Shown here in pieces: positions 1 through 64,000 of a stretch of DNA of 64,000 bases (positions are counted from its first letter, which is position 1; each line of letters begins with the position of its first letter). A program made the translations under genes and the position numbers. The notes under the pieces are model-generated. The model was not told where the DNA came from. It did no database searches and saw only the letters and a program-made list of their open reading frames with translations. Origin of the DNA: Heterohyrax brucei (taxonomy: Eukaryota > Chordata > Mammalia > Hyracoidea > Procaviidae); assembly GCA_028571685.1 (NCBI GenBank), contig CM053140.1:223467323-223531322 (forward strand), read 5' to 3'.

Positions 1-2922
1 AGATATCCAATTTTGCCACTGTGACCCAGTTTACAATCTTTGGGCCTTTGCCAAATATCAACTGTTTATAGGAGGATGGTGACATCTCTGAGGTCTCAGC
101 TCAGTCCCATTGGTCTATATGTCTCTTTTTGTACCAGTACCAGACTGTTTTGACTACTGTAGCAGTGTGATAGCTTCTAAAGTTGGGTAGTGAGAGGCCT
201 CCCAGTGTGTTCTTCTTCTTCAGTAGTGCTTTGCTTATTTGGAGTTTCTTCCTTTTCCAAACAAAGTTGATGATTAGTTTCTCCATCTCATTAAAAAATG
301 TCACTAGAATTTGTATTGGGATTACACTGTATATGTAGATCTCTTTGGGTAAAATACCATTTTCACCGTCTTAAGTCTTCCTATCCATGAGCAGGGTAGG
401 TTTCTCCATTTATGTAAATTTCTCTTAGTTTCTTGCAGTAAGGTCTTCTAATTCTCTTTGTTTAGGTCTGTTATTTCTCTGGTTAGATTAATTCCTAGGT
501 GCTTTTTCTTCTTAGGGACTATATTAAATGGTATTGATTTGGTGATTTCTTCCTGACTGGTCTCTTTGTTGATGTAAAGGAATGCTACTGATATACTTCT
601 GTTGCATCCTGATATATTTGCTGAACTCTTGTGTTTGTTTGAGTAGTTTACTTATGGATTCTTTAGGATTCTCTGTGTATACAACCATATCATCTGCAGA
701 TAGGGAGATTTTTTACTTCTTTGCCAATGAAGATGCACTATATTTCTTTGTCTTGTCTAATTGCTGTGGCCAGAACTTCTAATACACTGCTGAATACGTG
801 AAGTGAGAGTGGGTATCCTTGTCTAGTTCCTGTTCTCAGGGGGAATTCTTTAAGTCTCTCTCCATTCAACAAGATGTAAGCAGTTGGCTTTGCTTAGATG
901 CCCCTTACTGCATTGAGAAATTTACTTTCTCTTCATATTTTGCTGAGAGTTTTAGCATGAATTTGACTTTGTCAAATGCCTTTTCTGCATCAATTGACAA
1001 AATCAGATGATTCTTATCTTTTGTGTTATGTGATTGATCACACTAGTTACTTTTCTGATGTTGAACCAGCCTGGCATCCCTGGTATGAGTCCAGCTTGAT
1101 TGTGATGAATTTCTTTTTTTTCCAAAAATTTTTTTCTTATTGTGATTTAGTGAAAGTGTGCAATCAAGTTTAAATTTGCATGCCCCCCTATGGGCAGCTC
1201 CTACCCAGTGACAGAACACTCCTCATTTCTGTGCTATACATGTCATTTTTTTGATATGGTGTTGAATTCTATTGGCAAGGATTTTGTTGAAGATTTTTAC
1301 ATCTAGGTTAATGGTTGATAATGGTGTGTAATTTTCCTTTTCTGTGGGATCTTTCCCTGTCTTTGGTATCAGGGTTATGTTGGCTTCATAGAATGAATTT
1401 GCCAGTATTCCATCCCTTTCTATGTTGTGAAATAGTCTCAGGAGTACTGGAGTTATCTCTTCTGTAAAAGTTGGGTAGAATTCTGCAGTGAAGCCATCTG
1501 GGCCAGGGCTTTTTTCAGTTGGTAGTTTTTCAATGACTTTTTCAGTCTCTTCCTTTGTGATGGGTTTATTAAGTTGTTCTACTTCTTCTTCTGATAATTT
1601 TGGTAGGTGATGTGCTAGGAATTTGTCCATTTCTTCTAGGTTTTCAAATCTTTTAGAGTACACTCTTTTGTAGTATTCTCTTATGATAGTTTTAATTTCT
1701 GTTGGATCTGTTGTGACATCTCCCATCTCATTTCTTATGCAGGTTATATTTCCTTTCCTGTTTTTCTTTAGAAAGTTTAGCCAGTGATTTATCAGTTTTG
1801 TTAATCTTTTCAAAAAACCAGTTTTTGGTGTTATCAATTTTTTCAATTGTTCTTCTGTTCTCTAATTCATTTAGTTCTGCTCTAATCTTTATGATCTGTT
1901 TTCTTCTGGTGCCTCAGGTGTTCTTCCGTGGCTCTCTTTCTACTTGCTCAAACTATAGGGTTAATTCTTTGGTTTAGGTCCTTTTTTCCTTCCGGATATG
2001 TGCATTTATAGAAATAAACTGACCTCTGAGTACTGTTTAGGCTGTATCCCATAGGTTCTGGTGGGAAATGTTTTCATTCTCATTTGAATCCATACATTCC
2101 TTTATCTCTTCCTTGATTTCTTCAATAACCCATGGCTTTTTGAGCAAGAAATTGTTCAGATTCCATGAGTTCTGTTTCCATCTATGCTTTTTAGCTATTG
2201 ATTTAGAGTTTTATGGCATTATGGTCTGAGGAGATGCTTTGCAAGAATTCAGTGGTCTGGATTTTTTTGAGATTTCCTTTATGTCCTAAGACATGGTGTA
2301 TTCTGGAAAATGTTCCATGTGCATTGGAGAAGAAGGTGTACTTATCTGTTGATGGAGGAAATATTCTGTATATGTTGATGAGGTCTAATTGGCTAATTGT
2401 GGCAATAAGATCTTCTGTGTCTTTACTGAGCTCTTCTCTAGAAGATCTGTCCAATACTGAAAATGGAGTGTTGAAGGCTCCCACTATGATTGTGGAGTGA
2501 TCTATCTCTTTTTTTTTTTTTTTTTTTTTTTGCTGTAGTCAGTGTTTGTTTGATATATTTAGATGCTCTAGTATTGGGTGCATAAATATTTAATATTGTT
2601 ATGTCCTGCTTGTGTACTGAACCATTCAGCAGTAGCAATCATCCTTGTCCATGATAGTGGATTTTACATTAAAATCTATATTATCTGAGATTAGTATTGC
2701 CACACCTGCTCTTCTGTGCGTATTGTTAGCTTGGTGTATATTATTCCACGTTTTGATTTTCATTTTGTTCATATCTTTAAGTCTAAGGTGAATTTCTTGT
2801 AAGCAGCATATAGGCGGGTTGTGTCTTTTGATCCAGGATATCACTCATTGTCTCTTTACTGGAGTGGTCAGTCCGTTTACATTCAGTGTAATTATTGATA
2901 GGTATGTAGTTAGTGCTGTCAT
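1..2922 (-). pseudogene. L1-A ORF2 remnant (endonuclease-reverse transcriptase)
   Basis: ORF2 is broken by stops and frameshifts. The endonuclease part is at 2922-2203 (WIKRHNPPICCLQEIHL, then RRAGVAILISD). The linker to early RT is at 1846-1223, including [16 protein letters not shown] and [12 protein letters not shown]. The distal part is at 304-101 ([28 protein letters not shown]). The EN catalytic QETH is QEIH here. A nested L1 tail interrupts the frame near 1130-1244. Not functional. Confidence 0.85.
1130..1244 (-). mobile_element. Short L1 3'-UTR insertion inside L1-A ORF2
   Basis: About 110 bp match the start of the antisense L1 3' UTR (compare 30505-30620): GTGATTTAGTGAAAGTGTGC then TTTGCATGCCCCCC and CATACATGTCAT. 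ORF2 homology continues on both sides. The flanks are T-rich and could be a target-site duplication, but the exact edges are uncertain. Confidence 0.7.
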
Positions 2923-3211
2923 TTTTTATGTATTTATTTTTGTATTGGTGTTTTCTGTGTTGCTCTTAATATTCTGTTCAGGGACATTCTTTATGAGTTG
3001 ATTTTTCATCCTTTTCGGTGTTGTTTCTGTGTTTGTTGATACTCCTGTGTTGTTTCTTTTTTTGATATGCTGCATCTTTATTGTGCTTTGTAACTACCTA
3101 TTATCCTCCTTAACAAAATAAGTTTAAACACAGTTTTAACTTCTACATATCCTATTAACTTCCTCTCCATCTGAAAGGATTATAACTACTGTAGTATATG
3201 CCTCTTGTTTT

Positions 3212-3946
3212 TAATTATGATTGAATGAAAATGTACATTCCTATGTAAATTTGCATGCTCTCCTGTATGCAGCTTCCACTGCTCTCCCTGAACAGTGACA
3301 GCACACTCTTCCTCTCTGCTCCATTCATGTCCTATCCTCCCAGCAGTCTCCTATCTCATCCTCTCCACCCATTCCCCTTCCTCCAGTATGAGGTCAGCAG
3401 GGCAACATCCTATAGATGCATAGAACCATAAAGTGCCCATAAAATATAGTCACTGTGTCACCAAGTCCAATCCATTGCTGTCCGAAGAGTTGACTTTCAT
3501 TATGATTTATGGACAAGGACAGCATCAGGGCCAGGGGCCATGCTCCCAGGGGAACGCTTAAGCTCCTGGACCATCAGTTACGGTCTTTCAGGGGAGATAT
3601 CAAGGTGCATCCCTATTTATTTTTGTATTGCCAGTGATACTCAACTTTGTGAGCTCCATCGTGGCTATCACTGGTGGTGGGCAGGCACGATCTGGTTCTT
3701 CTGGTCACAAGTTGATGGTGACACTCACTCATGTGGGTCTCTCTGTCTTCTGGGTTCTCTTTTCCCCATGTTGTTATGGAACTCGGTGATCATCCATTCG
3801 TGCTGAGTTGGGACCATTTGCTGTACCCTCAGATGGCAGCTTGGCAGCTTTTAAGACCCCAGACACCACTCACCAATGTGGGGTGCAGAGAGTCCTCATT
3901 AGCAAAATGCTAGTTGTGCCAACTGGACTTGATTTCCCCTGAGAGG
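3212..3946 (-). mobile_element. Nested L1 3' end inserted between ORF2 and ORF1 of L1-A
   Basis: A 0.73-kb copy of the L1 3' UTR, beginning ATTATGATTGAATGAAAATG, lies in the inter-ORF region of L1-A. The host L1 resumes at 3962. Flanks TATATGCCTCTT (3195) and TATATGCTCCTT (3947) form an imperfect target-site duplication. Confidence 0.8.
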
Positions 3947-4099
3947 TATATGCTCCTTTTTAATGTGATAGTGTCTTGGTTTTCATGATATGATCACTGG
4001 ATCCCTACTTTTAATATTATAGCTTTGATTGAGTTTTGTGCCTTCTCTAACTGAAAAGTTTTTTGGATGTTGTTTGTTGCATTGCCTCCTTAAATATAG

Positions 4100-4978
4100 A
4101 CTTAATGGTTTTGTTTTCTAAGCAAAGAGCTTTGTTCAGTATTTCTTGTTATTTTGGTTTGTTTTTTACAAAGTCTCTAAGTTTTTGTTCGTCTGTGAAT
4201 GTCTTAATTTCATCTTCGTATTTAAAAGACAGTTTTGCAGGATATATGGATGGAAGTTTATTTTCTTCAAGGCTTTGAATGTATCATTCCACTGCCTCCA
4301 TGCCAACATCATTTCTTCAGAGAAGTCAGATGAATGCCTACAAGGCTTCCCTCTGAATGCTAGCTTTTCTTTTTGTCTCAATGCCTTTGAGATGTTTCAT
4401 TTTGTTAGCTTGGTTATAATATGTCTTCATGTCTTTCTTTTGGGGTCTATTTTTTGCAGTGTTCCATATACATCTTGCATATCTATGTTTTCTTCTTTCA
4501 TAATTTCAGAGACATTTTCTGTCAGTAAATCAACAGTCATACTGCCTGTGTTTTAAGGTATCCCTCACTGTTCAGGAATTCCAATTAATTGTAGATTATT
4601 CCTCTTGATAGATTCTCACAAGTTTCTTAATGCTTCTTCATTTTTCTTCTTTTCTCTGATATTTCTCACAAATGCTGGTGTCAGTGCTGTACCTTCAAAG
4701 TCAGTAAGTCTAATTTCCAGTTGTTCGATTCTGCTCTTTTGGCTTTGAATTGAATTGTCTAATTTTGTAATTTTGTTATTGATCTGTCAGATTTAAGAAT
4801 GCTGATATTCCATCAGTTTGAACAGCTTGCTTAATTTTCCATTTTGCTCTGCCACATTTTGTATAATGTCTAGGATTTTATACACAGTTCTTTTGTACTT
4901 GACCTTTGATAGTTTCAGAAAGGCTTCATGATCAGGGAAGTTCTTTGATTCTTTATTTGGGGAGTTTTCTGGAACCAT
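4100..4978 (-). pseudogene. L1-A ORF1 remnant (RNA-binding chaperone)
   Basis: The start codon lies at 4978-4976, giving MVPENSPNKESKNFPDHEAF, the same N-terminus type as the other L1s in the window. The C-terminal domain is at 4381-4166 (KLAFRGKPCRHSSDFS, WNDTFKALK). Stops and frameshifts separate the parts. The intact protein would trimerise by a coiled coil and bind L1 RNA. Confidence 0.8.
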
Positions 4979-6053
4979 GGTTGGATGTTTCTTTAAATGC
5001 TTGGCTATGGTTTGTTACTTTTGAGACATCTAGAGGCTGTTTAGTTTCTCTGGTGTTGCCTCAACAGGAGTTGAGGTGCAGTTCTGAGAAGGGAGTTGAT
5101 CACCAGCCACCTCTAAGTACTCTGTTTACTGGGCCCAGTGGATCCTCTGGAGTAGAAGGCTCTGCCTCCTGGATGGTAAAGACCCAGGTCTACTTATGGA
5201 GTCACTGGGTGGCCATCAGCTGACCCTATGATGTAGGTCAGTAAAGGTTGGATAAGTTGCTGTTGAGCTGCACTACTGTTATTTCTCCAGGTAGTCTTAT
5301 TTTAAAAAATAAGTTAAAAGCTATCTTAAAGCTTCTACAATCAGTCAGGCCATCGGATATGGCAAGCCTCACCTTCTGGCTGACAACAGAGGCAGCTCTT
5401 CAGCTATCCCCAGATGCTATAATATCATTCAACATAGAGACGGGCTACTGCCCTGTTGTCATTCCCTGCTGGGCCCCAGCTGTAAAGCTATCGTGTCCTA
5501 AACACAGCTTTTCTGCTGGAAAAGCACTCCCCCAGCTGGTACAGCCTTCCAGACTGGGAATTAGCCTGTGCTGAGGCCTCTAGTTTTGTAACTCAACCTC
5601 CCAGTTGAACAAAATGGCAGCCCAGTCAAGTTGCCATAAAATAGTCGAATCCATGATGGAAGTCCGAAAAGTGAAGGTGAGGGGCTGTGGTGCTCCGAGT
5701 CTGGAGCCAGGCTCTCACACTGTACCTATTCTACACACTGTTCACTTCATCACTGTGGCTCAGAGTAGCTACTGGTTTAGCCCATCCCCTGCCTGCAGGC
5801 CAACAAAAAGAAAAAACATTAAAAACACCAGTTACCTTCAGTCCATGGGTGCCATCCATTCATCAAGAGCGGGGCTCATCAAAGAGAGGAAGTTACCCAT
5901 CTCATTGCAGGTAGTCCAAACTGGCAGCTCTATGCGATGTCCTCCGTCTCAGTGGGTGTCCAGAAAGCTCCATTTAATTATCAATCCAGGCCTTAGTTTT
6001 CAGAGGGAATTAAGGAGATGTGTGTCTAGTCTGCCATCTTTACTCTGCCCCTA
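4979..6053 (-). promoter_or_regulatory. L1-A 5' UTR (decayed internal promoter)
   Basis: About 1.07 kb upstream of ORF1, moderately GC-rich, align with the 5' UTRs of L1-B, L1-C and L1-F. Open frames here are by chance. In intact L1s this region holds the internal Pol II promoter. Confidence 0.7.
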
Positions 6054-6482
6054 TACATAATTCCTTTTTATTCTACCTCTAATAATTTCAGAAGGGCTTC
6101 TTCATCTGGGAAATTGTTTGAATCTTTATTTTGGGAGATTTTTGGAGCCATGGTGATCTGCTTCATTAAATGGTTAGATACTGATTGTTGTCTTCACACC
6201 TTCCAGAAGCTGTTCAGCTTCTCTGGTATTACAACAACAGGAGCTGTGGTGTAGGTCTGCAGTCCTCCCAGGCACCACACCAGCAGCAGTAGTACTCACT
6301 GTGCTGCTGTCTCACCACTAACAAGGTATTTTCCACCTTTCCGTTGGGCTATCCAATCTCACAACCCTATGCCTGATCTTGAAGATCGTACAATGGCCAC
6401 ACGGCTGCTTTCCAATACTGCTCTAGGCCTTAGTTCTCAGATGGAACTAAGGAGACATGTATCTAGTCCACCATCTTGGCCC
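6054..6482 (-). mobile_element. L1-A', 5' part of an older L1
   Basis: The stretch starts in the ORF1 N-terminal region (CTATACATAATTCC, compare 25460) and runs through a shortened 5' UTR to a CCACCATCTTGGCCC-type L1 5' end. L1-A appears to have inserted into it, with the rest left of the window or lost. Confidence 0.7.
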
Positions 6483-7262
6483 TGTCTCCACCTTCCATCT
6501 TCTTTTCATACTTTCTACAGTGTTTAATATTTTCCCCATAGAATCCTTCAATATTCAAGCTGAGGCTGGTACATTTTCTTCAGTTTCAGAAATACTGAAC
6601 ATGTTCTTCCCTTTTGGTTCTCTATATTCAGCTCTTTGCACATGTCATTAAAACACTTCATCTTCTCAAGCTGCCCTTTGATATCTTCTCTTCAGTTATT
6701 TCATTTCACCATTTCTTCCTTTTGCTTTAGCTACTTGACATTCAAGATCAAGTTTCAGAATCTCTTCTGGCATCCATTAGCCTTTGATTTCTTTCTTGTC
6801 TTTTTAATGACTTCTTGCTTTCTTCATGTATGATGTCCTTGATGACATCTCACAACTCACCTCGTCTTCAGTTATTAGTTTTGATCACATCAAATGTATT
6901 CTTGAGATGGTGTCTAAATTCAAGTGGTATATGCTCAAGTTCATACTTTGACTCTTGTGGAATTTTTCTAATTTTCTTCAGTTTCAATTTGAACTTGGAT
7001 ATGAGCAATTTGTGGTCTGCTCCACAATCACCTCTTGGACTTGTTCTGACTGATGATATTGAGCCTTTACATCATCGTTTTCCACAGCTCTAGTTGATTT
7101 TATTTCTGTGTGTTCCATCTGAGAGGGTCCATGTGTATAGTCACCATCTGTGTTGGTGGAAAAAGGCATTTGCAGTTAAGTCATTGGTCTTGCACAGTAT
7201 GACAAACTGACAGAGAAGTGGCTTGGAAAACAGCTTGGGACAGTTCAATTCTGTCATACGAG
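6483..7262 (-). mobile_element. RTE (BovB-like) LINE fragment, endonuclease to linker region
   Basis: The minus strand reads through RTE ORF parts also seen on the + strand at 36840-37600, for example the GATGGTGACTATACACATGG and CAGAACAAGTCC blocks. Frames are broken. The right edge, next to the foldback mariner, is placed at the first TIR-like base. Confidence 0.8.
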
Positions 7263-7762
7263 GTCTAACAATGAAGTCTGCAAACTTAATTGCTCTAAGT
7301 GCTACATACCTCATTGCTGAATATTACTACAGAGACCTTTTAAGTACTCGATGCAGCTATGCCAGTGCCTAGTCTACCCTTTAAAGCAATTTTGGAACTC
7401 TTTCTAGAATGGGCATTGCACACAGTGGCAAGTTTGGGAACTTAATCATACAGCTGTCTGAGAGGGAGTTTTTAGCCAGTAAATAAACAACTATGTTGGA
7501 ATCCCCTCCCTGCTCACCTGATCTGGCCCCCAGTGGCTTTTTTCTTTACCCAAAGTTAAAAGAAATATTGAAAGGAAGACATCTTGATGACATTGGGGAC
7601 ATCAAGGGTAGTATGACAGCTCTGATGGCCATTCCAGAAAAAGAGTTCCACTAGCATCAGTGCATAGCTTACCAAGGGGAGTACTTCAAAGGTGACTGTA
7701 GTGATATCTAGCAATGAAGTATGTAGTACTTTTTTCTAGAATGAGTCCATGGACTTAATTGG
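7263..7762. mobile_element. Foldback non-autonomous mariner, copy 1
   Basis: This element of about 500 bp starts GGTCTAACAATGAAG and ends CTTAATTGGC. Its left arm (7263 to about 7410) and right end are inverted copies of the same mariner terminus, including CTACATACCTCATTGCTGA on the left and its complement near 7700-7735. The middle and right part, 7455-7655, is the 3' end of a transposase gene read on the + strand (GAGTTTTTAGCCAGTAAA, then SPDLAPSGFF and PKLKEILKGRHLDD). The third catalytic Asp position is Gly. It has the same rearranged layout as 38546-39066, in the opposite orientation. Confidence 0.82.
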
Positions 7763-9479
7763 CATCCCTTGTAGGAGGTTGCTTTGAATCAAAAATTGAC
7801 TCAATAACTCAACAACAAAATGCCTGACATAAATTGAAATTGATTTGATGGCAATGGATAGAGGAGGAACATAGACCAAAAAAAAAAAAAAAAAAAAAAA
7901 CCCATAAAAACAAAAACACCCTTTGTAGTCCAAGTATCCTTCTTCCCCAATTTGACATTTTTCCAAATTATCAAAACCTTTGAAACGAATCAGGATTAGA
8001 TCGGGATGTAAGAAAAGGTGAATATCCAGCTCATGAGGACAGTCCACCACACTGTGGGGAAATGTGAGAATAAGATGTTCTAACATTTTATGATTACAGA
8101 TTTTGTTTTTATCTGTCCTGCTTATTTGTGTGAGCCAGGGAAAGTAGCTTGATCTAGTTCTTCATTTTCTTGTCAGTAAAATAGGGGTACTGATTTTCTG
8201 GCTTAGCCTCGTAATATATTAATAGAGGTTGAATTTGGTAAAGTAAAGAGCAATGAAGTATGAACCATAGTCCTAGTTTAAACTTCTGTAAATTGCTCTT
8301 GTGACCTGACAGGAGGTGCTGTGGACCCCCTGCCTCAGTTTTCTCTTCTAGCAGCGTGCCTTTTACATCTTCTTTGAAGATACTACAAAAATATACCAAT
8401 GAGCACTACTTGCCTTTGCCCTAATCCAAAATTGCTATTGATTCCCCTGAACATTTACAGAATAAAGTTCATATTTCTAGTGTTCAAGATTTAGTTGTAA
8501 CTGTAGGTGATAGACTACTGGTCTGCAGTCAAACAGAACAGTTTTCTGTTCTATGTAGTATTTCTACATATTAATTCCTTTGCCCTGAATAACTTGCACT
8601 CATGTATCTATCTATTGAAATTCTTCCTGTCCTATGAAAGCTAAGCTAAATGCTAAATGTCTAGAGTTTCTTGACCATCTAGAATGATTTATTCACCCAA
8701 CAAATTCTCAGCCATTTATATGCACATCTTTTATGCCACTTCATCCTTTCTACCTTATATTCTTCTCAAAGTGATAGCCCTTCTGCTGTGAGTTTTAAAC
8801 ACTTTGACAGAAGGGCCTTAGACTTTCTCACGTGGATAACCCCTCAATAGGATACACATAGTATGGGGAAAACAAGGACTTGTTGGATAATTCACTCTAA
8901 AAGTATCATTCATTTTAAAATATTAAACTCATATTTATTTGTATTAACTACAAGAATGGGCTATGAAACTCTATTAGGTGTTTTGCAAAAATAAGCTTTT
9001 AAAAATATTCACCACATGAACAATGGGCACAGAAGAAAGCAAAGAGTGTGTGTTGAGTTGCATATGAACACTACTTGTATTTTGGTTTTGTGTGATATAT
9101 TTTCTAAGTTTCTGCTTACATATGATGGAATCATGTTCTTGTATTTGTGACAGAACAGCAAAGCCTCTAATTCTGAACTTTCTTCTCGTTTTTTACTACT
9201 TTCTCATTTGTCATGCTTGTTTAATCTTTCTGAATAACCTGCCTTGACACCTACCAGGTATTCAATAAATGTTTACTGGATGAATGCATGAATAAATAAA
9301 TTTTACTTCTTGGACCTAGAAATTTCATAAGGTCAATTCAGAAAGGAAATAAAGAGGTTTTTTTTTTTTTTTTCCTTTTCTTTTGAAAAAATTATTTGAC
9401 TTATTTATTCTTACTCTCTGGTTTTGGTACAGCAGCAGTCTGAGAGATGACGCTGATAAATTCTGAATGCTAAAGACCC
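7763..9479 (+). other. Mostly unique intronic sequence with old L2-like pieces
   Basis: No exon or young repeat is visible. An A-run lies at 7880-7900. The stretch 8420-8800 resembles an old L2 LINE, and 9236-9300 has the L2 tail feature CAATAAATGTTTACTGGATG followed by a GAATGAATAAAT-like end. A T-run lies at 9358-9373. Confidence 0.5.
9236..9300 (+). mobile_element. L2 LINE 3' tail
   Basis: ATTCAATAAATGTTTACTGG and then repeats of TGAATG/AATAAATA match the 3' end of L2 elements. Confidence 0.65.
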
Positions 9480-9666
9480 TGTTGTTGTTGTCAGGTGCCT
9501 TGGAGTTAGTTCCAACTCATAGTGTGACCCTGTGTACAACAGAATGGTACACTGCCTGGTCCTGTGTGGTCCTCACAATCATTGCTATGATTAAGCCCAT
9601 TTTGCAAGCCCATTTTACTGTGTCAATGAATCTCGTTGGGGATATTTCTCTTTTCTTTTGACCATC
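9480..9666 (-). mobile_element. RTE LINE 3' end, antisense
   Basis: It starts GTTGTTGTTGTCAGGTGCC and continues with the CTCATAGTGTGACCCTGTG and CTCACAATCATTGCTATG blocks. These are the complement of the RTE 3' end at 51590-51629 plus more of the body. Confidence 0.75.
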
Positions 9667-9669
9667 TAC

Positions 9670-9850
9670 AAGGACTCTAAAAAAAATCAACCCTCCTTAC
9701 TGTGGAGTTAATTCTCATACCAACCCTACAGGACAGAATAGAGCTGCCTAGTAGAGTTTCCAAGAAGAGGCTGATGGATTTAAACTGCTGATATTTTGCT
9801 TAGCATCTGGGCTCTTAATCTCTTAACCACTTAACCACCAGAGTGCTTAA
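9670..9850 (-). mobile_element. AfroSINE, antisense
   Basis: The minus strand gives the tRNA-like head (CACTCTGGTGGTTAAGTGG-like), the box-B-like region and the GGGTTGGTATGAG tail. Diverged. Confidence 0.75.
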
Positions 9851-10579
9851 GTACAGATATTAGTTACTATTGTCAAGAAACTTGAGTGTTACCAGAACTA
9901 CTTTAATGTTCCATAATGTCAAGGAGGAGGATAAATATTTATGTGATCATAGGCGACCATTCTCACCCAGACTAATCCTTAGAGCGACATGTTCATATTT
10001 TTGAGACCTTTATAGGTAAGAGTTGTTGGGATTAGAAAGCTAGAAGTATTAACCAAAAGCAGCTCATGTTAAAACCTTAGCATTTGTTTAGGGACTGAAA
10101 TTTTTCCACTTGAAAATAGATGATTAGTATGAACTTGAGGTGTGAAATTCTTATGGTATTTTTTTCTGTATTTTAGAGGATAAAAATACATGCATGTAAG
10201 TGAATATGTGCATTTGTGTACAAATTTAAATTCCACATAATTATTCTCTTAAGTAATTGCAGTTTTCAAGACTTGGATAATTAATTTTTTCAAAGCAATA
10301 GATGGAAAATATTTTGTAACTATTCTAGTCACAGTTCTTTCCTTGAAGGGGGCAACTATTCATTCAAACTAGGGCAAGTGAAAAAAGACAGTTTATGGTA
10401 AAGACATTGAAATTAACAGAAACAAAAGAGCCATGTATTACAAGAGGTGAAGCAGGCTCTCCGAAGCCACATAGAAGACATCCTCTACCTCTCTTGTCTG
10501 TATATACCTCTATATCTTTCTTGCTCTTCCTCTTTATATTTCTATCTTCAGCTCTAAGTCCATGCTTTTCTTTGCCTGG
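9851..10579 (+). other. Unassigned unique sequence
   Basis: I see no gene, RNA or recognisable repeat here. Base composition is AT-rich, as in the flanking intron. Confidence 0.4.
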
Positions 10580-11100
10580 GGTCATGGATTGAATTCTGTC
10601 CCCCCAAAATATGTGTAGCCATGTGGCTGGGCCATGATTCCCAGTATCTTGTGACTGTCCTCCATTTCGTGGTTTTCCTATGCTGTATGTTAAAGGGTTA
10701 GGGTGGGACTGTAAATCCCTTCATAGGATCACCTCCCTGCTCCACTGTAAAGGGAGTTCCCCTGGAGTATGGTTTGCACCACCCTTACTCCTTTCATACT
10801 CCAAGAGATAAAAGGACAGAGAAGCAGGCTGAGAATTGGACCTGGTACCATCAAGCAAGCAGCACCAGGAGAAGAGTGCGTCCTTCAGACCTGAGGTTCC
10901 CACGCCAAGATGCTCCCTGGACAAAGACTGATGCAATACCAGACTTGCCTCCAGAGCCAACAAGGGGAAAGCCTTCCCCTGGACTGGACACCCTGACTAT
11001 GAACTTGCAGCCTACCAGACTATGTAAGAATAAACCCTCCTTTGTTAAGGCCATCCACTCTGTGGTATTTCTGTTAGGACAGCCCTAGCTGACTAAAACA
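10580..11100 (+). mobile_element. Solo LTR-like element, copy 1 (ERV, MaLR-like)
   Basis: About 520 bp, starting at GTCATGGATTGAATTCTG and ending GCTGACTAAAACA. It carries AAGAATAAACC close to the 3' end, as an LTR R region would. The layout recurs at 13168-13658 (antisense) and 62388-62897, whose starts read TGTCATGG and TGTCCTGG, so the family is TG...CA. The terminal block resembles mammalian MaLR LTRs from memory. No internal viral genes are attached. Confidence 0.7.
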
Positions 11101-11150
11101 CCCAGTCATGTGGGTCTTTTTGTCCACTGGGCTCATTTTTCCTCTTGTCT
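11101..11150. mobile_element. L1 3'-UTR scrap between two LTR ends
   Basis: AGTCATGTGGGTCTTTTTGT resembles the L1 3' UTR at 3727-3750. It separates two copies of the LTR 3' end. Confidence 0.4.
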
Positions 11151-11287
11151 TTGATGTCCTTCCCCTGGAGCGGACACCCTGAATATGGACTTGCAGCCTA
11201 CCAGACTATGTAAGAATAACCTTTCTTTGTTAAAGCCATCCACTCTGTGGTATTTCTGTTAGAGCAGCCCTAGCTGACTAAAACACC
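11151..11287 (+). mobile_element. Second copy of the LTR 3' end
   Basis: The last about 135 bp of the LTR (CTTCCCCTGGAGCGGACACC to GCTGACTAAAACA) repeat 10971-11100 nearly base for base, about 50 bp downstream. Confidence 0.8.
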
Positions 11288-11494
11288 TTTCTTTCCTATT
11301 CTCTGTCTTTCTCTTGCCTCTTTGTCTCTGCTGTCGTCTTTTCTATGTCTATCTATTTCTAAAGTAGGACTTATGGAATGTAGGCAAGCCAAAATAATTC
11401 TACTCTATCACTATTGACCTAAAGAAGCACTATTTGACCTATTCCTCCAAATATCAGCTACTGTGTATCATGAATGACTTTTGAAAACCTTACC

Positions 11495-11668
11495 AAGCTC
11501 TGGTGGAGGAGTGGTTAAGAGTTCAGCTGCTGATCAAAAGGCTGGCAGTTCAAATCCACCAGTTGCTTCTGGGAACCCTATGGGGGCAGTTCTGTTCTAT
11601 CCAATAGTGCCTCTATGGGCTAAAATCAACTCTATGGCAATGGATTTTCATGGAGCACAGCTCTACTC
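11495..11668 (+). mobile_element. AfroSINE, sense
   Basis: The tRNA-derived head is TGGAGGAGTGGTTAAGAG with box B GGCAGTTCAAATCC, followed by the CTATGGGGGCAGTTCTGTTC body and a decayed tail. The internal Pol III promoter boxes are recognisable. Confidence 0.85.
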
Positions 11669-12178
11669 CTGAACATATGACTTGCCACAAGTTGCAATGG
11701 ACAGAAACTCCTTTTTATACCCAAGTTAAGTTGACATGTAAAATCACATACATTTTGTCTTCAGTTCCATAGCTGGTAAAAGTCTGTTCCTCTAGTAGGT
11801 CCATGGATCACACAACTTACCTTTTTTCTTTAAACACAACAGATTTCACACGGGAGTTTAAGGAAAAGAGTGATGTGAAATAATTCCCTCATCATGTTCT
11901 CTAAAAAGCAAGGAAAATGAGACACAGTCCAGTAGCAGCAAAATTGCACTTTTGCCATGAGGACCAAAGGTCAGAGCATTTTTTTGGGATACCCTTGACC
12001 CTGTCTCGGGGAGCTGCACAGCCTAGCTGTAAGCTTGCCTCTTTGTTTCTATATTTGCATTCTCCTTTTGCTTCTTTCTCTTTGGTTTCCAGTTTTCTTC
12101 CTTTATTTTCCCAGCTCATGTTTATGATTATTTTATCCACTGGCAAACACAATTTTCTTTAAAACAATGATTATAATA
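11669..12178 (+). other. Unassigned intronic sequence
   Basis: No convincing gene or repeat. The opposing open frames of about 80 codons show no domain and are taken as chance. Confidence 0.4.
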
Positions 12179-12179
12179 A

Positions 12180-12588
12180 CTTGTTGTTGTTAGGTGCCAC
12201 TCACCTCAAACTCACAGAGATATATATATAACAGAATGAAACTTTACCTGTTCCTTGGCACCCTCACAATCATTGCTACATTTGAGCTCATTGTTACTGC
12301 CACTGTGTCACTCTATCTCATTGAGGGTCTCCTGCTTTTTCACTGACTCTATTTTACAAGCATAATTTCCTCTTCTACCAGTTGTTCCCCTGATGATGGA
12401 CCCATAATAAGCAGGATGAAATCTTCCATCTTCACCTCTAAAGTGCATCCTAGCTACTTCCTCCAAGACAGATTTATTCATTCTTTGAAAGTTCATACTA
12501 TATTTAATATTCTTGACAACACCACAATTCAAATATAGCAGTTCTTCAGTCTCCTTTTTTCAGTTGTCCAGCTTTCATAACAATGATA
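12180..12588 (-). mobile_element. RTE LINE 3' portion, antisense
   Basis: It starts TTGTTGTTGTTAGGTGCCAC, runs through CACCCTCACAATCATTGC and TCATTGAGGGTCTCCTGC, and ends near CAGTTGTCCAGCTTTCATAA. These are antisense RTE 3' blocks. Confidence 0.75.
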
Positions 12589-12589
12589 G

Positions 12590-12745
12590 CCAGGTGTCAT
12601 GTACCTGGTACTATCATAAGAACTTTGCATGTATTGGCTTCTTTGCTGATTGTAGTAATTTTATAAAGAAGGTACAATAACAATCCCTATTTTTCAGATA
12701 AAAACAGACACAGAGAAGTTCGGTAATTTACTCATAAAATACATT
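12590..12745 (-). mobile_element. MIR SINE
   Basis: AAGAACTTTGCATGTATTGG, then ATCCCTATTTTTCAGATAAA and CACAGAGAAGTTCGGTAA follow the complement of the MIR core. Old and diverged. Confidence 0.65.
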
Positions 12746-13044
12746 TTTGCAGCAATAACATCATTAAATTCATTTTTTAATTTAAAGTTTGTATTCTTGA
12801 GTTTTGTGACTCTGAGAAGATTATTTTTTGTGTCATATTTAGGTCAGTGTGAACTTATGTTAAACGTGTGTTAGGTACATAGATTTACCCTAGGAAGCAA
12901 ATGCAAAAGAGGGCCCAAAATAAGTGAAATTCAAACATTGAACTCAAAGAACAAACAGTCTATCAAGGAAAACAAATATCTAAGCAAGTAACACCAAAAA
13001 AGAACAGAAAGAGATGTCTCCGTTATGCTGGAAGTTAGTAGCTA

Positions 13045-13167
13045 TGAAAAAAGAAACAACCCACTGCCGTGGATCCTAGGGGTCAGTGTAGAACTGCTCA
13101 ATAAAGTTTCCAAGGAGCACCTGGCAGATTTTAACTACTGACCTTTTGGTTAACAGGTGTAGCACTC
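13045..13167 (-). mobile_element. AfroSINE, antisense, truncated
   Basis: CAACCCACTGCCGTGGATCC at the left and TGACCTTTTGGTTAACAG near the right are the complement of the SINE tail and head. It stops directly against an LTR. Confidence 0.75.
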
Positions 13168-13658
13168 AGAAATATCACATAGTGGATGGCTTTAACAAAG
13201 GAAAGTTTATTCTTACACAGTCCGGTAGGCTACAAGTCCAAATTCAGGATGTTTGCTCCAGGGGAAGGCTTTCCTCCTTGTCATCTCTGGAAGAAAAGTC
13301 CGGTATTGCATCAGTCTTTGTCCGGGGAATGTCTTGGCGCAGGAACCTCAAGTCTGAGACGTGTTCTTCTACTGGTGCTGCTTTCTTAACGGTGTGAGAT
13401 TCCCAGTTCTCAGCCTACTTCCTTTTCCTTTTATCTCTTGCAGAATGAAAGGATTAAGGGTGGGGCAAGACAAACACCAGGGAAACTCCCTTTACAGTGG
13501 AGTGAGGAAGTGATCTTATAAAGGGATTTACAGCTCCACCCTAATCCTTAAACATACAGCACAGCAAAATCATAAAATGGAGGACAGTGATAGAATACAG
13601 GAAATCATGGCCACATGGCTACACCTATTTTTGGGGGGACACAATTCAATCCATGACA
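13168..13658 (-). mobile_element. Solo LTR-like element, copy 2, antisense
   Basis: The minus strand starts TGTCATGGATTGAATTGTG at 13658 and ends in CATCCACTATGTGATATTT, lacking the last bases, which are lost at the SINE junction. Same family as 10580-11100. Confidence 0.75.
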
Positions 13659-13734
13659 GGTGGCAACTGAGTTGAGCCTTCAATTTAGTTTTAAATCAGT
13701 ATAATTATGATGAAAGACAGCCTTTATTGAGTTA

Positions 13735-13900
13735 TTGTTAGCAGTTTTACAAGAATTATTTAATTATTATTATCCACTTAACAAATGAGGTACCAGTTCT
13801 AGATCTTGCCCAAGTTACTGCAGTAATATGCACTAAGATTGTTTCTCAGGCAGTCTTGACTCTAGAGTTCATGCTTTGAACCAGTAAGCTATCTAACAGT
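13735..13900 (-). mobile_element. MIR SINE
   Basis: ATTATCCACTTAACAAATGA, CTTGCCCAAGTTACTGC and GCAGTCTTGACTCTAGAG follow the complement of MIR. Confidence 0.6.
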
Positions 13901-13974
13901 ACTTACATATATATACATTTCACTTTTTTTTTCATCCCCTAGAAGAAGAGACTTGTTTTAATGTACTACACAAT

Positions 13975-14052
13975 TTCTTACTTTCACTTGAGCTACTCAG
14001 TGTTTAAGATCGAGTTTCAGAGTCTCTTCTGAAATCCATTTTGGTCTTTATT
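13975..14052 (-). mobile_element. RTE LINE scrap
   Basis: TTCACTTGAGCTACTCAGTG and then GAGTTTCAGAGTCTCTTCTG match antisense RTE at 6720-6790. L1-B inserted directly after it. Confidence 0.65.
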
Positions 14053-14980
14053 TCCTGTATTCTTTTTTTTTTTTAATTTTTATTTGACATGAGTGAAAAT
14101 GTACATTCACGTATAAATTTACATGCCCACCTATACGCAGCTTCCACTGCTGTCCCTGTCCAGTGACTGCACACTATTCCTCTCTGTTCCATACATGTCT
14201 CATCCTCCCAGCAGTCTCCTTTCCCCGCCTCTCCAACCACTCTCCTTCCTCCAACCAGAGGTCAGCAGGCTGATATCCTACAGATGTATAGAACCATAAA
14301 GTGCATACAAAATATGGTCACTCTGCATTGCCAAGTCCCACCAATTTGAGTCCAAAGAGTGGATCTTCATTACGATTTATGGGCAAGGGCAACATCAGGG
14401 CCAGGGTCCATGCTCCCAGGGGAACCCCAAAACTGCTGGACCATCAACTAAGGTCTTTCAGTGGAGATCTCAGGATGCATCCCTTTTTATTCCTGTGTTG
14501 CCAGTGAGACTCAACTTAGTGAGCTCCATTGCGGCTATCACTGGTGGTGGCCGGGCACCATCCGGTTCTTCTGGTCCCAAGTCAATGTAGGCACCCACTC
14601 TTGTGGGTCTCTCCATATTCTCGGTTGTCTTTACCGCATGTCATTTTGGTCCTCGGTGAGCATCCATTCCTGCTGAGTTGGGACCATTTGCTGTGTTCTC
14701 GGATGGCAGCTTGGCAGCTTTTAAGACCCCAGATGCCACTCAACAATGTGGGGTGCAGAGAGCTCTCTTAGCAAAATGCTAGTTGTGCCAAATTGGCCTG
14801 GAATTCGCCTAAGAGCATGGTCCCCCACCCTCCACCCCAGCTACTCTATCCTTGCAGTATTGAGTCAAGATGGAAGGAGTACTCAAGTTATGCTGAAGTC
14901 CATTTAATATTGTTCTTGTTTCTAATGTGTGCTATCACTGCTTTCTCCCAACTAGATTTCTAGGAACTATCTAAACTAAA

Positions 14981-15014
14981 CCCTCCCCCCATCACCCTCC
15001 CTCCCTCCCCTCCC
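14981..15014 (-). promoter_or_regulatory. G-quadruplex-prone tract in the L1-B 3' UTR
   Basis: On the + strand seven runs of three or more C are separated by 1-4 bases (CCCTCCCCCC, then CCCTCCCTCCCTCCCCTCCC). The L1 RNA strand is thus G-rich enough for several G-quadruplex registers. A polypurine tract is a known feature of mammalian L1 3' UTRs. Confidence 0.75.
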
Positions 15015-15066
15015 TTGCAGCTGTCAAAGAGTCTTTTCTTCTATACACAAGTCTGTTTTTGAGATC

Positions 15067-18000
15067 TTATCGTAGAGGTCTCATACAGTATTTGTCCTTT
15101 TGTCGCTGCCTACTTTCACTCAACATAATGTCTTTCAGTTGAAACCAGGTTAGGAGATGTTTCCTGGAATCATCATTATTCTTTATCATTGCATAGTGCT
15201 CCATTGAGTATATGTACCATAGTTTACCTATCCATTCTTCTATTGTTGGGCATCTGGGTTGATTCCAACTTTTTGCTATTGTGGACTGTGCTGCGATAAA
15301 CATTCTGGTGCATCTGTCCATTGGTGTGAAAGGCCTTGATTCTGTAGGATATATTCCAAGTAGTGGAATGACTGGGTCAAATGGTATATCAATATCCATT
15401 GTTTTAAGGATGCACCTAATTGACTTCCAAAGAGGCTCGACCATTTTGCAACCCCACCAACAGTGTAGGAGGGTTCCACTTTCTCCACAGCCTCTCCAGC
15501 ATTTGTTGTTTTGCATTTTCCGGATCATAGCCAATCTTGTTGGGGTGAGATGGTATCTCATTGTTGTCTTGATTTGAATTTCTTTAATAACTAAAGATCA
15601 TGAACATGTCCGCATGTGTTTTTTGGCTGCCTGGATTTCCTCTTTAGTGAAATGTCTGTCCATCTCCTTTGCCCATCGCTTAATTGGATGGTTTATCTTC
15701 TTCTTATTAATATTTTGTAGTGTCTTATAGATTATGGAGATCAGGCGTCAGTCTGACATACAGTTGCCAAATATTTTTTCCCATTCTGTAGGTGTTCATT
15801 TAATTCTATTAATAAAGTCTTTGGATGAGCAAAAGTGTTTGATTCTTAATAGTTCCCATTTATCTATTTTCTCTTCTGTTGACTGAGGTTTCTTTGACAG
15901 ATTTTGGAGTCTGTCCTCATTGTGTATTAAAACTTCCATTGTTGTTCCTACCTTTTCTTGGATGAGCTTTATCGTTTTAGGTTTGATATTTAGGTCTTTT
16001 ATCCAGTTGGAATTGGTTTTTTTATAAGGTGTAAGATATGGATCTTGATTCAGTTTATTGCAGATGGATAACCAAGTTTGCCAGCACCATTTGTTGAAGA
16101 TACTGTTTTTACCCCAATTTAATGTCTTAGGGCCTTTGTCGAATATCAACTGTTCATAGGCAGATGGTGACATCCATCTGTCTGTTCTTGTACAAGTACC
16201 AGGCTGTTTTGACCACTGTGGCAGTGTAGTATGTTCTAAGGTTGGGTAATGAGAGGCCTCCCAGTGTGTTCTTCTTTAGTAGTACCTTACTTATCCAGGG
16301 CTTCTTCCCTTTCCAAACAAAATTGGTGATTTGTTTCTCTATCTCATTAAAAATTGATGCTGGAACTTGTATTGGGATTGCATTATATAAATAAATTGCT
16401 TTGAGTAAAATAGACATTTTCCCAATGTTAAGTCTTCCTATCCATGAGCAGCGTAGGTTTTTCCATTTATCTAAGTCTCTCTTAGTTTCCTGTAGTAAGG
16501 GCTTGTAGTTCTCTTTGTAAAGGTCTGTTGTTTCTCTGGTTAGATTAATTCCTAGGTACTTTATCTTCTTTGGGGCTATCGTAAATGGTATTAATTTGAT
16601 AATTTCCTCCTTAACAGTCTCGTTGTTGGTATAAAGGAATCCTACTGATTTACTTATGTTTATCTTGTATCCTGAGACTTTGCTGAAGTCTTCTATCAGT
16701 TTGAGTAGCTTACATATAGATTCCTTGGGGTTCTCTGCATATACAATCACATCCTCTGCAAACAGGGAGATTTTAACTTCCTCTTTGCCGATGCAGATGT
16801 CCTTTATTTCTTCGTCTTGTCTAATTGCTCTGGCTAGAACTTCCAGCACAATGTTGAATAGGAGAAGTGACGGTGGGCATCCTTGTCTAGTTCCTGATCT
16901 CAAGGGAAAGTTTTTCAGTCTCTCTCCAGTCAGGATGATGTGGGCAATTGGCTTTGTATAAATGGCCCTTATTGTGTTGAGGAATTTGCCACCTCTGCCC
17001 ATTTTGCTAAGAGTTTTTAGCACGAATGGGTGTTGGACTTTATCAAATGCCTTTTCGGCATCAATGGGCAAAATCAGGTGATCCTTGTCTTTTGTGTTAT
17101 TTATGTGGTTAATCACATTAATTGTTTTCCTGATGTTGAACCAGCCTTGCATCCCTGGAATGAATCCCACTTGGTCATGATGGATTATTTTCTTGATATG
17201 TTGTTGTATTCTTTTCTCAAGAATTTTGTTGAAGATTTTTGTATCTAGGTTCATGAGTGATATCGGTCTGTAGTTCTCTGTCTTTGTTGGGTCTTTCCCT
17301 GGCTTAGGTATCAGGGTTATGCTGGCTTCATAGAATGAGTTCAGGAGTACTCCATCCCTTTCTATACTGTGAAATAGTCTCAGTAGTATTGGGGATAACT
17401 CTTCTCTAAATGCTTGGTAGAATTCTGCTGTGAAGCCATCTGGGCCTGGACTTTTTTTGGTATGCAGTGTTTTGATGACCTTTCAATCTCTTCCTTTGTG
17501 AGGGGTTTATTAAGTTGTTCTGCTTCGCGTTGTGATAATTTGGGTAGGTGGTATGAGTCAAGGAATTAGTCCATTTCCCCTAGGTTTTCAAATTTGTTAT
17601 AGTCTTTCATAGTATTGTTATGATATTTTTTATTTCTGTTGCATCTGTGGGGACAACTCCCCTCTCATTTCTAATTTGGGTTATTTGTTTCCTTTCCTGC
17701 TTTTCTTTAGGAAGTTTAGCCAGTGGTTTATCAATTTTGTTGATCTTTTCAAAAAACCAGCTTTTGGACTTTTTGATATTTTCAATTGTTTTTCTATTCT
17801 CTAATTCATTTAGCTCTGCTCTAATCTTTATGATCTCATTTCTTCTGGTGCCCGAGGGGTTCTTCTGTTGTTCTCTTTCTACTTGTTCAAGCTGTAGAGT
17901 TAGTTCCTTGATTTGGTTTCTTTCTTCCTTACAGATGTGTGCATTTATGGAGATAAACAGACCTCTGAGCACTGCTTTGGCTGTATCCCACAGGTTTTGG

Positions 18001-18852
18001 TAGGAAGTGTTTTCATTCTCATTGGAATCCATGAATTTCTTTAATTTATCCTTGATTTCCTCTATAACCCATGTTTTTTTTTAGCAAGATGTTGTTCAGT
18101 TTCCAAGAATTCGACTTTCTATCTATGTTTTTTCTGCTATTGATTTCAAGTTTTATGGCTTTATGATCTGAGAAGATGCTTTGCAGTAATTCAATGGTAT
18201 GGATTTTGTTGAGCATTGCCTTATGGCCTATCACATGGTCAATTCTAGAGAATGTTCCATGTGCACTGGAGAAGAAGGTGTAGTTGTCTGCTGATGGGTG
18301 GAAAGTTCTGTATATATCAATGAGGTTTATTTAGTTAATTGTGGCAATGAGGTCTTCTGTATCTTTACTGAGCTTTTTTCTAGATGATCTGTCTAGTAAT
18401 TAGAGTGGAGTGTTAAAGTCTCCCACTATTATTGTGGAGTCATCTAACTCTCTTTTGAGCGTAGTCAGTGTTTCTTCGACATATTTAGGTGCTCTGACAT
18501 TAGGTGCATAAATATTTAATATAGTTAAGTCTTGCTTGTGTATTGAACCTTTCAGCAATAAATAGTGTCCATCTTTGTCCACGATGGTGGATTTGACATT
18601 AAAATTGATTTTGTCTGAGATTAGAATTGCCACCCCTGCTCTTCTTTGTTCATTATTAGCTTGATATATATTCTTCCATCCTTTAATTTTCAGTTTGTTC
18701 CTATCTTTAGGTCTCAAGTGAGTTTCTTGTAGACAACACATGGATGGGTCGTGTCTTTTGATCCAAGATGACACTCGGTGTCTCTTTACTGGAGCATTTA
18801 GTCCATTCACATTCAATGTAATTATTGATAGGTATGTGTTCACTGCTGCCAT
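15067..18852 (-). pseudogene. L1-B ORF2 (endonuclease-reverse transcriptase), disabled
   Basis: ORF2 starts at ATG 18852. The endonuclease lies at 18852-18400 with LNVNGLNAPVKR, CCLQETHLRPKD and VGDFNTPL intact. The RT core lies at 17254-16154 with ARTIRQ-type blocks and [14 protein letters not shown]. The active-site box reads FAED where FADD is expected, so one catalytic Asp is Glu. The C-terminal piece at 15561-15067 keeps the CX3CX7HX4C knuckle ([18 protein letters not shown]). At least five frameshifts or stops separate the pieces, near 18400, 18040, 17600, 16160 and 15560-15800. An intact protein would nick DNA and reverse-transcribe L1 RNA at the target. Confidence 0.9.
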
Positions 18853-19274
18853 TGTGATATGTTTATTTTTATGTTGATGTTTTCTCTGTTGTTCTTATTA
18901 GTCTGTTCTGGGACATTCTGTTTTGTGAGTTGATTTTTCACCTTTTTCAGAGCTGGTTTTCTAGTTGTTGAGACTCGTGTGTTAGATTTCTTGAAATGGT
19001 ATGATATATCTTTGTTGTGCTTTACAACTGCCCCTATGAACCCCCTTAATAAACTATTTATAAACCCAATTTTAATTACTACCACTCTTGTCATCTTCCT
19101 CTCCATCTGGAAGGACTATAACATCTGTAGTACATCCCTCTTCTTATTATGATGACACCATAGTTTTCATGATGATCATTGGATTGCTTCTTTCCATATC
19201 AAAGCTGTGATTGACTTTGGAGCCTTCCCTAAATGAGTAGAGTATTGAGTAGTGTGTCGTTCTAAAATATAAAG

Positions 19275-20178
19275 TTAGTGGTTTCGTTCTTCTAAGCCAG
19301 AGCCAAAAACTTCTTTCAGTATGTCTTGTAGTTTGGGTTTTGTTTTTACAAAGTCTCTGAGTTTCTGTTTATCTGGGAATGTCTTAATTTCATTTTCATA
19401 TTTGAAAGATAGTTTTGCAGGATATATAATTCTTGGTTGGAAGTTCTTCTCCTTCAAGGCTTTGAATGTGTCGTGCCGCTGTCTCCATGCCAGCATGGTT
19501 TCTGCTGAGAAATCTGACGAGAGCCTACCGAGTTTCCCTCTGAATGTTAGCTTTGCCTTGAGTCTTGCTGCTTTTACGAGTTGCTGCTTGTGTTTCATTT
19601 TGATTATAATATGTCTTGGAGTCTTTCTTTTGAGTGCTATATTGAGTTGTGTACGATATGCATCTGACATGTCTATATTCTCTTCCTTCATGGTTTCTGG
19701 GAAGTTTTCTTTCAGCAGCTCAGCAACAATACTCTCTGTGTTCTCAGATGTCTCACCCTGTTCAGGGACTCCAATTAATCGTAGGTTGTTCCTCTTAATA
19801 GAGTCCCACATGCTTCTTAATGTTTCTTCATTTTTCTTGTTTCTTTTTTTCTGATTTCTGCTCATAGACGCTGGCATCAGTAGCTCTGTCTTCCAAGTCA
19901 GAAATTCTTTTTTCCGTTTGTTCCATTCTGTTTTCTTGGCTTTGCATGGAAGTTTCTATGTCTTTGATTTTCTTCTTGATCTGTTGGATTTCAGAGTACT
20001 GGTGTTCCATCAGATAAAACAACCTGCTTAATTTTTCATTTTGTTCTGCTACATTTTGTATAAGGTCTAGAAGGGCTCTGCATATAATCAATTTGTATTC
20101 ACTTCATGATGCTTTCATAAAAGTTTCTTCATCTGGAAAACTCCTTGGTTGCTTTGTTTGGGAGCCTTCTGAAGCCAT
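19275..20178 (-). pseudogene. L1-B ORF1 (RNA chaperone), one stop and one frameshift
   Basis: The start is ATG at 20178-20176 (MASEGSQTKQPRSFPDEETF). An in-frame TGA follows about 24 codons later, then an open coiled-coil segment at 20091-19828 (EKLSRLFYLMEHQYSEIQQI). A frameshift falls at a homopolymer near 19850. The RRM and C-terminal domain are open at 19877-19275 (LRLIGVPEQGE, APRHIIIKM-like, TFKALKEKNFQPRIIYPAKL). Two changes separate it from a full ORF1, so the element is old but well preserved. Confidence 0.88.
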
Positions 20179-21217
20179 GAGTGATGGCTTGTATGCCACA
20201 ATTGTCTGTTGCTTTTTGGGTCCCATGTGAGTATATAGAGGCTGGAAGAGGTACTGTGAGGACGGATTACAAATGTTTCTCTAGGCTGTCTTCAAATGTA
20301 AAGCAAAAAGTATCTGGCCAGTTCACAAGTCAGTTAGGTTTTCAGGTGTAGAAGTCCCTCTTCTCATCTGAAAAAGTAAGCACTATATCCAACCCCAGAT
20401 GATAACAAACTAGTTCAGAATACAGCAATGCTACTGCCCTGGTGGCCTCTGCTAACAGGGCCTAGCCTTAGTCAACACTGCGTTTAGTACTGGTTTTGTG
20501 GTAGGAAAGTGCTCTCCTGTGGGCAGGCTCTGGCTCCCAAGCTAAGAATTAGGTCCACCTGCTGCCACCGTATCCAAGATGGCGTCCTCCACACAGGCAG
20601 CAGACAGAGGGGCTAAAGGTGCTGAGAGGTAGCGATTCTTCTTCTTTTGTTGCAGGTCCGCCAACGTAGGCAGCACTGTGCAAAATCACTACTTTTCTGT
20701 CGGAGAAGCACTGTCCCATTTGCAGGTGCTGGCTCCCAGGCAAAGAACGAGGTCCCACTAAAATTTCAGTACCAACATGGCGTCCTGCACAGTGACCGTG
20801 AAGCTCCGCACAAACCCCGCTGAGGCAGCTACAAAAGGCTCAAAGTGGCTAGATTAACAGAGTCTTGAGCCTGGCTCTCAGAATATGGGAATTTTGCCTG
20901 CCTATACCCCCAGCAGCGCGTCTGAATCCAGCCGCCAGGCAAGACCCTGCTCCACCCGCCAGCCGAGACAGAGGAAAAAAAAGTCAAAATGGTGCTTTTA
21001 CCTTCTGTCCATGAGAGCTGGGGCTAGCCAGGAACAGGAGTCAGCGAAAGAGAGGAGGCTTTTCGCTGAGTGGTATGAAGTCCCTAATAACAGCTCTGTG
21101 CCGTGTCCTGAGACTGATTAGGTGATCAGAAGGCTCTGTTTGATTGTCAGTTCAGGTCTTGGTTTCCAGAGGGATATAAGGAGATGTGTGCTTAGTCCGC
21201 CATCTTGACTCCGCCCC
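20179..21217 (-). promoter_or_regulatory. L1-B 5' UTR and internal promoter
   Basis: About 1 kb, the most GC-rich part of the element, with several CpGs and a CAAGATGG motif (minus strand, near 20577 and 21205), a sequence compatible with YY1 binding. In L1 elements this region drives transcription from the first base. It also aligns with the L1 fragment at 63397-64000. Confidence 0.7.
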
Positions 21218-21396
21218 TCCTGTATTTTTTTTTTATTATGACTGAGTCAAAATGTACATTCCCATATAAATTTGCATGCCCACCTAAATGCACCTTCTGC
21301 CTGTCTCCCTGCCCAGTGACAGCACACCCCTCCTCTCTGCTCCATACATGCCCTATCCTCCCAGCAGTTTCCTGTCCCCACCTCTCCAACCACTCA

Positions 21397-22617
21397 CCTT
21401 CTTAATAGTTCTCATTTACCTATTTTCTCTTCTGATGATTGTGGTTTGTTTGACAGATTTTGGAGTCTGTCCACACTGTGTATTAAAACTTTCATTGTTT
21501 TTCCTACCTTTTCTTGGATGAGCTTTATACTTTTAGATTTGATATTTAGGTCTTTTATCCAGTTTGAATTTGTTTTTGTATAAGGTGTAAGAGGTAGATC
21601 TTGTTTCAATTTATTGCAGATGGATATCCAATTTTGCCAGCACCATTTGTTGAAGATACTGTTTTTACCCCAGTTTAATGTCTTAGGGCCTTTGTTGAAC
21701 ATCAACAGTTCATAGGCAGATGGTGTCATCTCTGGGGTCTCAATTCTGTTCCATTGATGGATCTGTCTGTTCTTGTACCAGTAACAAGCTGTTTTGACCA
21801 CTGTGGAAGTGTAGTTAGTATATTCTAAGGTTAAGTAATGAAAGGCCTCCCAGTGTGTTCTTCTTCTTTAGTACTACCTTCTTTATCCAGGGCTTCTTTC
21901 CTTTCCATAGAAAATTGGTGATTTGTTTCTCCATCTCATTAAAAAATGACACTGGAATTTGTGTTGGAATTGCATTGTCTATGTAGATTGCATTAGGTAT
22001 AAGAGCCATTTTACCGTGTTAAGTCTTCCTTTCCATCAGCAGCGTAGGTTTCTGCACTATGTAAGTCTCTGTTGGTTTCTTGCAGTAAGGTCTTTTAATT
22101 GTCTCTGTAGGCGGTTGGCTTTGCGTAGATGCCCCTTATTGCACTGAGGAATTTCCCCTCTACTATTTTGCTGAGAGTTTTTACCATGAATGGGTTTTGC
22201 ACTTTGTCAAATACCTTTTCTGCATCAGTTGACAAAATCAGGTGATTCTTATCCTTTGTACTATTTATGTGGTTAGTCACATGAGTTGTTTTCTTGATGT
22301 TGAACCAGCCTCATATCCCTGGTATGAATCCAACTTGGACATGATGAACTATTTTTCTGATACGTTGTTGAATTCTATTGGCTAGGATTTTTTGAAGATT
22401 TTTTGCTTCTGGGTTCATGAGTGACATTCCTTTTTGGGGGATTTTTTTGCTGGCTTTAGTATCGGGGTTATACTAGCTTCATAGAATTAATGTGGGAGTA
22501 TTCCATCCCTTTCTATGACGTGAAATAGCCTCAGTAGTACTGGAGTTAATACCTCTCTAAAAATTTGGTGAAATTCTCCAGTGAAGCCATCTGGGTCAGA
22601 ACTTCCTTTAGTTGGTA

Positions 22618-22648
<31 letters not shown>

Positions 22649-24276
22649 TTACTTTTCAATCTCTTCTTTTGTGTTAGTTTATTAAGTTGTTCTACATCTC
22701 CTTGTGATAATTTTGGTAGGTGATATAATCTAAAAATTTGTCCATTTCCTCCAGGTTTTCAAATCTGTTAGAGTACTTATTTCATAGTACTCTGTTACCA
22801 TACTTTTAATTTCAGTTGAGTCTGTTATGACATCTCCCGTCTCACTTCTTACTTGGTTTGTTTACTCTCTTGTTTTTCTTTTGTCAATTTAGCCAGTGGT
22901 TTGCCAATTTTGTTCTTCTTTTCAAAGAACCAGCTTTTGGTTTTGTTAATTTTTTCAATTGTTCTTCTATTCTCTAATTCATTTAGTTCTGGCCTAATCT
23001 TTTGATCTGTTTTCTTCTGGTGCCTGAGGGGTTCCTCTGTTGTGCTCTTTCTTTTTTTCTCATTTTATTTTATTTTTTATTATGACTGAGTGAAAATGTA
23101 CATTCTCGTATAAATTTACATGCCCACCTATATGCAGCTTCCACTGCTCTCCATGCCCGATGACAGCACACTGTTCCTCTCTGCTCCATACATGTCTCAT
23201 TCTCCCAACAGTCTCTTTTCCCCTCCACTCCACCTACTTTCCTTCCTCCAGCCAGAGGTCAGCAGGATGATATCCTGTAGATGCATAGAACCATAAAGTG
23301 CCAATATATGTTGCTCTCTTTCTATTTGTTCAATGTGTAGGGTTAATTCTTTGGTTTGGGTCCTTTCTTTTGGATGTGTGCATTTATAGAGATAAATTGA
23401 TCTCTGAGCACTGCTTTGGCTGTATCACATAGGTTCTGGTAGGTTGTGTTTTCGTTCTGATTTGATTCCATAACTTTCTTTATTGCGTCTTTGATTTCTT
23501 TTATAACTCATTGCTTTTTGATCAAGGTGTTGTTCAGTTTCCATGAGTTCAGATTTCTGCCTATGTTTTTTCTGCTATTGATTTTGGATTTTTATGGCTT
23601 AATAGTGCACTGATTAAATGGTTCAAATTTTGCTGACACTTGCTTTGTGTCATAATACATGGTCTATTCTGGAAAATATTCTATGTGCACTGGAGAAGAA
23701 GATGTACTTATTTGTTTTTGGGTAAAAAGTTCTGCATATGTTGATGAGGTCTAGTTGATTAATTGTCACAATAAGATCTTCTGCGTCTTTACTGAGCTCT
23801 TCTCTGGTTGATCTGTCCATTACTGAAAGTGGAGTGTTGAGGTCTCCAACTGTTACTGTGGAGTGATCTGTCTCATTTTTCAGTGTTGCCAGTATTTTTT
23901 CTATGTATTTAGATGCTCTGGTATTGGGTGCATAAATATTTAATGTTGTTATGTCCTGCTTATATATTGAACTTTTCAGCAATAAATAGTGGCCATCCTT
24001 GTCCATGATGGTCAATTTTACGTTAAAGTCTATTTTATCTGAGATTATTATTGCCACTTCTGCCCATCTTTGTATGTTGTTAGCTTGATATGCATTTTTC
24101 TATCATTTGGTTTTCAGGTTGTTCATGTCTTTGAGTCTAAGCTGTGTTTCTTGTAAGTAACTTATAAATGGATCTTATCTTTGGATACAGGATGTCACTC
24201 ACTGTCTCTTTATTGAAGCGTTCAGTCCATTTACATTCAGTGAAATTATTAATAGACATGTTTTTAGTTCCGTCAT
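21397..24276 (-). pseudogene. L1-C ORF2 remnant
   Basis: The endonuclease part starts at 24276 and is open at 24057-23650 (LLLKSSIYKQDITTLNIYAP, VGDLNTPLSVMDRSTREELS). The fragments at 22280-21412 cover RT thumb and connection blocks ([26 protein letters not shown]). The palm with the FADD box falls in the 22112 deletion. A nested L1 tail interrupts at 23053-23309. Confidence 0.85.
23053..23309 (-). mobile_element. Nested L1 3' end inside L1-C ORF2
   Basis: About 257 bp of L1 3' UTR with a T-rich end (TATTATGACTGAGTGAAAAT at 23079). The flanks GTTGTGCTCTTTCT (23039-23052) and GTTGCTCTCTTTCT (23310-23323) are a 14-bp duplication with two mismatches. This is a strongly 5'-truncated insertion. 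Confidence 0.85.
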
Positions 24277-24714
24277 TTGATCCATTTATTTTTGTGTTGC
24301 TGATGTTTTCTGTGTTGCTCTTAATAGTCTGTTCTGGGTCATTCTTAATGGTTTCCTTTTCATCTTTTACACTGTTGGTTTTGGGTTTGTTGAGACTCCT
24401 GTATTATGTTTCTTGTTTTATGTGTCACATTATTAATTTGCTTTGTTCCTACTCCTATGATCACAATTAATATTTTAAGTTTAAACCAGACTTTAACTTC
24501 TGCATGTCTTTTTAATTTCCTCACCATCTGAAAGGGTTGTGACTACTGTAATATATCCCTCTTTGTAAGGTTATGTCATAGTTTTCACAGTGTTAAGATC
24601 ACTGTTTATCTTCCTTTAATATTGTAGCTTTGATTGAGCTTTGTGACTTCCCTAACTGAGTGGGATTCTGGATGCCATGTGCTGTGTTGCCTCCTTAAGT
24701 ATACACTTGATGTT

Positions 24715-25558
24715 TTTCTTTTTCTAACAAAGAGCTTCTTTCAGTATTTCTTGCAGTTTTGATCTGGTTTTAAAAGTCTGTAAGCTTCTGTTTGTCTGTG
24801 AATGTCTTAATTTCCTCTTCATATTTGAGAAAGAGTATTGCTGAATATATAATTTTTGGTTGGAAGTTTTTCTCTTTCAAGACTTTGAATGTGTCATCCC
24901 ACTGCCTTGTTGCCAACATGGCTTCTGCCTAGAAGTCAGACAAAAGCCTACAGAGCTTCCCTTTGTATGTTAGCTTTGTTTAAGCCTTGCTGTGTTTGAG
25001 AGTCTCTCTTTGTGATTCATTTTATTAAACTTGATTATAATATATCTTGGGTATTTTTTGGAGTCCAGTTATTTTGGGGGGTGTTCAATAAGCATCTTGG
25101 ATAACGAACTCTACAATACTCTGTATTTTCATCTATCCCTCCCTGTTCAGGAACTCCAATTATTTATAGATTATTCCTTAAATGGAGTCTGGCATGTTTC
25201 TTAATGCTTCTTTGTTTTTCTTGTTGCTTCTCTTTGATTTCTCTTCATAAATGCTGGTGTTAGTTACTCTGTCCTCAAGCACACTAACTCTGACTTCTGT
25301 CTCCTCAATTCTGTTCTTTTGGCTTTGGATTCAGTTGTCTAACTGTAATTTTGTTATTGATCTGCTGGATTTTAGATCGTTGATGTTGCATCAGCTGAAA
25401 TAGCTTACTTAATTTTTCATTTTCTTCTGCCACATTTTGTTTAATCTCTAGGAGGGCTCTATACATAATTATTTTGTACTTGACTTCTGGTAATTTCAGA
25501 AAGGCTTCTTTATCTGGGAATTTTTTGATTCTTTATTTTGGGAGTTTTCCAGAGCCAT
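24715..25558 (-). pseudogene. L1-C ORF1 remnant
   Basis: The start codon position is 25558-25556 and the same N-terminal and C-terminal blocks as in L1-B can be followed at DNA level (for example around 24840-24960). No long open frame remains. Confidence 0.7.
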
Positions 25559-26893
25559 GGTAGATTGCTTCTTTAAATGGTTAGCTATTGATTGTAGCCT
25601 TTGTGCCATCAAGAAACTGGTTTCTCTGGTGTTACCTCAACAGGAGCTGAGGCATAGTTCTAAAGGGAGTGTAAGGGCACTACTAGATTTGGCCACCAAT
25701 TACCTCTGTGAACTCTAGTGTCTGGATCCAGGTGGACTCTCTGGACTGGCTGCTAAAGGTGGCAGTTACTTGTGGCAACTCACTGTCATTACACCAGTTG
25801 AGCCTATGGTGTACCTCAGGGAATAGAAGAGAAAATGATACCCCCCACTTGGCTGCCCAGGACCACTGCACTCTGTAGATATGTTAGCTTGAAAACTTTA
25901 TTTGCTCAGAGGGGCACTGTGCAGTGTCTACCGAAGGTAGCTGGGATCTCAGCAGTGGAAGTCTCTACCACCTGTCTGGTGAAGAATATGCCCTATTTAT
26001 GGAGTCACTGGGGAGCTCTCAGCTGATGCTATGATGTGGATCACTGAAGGGTGGAACAGATGCTGCCACCCTACTCAGCAGTCAGTTCTCCAGGTGTTCT
26101 TATTTTTAAAAAGGTGCTTTACTGCTGTGGGAGGAACTATTCATCAGCTGCTGAAGTCAGTCAGGCCCTCAGGTTGGCAGGCCCTGCCTCCCAGCTGACA
26201 CAAAAGTACCTCATGGGCTGTTCCTAGACACTATGATATTGTTCAAAGAAGGGAGGGCATAGGGCTTTATTGCCCACTTCTGCCATGTCCCACCCATAAC
26301 GCTAGGCACCAGTAGTCTTCAACATAGTTTTTCTGCTGGAGAAATATGATCTAGACAGGGATTACTGCTCAGTCTAAGAATTAGCCCCAGCTGAGACCTC
26401 CCAGTGGCTGACTCCACCTTTCAGCTGACCAAGATTGCACCTTACCTGAGCTGACCTTCGTGCCATGAGATAGCAGAATCTATGGCACAGCTCAGAAAAG
26501 AGAGCGTGGAGGTACCCTGGTGCCCTCAGTCAGTAGCCAGGCTCTCAAAATGTGGCTATCCAAGCACAGTCTCTCTGCTGCACTATACACTGTTTACTTA
26601 AGCCTGCGGTTCAGCATATTTGCTGGCTCATGCTCAGTTCCTGCCTCCCGGATGATGAAGAAGGCATCAGTACCTGCAATCCTTCCAAATGATCTGTCAG
26701 CAGAAGCAGGACTCAGAGTGCTGCTGCCTCATCTTTGAGAAAGGAAGTTTCTCCCTTACTGGTGCTTAGTACAATCTGACAATCCTATGCCAGATCCTAG
26801 GGTTCTCAGGATGTCAACACTGCTCCATTCAATTATCATTCCAGGAATTAGTTCTCAGAGGGAATCAAGGAGACATTGGCCGCGCCCCCATGA
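25559..26893 (-). promoter_or_regulatory. L1-C 5' UTR, long form
   Basis: About 1.3 kb that partly align with the other L1 5' UTRs, including repeated blocks of the GGACTC/CACTGGG type. No open frame of interest. Confidence 0.6.
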
Positions 26894-28737
26894 TGAGAAA
26901 TTTTGAGGGGTATTCTTGAGCTCTGTGCATGCTCTGTGCAGGCTCAGCAGGGAGGAGTGGGGTAATTTGTCAGGAATGTTTGCCAAGGGCTCTCCTGGAA
27001 TGTGGAGTGGGCAGGGGGTTGGTGATAGAGCAAGGAGGACATGTGTGTACCTTGTAGAATAGAGACATTTGGCCTCGAGTATCTTTGGCTCTTACCCAGA
27101 GGGACTTCCTTAGGGCTGATAGGAATTCAACGGGGAGTGTCTCTGAGGAACAAACTAATAAACAAGAGGCTAAGTAGTGAGTGGTTCTTTGAAAGTCCTA
27201 GTAAGATAGCCTCCAGAAAATCCACCCAAACCAGATGAGTGTACAATAAGCTTTAAATATCTCCCACGTAGATAGAATGTGAAGCTATTACACGAAGTTG
27301 AGTCTGAGTTTAAAGTGTGTAAACTGACAAAAACGTTTGGAGTTATCTCATAGATTCCATTAAAAATGATGCAAATAGTACTCAGGAAACAGACTCATTG
27401 CACTGGGACATTACCTTGCAAGCTCTTTCCTTGAATATGTAGTAAATGTTAACATCATTGAACATCTTGGCATGTATCTTCACATCCTACATGGCAGAGT
27501 TTGGGAGAACTGGGATTTTATCTCTACATTTCAAGGGTAAAGATGCAGAATGAGTGATTCAGAGCACATAGTTGTGTGGAGACCTGAGGCTAATGGGAAT
27601 GATACTATTCAGACTTATTTTCTGAGATTATTTTTTCCTTAGACCCAACTGTCTGGGAGCTCATAAGATTTCATTTATGCTGTCGTTTCCTGGCAGCTGG
27701 AAAGTGCTTAGGAATTTGAAAATGACTATGTGACACCTTTTTGTTTAAGACACAAGGAAAGCTTTAACCATGACCCAGAGGGAATTAGGTCTTATTTCTT
27801 CTTTTGACATATCCATATCTGTAGTCTCCGGTGTTGTTAAATAATGACAGATAGTGCTAGATGTATAATGGAAAATAAGATCAGAGAGAGAGGGAATAAA
27901 CACCGATTTTATACATGTACAAGTTTTCAGATGATTTTAGGGTCCTTCCATTAGCCAAGTTTCTAGAGAAAATCATTTAACATAATTAACTCAATGGCAG
28001 TGGGTTTGGTTTTTTGAATACTGTTGCTGCCAGATGTATTTTTTAATGTTCAATGATAGAAAATTTTTTAGGGTAAGTATAGGGGGAAGAGACTGAAAAG
28101 CAAAGTGCCTTGTTTTGGGTTCTAAAATCTCTGGTGATTCTAAATCATAATAATGATGGCACGAGTCATTCGGTTTCTTTAGCACTGAATGGAGATGAGG
28201 TACTGTGAAGTACAAAGAGATGGTAACAATGTATTTAAGGTAAATTGCTAACAGGACAGCCATATATCTCCTGTTTGATCATCATAAAAATTGTGTGCTT
28301 GTATAAAATCAGTGTATTAGGCAATGAAGAATGAGTCCATCAAATGAAAATTTAAATTCTGTAAAGAGACGTAGGGAGAAATATTCAAGGGAAAGGAAAT
28401 GAATTGAAATTAGGTCAAAGGAAATGAACTTGGGACACGAATATGTTCCCCTAAGCAGGACTAATGGATTTCAGAAATGTCTCTTGGAGGGGGTAAACTA
28501 GAAGCAAACTGTGAGAGTCAGTCCTGTTCTCTGCCCTGGGAGGCAAAGTGACAAATTACTAAAGCTCTGCTTACAGCCTGTTAGAAAACAGAATTTTTCT
28601 CTTTCCCCTTAGAAATCTTTACTTTTCCTAGTTAATATATGGACATGGATTTTCTCCCAACAGATACGCATTTGTTAGAACTTTGGTTTAAAAATTTATA
28701 TATTTATATGGATAATCTCACTCTTGGTCTCTAGCAT
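26894..28737 (+). other. Unique intronic sequence
   Basis: No exon of RGS5 and no clear repeat found. A comparison with RGS5 exons 1-3 at protein level by eye was negative. Confidence 0.5.
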
Positions 28738-28890
28738 ATAAAAACTAAACAAACCTATTGCCATGGAGTCAATTCTGACTTAGAAACACTATAGAACAGG
28801 GTAGAACTGCCTCCATAGGGTTTCTAAGGAGCACATAGTAGATTCAAACTGCTGACCTTTTGGTTAGCAGCCATAGCTCTAAACCACAAT
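28738..28890 (-). mobile_element. AfroSINE, antisense
   Basis: CCTATTGCCATGGAGTCAAT, then GGGTAGAACTGCCTCCATAG, CTGACCTTTTGGTTAGCAGC and the tRNA-like end. Confidence 0.85.
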
Positions 28891-29339
28891 GCACAAGTGT
28901 TTCCCTAGTGTTTGTAGTCTGAGCTTAAAGGGAAGGAAAGTAAATATTGGTAGATTTAGAATGTTTTTTTCATTATTTTCTCCAGTGCTTTCTTAAACTC
29001 TTATAATGCCATTTACTCATGTGCCACTTAGATCCTGGAGCTGGAGGGGTAAGAAAGATAAAGAGAACAAAACATTTAGGCTCCCAAATCTTGTAATATT
29101 TTACATATGTACAAGTATATATACACCCACATATCTATTTATTAGTAATAGTTGTATACATATATATTTTTAAGTTGTAAGCTGAAGTTTGTTCTTCAGT
29201 GTTTACCAGCAACAAAACACTGAAAACAGAATTAGCATAGTTATATTACACTTAACACATTTAAATCTGTAATTGATTGTTAAGTAAATTAATGATTTAA
29301 CCTGTTTCAAAAACAAACATGTTACTGATAACTGCATGT

Positions 29340-29515
29340 CCTTCTCCCACTCATCCTTTAGGTATATGCTGAATGCCACCTCTTCATGGAGGCTTTCTCT
29401 AATGTAACTGACATTAGGACCCTGCTGACACTATCTTTCATGTTTCCTTCATTGTGTAATGCATTTGTTTACTTTTTTATTTTCTTTCTGCTTCCCCGAT
29501 AAATAAATAAATAAA
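29340..29515 (+). mobile_element. L2 LINE 3' portion
   Basis: GAATGCCACCTCTTCATGGA, GGCTTTCTCTAATGTAACTG and TTTCTGCTTCCCCGATAAAT follow the L2 3' region. Confidence 0.6.
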
Positions 29516-29996
29516 AGATTATAAGTCATGTATCTCATTATCAATGTTACTTAAACAGCTAAGCCGAGTTTTTAACTTATTTTCTCTTTGGTAATGATTA
29601 GTGTGCCGAATAGCATCAGTGTTAATTGTGTTCCTTGATGCCATATATTATTTAACATTCATCACCCAAATACACAATTTACTCAAAATTTTTTACAAGA
29701 TAGTGTGGTAAATGCCTATGTCATGTTCCCTATGGCTTGTCATGATGAGCAAGGGCTGAAGTGCCATGTTCTCTGCTCTCTCCCCACATCTCTTCCCTGT
29801 CCCTCATTCATCCTAATGAGAGAATAAAGCAAGGAAGATATGAAATAACTAAAACTGTGCCTAGGGTAGCATCGGTAAACCTTTTCATTTTCCCACTGAT
29901 AGGACATTTGTTCTGGCCTTATATTTTTCTCAGTCTTACTGTAGTAGAAAGCAGGTAGCCATTAATGAATGGTTTTTGCTCCAAGAAGTTGAATCA

Positions 29997-30205
29997 CAAG
30001 GTTACTGAGAAGTAGCTTAGAATAATGGGTAAGTGCAGGGGCTCTGAAGCCAGAGTGTCCAGGTTTGACTCCTGGCTCTACCACTTACCAGCTAGTTAGT
30101 TGTAGACAAGTCACTGACCCTCTGGCCTCAATTTTAAGATGAGATGGTAATAGTGTCTGCCTCTTAAGTATGTCATACAGATTCAAGCAATTAATATTTG
30201 TAGGA
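29997..30205 (+). mobile_element. MIR SINE, sense
   Basis: GGGGCTCTGAAGCCAGAGTG, CCTGGCTCTACCACTTACCA and AGACAAGTCACTGACCCTCT give a nearly complete MIR. Confidence 0.85.
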
Positions 30206-30267
30206 TTCTTAATCCACTGACATACACAGTGAATAAATTTACATGGATTATCCCATAAAAGAATATA

Positions 30268-30421
30268 TAAAAATCAAAAAACTCATTGTTGTCAAGTTGA
30301 TTCTGACTCATAGCAAACAGTGTAGAACTGCCCATAGAGTTTCCAAGAAGTTGCTGGTAAAATTGAACTGTCAACTTTTGATTAGTAGCTGAGCTCTTAA
30401 CCACTGTGCCTCCAGGGCTCA
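30268..30421 (-). mobile_element. AfroSINE, antisense
   Basis: GTTGTCAAGTTGATTCTGAC, GTGTAGAACTGCCCATAGAG and GCTCTTAACCACTGTGCCTC. It lies about 55 bp before the L1-D insertion site. Confidence 0.85.
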
Positions 30422-30475
30422 ATAATAAAATACAGTATTTGATAAATGGATATGTACATACATTTTCTCCAATCA

Positions 30476-30487
30476 ATTTTGTTTCTT
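30476..30487 (+). repeat. Target-site duplication of L1-D, upstream copy
   Basis: The 12-mer ATTTTGTTTCTT sits directly before the T-rich L1 tail. It is identical to 32384-32395. Confidence 0.85.
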
Positions 30488-32383
30488 TTTTATGTACTTT
30501 ATTTATTGTGATTGACTGAAAGTGTACAATTCAGTCTAAATTTGCATGCCTGCCTATGTGCAGCTCCTACTGTTCTACTTGCCTGGTGACAGCACACTCC
30601 TGCTTTCTGTTCCATACATGTCATAGCCTCTTAACAATCTCCTGTCTCCTCTTCTCCACCCTGTCCACTCCCCTCTAGCACGAGGCCAGTAGGACAGCAT
30701 CCTGTAGACACATAAAACCATAAAGTGCACACACAACATGGTCACTCTGTGTCACCAAGTCCAATCTTTCCCTGTCTAAGGAGTTGACCTCAGTAATCAC
30801 TTATGGACAGGAGCAGCATCGGGACTGGGGGCCATGCTCTCAGGGGAACACTGTGGCCTTTGGACCATCAGTTGCAATCTTTTAGTGGAGTTCTCAGGGT
30901 GCACTCCTTTTTATTCTCATGTTGCCACTGAGACTCAACTTTATGAGCCCCATCATGGCTGTCACTGGTGGTGGCCGGGCACCATCTGGTTATTCTGGTC
31001 ACATGTTGATGTAATCACTTATTCCCTTGAGTCTTTTTGTCTTCTGGGTTCTCTTTCCCCCATGTTGTTTTGGTCCTTGGTGATCATCTGTTCCTGCTGA
31101 GTCAGGACTATTTGGTGTATCTCAGATGGCAGCTTTTTAGACCCCAGATGCCACTCACCAATATGGGGTGTGGAAGACTCTCTTAGCAGTGGGCTAGTTA
31201 TGCCATTTGGCCTTGGTGTCCTCTGGGAGTGTGGTCCCCAGACTCCACCCCTTCTACTCTGTCCTTGCAATATTGGGTTAAGATTGGAAGAGTATTCATG
31301 TTATGATGAAACCCACTTAAATCGATCTTCTTTCTAATGTGTGCTGTCACTGATTTCATCCAACCAAATTTTATCTGATCTGCAACCAGCCGTCTCCCTC
31401 TCTCCCTTCCCTCCCTAGCAGCCACCAAAGAGTCTTTTCTGCTGTACATGAGTCTCTTTTTAAGTCTTTATAGTAGGGGTCTCATACAATATTTGTCCTT
31501 GTGCTGCTGACTAATTTCACTCAACACAGTGTCTTCCAGTTGAAACCAAGTTATGAGATGTTTCCTAAAATCATCATTGTTCTTTATCGTTACATGGTGT
31601 TCCATTGAGTATATATACCATAGTTTATTTATCCAGTCATCTGTTGTTGGACATCTGGGTTAATTCCATCTTTTTGCTATTGTGCACTGTGCTGCAATAA
31701 ACATTCATGTGCATGTATCTGTTCATGTGAATGCCCTTGCTTCTGTAGGATATATTCCAAGCAATGGAATTACTGGGTCAAATGGTATATCTATTTCCAA
31801 CTTTTTAAGGAAGCACCAGATTGCTTTCCAAAGAGGTTGTACCATTTTGCAATTTCAACAGCAGTCTAGGAGAGTTCCAATTTCTCCACACTCTCTCCAG
31901 CGTTTGTTGTTTTGTGTTTTTTGGATCATGGCCAACCTTGCTGGGGTGAGGTGATATCTCATCATAGTTTTGATTTGCGTTTCTTTAATAGCTAATGATG
32001 GTGAGCATTTCTGCATGTGTCTTTTGGCTGCCTGGATATCCTCTTTAGAGAAGTATCTGTCCATCTCCATCACTCATCATTTAATTGGATTATTTGTCTT
32101 TTTCTTGTTGATATTTTTAGTACCTTGTAGATTGTGGAGATCAGATGCTGGCCCCACATATAGTTGCCAAGTATTTTTTTTTCCCATTCTCTAGGTGGTC
32201 TTTTAATTCTTTTGATAAATTCTTTGGATGAGCAAAAGTGTTTGATTCTCAGCATTTCCCATTTATCTATTTTCTCTTCTGTTGATCATGCTTTGTTTGT
32301 CAGTTTATGAAGTCTGTCTACATTGTGTATTAAAATTTCCATTGTTGATCCTATTTTTTCTTGGGCAAGCTTTATCATTTTCG
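30488..32383 (-). mobile_element. L1-D, 5'-truncated antisense L1 abutting RGS5 exon 4
   Basis: An L1 of about 1.9 kb lies antisense to RGS5. On the + strand it starts with a T-rich tail, then the 3' UTR (30500-31467), then the ORF2 C-terminal part (31468-32383), and is cut off at its 5' side. The ORF2 part includes the linker just after the RT domain ([16 protein letters not shown]) and the Cys-rich end, broken by frameshifts. Both flanks carry the identical 12-mer ATTTTGTTTCTT, a normal target-site duplication. Read on the minus strand it begins AAGAAA, as expected for L1 endonuclease nicking. Confidence 0.9.
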
Positions 32384-32400
32384 ATTTTGTTTCTTGATAG
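32365..32400 (+). promoter_or_regulatory. Exon 4 splice acceptor rebuilt from a target-site duplication plus antisense L1
   Basis: The AG at 32399-32400 is preceded by ATTTTGTTTCTT, which is the 3' copy of the L1-D target-site duplication. Upstream of 32384 the sequence aligns with antisense L1 ORF2 (compare 15955-15985). A YTNAY-type branch candidate, TTTAT, places its A about 27 nt before the exon, inside L1 sequence. The use of that branch point is inference. Confidence 0.7.
32384..32395 (+). repeat. Target-site duplication of L1-D, downstream copy, serving as polypyrimidine tract
   Basis: This copy matches the upstream one in all 12 bases. It is followed by GATAG and then exon 4, so it forms the pyrimidine tract of the acceptor. 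Confidence 0.85.
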
Positions 32401-32567
32401 ATGGACTTGCCAGCTTCAAAAACTTCCTGAAGTCTGAGTTCAGTGAAGAAAACCTTGAGTTCTGGATTGCCTGTGAGGATTACAAGAAGATCAAGTCCCC
32501 TGACAAGATGGCTGAGAAGGCAAAGGAAATTTATGAAGAATTTATCCAAACTGAAGCTCCTAAAGAG
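32401..32567 (+). CDS. RGS5: RGS5 exon 4 (first large exon of the RGS domain)
   Basis: This internal coding exon of 167 bp encodes 55 whole codons after a split codon (phase 2 start, phase 0 end). RGS5 is a GTPase-activating protein for Gi and Gq alpha subunits, prominent in pericytes and vascular smooth muscle. The peptide runs from [13 protein letters not shown] through [16 protein letters not shown] to FIQTEAPKE, the first half of the RGS fold. The SEEN motif holds the residues matching RGS4 Glu87 and Asn88 that contact G-alpha. The acceptor is TTTCTTGATAG before AT-GGA. The donor is GAG followed by gttggt, with T at +3, a weaker match than gtaagt. The reading frame joins exon 5 exactly. 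As I recall the human protein, a few positions differ conservatively (for example Asn in FKNFL and Asp in SPDKM). RGS4, RGS8 or RGS16 fit the peptide less well. An antisense L1 abuts the acceptor. Confidence 0.93.
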
Positions 32568-32984
32568 GTTGGTCCTGAGATAGAGGTAGATGAGTAAGGG
32601 CAGTGAGAGTTAGCTCAACTGCCCAGGAAGAATATACATCTGAGTTACAGGCCTATGAATTTGGAGTCTAGGAGTACTCCTCTTAGGGAGTAGGCCACAC
32701 TTATTAAGCACCTACTGAGGGCAAAGATGAGCAATATGGTCAAGCAGATGTAAATGTGACTCCTATGGGGAATGCTTCCAGTCAGATGAACCTTACTTGA
32801 GTAATAAATAATCCTACTTGGCAGTAATACCTCTTGAGTGATCTTGGATAATTTGTTATATCTCTCTGAACTTAGTTTCTTTTCTTTCTTTCTCCCTCTC
32901 TCTTTTCTGTTATGAAGTTTTATTATCATGTTTTTGAAGTTTACACAGAATACTAGGTTTCCATTTAACAATTTCTGTACATTT

Positions 32985-33145
32985 GTTCAGAGCCCTAGTG
33001 GTATACTGGTTAAAAGCCTGGATGCTAACCAGAAGATTGGTTTGAATCCACCAGCCATTACTTGGATATTCTTTGGGGCAGTTCTACTCTTTCCTGTAGG
33101 GTTGCTATGAGTCAGAATGTACTTGATGGCAATGAGTATGCTATA
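32985..33145 (+). mobile_element. AfroSINE, sense, intron 4
   Basis: AGAGCCCTAGTGGTATACTG, box B GGTTTGAATCCACC, and tail GGGTTGCTATGAGTCAGAAT. Confidence 0.85.
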
Positions 33146-33164
33146 CTTTTATTAACTGATATTG

Positions 33165-33352
33165 GTTGCACTTTTCATAGAACAGTGGTTAAAGCAACTG
33201 CTAACTGAAAGGTCAATAGTTTGAAACTACCAGTGGCTCCATGGGAGAAAGATGTGGCAGTCTGCTTCCATACAGATTTATAGCCTTGGAAACTCTACAG
33301 GGTCACTACAAACTGTGAGTCAGAATTGACTTGGTGCCAGTGAGTTTTGGCT
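33165..33352 (+). mobile_element. AfroSINE variant, sense, intron 4
   Basis: Head ACAGTGGTTAAAGCAACTGC, body GATGTGGCAGTCTGCTTCCA and tail GTGAGTCAGAATTGACTTGG. The body differs from the common form, so it is a separate subfamily. Confidence 0.75.
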
Positions 33353-33392
33353 AGGTTAACATTCTCATTACTGTCATATGTTACTTAGCTAA

Positions 33393-33560
33393 GGCAAAGT
33401 CAAAGCCAATGCCTCAAGTCGATTCTGACTCATAGTGACCCTATATGTCAGAGTAGAACTGCCCCATACAGTTTCCAAAGAGCACGTGGTGGATTTGAAC
33501 TGCCAAACTTTTTGTTAGCAGATGTAACATGTAACCACTATACCATGAGGGTTTCCATTA
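33393..33560 (-). mobile_element. AfroSINE, antisense, intron 4
   Basis: AAGTCGATTCTGACTCATAG, GTAGAACTGCCCCATACAG and a decayed tRNA-like head at the right. Confidence 0.85.
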
Positions 33561-33599
33561 TGTGTTACTTAATATCTACAATATATTCTGTGAAATAGG

Positions 33600-34020
33600 A
33601 CATTATGTGATGTGGACGTTAGGCAAGCACCACATTATATATAGGCCATCCCCAGGTTACAAACATCTACTTATGTGTGTAGTTGTGACCTAACTTGTGT
33701 AAAACCTATTATATTAAAACCTAATGAGAGCCTGCTTCTGGTTATCCTCATTATCGCTGCTGCCACAAAAGTGGCTGAGATGGGAGCAGAGAGAGATGAA
33801 ACAAGTGAGGATGGAACAGAGTAACCCTCCCGCCCCTGCTGTTTCAACAGCCTGAGGAGCAGGAACCGGCCTAGCTCTGCAGCTCCCCCCAACCTACCCC
33901 ACTGCCTACATGCCCACTGGAAAAGCCCAAGAGCCTGCATCCAGAGCCATGTATTGTGCCTCACCTGCCTGTTTCCCACTCACGCGGCAAGAGTAGATTT
34001 TAGAGTCTTTAAAACCACTT
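33600..34020. repeat. Possible interspersed repeat with GC-rich part
   Basis: GGCCATCCCCAGGTTACAAA recalls a dispersed mammalian repeat, and 33800-33990 is unusually GC-rich for this intron. The open frame on the minus strand has no domain. Class not assigned. Confidence 0.3.
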
Positions 34021-34027
34021 CGATAAA

Positions 34028-34190
34028 AAATGAAATCCACTGCTGTTGAGTGTGTTCCAACTCATAGTGACCCTATAGGACAGAGTAGAACTGCCTCATA
34101 GAGTTTCCAGCGAGCGTCTGGTGGATTTGAACTGCCAGCCTTTTGGGTGGCAGATACAGCACTTAACTGCTATACCTGCAGTATTTCCTT
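34028..34190 (-). mobile_element. AfroSINE, antisense, intron 4
   Basis: TCCACTGCTGTTGAGTGTGT, GTAGAACTGCCTCATAGAGT and GAACTGCCAGCCTTTTGGGT. Confidence 0.85.
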
Positions 34191-34439
34191 AAAACCATTT
34201 AGGGGAAAATAATAAGCAAAAGGAAAACTGCTTTTTTTTAAAAAAAAAAGGACTGTCAATATACATGTAGTCAGACTTTGCCCAAACAGGCATTATGTGA
34301 CACTTGACTATATTTCTGTTCTGTTCTGTTTGTTCCATTTCCATTAATCTAACTTCCCTGCTCCCTCATTTACCTTTTCAGCTTTGCTTAGGGTAAATGT
34401 TGGCTGGTTTCATAAAGATTATTTTTTAAAGGAGCACAC

Positions 34440-35897
34440 TACACATGGAGAATGTTGTTTGTTTTATAAGCCCATCTGTATTTTAGCTGAAAGGTGACTT
34501 CCAGATATGGTTTCAGTACAAAGCTTGAATGCTATCTCAAGGTAATAGTCTCGAGGGTTCCTCTAATGTCTAGTGGTCTAGTGAGTCTGGTCTTTTATAG
34601 GAATTTGATTTTGTCCTACATTTTTATCCCATTCTATCCAGAAATTTCTACTGTGTCCCTGGCCAGAAAAGTCAGTAGAAGTAGCCATGCACCATCTAGT
34701 TCTTCTCATCTCTGGATAGATAAGGCCATGGTTCATGTAGGTTTTAGTCCTGTAAAGTGCTTTCTCTTTTGAATCTTTGGGTTCTTTCTTTCTCTTTTGA
34801 TCCCAGAATAGATGCCAATGTCTGCTTGAAAGTTCTTAAGACCCTAAATGCCCTCACCAAAATAGGATGTAGAACATAAAGTTTATGAACTATATTATGT
34901 CAGTTGACCAAATTGACCCATGAAACTGTGGTCCTAAACCTTCAAATCCAGTAAACCAGTCCCACAAAGTGTGTGGTTATATCTAGGAATTATCTATAAT
35001 TGTGACCCCTACATAGTTTATTTTTTATATTTTTGGGGGGCAGAGAGAAAGAGATAGAGGGAGAGAGCTCTGTTCACATAGTGATTAACAGCTTGGCTGA
35101 TAACCACAAGGTTGGCAGTTCAAATCCAGTAGCTGCCCCTTGAAAATCCAATGGGGCAGTCTGACTCTGTCCCATAGGGTGCTATGAGTCAGAATTGACT
35201 CAATAATAATGGGTTATATACATACAGCAAGCCCACAGATATGACTCTACATGTACACATATAGACACACATATACCCTCCTGTTCATATATTCATACAT
35301 ATCTACCTGTGTAACCACACACATGTCTTGTGGTTATTATTGCTGTTGTTGCAACATTGTGTATGTTATAGACTTTATCAAATATGTCCTGTATTCTTGT
35401 GTTCTCCTTAGTGTCATCATTTACCTTGGTCAAGCTATACATACTTTACTGACTTTTGGGATTGTCTTTCCCATCCCCCAAAATAACAGGGTTCCACTAT
35501 CGAAAAAGTGATTATCCCTCTTTTCCCTTCCCAACCCTGGCAACAACTAATGAACATTGATTTCTTCATGCATACCTATAATAGTCTTCTTATAAAAGTG
35601 CAATCATACAATATTTGGCCCTTTGTGATTGACATGTCACTCAATATAATGTCCAGATTTTTCCATTTTATAAGATATTTTGAAAAATCATTACTCATTA
35701 TAGCCATGCAGTGAAAAAGTATTCCATTGTATGTGTGTACCACATTTTGTTTATACATTTATCCATGATGGGCACTTAGATTGTGTCCAGCTATTGCTGT
35801 TATGGATAGTGTTGCAGTAAACATACATGTGCATATGTCTATTTTTGTCACTGCTATTAGATCTCTAGGAATGGAATTGTGAGATCATAAAGTATCT
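34440..35897 (-). mobile_element. Older L1 fragment, antisense, 3' UTR and ORF2 end
   Basis: The layout parallels 30500-31850: a 3' UTR with a TAGTTCTTCTCATC block and TGCCCTCACC, then ATTCCATTGTATGTGTGTAC, GTTGCAGTAAACATACATGT and TCTCTAGGAATGGAATTGTG. More diverged than L1-B. An AfroSINE is nested at 35070-35218 and an RTE begins at about 35898. Confidence 0.75.
35070..35218 (+). mobile_element. AfroSINE nested in the older L1, intron 4
   Basis: GTTGGCAGTTCAAATCCAGT, then GGGGCAGTCTGACTCTGTCC and GGGTGCTATGAGTCAGAATT. Confidence 0.85.
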
Positions 35898-37795
35898 CCA
35901 CCACTTGTCTATCAGTTTGTCATACTGTGATGGCCTGCATGTTTCTGTAATGCTGGCAGCTATGCCATTTCTATTTCAAATACTGGTAGAGTCATCCATT
36001 GTTTTAATAGAGTTTCCAGACTAAGATAGACTAAGAAGACTAAAAAGAAGGACCTGTAAATCTACTTCTGAAAAAATTGGCAGGTAAAAGCTGTATGAGT
36101 CCGATATAGTGCCAGGAGATGAGTTCCTCAAGTTGGGAGACATTCAAAATACAACTGAAGAAGACCTGCCTTTTCAAAGCACAGTCAACTTTAATGACAT
36201 GGATGGAGTCAGGTATTCAGGACTTTCATTTGCTGGTGTGGTATGACACAAAATGGGAAGAAACAGCTGCAAACAGCCATTAATAATCAAAATATGGAAT
36301 GTACAAAGTATAAATTTAGGAAAGGTCAAAGTAGTCAAAAATTAAATGGAACAACAAAAAAGTCCCCATCCTAGGCAACTGTGAGGTGAAATGGACTGGT
36401 ATTGGCCACTTTGAATTGTACAACCATATAGCTACTGTGATAGCAATGACAAACTGAAGAGAAATAGTGTCACACCCACCATCGAAAAGAACATTTCAAG
36501 GTCTATCCTGTAGAACACTCTATCAGTGGTAGGATACTACCCATAAACCTATGAAGAAGATCAGTTTATTCAACTATTATTCAAATTAATCCACCAACCG
36601 TGAAGGCTGAAGATGAAGAAACTGAAGACTTTTATCAACTCCTGAAGCCTGAGATTGATCACACATGTGATCAAGATGCATTAAAAATTACTGGTGATTG
36701 AAGTGCAAAAGTTGGAAACAAAGAAAAAAATCAGTGGATGGAAAATATGCCTTTGGTGATAGAAATAATGCCAGAGATTGCATGGTAGAATTTTGCAAGA
36801 GGAATGACTTACTCATTGCCAACACCTTTTTTCAACAACATTAATGGCAACTATGTAAGTTGATTTCACCAGGTGGAGTGCACAGAAATCAAATCAGTTA
36901 CAGCTGTGGAAAGAGGCAGTAGAAAAGGCTCAGTATCATCAATCAGAACAAAGCCAGGGGCTGAATGTGGAACAGACCATCAGTTGCTCATATGACAATT
37001 CAATCTGAAACTGAGGAAAATTACACTAAGTTCATGCAAGCCAAAGTACAACCTTGAAGGTATACCACCTGAATTGACAGACCAACTCAAGAATACATTT
37101 TTTGTGCTGAAAACTGATGACCAAAGACCAGACAAGTTGTCTAATTACATCAAGGACATCATAAGTCATGAAAGCAAGAAGTTGTTAAAAAGACAGAAAA
37201 GAAAGAAAAGGCTAAAATGGATGTCAGAGGAGAATCTGAAACTTGCTCTTGAATGTCAAGTAGCTAAAGCAAAAGGGAAAAATGGTAAATTGAAAGAGGT
37301 AAACAGTATATTTCAAGAGTCATCTTGGGAAGACAAAATCAAGTATTATAATAAAATGTGCAAAGACTTATGGTTAGAAAAACAAATGCGAAAAACATGC
37401 TTGACACTTCTCAAGCTGAAAGAAGTGATGAGAATTTCAACCTGAAGTTCAATATCAAAGGATTCTATGGGAAAAATAATGAAAGATACAGGAAGTATCA
37501 AAAGAACGTGGAAGGAATACACAGAGTGCCAATGTTCAACAATTTCAGGAGGTGGCATATGATCATGGGACTGCAGAAAGAGTCCAAGATGCACTGAAGG
37601 CAAGGGTGATAAACAAAGCTCCAGAAACTGACAGAATATCAGTTGAGATGTTTCAACAAATGGATGCAATACTGGAGGTTCTCACTTGTCCAGAAATTTG
37701 GAAGATAACTCCCTGACCAACTGACTGGAAGAGATCTGTATTTGTGTCCGTTACAAAGAAAGTTGACGCATTACAGCCTCATAACTGTGAGACAT
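35898..37795 (+). mobile_element. RTE (BovB-like) LINE, 5' part, sense to RGS5
   Basis: About 1.9 kb of RTE: 5' UTR (GATGGCCTGCATGTTTCTG, TTTCCAGACTAAGATAGAC), endonuclease (AATATGGAATGTACAAAGTA, GAAATGGACTGGTATTGGCC, AAATTACTGGTGATTG), linker open at 37074-37445 (MTDQLKNTFFVLKTDDQRPD, KRLKWMSEENLKLALE), and the first RT blocks ending with GACTGGAAGAGATCTG. It stops before the RT palm. Confidence 0.88.
36280..37790 (+). pseudogene. RTE ORF2 remnant (endonuclease and linker)
   Basis: The frame is broken many times. Recognisable blocks are the endonuclease motif of the D(W/C)N type near 36690 (ITGD then a stop instead of Trp), the long basic linker at 37074-37445, and an RT-entry block at 37600-37740. 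Without the palm it could not reverse-transcribe. Confidence 0.75.
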
Positions 37796-38385
37796 ATGGT
37801 TGTTTGTGGGCATATCACTTCAACTTGTGAGGCCTCAATCTCCACGTGTGAAGGAAGACATTGGGTTGCCTCTCAGGGTACTCTCTGTTCTGAAAGTTTG
37901 GTTTACCACTGGTCTGCATAAAGTACACTAGCCTCTTTCACCTATGAAAACACTTTCCTACCTCAACTCACTTTATCCTGGGCTTTCAAGCATAGCTTTG
38001 TCCTGTGGTCTGTTCTGGCCTGGTACTCACCAGCTGTATATTTGTTCCTCATTCTAACCTGTAGCTGCTCCATAACTGACTGAGCCCAAATAGCTCTTCT
38101 CAGTACCAGGGACCACCAGGAGAGACTGAAAACATTCTTCAGTGTATATTTCAGAATGTTTCTTTGTCTTTTATAATCAGATTGCTTAAGAGTCATTAAT
38201 GAATATAATTTGATATAAAGAGATTCACCTTAAATCATACTCAGACAAGCCAATGCAAGTTATATTCTGCACAGCTCCAAGGGCCCCATCTCATAGACCT
38301 TCTGTAAATGATGTCACCAGTATTGTGCAGTGCAGGAGCTCTACACTTAGGACAAATAAATTACAATGCCTTTCGATGATAATGT
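37796..38385 (+). other. Unassigned intron 4 sequence
   Basis: No recognised repeat or exon. Confidence 0.4.
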
Positions 38386-38545
38386 TTACTGTTTAAAAGC
38401 TCAGGCTCCACCTTGCCAGGAATTTCAGTCTTCTACCTTTATTACCTCAACTGTAAAATATGGATGACAGTATCTAACTCACAGGGTCATAAAAATAAAT
38501 GAGTTCACCCATGTAAAGTACTTGGCATAGTGCCTGGCATACATG
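38386..38545 (+). mobile_element. MIR SINE, sense
   Basis: TTACCTCAACTGTAAAATAT, CTAACTCACAGGGTCATAAA and AGTACTTGGCATAGTGCCTG are MIR 3' blocks. Confidence 0.75.
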
Positions 38546-39066
38546 GATCAGACAATTAAGTTTGTGAATTCATCCTAGAAAAAGTGCTACATAACTCATT
38601 GTTGAATAGCACCACAGTCACTTTCAATGTACTCCCCTTTGGAAGCTATGGACTGACACCAGTGCCTAGTCCACCCTAAAATGTAGGGAATGGCCATTAG
38701 TGCTGTCTTAGTATTACCCTTGATGTCCTGAATGTCATAGAAATGTCTTCCTTTCACTATTTCCTTTATCTTGGGGTAAAGAAAATAATTCTGATCTGAT
38801 GAGTCAGGAGGGGATTCCAATACAGTTACTTGTTTACTGGCTAAAAACTGCCTTAGAGACAACTATATGATGAAGTTAGATGACTTGCCACTGTGTCCAA
38901 TGGCCATCCCAGAAAGAGTTCCAAAATTGCTTTGAAGAGTGGACTAGGTAATTACATCAGTGTATAGCTTCCCAAGGGCAGTGCTTCAAAGGTAACTATA
39001 GTGATTTTCAACAATGAGGTACATGTAGCACTTAGAACAATTAAGGTCACAGACTTAATTGTCGGC
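38546..39066. mobile_element. Foldback non-autonomous mariner, copy 2
   Basis: About 520 bp, starting GGATCAGACAATTAAG and ending CTTAATTGTCGGCC. The minus strand at 38862-38596 encodes a transposase end (FLASKQVTVLESPP, PKIKEIVKGRHFYDIQDIKG). After the junction near 38870-38890 the mariner terminus is repeated in inverted order (38925-39066). The third catalytic Asp position reads Asn and three residues before it are missing. Its internal junction is the same as in copy 1. Confidence 0.82.
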
Positions 39067-39224
39067 CCTTATGGACTGAGCATCTGGACTCCACCAGTGG
39101 GCATTTTTATCATTATTCAGTTAGAACCAACATCTCTTTTTCTTTGCTTTTCTGCATCCAGCCAAAAGTCCAGGTTCCTAGTTACAATTTCCTTCTCCCT
39201 CTTCAGTCCCTTTCATAGTCATGA

Positions 39225-39425
39225 AGTCAGATTATGGAATTATGCATCAAGGTACCTGGACTCAAATTCTGATTCTCTGAATTCAAATTATTAATCCAGT
39301 AATATTGAAGAAACCACTTAACCTTTCTGTGTGAATATATAGATAGTCTGTAGGCTGTAAAAGGCAGAAATCATGAGGTTGTTGTGAAGATTAAATGAAG
39401 TATATGTCAAACAGCCGAAGGTTAG
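39225..39425 (+). mobile_element. MIR SINE, sense
   Basis: CTGGACTCAAATTCTGATTC, AACCACTTAACCTTTCTGTG and AGGTTGTTGTGAAGATTAAA. It ends about 230 bp before exon 5. Confidence 0.7.
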
Positions 39426-39659
39426 GATTTGATATGTGGGCGTCTAAACACTGAATCTTAATCTGAGTCATACAGATATTGGAACATCACTATCCCTAAC
39501 ATTGCTTACACCAATGTCTATAAAATAGAAATGATGTTTCTCACTTCTGATGACTTTACTGCCCTCATTTATTTTGTGGTGAGATATGTCGACCCTGCCC
39601 TAGTCTCAGAAAACCCTGTACCGCAGGCTGACTCAGTGACCTTGTCTCTTGACCTGCAG

Positions 39660-39821
39660 GTGAATATTGACCACTTCACGAAGGACATCACACTGAAGAA
39701 CCTGGTGCAGCCTTCTCTGGGCAGCTTTGACGAGGCCCAGAAAAGAATCCACGCCCTCATGGAGAAGGATTCGCTGCCTCGCTTTGTGCGCTCTGAGTTT
39801 TATCAGGAGTTGATTAAGTAA
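39660..39821 (+). CDS. RGS5: RGS5 exon 5, terminal coding exon with stop
   Basis: This exon encodes the last 53 residues of RGS5, from [10 protein letters not shown] to FYQELIK, then TAA. The acceptor is strong: a pyrimidine tract followed by gacctgcag. The first codons give Val-Asn, where Asn matches RGS4 Asn128, which touches the G-alpha catalytic Gln. [12 protein letters not shown] carries the counterparts of RGS4 Leu159, Asp163 and Arg167. The second half of the RGS fold is therefore complete and shows no disabling change. The short tail after the RGS domain fits the small R4-subfamily proteins such as RGS5. Exon 4 ends in phase 0 and this exon begins with a whole codon. The conserved frame and intact splice sites argue for a working gene, not a pseudogene. 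Confidence 0.94.
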
Positions 39822-42002
39822 CAATTTAGCCAAGCTCTGAAAGTTACCCTGTGTGTCGTTCTTCATTAGTAACCCTGCATTCTCCAGTGACCTCCGTATT
39901 TTCCCATAACAGCTTTGCTCAGAGACACTCAAACAGGGAAAACCCCAGGAAGCATTCATTATTCTTTTTTCTCACATTGTTTTAAATGGTTGCCTACTGT
40001 CTGAATGACTTCCCTCTCCAATGCCTTCCTGCCCCATTCTTAAGCTTGTTGTTATCAGAATCATAAATCAAGGAAATATAAGGCAAGAATATGGCATTAT
40101 TGAATATAGGCCCATTTGGCTTGGGTAATAGATCTCCTAAACTAGTCTGAAAAAGTAAATGGATGTAGAAAGATCAATTTTAAGGAAGCTTGCTTCTTTC
40201 ATTCTCACAAGGGGAGTGGAAATCATCTCTAATTATTTGTGGACTTGGTTGGTAAAAGATTTGATCTTTTAATGAAATACATTATTTAAAGTATTGATAT
40301 TCCCCACAGGCTGTGTCCATTATAAACAGAAGATATGACCATTAGCTGTGCTTATTCAAAATCAATCTGAACACAATTTATATGGATTAAACCTCTCTTT
40401 TCCTTAATAAAGTGACCAAATTATACCAATTAAATCAATGAACTAATTTTAACAATGGTCTATTATAAGTATATATAGGATCTAGGTCCAGTATTTCAAT
40501 TTTCAATTATTATGAATCTCTGGGAGTAAAATATTCCCAAATTTCTAACTTGAGTTATAAAACTCTTGGAGTCAGTGGCAGTGGGTTCCCACCTCAACAC
40601 CGAGAAGGCGGTATCCCAAACTGAGAAAATAACATCAAGTCTAAAATAGCTAATCCTCCTATGACACCATCTATTTGTTTAGTAAAAGGTTGCTATCTTC
40701 AGAACACCAAATTATCTTTTGAAAAATTTATTTGACTACACACAGAAGCTTCCTAAATGAAATAGAGTTACAGAGTACTCAGCATTTTACCAAACGCTGT
40801 GGTCTGTTAACAACCCCAATTTTCCCTCATGTTTTGCTTCTAACATTAGTGAATTATATTTATCATCAAAGCACACATTTATACCCTTACAATGCTTCAT
40901 ACACAGCTAATTGATAAGGCAATCGTATTTTTATCAGGTTTAAACTTTTAATTCTATATTTCATTATTATAAGTCTCGATTTTTTTCTTCTCTTTAGTAT
41001 ATTTGAAAACACTGATTTACGTAATTTAGTACCAGAATAAAACTAAACCATTTATAAGGTAATCAGAATGAGGATGTTGAGTTGCTTCAAAAGTAAGAGA
41101 CTATTTTTAGAAGGATTAAGAAAATTCTGAAATGATTAAGTAGAATACTTTGTTTAGTCTTCCATTCCCTCTTTTGTTTTCCTTTTCAGTCACATGTTCC
41201 TAGTGTCACATATTTAGAGCCCATTCATTCGAGCAATTTCTTAAGATGACTGTCAGTGGGTAACTATATCACTCAATTCTTTAGCTAAAACTGAAGGTTT
41301 TTGTTGGATTTTCCCTAATTTTGTTATTTCAAAGGATCATGTGCCTTTTCTGAGTACTTACCATTTAATATTCTATAAATAGGTTGCAGTGACTGGCTCT
41401 ATTGCCAACAATTGCTAATGTGATTTGAATTCATTCATGTTTGTCAATTTAGCTCAGACATCCCTTCACTGCTCAGAGGACAGCTAAGTCAGATCGACGT
41501 TTCAACTGCAAGTGAGAATCTCTTATCTCAGACATTTGTGTAGGATAGACAAGCAACTCATATTGAAAATTCCAGAGCATGCTTCCTCACACCACAGTCC
41601 TCAGCCATCTGTCTACCTTGTACAAGTCTGGTGAAGTTTACCAGCACTTTATTTTCTAATGCAGCCAGAAGTTTTAAGAACTCAAGAATGTTAAGTGAGT
41701 TATTTTTCTTGAGTTCCAAAACATTTTTAAGAAACACTGTGATTTAGTTAAAAATTCAAACATTTTATTCACATGATTTGATATGTAAAGTATTTGAAAA
41801 TGCTCAGAGAATTAACTAGATATTACAGATCTCACCCAGCTAGTTGATATTATGGAGACTTGAGCTGACTGTTCTCATGGAACACCTGTGTAAGTGGGTT
41901 GACTTGTCAGTGGGAGGTAGGACGAGCCCTCACCTTCTCATAAGCCAAGTCAGGGCAGAGGGTAAGAGGGGACATCAAAAAGGTCAGTGCTGTGAAGGCT
42001 CT

Positions 42003-42165
42003 GGAAACCCTGGTGGTGTAGTGGTTAAGAGCTATGGTTGCTAACCAAAAGGTCAGCAGTTCAAATCCAAAACCAGGTGCTCCTTAGAAGCTCTATGGGG
42101 CAGTTTCTCCTCTGCCCCATAGGGTTGCTATGAGTTGGAATTGACTCAATGGCTACAGGTCTGCT
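42003..42165 (+). mobile_element. AfroSINE inside the probable RGS5 3' UTR
   Basis: AACCCTGGTGGTGTAGTGGT, CTAACCAAAAGGTCAGCAGT and GGGTTGCTATGAGTTGGAAT. It is nearly full length and sense, so an RGS5 transcript reaching this far would contain it. Confidence 0.9.
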
Positions 42166-44722
42166 GTTTGTGCATGTGTGTGTGAAGGCTACTAAAAGAA
42201 TGCCTTCTAGACAAAAAACTTAACTACATGTAAACATACACATATATTTGAAAGTCCTCTAATTTATGAAATGATAAAACTAAAAGCACACAAACACTAC
42301 ATTTCCAAATGAGGTAACAAATAGTAAGTAATGGCACTAGGAAGTTTGTTTGAAAGCTTTAAAAAATAATTAGGAAAAAAAGAAATTTGTGTTACTAGTA
42401 GTTTCTGTGGTAATGAAGAAAATACGTTCTTTTCATTCTGTGAAATTAGAACAAGTGTGATGATATTTCCAGGAAATAAATAAATAAAAGAAAGCATCTG
42501 TTTGTCACTGTCTCACCCTCCTCTCCATCCTCCGTACTTTCCCTGCAGTAAATTGCTTGGAAAGATATGAGACTTAAAATGAGCCCTGCAGTGCTTGCAT
42601 TTTCCGTCCTTGTGAAAATGCAACCACAGTTGTAAGTGGTTTTGGGGTGTAGATAGGTGGTGGAACCAAACTGTGGTCAATGGCAGCAGGAGTAGAAGTG
42701 TCTCATTCATGAGAGAAACCTCAGATTTGTTTAGGAAATGATCCATGACCTAATTTTTTTGCCTGGCTTTGATATATTTCTGGATTGGAATCAGATCAGG
42801 AGCTAAATTAGACCAGTATGAAGAGACAGAATATTGATTTTAGAGCAAGTTAGAGGGCTGTATTCTATGCTAACCTGCCAAAGCAGTGCTCACTCCTCTG
42901 GCCTCCTCTCACACACACATACACACCATGCATATATACATTGTCTTTCTCCAGATAAACGCTTTCTGAAATACGTTCAGTTGCAGAAACATTTCAGTAA
43001 CTTTGCCTTCAAATCAATAGTCATGTATTTTGTTCCCCACTCCCCATACTCTTGTATTCCAACTCTTTGCTGTATAAATAATGCTTTAAATTGATTTCAG
43101 CTTTTAGTGGATAAAAGAGAGGGACTTGATGAAATAAATCATTTGTCATCCTTTACCAAGCAATGAATTTAACTTGATTGATTTTGATAGCATAACATTA
43201 ATAATTATTTCCCAAAGACTAATAGACATGCAAAAGTTTTACTAAAAACTTGAAAATTAATAAACTGACAGGTGCCATTTGTCTGGGCTTTATAGTATTA
43301 CCACTTTCTTCAAAATTTGATAATTTGAAAATTATTTAAAACCTAGTTACATTTCATGAAAGTGACTTTTATCCCTGAAATGACTTAGTCTAGTGATTTT
43401 CCCTTGTTTCCTAGGAATTTAGCAGGTTTAGGAGACAACGGGGTCATGAGAAGAAAGGGGACAAAGGAGAGAAGGAATATGGGAAAGAATTAAGTGCTCA
43501 GAATCTACAAGTTAAACCTATTGTTGGAGAAATTAAGAGCAGCTCAATGTTATTGATAAATCTAGTCTGTTTCTTGCTGTCATCTTCCAGATTTATAGGA
43601 AAGAATTTTTTGACTCATTATGCACCTAGATGAGAACATCACTTCTACATCCTAGAGAGAGAGGGAAAAAAAAAAGTGGCAGGGGGCACTGCTTTTCCCA
43701 TATGGCTTGCGTATGCCAGAAAGTAGAAAGGGGGAAAACTCAGTTTCCAATATCCATGTGTCCAAACCCGAGAGCCAGACAACTCTATGCAGGTTCTGGA
43801 TATGAAGTCTTGGTGCAACTCAATCATTGGACTTCTCTGGTTTATTAGGCTCTCTATTATGCAAAATGTGCATTTAATACTTGATTAGCCCAAGACCTCT
43901 TTAATCAGCTAGCAGATACTGCTTATGCTAAACACACTTTTCACTCAAGTAGGTCATGTGACAGAACAGAGCAACAGAAATCCAAAGAAAGGGCATCCCC
44001 AGCATCGGTTAACCATCCTAGAACTGGAAAGGTCAACTCTTCCAAAGAGGAGACATGTATGGCTTTGAATGGATACTCATAGCATAAAGTTGCAAGCCAA
44101 ACATCTTATGAACATTGTCCCACGCTTCACTGTTTAAGAATAATTACCCTTTTTGTTTTGTTTTCAGTAGAGATACTACAAATCAACTTCTCAGCATCTA
44201 TGTTCAGTTCAATAAGTCTCTTGCAAGTTACTTGTCCTTTTACTTGATATATTTTTCTTTGCCACTCCACCCCATGCTTTCTTTTATCCTTTCCTCCAGG
44301 AAGAGGAGATGTTTAAGGTTGGGAATAACCATAAATAGGTGATAACAAATAGATTAAAAATGTTTAACTTCCTAGCTGGGAAAGCATGAAGGCTGAGACT
44401 TCATGAGCAAAGGAAAAATGAAGGAAAATGGTGAAATAATTGTCTCTGGAGACAATTTATCTGGATAACTTTTACCAAAAGTTCTTTTCTCTGTCATACA
44501 GTATGAAAATTTTGGAGAACCGTAACTCTCAATCCTCCTAGGTGGCACAGCTCAGAGAAGGGAATAGAAAGTTTTGAAGGTTCAGCACTATCCTGTAAGC
44601 TTTTCATTTCAGAACAATTGTGTTTATCTTCAGATTTGTATTCAATACTTTATGTACTGCCTGAGTCATACTTCCTGATAAAGCACTGAATATGTATCTG
44701 TAATCATGACCACATACATTGT

Positions 44723-44728
44723 ATTAAA
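44723..44728 (+). terminator. Candidate distal polyadenylation signal (ATTAAA)
   Basis: ATTAAA lies about 4.9 kb after the RGS5 stop codon and is followed by a T/G-containing stretch. That distance is like the long human 3' UTR as I remember it. The nearer AATAAA motifs are rivals. Confidence 0.3.
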
Positions 44729-45186
44729 TATGTCTATATGACAGTCTCACATGAATTCTTCTTGACTCCCAAGTGTTCTTTATCTGAAACTTTTCCTAAA
44801 GATGGATTTGTTTCTTCACTGTGCTTTTTATATCTCATGAGCTCTCAATCAGTTGAGCAGATCCCTGTCTCAACAAGAATCAGTTATAATATGGTATGGC
44901 ATGTAAAATTCAGAAATGGAGATATAAAATGTTTCATTTTTATGTATTTTGTTGAACATTTTCAAGTAACAATAATTTATTACTCACTCTCATCACTGTT
45001 ATCAACTAACTGAACCTATTTTATCAGTTTTTAGTTAAGTGTAGCGATTGCCTTCTCTTCCTATACCAGTGGAAGGCCTGAATTCCAGGACCCCTGCAAG
45101 CTCAGTGCTTACCTTAGTTTCAAAGATAAATCACTTTTCTCATCTGATTTAGTCTTTTTGTTTACTTTGCAAACAATCCAAAACTC

Positions 45187-45240
45187 TCATTGTCATTAAG
45201 TCAATTCTGACTCATAGTGACCCCATTTAAGATTCCTGAA
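45187..45240 (-). mobile_element. AfroSINE tail fragment
   Basis: CATTGTCATTAAGTCAATTC and then TGACTCATAGTGACCCC match the SINE/RTE tail in reverse. Confidence 0.6.
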
Positions 45241-46243
45241 ATCCACTATATTGAAAACATTGACCCTTTCACTCAACTGATGCTGACTTATTCAGTGTCT
45301 GCCACGTACAGGCACTGTATTCAGTATCAACCTAAAGATGTCACTGAAGACGAAAACAGCATTTAAGTCCTATTCCATGTGTCACAATTCCAAGTGAGTT
45401 AGGGGATTTTTTTTCAGTCTTTTTGGCTGATTTTGCTCAAGACTTGGAGGTATTTAGGATTACAGCATTTCACATGGCATTACTGACACGGTGCCGAGGA
45501 GTAAACTGGGCACATGGTATGCTCCATAGGAGATAGGGGGAAATACTTAAAGCAGGAAGCAATATTACATCCAAAACATAAATGTTAAGACTATACAAAG
45601 ATATTTTGTGGAGGTGGTAGTTGTAGGAAGTGATTAGAAGGGAGAGGTTTAAAACATCAAGAAAAATCTATGTGCTTTCTAAAATATATACTTTGAATTC
45701 TTCTGAAACACACATGCAATGTATTGTTGTGAAGTGAATATGTCCACACACATCTGACTCAATCTGTGAAATTTTACCAATATCTAACAGACTCCCTTAT
45801 ACCATCTTACCATCTTTTGTTTATTCTGACTTATAACAAGAGAATATATTCGTTCTATTCACGGGAGGCTTAGAGTTGTACCAGTTTAAGACCATTGTGA
45901 AGAATGCTGCTATAAGCACATCTTAAAAAAAATAGAGATAAATATTAAGATAGCCATAAAAGAAACTAAGAATCTTATCCAGCAACATAAAAAATAGAAA
46001 AACAAAGACTCAGCAAATACAAAATCAAGAGTGATGAAAAAAACTTGAAAACAAATACATAAAGAAATGAGTCAGCACAGAAAATAAAGTTGAACCAAAA
46101 AACTGTCAATAAAACACAAAGAAATACATCAAAATGACAGCACTAAACAGATACCTTAAAAAGTTACATTGAATATAAATGAATTAAATTCACCAACAAA
46201 GAGACAAAGAGTGGCAGAACAGATTAAAAAAAAAAAGCATGGT

Positions 46244-46244
<1 letters not shown>

Positions 46245-46279
<35 letters not shown>

Positions 46280-46285
46280 CATATG
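46245..46285. repeat. (TA)n microsatellite
   Basis: About 15 TA units grade into ATAC units, inside L1-E next to an A-run. Confidence 0.9.
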
Positions 46286-46720
46286 CTGGCTAAGAGATAC
46301 ACAACTTAAGACTTAAGAACACAAACAAACTGAAACTCAAAGGACTGAAAAAATGTATCAAGCTAAAAACAATAAAAAAATAACAGAGCCAAGCCAGCCA
46401 AGTATTAAAATTTCTGACAAAATAGACCAAACAAAGAAGGATACTATATAATGATTAAAAGATCAATATGCCAGAAGATATAACCATAATATATATTTAC
46501 ACATCCAACGACAGGGTTTCCGAATATATCAAACAAACTCAAACAGCATTGAAAAGAGAGAGAGAGATAGAGCTCCACAATAAAAGGAGGCTTCAACAAA
46601 CCACTTACAATGAAGGATGAAAATTCCAGAAAGAAATGCAATAAAAACATGGAAAATCAAAATGCCATAGGCAACCAAACTGACCTCACAAACAAAGAAT
46701 ACGTTGTCCAACAGCAGAAA

Positions 46721-46890
46721 CCCTAGTGCCATAGTGGTTAAGTGCTAAGGCTGCTTCCCAGAAGGTTGGCAGTTCAAATCCACTAGGTATTCCTTGGAAA
46801 CTCTAAGGGGCAGTTCTACCCTGTCCTGTAGGGTTGCTATGAGTCAGAATCGACTTGACAGCACTGGGTTTAGGTTTGGTTTTGGCCAAC
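46721..46890 (+). mobile_element. AfroSINE nested in L1-E
   Basis: GAAACCCTAGTGCCATAGTG, box B GGCAGTTCAAATCC and GGGTTGCTATGAGTCAGAAT, followed by a GGTTTAGGTTTGGTTTTGG tail. Flanking CCAACAGCAG occurs at both ends (46708 and 46885), a clean target-site duplication. Confidence 0.92.
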
Positions 46891-47690
46891 AGCAGTCTAG
46901 TACACTTTCCTTTCCAAACATAGAATATTCTCTAGAATATACCACAATATTAGGCTATAAAGCAAGCCTTAACAGAATCAAAAGCACTGAAATGCTGCAA
47001 AGCATCTTTCTGATTACAAAGCTATAAAAGTAGATGCTAATGACAGAAAAAGTAAGTAAACAAAAAAAAAAATCTAACACATGGAAACTGAACAACACCT
47101 TGCTCAAAAACTACTGGGTTATGGAAGAAATTAAGGATAGAATAAAGAGGTTCTCAGAATCAAAACAGAACGAAAACATGTTACCCAAACCTTCTGGACA
47201 CAGCAAATGCAGTGCTCAGAGACCAATCTATAGGAATAAATACAAACATCCAAAAAGAAGAAAGGGCTGAAACAAAGCACTTATCCTGCAACTCAAACAA
47301 ATAGAAACAGAGCAGCAAAAGAAGCCCTGAAACACCAGAAACAGGCAAGGCAAATTATACATAATTAAATGAAACTGAGAATAGCAAAAAAATGGAAAGT
47401 GTTAACAATATCAAAATCAGATCCTTTAATTGATCAAAATTATCAACAAACCACTGGCCAAACTGACAAAAGATAAAGATGAGAGGAAGCAAGTAACCCA
47501 AATGAGAAAAAAGATGGGCAATATTATAACAGATCCAACTGAAATTAAAAGAATCATAACAGAATTCTATGAAAAATTGTACTCTAACAAATTTGAAAAC
47601 CTAGCAAATACAGACAAGTTTCTAGAAAGGTACTACCTAACTAAACTAACACAAAGGTAGAACTAGACTCATTACAAAAGAAGAGATTGA

Positions 47691-47750
47691 AAGCCAGCCA
47701 AGTGCCGTTGAGATGGATCCGACTTGATTATTAAAAAAAAAAAAAAAAAC
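47691..47750 (-). mobile_element. Very short SINE tail with A-run
   Basis: GCCAGCCAAGTGCCGTTGAG and then ATCCGACT are the reverse of the extreme AfroSINE 3' end. An A-run of about 17 follows. Confidence 0.65.
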
Positions 47751-48125
47751 TCCCAACAAATAAATCCCTGAATCTTTGTTTTTCTTGTTTTTTATGTTGT
47801 GTAAGATTCTTAGTTTCGTTTATGGCTATCTTAATATTTATCCCTACATTTCTAAGTTTAAAGCTGCTTTTTATTTCTTTATGTCGCTTTGACTTCCTTT
47901 CCATAGGAAAGGCTTATTACTATGCTTTATTTTCTTCTTTTGTGTTTTACTGTTGTAATCTTACATAGTGGTATCCTTATTTTTCTATTTTCAATGTTTT
48001 AGATTTGGTTTTTCTTTCTGTGATTTCCAACTCTGGGTTGATATTTAGTTCCTCTGTCCTGTATTCTAGTCTTGTGGGTTGTGAACTGATGTTAGTGATT
48101 TCTTAACTGAAGGACTCTCTTTAGT

Positions 48126-49420
48126 ATAAGGTTTAACAATTACATTGTGAACTCATCCTAGAAAAAGTGCTATATACCTCATGTTGAATATCACTATGGT
48201 CACTTCAAAGTACTCCCCTTGGCAAGCTATGCACTGATTTTCCAGCACCTAATCTACCCTTCAAAGCAATTTTGGAACTCTTTTCTGGAATAGCCATCAG
48301 AGCTGTCATCATATTACTCTTGGTGTCCTGAACATCACCCAAATTTCTTCCTTTCAATATTTCCTTATCTTTGGGTAAAGAAAAAAGCCACTGTAGGTCA
48401 GATCAGGTGAGTAGGGAGGATGTTCCAATACAGTTATTTGTTTACTGGCTAAAACTTCTCTCACAGACAATGGCATGTGAGCTGCTACATTGTTGTGTTG
48501 CAAGAGCAGTGAGTTGTTGGCAAAAAGTTCAGGTGTTTTTGTCTAATTTTTCACACAGTGTTTTCAGCACCTCCAAACCATGAACTTGGTTGACTGTTTG
48601 TCCACTTGGTGCAAATTCATAATGAACAATCCCTCTGATATAAAAAATTGGTTAGCAACATTGTTTTGACTCTTAATTTGGACTGATAGAATTTTTGGTT
48701 GTGGAGAATTGGCTGACTTCCATTGTGCACTTTGATACTTTGTTCAGGGTCATATTGGTACACTGACATTTCATCACCGGTGATAACATGGCACCAAACA
48801 TCGTCTGGCTTCTCCAAAAGGGCTTGGCAAACTTCAACTCTCTTTTGCTTTTGTTCATCAGTGAGCTCCTTTGGTATCATTTTTGTACACGTCTTTCTCA
48901 TGCCAAGATTTTCAGTTAAGATTTTCTGTTTCTGTATCAATGTTTGCTTGGTCTGCTATGCTTCTCACAGTCAGCCAACAAGTATGATGCACAATTTGAT
49001 GAATTTTTACAATGTTTTCATCAGATCTGCTGGCTATTGGCCTCCCTGAACTCTCTTCACTAGTGACACTTTCCCTTCAGGAAAATATTTAATTCATCTG
49101 TACACTGCCATTTTCTTCATGGTATTATCCCCACAAACTTGGACTAACATGTTTCTGATTTCACTTCCGCTCTTGCCAAGTTTAACCAGAAAGTAAATGT
49201 TTGTTCATTGCTGTAATTCAAGCTCCAACATTCTCATGACAGCACACAAAACACACAAGAGTGATGAACACCACTCAGCAAGACACTGCTACGTGTTGAC
49301 ATGACATGAACACAGATGTGAGACACTGATATACCAAGGTTATGAAACCTTACTGAGTTGTTTGTACAGTGCTGCCAGTGTACGCGCACAATGGCTAGCT
49401 CACAAACTTATTGTCAGACC
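48126..49420 (-). mobile_element. Full-length mariner-like DNA transposon (about 1.3 kb)
   Basis: The ends are AAGGTTTAACAATTACATTG and, in inverse, AGGTCTGACAATAAGTTTGT. The length is normal for mariner. The arms match those of the two foldback elements (CATCCTAGAAAAAGTGCTA; GGTCACTTCAAAGTACTCCC). It is the only copy in the window with the whole transposase region. Confidence 0.88.
48180..49240 (-). pseudogene. Mariner transposase, dead
   Basis: The gene would cut and paste the element through a D,D34D catalytic triad. The first Asp is present in VITGDEMSVYQYDPE (open frame 48940-48617). The second, expected in a HDN motif, is HNN (GAC to AAC) near 48495. The third, 34 residues later by my count, is Gly in YSGFFLYP near 48385. 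WVY next to TGDE is also altered (EMSVY). Frameshifts break the gene further. Family name not assigned. Confidence 0.85.
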
Positions 49421-50060
49421 TCCCAATTCTCAGAGTTTCTTTATTTTTCTTCCTTCTTTATTCTGATTTTTCCTCAGTTTTATCCAAATGGTTGTCTTCA
49501 GTTTTGCTGATCCTGTCTTCTATTCATTCAAACCTGCTCTTCAGCCCTTCTATGATATTGTCCATTGCTGACATCTTGTTGTTTATCCTTCAGATTTCTA
49601 TTGTTGTTTTTATGTAATTTTTGTCTCTTTTTGCTTCAACTCTTGGATAGGTCTAAATACTAGAGACTCGAATTCCCTGTCAGGTAGTTCTAGTATCTTT
49701 TCTTCTACCACAAAGTACTCTGTTGTTTTATTTTGTACATCTATTAGAACCATTCTGTCCTTTTTTAAATGTTGTGATATTATCTACTTTCTTCAGGACA
49801 TTCAATAGTTTTTTTCTTAGTTTATTGATTGTAGGTCTGTTTGTTTCATTCTGCTCTTTTGTTTTATTTGGTTACCTATTCAGTCTTGTCTCTTGCTATG
49901 GGTTTGTTCAGACTTTTTGCCTGAGTTTGTATTAATTTAGGTAAGTGGTGTGTTTACAGAAACTTTCCCCTTTTCTCTAACTTCTCATATTTTTTTACTG
50001 AATTGTTTTAAGCCCATTGTTGAGACCTACTGTTCAGAAAAAATATTTCTTCTAGAATAT

Positions 50061-50779
50061 TACTCTCTTTGACAATGTACCTGGTCACCCAGAGCTCTGA
50101 AGGAGATGTACAAGGAGATAAATGTTGTTTTCATGCCTGCTAACTCAACACCCATTCCACAGCTCATGATCCAAGGAGTAATTTTGACTTTCAAGTCTTA
50201 TTATTTAAGAACTATGCTTTCTAAGGCTGTAACTGCCATAGATAGTTATTTCTGTGTCAGATCGTGGAAAAGTAAATTGAAAACTTAACGGAAAGAATTA
50301 AGTACTGAAGATGCCATTATGATTCACAGAAGGAGTTCAGAATATCAATATTAATAGGCATTTGGAAGTTGATACAAACTATCAAAGATAACTTTAATGG
50401 CTTCAAGATTTCAGTGGAAGAAGTACTGCAGATGTAGGGGAAATGGCAAGAGAACTAGAAATAGAAGTGGAGTCTGAAGATGTAACTGAATTACTGCAAC
50501 TGCATCATAAAACTTTAATGTGATACGAGTTGCTTTTATGGGTGAGCAAAGAAAGTGGCTTCTTGAGAAGCAATCTATTCCTGATGAAGATTGTAGGAAC
50601 ATTGCTGAAATAACAGCAAACTGTTTAGAATATTATACAAACTTAGTCAATAAAGCAGTAACTGGATTTGAGAGGACTCACTGTAGTATTGAAAGTAGTT
50701 TTACTGTGGGAAAAATACTATCCAACAGCATCACATGTTACAGAGAAATTTTTCTCAAAGAGTCAATCTTTGCAGCAGA
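50061..50779 (+). mobile_element. Tigger1-type DNA transposon, part 1
   Basis: The + strand gives Tigger (pogo/CENP-B-like) transposase blocks: a degenerate LDNAPGHP region at 50075, [48 protein letters not shown] and SITCYREIFLKE. The element continues after the inserted L1-F at 54072. It lacks the 5' half. Confidence 0.9.
50061..50779 (+). pseudogene. Tigger1 transposase C-terminal part
   Basis: The order of blocks is as in the C-terminal half of the Tigger transposase, with several frameshifts (an open stretch at 50520-50760 only). The DNA-binding half is missing. Confidence 0.85.
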
Positions 50780-50791
50780 CTCCATTATTTT
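50780..50791 (+). repeat. Target-site duplication of L1-F, left copy
   Basis: CTCCATTATTTT, identical to 54072-54083. Confidence 0.88.
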
Positions 50792-51215
50792 CTTGTGGAG
50801 TGATCTGTCTCATTTTTTAATGTAATCAGTGTTCCTTTGATGTATTTAGATGCTTTAGTATTGGGTGCATAAATGTTTGATATTGGTAAGTTCTGTCTGT
50901 ACTGAACCTTTCAGCAGCAATAAGTCATGTCCATGCTTGTCCACTATGATGGATTTTACATTAAAATCTGTTTTATCTGAGATTAGTATTGCCAGACCTG
51001 CTCTTCTTTGTATATTGTTAGCTTGCTATACATTATTCTATCCTTTAATTTTCAGTTTGTTCACATCTTTAAGTCTAAGATGAGTTTTTTTGTGAACAAC
51101 ATGTATACGAGTCTTGTCTTCTGATCCAAGATGTCACTATTTGTCTCTTTACTGGAGCATTCAGTCCATTTACATTCAATGTAATCATTATTAGGTATGT
51201 CTTTAGTGCTATCAT
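50792..51215 (-). pseudogene. L1-F ORF2, endonuclease N-terminal remnant only
   Basis: Minus-strand blocks LIMITLNVNGLNAPVKRQIV (51215-51130), an IRRAGLAILISD-like block and a NIYAPNTKASKYI-like block can be followed. The sequence ends near the residue that corresponds to 18440 in L1-B. Confidence 0.75.
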
Positions 51216-51234
51216 TTTGATGTAATTATTTTTG

Positions 51235-51629
51235 AACAAAGAAGACAGAAGAAGAATTGATGCCCTTCGAATTTTGGTATTAGAGAAGAATGTTGAATGT
51301 AATATGAACTGCCAAAAGAACCAACAGATCTGTTCTGGATGAAGTACAACGAGAGTGCTTCTTGGAAACAAAGATGGCAAGACTGTGTCTTATACACTTT
51401 GGACACGTTGTCAGGAAAGATCAGTCCCTGGAGAATGACAACATGCTTGGTAGAGTGGAGGGTCAGCAAAAAAGACAAAGACCCATGATGAGATGGATCA
51501 ACGCAGTGTCCACAACAATGGGCTTAATCATAAAAACAATTGTGGACATAACGTAAGACTGGGTAATGTTTCATTCTGTTGTTCATAGGGTCACTATGAG
51601 TCAGGACCAACTCAATGACACCTAACAAC
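51235..51629 (+). mobile_element. RTE LINE 3' end, nested in L1-F
   Basis: About 395 bp, sense on the + strand. It starts AACAAAGAAGACAGAAG, includes ACTTTGGACACGTTGTCAGG and GGGTCAGCAAAAAAGACAAA, and ends GACACCTAACAACA. L1-F homology resumes at 51631. The tail GGGTCACTATGAGTCAGGAC matches the AfroSINE tail. Confidence 0.88.
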
Positions 51630-52049
51630 ATTTTTTTGTTGATGTTTTCTCTGTTGCTTTTAATCTGTTCTGGGTCATTCTTCTTTATGGATTGATTTTT
51701 CACCCTTTTCAGTGTTGGTTTTGTGTTTGTTCAGACTCCTGTGTTACATTTCTTGTTTTGACATGTTACTTCTTTATTGTGCTTTACAGCTGCCCTTATG
51801 ACCCTCCTTAATAATCTATGTTTAAATGCAATTTTAACTTCTATGTATCTTATTAAATTCCTCTCCATCTGGAAGGACTGTAACTACTATAGTATATCAC
51901 TCTTTTTAATGTGATGGTATCATAGTTTTCATGATATGATCACTGAATCTCTTCTTTTAACATTATAGTTTTGATTGAGTTTTGTGCCTTCCCTAAGTGA
52001 GTAGGTTTCTGGATGATGTGTCCTGTATTGTCTCCTAAAATATAGAGTT

Positions 52050-52937
52050 AATGGTTTTGTTTTTGTAAGCCAAGAGCTTCTTTCAGTATTTTCTTTTTGT
52101 AGCTTTCATTTGTTTTTCACAAAGTCTCTGAGTTTTCTGTTTGTCTGTGAGTGTCTTAATTTTATTTTCATATTTGAAAGACAGTTTTGCAGAATATATA
52201 ATTCTTGTTTGGAAATTTATCTTTCAAGGCTTTGAATGTGTCATCCCACTGCTTCTGTGCCAGCATTGTTTCTGCTGAGAAGTCGGATGAAAGCCTATAG
52301 GGTTTCCCTTTGAATTTTAACTTTGCTTTAAGTCTTGCTGCCTTTAAAAGTTTCTGCTTATGTTTCATTTTGTGAAGCTTGATTATAATATGTCTTGGTG
52401 TCTTCTTTTGGGGTCTAGATTACGTGGTATTTGATACGCAACTTGGATATCTATGTTCTTTTCTTTCATAATTTCAGGGAAATTTTCTGTCAGCAACTTA
52501 ACAATAATACTCTCTGTGTTTTCAGGTGTCCCTTCCTGTTCAGGAACTGCAGTTAACTGGGGATTGTTCCTCTTGATCAAGTCCCACATGTTCCTTAATG
52601 CTTCTTCATTTTTCTTATTTATTTTCTCATTTCTCCTCATAAATGCTGGTATCAGTAGCTGTGTCTTCAAGGTGAGAAAGTCTATTTCCAGTTGTTCAAA
52701 TCTGTTCTCTTGGCTTTCAACTGAATTATCTGATTCTGTAATTTTGTCATTGATCTGTCGGATTTCAGAATGCTGATGTTCTATCAGTTTGAACAGCTTG
52801 CTTAATTTTTCATTTTGCTCTGCGGCATTTTGTACTCTCTATATAATCCTTTTATACTCAACCTCTGATAGTTTCAGAAAGGCTTCTTCATCCGGAAAGT
52901 TCTTTGGTTCTGTATTTTGAGAGCTTTCTGGAGGCAT
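52050..52937 (-). pseudogene. L1-F ORF1 remnant
   Basis: The start ATG at 52937-52935 reads MPPESSQNTEPKNFPDEEAF. The segments at 52670-52383 (NPQLTAVPEQEGTPENTESI) and 52368-52168 (KLKFKGKPYRLSSDFSAETM) are the RNA-binding and C-terminal domains in different frames. Confidence 0.82.
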
Positions 52938-54071
52938 GGGTGGATTTTGCTTTAAGTGTCTGGTCAAGGTTTGTTGCTTTCTCGACATCTAGAGGCTATT
53001 TAGCTTCTCTGGTATTGTCTTAACAGGAGCTGAAGCACAGTTATGAAAAGGAAGTTGATCACCAGTCACCTCTATGCTCTCCAGGTATGGGGCCCAGTGA
53101 AATCTCTGGGGTAGCAGGCTCCACCTCCTGGCTGGCAAAGACAGGGCCCTATTTATGAAGTTACTGGGGGGGCAACATCTGACCCTATTATGTGGGTCAG
53201 TAAAGGCTGGAAGAGATGGGATCAGGCTTCACTGCAGCTATTTCTCTAGGTAGTCTTATTTTGAAAGGTAAAAGCTATCTGACAGCTTCCAAAATCAGTC
53301 AGGCTGTCAATTGTGCAAGTGCCTCTTTCCAGCTGGCAATGGAGGCACCTCTGTATCTATCCCCAGATTCTGTGAACTAGTTCAAACTACAGACAGGCTA
53401 CTGCCCTGCTGTCATCCACTGCCAGGCCCAACCCATAAGACTACACTGTTCTAAACACAGCTTCTCTGCTGGGAAAGCACTTTCTGGGCTGACACTGCCT
53501 CTCAGACTGGGAATTAGCCCATGCTGAGGCCTCCACCATGAGTCGGATCCGACTCGATGGCACTTGGCTTTTTTGGCTTGGAGGCCTCCATTTGGGTAAC
53601 ACTGCCTCCCAGTTGAACAACATAGCATCCTGTACAAGCTGTCCTTCCTGCTGTGAAATAGCTGAATCTATGACAGAGGTTTGGAAAGAGAAGGTAGAGG
53701 GGCAGTGGTGCTCTGAGTCCAGAGCCAGGCTCTCAAATTGTAGCTATTCTGCCTGCTGATCACATCAGTAGTGTGGCTGAGCTTTGCTGCCAGGTAAGCC
53801 CATCCCCTGCCTGTCAGCTAAGGCAAAGGAAAAAAAATTAAAAACACACGTTACCTTTTGTCTGTGAGATCTGGTCATTCAACAAGGGCAGGGGTCAGTG
53901 AAAGAGAAGATGTTTCCTGTTCAGTGGCATGTAGTCCAAATTGACAGTCCTGTGCCATGTCCTAGGGCTCACTGGATGTACAGAGGTCTCCACTTAATTA
54001 TCAACACAGGCCTTAGTTTTCAGACAGAATTGAGGAGATGTGTGCCTAGTCTGCCTTCTTGACTCTGCCCG
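52938..54071 (-). promoter_or_regulatory. L1-F 5' UTR
   Basis: About 1.1 kb align well with the L1-A 5' UTR (for example the CTTGCTTAATTTTCC side and CAGGCTCTCAAATTGTAGC against 5710). It ends at the CTTGACTCTGCCC start motif. Confidence 0.75.
53536..53580 (+). mobile_element. 45-bp micro-insertion of an AfroSINE 3' end
   Basis: CATGAGTCGGATCCGACTCG and then ATGGCACTTGGCTTTTTTGG are only the last part of the SINE. The L1 5' UTR continues on both sides, and GAGGCCTCCA occurs at 53526-53535 and 53581-53590 as a target-site duplication. Confidence 0.88.
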
Positions 54072-54083
54072 CTCCATTATTTT
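54072..54083 (+). repeat. Target-site duplication of L1-F, right copy
   Basis: CTCCATTATTTT, directly after the L1 5' end GACTCTGCCCG. Confidence 0.88.
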
Positions 54084-54437
54084 ATTTGAAGATATTGTCA
54101 AAGCCACCCTGAATGTTCAGCAACCACCGCACTAATCAGTCAGCAGCTGTCAATACTGAGTAAAGACCCTTCACCAGCAAAAAGATTATGATTCACTGAA
54201 GGATCAGATGATGGTCAGAATTTTTTAGGAATGAAGAATTTTTAAATTAAGATATGTACATTATTTTCTCTAGACACAATGCTATTGTATACTTAAGTTG
54301 ATTCCAACTTAATGTTACACAATATGTGTAAAGATAACTTTTATATGCTTTGAGAAAGCAGAAAATTCACTTGACTTGTGTAATTGCAACTTTCAAGATC
54401 TGGAATGAAATTGCAATATCTTTGGTGTATGACAATA
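54072..54437 (+). mobile_element. Tigger1-type DNA transposon, part 2 (3' end)
   Basis: The end of the transposase (QQLSILSKDPSPAKRL-type sequence at 54145-54195) is followed by the noncoding tail and the terminal CAATATCTTTGGTGTATGAC, a degenerate Tigger1 terminus. It rejoins part 1 exactly when L1-F is removed. Confidence 0.88.
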
Positions 54438-55584
54438 CTTGAAGTAAAGAAAAAAAATCAAATGCTCATAAAAGATCCAGATTTGCATCTGCATGGAATT
54501 TATCTTCTGAAGCTGGACTGAGACCACTTATCAGATCACTTATCTCTTTTCAAGGAGAGTTTTCCAATGATCTTATTTATTAAAATATGCAACAATTTCA
54601 TTCTTGATTTTAAGGATAAATTGAGAGTTTAAAATATAGTTGGAGTTTAAGATCAAATTTACCTCTACCCTAAATTCATCTTTCAAATAGACTCTTATAT
54701 AAGATTCCTAAAAATAAAAAAATGACAAGATAACACATTAATATATTTTCTAGTCTGGCCTCCCCTTTTCTATATTTCATATTGTCCTGTGACCTTTTCA
54801 AATTTAGGAAGCTTCTAGAGAGATGATGAAGATCTAAAATAACAAAGTTACACATTTTGCTTTTAAGTTTCAGATGTAAAATGGAGAAAATACTGAAGAA
54901 TTAGGAAAAGTCAAATGTTTCACTCATCGTTTTAAATCAACCTTAAATAATAAAAACCAGTTCAAGGCAAGAGCATACAGGAGAGAAAATGGAGAAAACA
55001 CCAGAAAGGGAAATCATTGTGGTTCTGGAATGTGAACACTGTCATGGAAGGAACTCTGTGGATGAGAAGTATCAGGATCCATTCACCAGCAAGCCTTTTC
55101 ATGCTTGAACATCATCAGTGGAAGGGAAATTACCTGACTTTCCCTTTCAGTTGGTCCAGTGATATCAGTTAGCTTTTGACCATTAAGGAGTAAAGACTAC
55201 CCATTCCTTAAGACTTTGGTACCTATCAGCTACTCCATATATAAAATGTCTGCCTCAACAGCCTTTATAGTGGTACATTGTTTCAGATCAAGCATCCACA
55301 GAGAATAGGAAATATAGACCAAAATATCTAAATTTGTTCAAAAGCAACAGAGAACTCCCAAACAGTGAGTGAGGTATGTACTGCCAAGATCTCAGAAAGA
55401 AGAAAAGTTATCTGCTGTTGCCTTCTGTGAAGATAATTGCGAATTCTGGAGCCAAGACTCAGAGACTTGAAACCAACCAATTGCTTAGGATGAAAGTCTA
55501 AGAAGCTGAATAGTGACTGACAGTGATTTATTGTGCTTGAGGGGCCAAAATCAGCGTTTAGAGTCCACCAAAAGACATATTTGG
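54438..55584 (+). other. Unassigned intergenic sequence
   Basis: No gene or clear repeat. AT-rich. Confidence 0.45.
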
Positions 55585-57975
55585 AGAGTGGGGCCAAGAT
55601 GGAAGAGTGTTCACACTTTTTCTGTGGGCCCCCTTATGACAAAGACCTGAAAAAACAAGTGAATCATTCATGTCTGATAAACTAGAAGCCCTAAATACTA
55701 AAGGCAAATTTGAGGAATTAGACTGAGTGGCAGCAGTGAGCTGGACTCAGAAGCAGCAGCAAGTTGCTAGACCTGACCAGTAGAAACCAGCATCATGCAG
55801 GAGAGATTCCTGCAAGAGAGATTCACCAGCAAGATGAGGCAAGCAGTGGCATTTGAGACACATTTTCCTCAACAGGAGAGATTATGTGGCAGATAATCCC
55901 CTCGCACCTCCAGAATCATTGAAAAATGACATGTACCATAAGTATTTATGTCTAAGCTACAGTACAGACCAAATACTTTTCTGTCATTTACTTACTCCTA
56001 CCTGCTCTGCACTGAGCCCAAGTCAACTTCAAAGACTGATGTATCCCCTGAGCCAGAGGTAGGACTCCTCATGCACATGAAGCCATTCTCTTGGCCTTGG
56101 AAAGGGAACAATTAACAAACAGGAAAAAAAATGATCTACTGGCTCCCCTAAGCCAGAAACTCAGGGCAGAAAGAGAAAATTTCCCAAGGGTCCAAGGACA
56201 TTGAATGCCTTTTACCCCTGAATAGACCTGTGAGAGATCATTAAAACAATGAGGGCCCTCTCTAGCACAGTGCAACAGGGTATATTCCTGACATCTAAAC
56301 TCAATTGTGTCAGCATATGGTGAAGAGGCAGGCTCATGACATCTGACCCCTTTCTGCCTATTAAGAAGAATCCTCACCTACCTATATCAGGGGCCTGAAG
56401 AGATGCAGTTCCACCTTTGCCACCTAGCCAATGATGACAGGGGTCTGAGAATAAGTGGTGCTTCTCAGCCATTATAGCCAACAGTATTGAGTGACCTTAG
56501 TCTGGCTGCAAACCCTCCCCCTACCCAAGCAGTATAAGGAACAGGGACATGATTTCCTCACAAACATTCAGCGGCAGCTCTCAGCTCCCATAACTTACTT
56601 AGTGCATGACCCCCTACTGCAGCCAGATACCTGCGCCTATACCAATCACATCTCCCTATACAGGACTGTAGGTGAGAGCCTGAAGCACACACTTGGTGAC
56701 TACTTGGTCAGTTAAGATGAATCTGTACAAGAGAAGTGAACAGACTCCTAGGCTCATATACCTAGTAAAAGCTCTAAACATTTGATGACAGGACCTTATT
56801 GCTTCAGAGGTATCAATTATCAGATGAGCTCACACAAGGAGACTATTTGGGCATATCAAAACAAGAAGCTGGGAGACAGTAAGCAAACAAAATAGATAAA
56901 TACAATAACTTATTAATGGTTCAAACACAACGGTCAATATTAAATCACATGAAGTGGCACAGATTGATGGCTTCAGCTCCAAAACACAGTCAAGAAATCT
57001 TCTGAAGGAAGAGAACTTCCTGACACAATTCAAAAGATTAATGTACAGAACTCTTCAAGAGATCAGGAAGGATATCAGGCAAAACATAGAATAAGCTAAG
57101 CAGCATGCAGACAAAGCAACTGAGAAACTTAAAAGATTAACAAAGAGCATAATAACAAATTTAATGGGTTACAAGAATCCATAGAAGGTTAGCAAACAGA
57201 ATGCAGAAGATTAACTGTAAAATTTCAGAATCAGATAACTCAGTAGAAAGTTGTAGGAGCAGAACTGAGGCAATGAAAATCAGAATTAGTGGCACTGAAG
57301 ATAAAAGACTTGACATCACTTATTTGAAGAATAATCAGATGAAGTCATCTTAAAAGTGAAGAAATCTTAAGAATTATGTGGAACTCCAACAAGAGGAATA
57401 ACCTGTGAGTAACTGGAGTACCAGAATATGGCAGTGGTGGGGGAATGGTAGGAAGGATAACAGAAAATACAAAGAGAATTGTTGAAGATTTGTTTGGAGG
57501 AAAATTTTCCCTGATATCACAAAAGATAAAAAGATACCAATCCAAGAGGCTCTTCAAACACCACACAAGGTAGATCCCAACAGAAAGTCACCATGATACA
57601 ATCAAACTTTCCAAAACCAAAGACAAAGAGAGAATTTTAAGAGAAACTAAGGATAAATAAAAAGTCATCTACAGAAGATAATTATACGAAAGTTAGACTA
57701 GTCAGCAGAAACTATGCAGGCAAGAAGGCCATGGGGTAACATATATAAAGCACTGAAGAACAAAATTTATCAGCCAAGAATTATATATCCAACAAAACTG
57801 TTTCTCAGATATGATGGAGAAATTAGGACATTTCCAGATAAACATAAATTTAGGGAATTTGCAAAAGCTAAGCCAAAATTACAATACATACAAGCATATT
57901 CAGGAAATCAGTTCTACTAATGAGTCTAATAACTGATAAAACAGAAAGAAATGATGTCTACATTACCATATTAAT
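55585..57975 (+). mobile_element. L1-H, sense L1, 5' UTR and ORF1 only
   Basis: It starts near GAGAGTGGGGCCAAGATGG, carries a 5' UTR of about 1.4 kb, then ORF1, and stops soon after it. No ORF2 follows, and an antisense AfroSINE begins at about 57980. More diverged than L1-B. Confidence 0.78.
56967..57921 (+). pseudogene. L1-H ORF1 remnant
   Basis: ATG at 56967 gives MASAPKHSQEIF, then a stop. The C-terminal domain is open at 57714-57920 (NIYKALKNKIYQPRIIYPTK, GEIRTFPDKHKFREFAKAKP). Several breaks in between. Confidence 0.8.
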
Positions 57976-57979
57976 TATG

Positions 57980-58195
57980 AAGAAAGAAAAAGTTGATGTT
58001 GATTCATAGTGACCTCATATGTATCAGAGTATAGCTGTGCTCCACAGTGTTTTCAATGGTGGATTTTTTTTTTTTACGGCACTTGGCTGGCTTTGGCTCA
58101 GGTCTTTCTTCGGAGGCACCTCTCTGGACTCAAACCTTTAATCTCTCAGTTAGCAGCTGAGCACATTATACCACACAGGGACTCCTATGCTACTA
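57980..58195 (-). mobile_element. AfroSINE, antisense
   Basis: GTTGATTCATAGTGACCTCA, GCTGTGCTCCACAGTGTTTT and CAGTTAGCAGCTGAGCACAT. A T-run at 58069 lies in the middle. Confidence 0.75.
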
Positions 58196-58234
58196 ATAAT
58201 TATCATACATTATATATTTTACTATAGATGAGGC

Positions 58235-58395
58235 ATGGTTTTACATTTCCTCATCTTGTTTAAGTCTTCCCACAACCTAATGTAGTAGATTATATCAGTT
58301 TCAGGACAAACATAGTAAAAAACAAAACAAAACAGACTCAGATAGTTTAAATAGTGTGCTAAGATTATACAGGTGGTGGGCCTGGAGATGGCAAG
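58235..58395 (-). mobile_element. MIR SINE, antisense
   Basis: TTTCCTCATCTTGTTTAAGT, then a CAACCTAATGTAGTAGAT block and CTAAGATTATACAGGTGGTG. Confidence 0.5.
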
Positions 58396-58709
58396 ACGGG
58401 AAAGCTTTTATGCAGAAAGAAGAAATAAAGGAGCAGATTTACAGTGATAAGTAATGTTAAAAATTTATGTAGAGTCAAAAAAGAAGAGAGATTGAGATAG
58501 AATCAATGTCTATTTTTGTCTGTGATAGTTTCTTAGCAGAGGTGGATTAACCAGTAAGCAAGGTACACAAGGACTTACATTAAGCAAAGTATGCACAAGC
58601 TTACTTGTGTATTTTACTAATCTGTAATACACAATTTTACATGGGTTTCACTACATCTTTGGTGAGGTGAAAGGTGAAATTGTGTGCTACAGATTAGTAA
58701 TAGCAAGTA

Positions 58710-58765
58710 AGCCAAAGCCAAGCCAAGTGCCATCAAGTTGAATCTGACTCAAGTAACCCCTGATG
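58710..58765 (-). mobile_element. Short AfroSINE tail fragment
   Basis: GCCAAAGCCAAGCCAAGTGC and then CATCAAGTTGAATCTGAC are the reverse SINE tail. Confidence 0.7.
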
Positions 58766-58869
58766 TACCTTGCCTATTGGGTAATTTGTCCCTGTTTCTT
58801 AGTTCTCTTACCCAGTTTCTAGAAGGACTAGCCATGTGTCATGTAGACACAATGCCTTAGAATCATCTC

Positions 58870-59095
58870 AATACCACCTAAAAGCAAAACCACACCCACT
58901 GCAATCCAATTGATTCCTACTCATGTGACCATGTAGGAAAAAGGTAAACTGCTCCATAGGGTTCCCAAAGGTGTACACCTTTTACAGATACAGACTGCTA
59001 CATCTATCAGCTGGTAGGTTCAAATCGCTAACGTTTCTGTTTGCAGTTGAACACTTAACCACTGCTCTATTAGGGCTCCTTTCAATACCACCTAC
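58870..59095 (-). mobile_element. AfroSINE, antisense
   Basis: CCCACTGCAATCCAATTGAT, CTGCTCCATAGGGTTCCCAA and ACACTTAACCACTGCTCTAT. Confidence 0.82.
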
Positions 59096-59204
59096 TAGTC
59101 TCTTTATTTTAGCTGTCTTAAATGAGTCTTTTAAGAATTTCCACCAAGAAGTGTTATCTAGAGCAGAGATTATCTGGTCTCCCCACACTCAGCCCTGCCT
59201 GTCA

Positions 59205-59320
59205 CATACACAGCTTTTCACAGATGTGTAAACTGCAGGCCAAAGAAGTGATTTTCCCAAGGTTACTATGAGAATCTGTGGCAGAACTGAATGGCAGTCA
59301 GATCAACTGCCTCTTGTACT
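59205..59320 (-). mobile_element. MIR-like SINE fragment
   Basis: GTGTAAACTGCAGGCCAAAG, TTTTCCCAAGGTTACTATG and GTGGCAGAACTGAATGG follow the MIR complement. Confidence 0.5.
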
Positions 59321-59994
59321 TACATGGGGTTCAGTAGACTGAAGGAATGGCACGTAATCACTCAAAACAGAATGATTGCTTCTAAGACTAAAGGAACACC
59401 TGCCCAAGGGGAAACCTGTTCAATCATCTGTCATAATTCCTTAAACCAAGCTCTCCCAGCAGTGACATATAGATACCTGTTATAATGTAAATTTATATAC
59501 AGTTTGCTTTTCAAGCAACAAATACACACAGACACAGACACATACTAGATAAGCCTGATGAGTGAGTTCACCTTTGCTGTTTAAGGAATGTATCACAAAA
59601 GTGTACTGAAAAATGTTTCTTTGACATGGTTAAAGGTTTCGTTTGTCTAACAATTTAATGGCTAGTTCATATGATTCTTTTTTTTTAAGAACACTGATGC
59701 TAGAGAAAAATTGGGTAACAAGGTTTTCTGATTTCTGAGTAAAATGGTCAATTTATTCCTTGAAGCGAAGATCTAGTTTCTCATTAAGACAAGATTCCTG
59801 AGTTGAAACTGAGCTGCAAGGTGTGAGAAATGAAGAAAGAACTAAAAGTTTTGGCAGATAGGAATCAAAGGCTGCCCAGCTCTTAATGGGTTAAAATGTA
59901 TACGTTTATTTCTTCTTAATAGTATCCAACAAATGCATAATATTATGTTATGATTTTATTGTTGTTTCTTAATTGCTAATTGGAGAAAAATCAT

Positions 59995-60165
59995 GATTAT
60001 GTATTGATGAATGCTGTCCTTGCTTGTCAGAAAGTCTACAGTTCAAATCCACCAGCTGTTCTTTGGAGTCTCAGTGGGGCAACTCTATTCTGCCTTCTCT
60101 CTAGGACCGTGGTAAATTAAATAAACTCCACAGCACTAAGTTTGATTCTGCTTTAAATTACTAAT
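59995..60165 (+). mobile_element. AfroSINE, sense, diverged
   Basis: GTCTACAGTTCAAATCCACC, CTCAGTGGGGCAACTCTATT and a decayed tail near CAGCACTAAGTTTG. Confidence 0.75.
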
Positions 60166-60174
60166 TTGACTTGA

Positions 60175-61140
60175 CAAAAAACAACAGGGAACTAACAACA
60201 ATATCAGTGCAGCAAACCAGGCCTGCTTTTAAACAGTACTGAGACCGACCCATCGAGTCAGGGAGCTGAAGTCTTGTCCCACAGAGTCTTTTGGACAGAG
60301 TGGGATGCCTCCCTGGTGCTGTAACTGGTGGAATTAGGCTTGCTGACCCACAAAATCAGAGGCTGGATGCCTGTGTGCAAAAGGCTAGTTGGTGGAGTGG
60401 GACTGTCTTGGATATTCAAATCAGTAAAACTACAGAACCTTGAGTGACCTGCCCCAGCTGGGGCAGGTACAGTCTAAGGCTTGTGTGTTTAAGGAGATAG
60501 AATATAAAAGCTGAGCGGCTTCAAGGGTTTGAAAAGGTAGGATCATACCCCATGATGTTTCTAATTGTGGACTCGCCACTCCCTATGGACTTGAACTTTA
60601 AGACATTCACTGTGATAAGGTTAATGTTTTACATGTTGCAGGGTTGTAATTTTTTATAGATAGAAGTGTGGGATGTCATAGATACATTTTAATTAATCTG
60701 ACCTCGTCAAAGCCAATGCTTTGAGATATCAGACTATCTGTCTATAAGTTTATTTTTGTGATGTATAGGTATGTAGAGACATGATAATCCTGATATATCC
60801 TCAAGATTATTATTATGTATGTTTTTTTATATTCCTTGAAATATGGGTAATAACTGTGTTTCAAAATGCTATTGCCTAAGATTTTTTCAGTGGATTGGGA
60901 TTTTGTAATTGACTTATGTCACTCTTAAAAAGAACTGGGGTTTTATTAATCATGATCATGTCAAGGTTTTGTCATCTGTAGTTTTTTCTGATTAACCAGA
61001 CTACCTCAGCAGAGATCTTAGACTGCTGAGAAGGACTGCGACCAAGATATCCAGATTCTTGTGCAGGGCTAGCAACTTCACAGATGACAGCCAGTCCAGA
61101 ATCAGCTGCAACAGAGAACAATTAGGAAATCATTTTCCTT
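60175..61140 (+). other. Unassigned stretch with LTR-like features
   Basis: A moderately GC-rich stretch with GAATATAAAAGCTGAGC (TATA-like, near 60504) is followed by AT-rich sequence. This could be a degraded LTR, but I have no family match and no second copy in the window. Confidence 0.25.
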
Positions 61141-62387
61141 TTTTCCTTAAATTACTTAACTAATGGATCTGGGTTGTTATAATTCTCTAATCAGAAATTC
61201 CTATGAGTAAACTCGGTACAGGTATGATTATCATAATCAGAGAAGTATCTAAAACTTTTGGCCATGACTTTACACATTAAGATCATGGTAGGTGTCTTAT
61301 TCTATTAAGTTTAAATCTTAACAGATAAATGTTACTGTATATGTGGTGCTTGAGATTTTAAAAATCTATGGTGTTCAAGTACTATTTATTGAATGCTTTG
61401 ATCAAGGGTCTTATAGTGGGATATACAATTCTTCTAGGGCTTACATTTCTGGCTTCCATGGAGATTAAGGTGGCCCCATGCAGGCTACTGCTTTTGGAAA
61501 AGACTGGTTCCTCAAGCCAACTTAAGTCCATATAAAGTGGTCTACTATTTTACTCTGGACATTGTTAGAAAAGCCATTATTGCCATACACCTTGTGTCTT
61601 GGTCTATATTACATGTAAGACAAATTATAAAAGCTCAAGGCAAAGCCTCTCTCCACACTCCCCATTGATAGAGGAGATTTTTAGGTGATTTATTAATAGA
61701 GATTTTGGCAGCAGAGAGGAAGGGACAAAAATGCCCAGCTGATGGCTATGATTAGTCAAGTCTAGGCCCACCTTGAGGTATCCCAGTTGGCCCCCAGAGA
61801 TCAGAACTAGATTACCTCACTGTCCAGCAAATAAGGATCCTGATTATTATGGGTGCTGCCAAAAATAAGGTCACTAGAAGGCGAAATGTCCTGAACACCC
61901 TAAGGCAAGGACGTTCATTAGACTTCCCAATACAAGCCCAGATAGACAAGCCCTCATAGACTCTCTGAGTAGTCTAAAAACTGACCACTGCTGGGAACCC
62001 CACAGCCTGTATGCCTCCTGGCCACACATAGACACCTCCATGGGAGAGCTAAGGGTTACACTCTGATATGGACTTGGAAAAATAGAAAGTATATTTGTCT
62101 TAGACAAAAGAGCCACCTTCTTTATTTTGGATTACCCAATGGTCCCCACTCTTCAAGCGGGACTGTGTAAAGTTTAAGTTTTACTCTTGTGTCAGAAGTT
62201 TGCTCTTATGTCTGATAATGCCAGTTAAAAAGGACACTTTTTCTCACGTGTCCTAGAATGCCCTGTTAAGTTATTGGAACAACAAAAAAACAAAACAAAC
62301 AAACAAACAACAACAACAAAAGACTGAAATTTGGCTATATTAGGTTTGTGGATATATGCCAGGAAAATAGTTTGATTACATGAGAGG
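61141..62387 (+). other. Unassigned intergenic sequence
   Basis: The part 61640-62160 is richer in GC than its surroundings and could belong to an old endogenous retroviral interior, but no open frame or motif supports that. An AAAC/AAC repeat lies at 62281-62322. Confidence 0.25.
62281..62322. repeat. (AAAC)n/(AAC)n simple repeat
   Basis: ACAAAAAAACAAAACAAACA and then AACAACAACAAC. Confidence 0.85.
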
Positions 62388-62897
62388 TGTCCTGGATTAA
62401 ATTGTGTCTCCTCAAAAATAGGTGTAGCCATGTGGCTGGACCATGATTCCCAGTATTTTGTGATTGTCCTCCCTTTGTGATTTTCCTTTGCTGTATGTTA
62501 AAGGATTATTTATTCCTTTAGAAGATCACCTCCCTGCTCCACTGTCAAGGGAGTTTCCCTGGAGAATGTCTTGCAGCACCCTTAATCTTTTCATCCTACA
62601 AGAGATAAAAGGGTAGCAAGCAGAGAATCAGGAACCTCACACCATCAAGAAAGCAGAACAAGTAGAAGAGTGCATTCTTCAGACCTAAGTTTCCTGTGCA
62701 AAGACGCTCCCTGGACAGAGACTGATGCAATATGAGACTTTCCTTTGGAGCTGATAAGGGGGACAGGCTTCCCCTGGAGCAGACATCCTGAATTTGGGTT
62801 TGTGTAAGACTGTGGACTGTGTAAGAATAAACCTTCCTTTGTTAAAGCCATCCACTCTGTGGTATTTCTGTCAGAGCAGCCCTAGCTGACTAAAACA
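62388..62897 (+). mobile_element. Solo LTR-like element, copy 3
   Basis: It starts TGTCCTGGATTAAATTGTG, carries GTAAGAATAAACCTTCC near the end and finishes GCTGACTAAAACA. Flanks AGAGG and AGGGG could be a decayed 5-bp duplication. Same family as 10580-11100. Confidence 0.78.
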
Positions 62898-63396
62898 AGG
62901 GGTTTGGGGATATTGCCATGCCAAATACCACAGTTGGGCTGGTTGAACCAGGATGTCCTTCATGCATGTAATGCCCTGCTGAGTCATATTTTTGGAATTC
63001 TGTGAACAATTGATTCAATATTACCCTCTGGAAGTGCCTGAGTTTGTCCCCCTTACCACTCAGGTTGGTACAGCCAGCTATCTATAAGTGGTTTGAGTCT
63101 GGAAATTTCTTGGTCTTTCCCCTCTTGTTTACTGTCATAATCATCCCCAATTACAACTTTGAGCCCTGTATTCTGAAAATAGTTACTAAGGGAATGACCT
63201 AGACCCTACCAGCTGGGGGAGCATGTAGTGTTTGTTCTTGATAATCTCCCCGTGGGAGTCAATATATTCCAACAGGACCTGGTGGCTTTTCACACCTCTG
63301 GTGGGGTCTCCCTGTACTGGTAACCATCAGCAACTTCTATGCCACTTCTGAGCAGGAAGTAGTCAGAAAAGTCTGTGCCCTCCCCAAGACTGTGAA
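62898..63396 (+). other. Unassigned intergenic sequence
   Basis: No open frame with a recognisable domain and no repeat I can name. Confidence 0.3.
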
Positions 63397-64000
63397 GGGG
63401 GTGGAGTCAAGATGGCAGACAAAGCACACGTCTCCTTATATCCCTCTGGAAACCAAGACCTGAATTGATAATCAAACGGAGCCTTCTGATCATCTAATCA
63501 GCCTCAGGACATGGCACAGGGCTGTTAATTGGGACTTCATACCACTGAGCGAAAAACCTCCTCTCTTTCACTGACTCCCGCTCCTGGCTAGCCCTGGCTC
63601 TCATGGACGGAAGGTAAATGCACCATTTTGACTTTTTTTTTTCTCTGTCATGGCCGGTTGGCAGAGCTGAGTCTTTCCTAGAGGCCAGATTCAGACGCGC
63701 TGCTGGGGGGATAGGCAGGCAAAGTTCCCATATTTTGAGAGCCAGGCTTGCCAAGCCAGCCAAGTGCCACTGAGGTGCATCCAACTAATCTACCCACTTT
63801 GAGCCTTTCATTTTATATCTGCATCAGGGGGTTTGTTTGGAATTTCGCAGTCAGTGCGTGGGATGCCATGTTGCTACCAAGATTTTAGTGGGAAATAATT
63901 CTTAGCCTGGGAGCCAGCTCCTGCAAACAGGACAGCACTTCTCTGACAGAAAAGCAGTAATTTACTGACGGCCACCTATGTTGGGGTCCCTGCAACAGAA
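63397..64000 (+). mobile_element. L1-G, sense L1 5' UTR running off the right edge
   Basis: It starts GGGGGTGGAGTCAAGATGGC and follows the 5' UTR of L1-B (complement of 20650-21217) closely, so it is one of the younger L1s. ORF1 would lie beyond the window. Confidence 0.88.
63745..63786 (-). mobile_element. AfroSINE tail micro-insertion in the L1-G 5' UTR
   Basis: TGCCAAGCCAGCCAAGTGCC and then ACTGAGGTGCATCCAACT are the reverse of the SINE tail. They replace about 15 bases present in L1-B. Confidence 0.7.

Follow-up and report, generated by a model that had tools for sequence, protein, structure and literature searches.

An Antisense L1 in the Acceptor of RGS5 Exon 4 and Its Likely Contribution of the Branch Point

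Introduction

How might a coding exon still be spliced after an L1 has come to lie 17 nt upstream of it and the sequence that presumably held its branch point has been moved away? This question is raised by exon 4 of RGS5, which lies in the window, i.e., the whole stretch of 64,000 nucleotides that was analysed (C1:223467323–223531322). Insertions so near to acceptors are rare and can cause disease. Few transposable elements lie less than 20 bp from an acceptor, although cases are recorded (PMC3088655). De novo Alus in the acceptor pyrimidine tracts of NF1 lead to exon skipping (PMC3219598).

Results and Discussion

L1 Insertion and Target-Site Duplication

RGS5 is encoded on the + strand; exons 1–3 are located on contig C1 upstream of the window, and intron 3 spans about 36 kb. 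The features of the insertion site and of the downstream exons are as follows.

30422 to 30475, + strand: flank on the upstream side of the insertion, in which the old, now displaced branch region lies.
30476 to 30487, + strand: upstream copy of the target-site duplication, ATTTTGTTTCTT, perfect over 12 bp.
30488 to 32383, − strand (antisense to RGS5): 5′-truncated L1 of 1,896 bp, recognized by homology to other copies in the window and the genome.
32384 to 32395, + strand: downstream copy of the duplication, ATTTTGTTTCTT, which at present forms the pyrimidine tract next to exon 4.
32396 to 32400, + strand: GATAG between the downstream copy and exon 4, with the acceptor AG at 32399–32400.
32401 to 32567, + strand: RGS5 exon 4, 167 nt, encoding the RGS domain (PF00615), in frame and intact.
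39660 to 39821, + strand: coding part of RGS5 exon 5, including the stop codon.

The labels L1 and ORF2 were assigned by resemblance and by repetition in the genome; a search of Pfam with a 40-aa piece of the L1 gave no match. The ends of the element were evaluated against other copies. The query 32184–32383 gave 17 matches in 318 kb (the window, its flanks and other loci of the same genome), 13 of which reached at least 32370, one of them being the RGS5 L1 itself; the remaining four fell short and were left out. In all 12 other copies that reached the junction, L1 sequence went on past the 5′ end of the RGS5 L1, and because of this continuation the 5′ end was placed independently of the repeat. 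The query stopped at 32383, and the extent of homology beyond it was taken from the alignment with the copy at 14060–15984, which aligns with 30483–32387 at 78% identity. Four to five nucleotides at the junction, (G)ATTT, where ATTT is 32384–32387, were compatible with both the L1 and the repeat; bases that fit both element and target are usual at L1 5′ junctions. The part of the duplication that is certainly not L1 was TGTTTCTT, 8 bp past the L1 homology. At the 3′ end of the L1, a T run of 4–6 on the + strand adjoined the duplication, and the poly(A) was short or eroded. The endonuclease site in the L1 orientation would be TC/AAGA, which is near, but not equal to, the consensus TT/AAAA.

It was considered very improbable that the repeat is a chance T-rich match, that the assembly is misjoined at this position, or that the L1 is ancient in all eutherians. 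Both L1 ends are T-rich, and the 4–5 nt of the downstream copy that also fit the L1 are in keeping with a chance match. However, matches of at least 12 bp occurred in 0.16% of 60,000 T-rich pairs from the window, a null set that still includes real repeats. The assembly comprised 3.49 Gb in 62 contigs, and a misjoin would not yield a matched duplication at both ends of the L1. Insertion within the exon 4 pyrimidine tract, probably by target-primed reverse transcription, was supported. The view that the duplication would keep positions −17 to −1 as in the empty site was likewise supported, and the L1-free acceptor would be expected to read like ...CCAATCAATTTTGTTTCTTGATAG.

The original prediction had placed a perfect 12-bp duplication around an L1, followed by GATAG and exon 4; both copies were recovered at 30476–30487 and 32384–32395, with the exon beginning at 32401. 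Its claim that the L1 landed in the pyrimidine tract agreed with the ends placed by the 12 other copies and by the duplication on both sides, and the intact tract that it described beside the AG corresponds to the unchanged −17 to −1.

The 17-mer ATTTTGTTTCTTGATAG at C1:223499706–223499722 (32384–32400 in the window) had four genomic occurrences, including this one. Degenerate exon 4 patterns gave 0 matches in genome_contigs and 0 in viral_contigs, both of which are without other mammals. An AfroSINE in reverse orientation (30272–30421, end branch 0.106) stops about 55 bp before the upstream duplication copy and would be about 70 bp from exon 4 without the L1.

Age of the Insertion

When ten copies were placed in a tree on the basis of about 1.5 kb, the end branch of the RGS5 L1 was 0.081 substitutions per site, an upper bound that takes in changes of the source element before insertion. 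The mean over 60 column resamplings with another program was 0.090 (0.074–0.107). The AfroSINE copies of the window indicate an afrotherian source of the DNA, probably an elephant. AfroSINEs were used for comparison, and the set comprised 41 pieces that covered at least 85% of the query, out of 66 matches. Their median end branch in the same DNA was 0.15 (n = 41). End branches shorter than 0.081, 0.090 and 0.107 were found for 3, 5 and 10 of the 41, respectively, such that the L1 branch (0.08–0.09) was below that of 36–38 of them, which argues against an L1 ancient in all eutherians. Because the L1 branch is shorter than that of most AfroSINEs, and provided that AfroSINEs are limited to Afrotheria, the RGS5 L1 is old, yet was probably inserted inside the afrotherian lineage. 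From a neutral tree in which the elephant end branch after the hyrax split is about 0.08, sharing of the insertion with manatee, and perhaps with hyrax, would be expected. Two copies of the same lineage, at 14060–15984 and L035:6628–4715, had end branches of only about 0.03. The lineage was probably still active well after the RGS5 insertion.

Displaced Branch Region and New Branch Candidates

The old branch region is now 1.9 kb from the acceptor, and 91 AGs, including 50 YAG, lie in between. Splicing normally uses an AG that lies more than about 8–12 nt below the branch point (PMC7969005). According to this rule and the 91 intervening AGs, the old branch point should be out of reach. The AG-free zone upstream of the acceptor measures 29 nt, whereas that of the empty-site join measures 55 nt. 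The following features bound or occupy the present zone.

32368 to 32369, + strand: nearest AG upstream of the acceptor (−33/−32), which bounds the 29-nt AG-free zone.
32370 to 32376, + strand: CTTTATC in L1 sequence, first-choice branch candidate, with the A at 32374 (−27).
32377, + strand: A-24 (TATCATT) in L1 sequence, second branch candidate.

Both A-27 and A-24 are preceded by U at −2 and followed by a pyrimidine at +1. Moreover, both are 19–37 nt away from the acceptor, as are 90% of human branch points (PMC7951965). Their predicted pairing with U2 was weak, with 6 hydrogen bonds each, whereas A-53 and the best exon 5 candidate had 12. A-53 (GTTGATC), the best U2 match, was set aside because the AG at −33/−32 lies between it and the acceptor; splicing there would lengthen the exon by 31 nt and put it out of frame. 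A-4 was also rejected, since the acceptor is too close, although the U/pyrimidine pattern fits. At the place of A-27, the other L1 copies carried CTTTATC in 4/12 and TTTAT in 7/12. The absence of the full CTTTATC from 8/12 counts against an L1-borne motif; nevertheless, given the frequency of both forms in the other copies, the L1 probably brought the A-27 motif itself, with later change possible.

A different account accepts the insertion and the duplication but places the branch at A-17, the adenine that opens the duplicated tract, where host-type sequence would work and the L1 would be a passive spacer. A-17 would form 8 hydrogen bonds with U2, above A-27 or A-24, and an equivalent adenine stands at that position in the empty-site join. 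However, A-17 has no U at −2 (TTTCGATT), the adenine fits the L1 equally well as the host, and its distance from the AG is shorter than the 19–37 nt of most branch points (PMC7951965). A branch at A-17 was judged unlikely. Given the AG-free zone and where the motifs lie, the most plausible reading is that splicing relies on a branch point within the L1, as the original prediction had proposed.

The original prediction had stated that the ancestral branch region was displaced by 1.9 kb and that a TTTAT candidate lay in the L1 about 27 nt from the exon, which is A-27. Its positions, the displacement and this adenine held, but it had passed over the AG at −33/−32, the rival AG at 32193–32194 and the AG-to-CG difference considered below.

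CG in Place of the Family AG

32382 to 32383, + strand: CG at −19/−18, where 11 of the 12 other L1 copies have AG and one has AT.

The same place reads TTTTAG in ten of the 12 copies, CTTTAG in one and TTTTAT in one. The family AG would be a premature acceptor at −19/−18, 9 nt below A-27 and thus near the quoted threshold. By simple arithmetic on two bases, the chance of losing either base of this AG without selection at 0.081 was about 15%. Selection for the AG-to-CG difference is suggestive only, because a chance change or untemplated bases at the junction explain the CG.

Taken together, we consider it likely, with some reserve, that an L1 was inserted in the exon 4 acceptor, most likely in the afrotherian lineage, that the same AG is still spliced, and that the branch is now an L1 adenine. 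Evident from the sequence are the L1 in the exon 4 pyrimidine tract, −17 to −1 as kept by the duplication, the shift of the old branch region by 1.9 kb and the undamaged exon; target-primed reverse transcription would account for the insertion. Exon 4 would then be spliced at the original AG, with the U2 snRNP picking an adenine inside the L1, A-27 (CTTTATC) first and A-24 second. The acceptor may work partly because the typical family AG at −19/−18 is CG here, whether from junction formation or from a later change. The tolerance of the insertion would be explained by the combination of the kept 17-nt tract, the L1 branch motif and the missing AG.

Rival Acceptor and Repressor Motifs

32193 to 32194, + strand: higher-scoring rival acceptor AG in the L1 (TTTTTTCCCATTCTCTAG/GTG), lying 206 nt ahead of exon 4.

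With approximate weights, the rival acceptor scored 7.2 and the true one 4.5; the latter ranked sixth among the 95 AGs in 30441–32440, the best being that at 32193–32194. Use of the rival acceptor (206 nt) or skipping of exon 4 (167 nt) would shift the frame, since neither length is divisible by three. The L1-derived sequence at 32185–32200 contains YAG/GTGG, in which an acceptor directly adjoins a possible weak donor, an arrangement like that of recursive splice sites, and the L1 copy at 14060–15984 has CTGTAGGTG at this place.

The density of repressor motifs was also evaluated. The RGS5 L1 had 5.3 MATR3-type and 13.8 PTBP1-type motifs per kb, and nine other copies had 1.4–6.1 and 7.4–18.9, respectively. 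Loss of repressor motifs was rejected as the reason for tolerance because the densities were not reduced relative to the nine other copies. Antisense L1s bind MATR3 and PTBP1 and repress neighbouring splicing, young ones are depleted near exons, and the insulation gradually weakens with L1 divergence (PMC6108849).

These scores and motifs bear on the possibility that the L1 weakened exon 4, with skipping or use of the 32195 acceptor in some tissues, both frameshifting, as a brake on RGS5. The higher score of the L1 acceptor, the two lengths not divisible by three, and the attraction of MATR3 and PTBP1 by antisense L1s, whose motifs are not reduced here, speak for such weakening. However, RGS5 is open, exon 4 looks constrained (see below), and insulation fades as L1s diverge (PMC6108849), the RGS5 L1 being old. 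We give this possibility a low probability, equal to that of a branch at A-17. That the L1 is a repressor landing zone which, with its higher-scoring and frameshifting acceptor, makes the constitutive exon 4 a switch, such that RGS5 output in the lineage is set by tissue MATR3/PTBP1-type silencing, was thought more doubtful still.

Constraint on Exon 4

The reading frame was open throughout the five RGS5 exons. The end of exon 3 (AACAACT) and exon 4 (ATGGACTT) gave an in-frame join that encodes NNYGL. The exon 4 product was identical to human RGS5 (PDB 2crp) at 53/56 residues, counted from 32403, in agreement with the earlier description of the exon as undamaged and in frame. In a simulation of unconstrained drift at 0.081 (20,000 runs), a mean of 9.1 residue changes was expected; three changes or fewer occurred in 1.4% of the runs and a stop in 36%, whereas 3/56 were observed over the whole path to human. 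Since the L1 branch gives only a maximum age, the test loses force should the insertion be younger. Judged by these comparisons, exon 4 looks constrained.

A retrocopy of RGS5, as a possible record of spliced junctions, was not found among the 38 matches of the RGS5 protein to its own genome, which were the best candidates only. Long continuous matches to the protein were rejected as retrocopies; they were other RGS-like genes with 33–46% identity, and RGS5 itself was matched exon by exon. Past the window, the minus strand carries exons of another RGS gene, which we take to be RGS4 by position. The exon 4 donor at 32568–32573 is GTTGGT, which looks weak relative to the splice consensus. In RGS5 exon 2 (locus L026), EKP of NEKPEKPAKT is absent, in frame, relative to the human protein.

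Relation to Known Systems

The L1 considered here shares with the near-exon zone of under-representation that it is a fixed L1 less than 20 bp from an acceptor in antisense, the better tolerated LINE orientation (PMC3088655). That work is statistical and gives seven full-length human L1s less than 20 bp from exons, only two of them at acceptors, whereas a single truncated L1 was analysed here for duplication, age and branch. The NF1 Alus were likewise inserted by L1 endonuclease in an acceptor tract; they lead to skipping in patients, whereas the RGS5 L1 is old and its gene open (PMC3219598). In pseudoexons, a transposable element, in one case a LINE, likewise gives part of the predicted branch sequence (PMC7951965). 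Those are new exons, whereas RGS5 exon 4 is a pre-existing coding exon whose AG was kept and for which only the sequence upstream of −17 was exchanged. As with the antisense L1s insulated by MATR3 and PTBP1, the RGS5 L1 is antisense and retains CT-rich and ATCTT/ATGTT motifs; young L1s are depleted near exons, whereas this one has been tolerated 17 nt from one (PMC6108849). The Alu of RBMX2 intron 3 was rejected as a precedent, since it has its own polypyrimidine tract (PMC8675739).

A search by title or abstract found nothing on this RGS5 L1 among the matches listed, which is not proof of absence from print, and sequence words searched in published text had their sole match in a microsporidian context. 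The RGS5 case adds to the recorded transposable elements near acceptors and to branch sequences supplied by such elements, and it is not new in kind. This old insertion suggests what survival needs: a duplication that keeps the tract and the AG, and an element end that gives a branch adenine with no AG before the exon. Such a rule is a testable criterion for judging splice-site insertions, for which the RGS5 L1 is a good natural experiment.

One further element was observed in the window. An 87-aa piece of the open stretch at 48716–48877 on the minus strand had no match in Pfam; the stretch, LEKPDDVWCHVITGDEMSVYQYDPEQ, resembles a mariner transposase.
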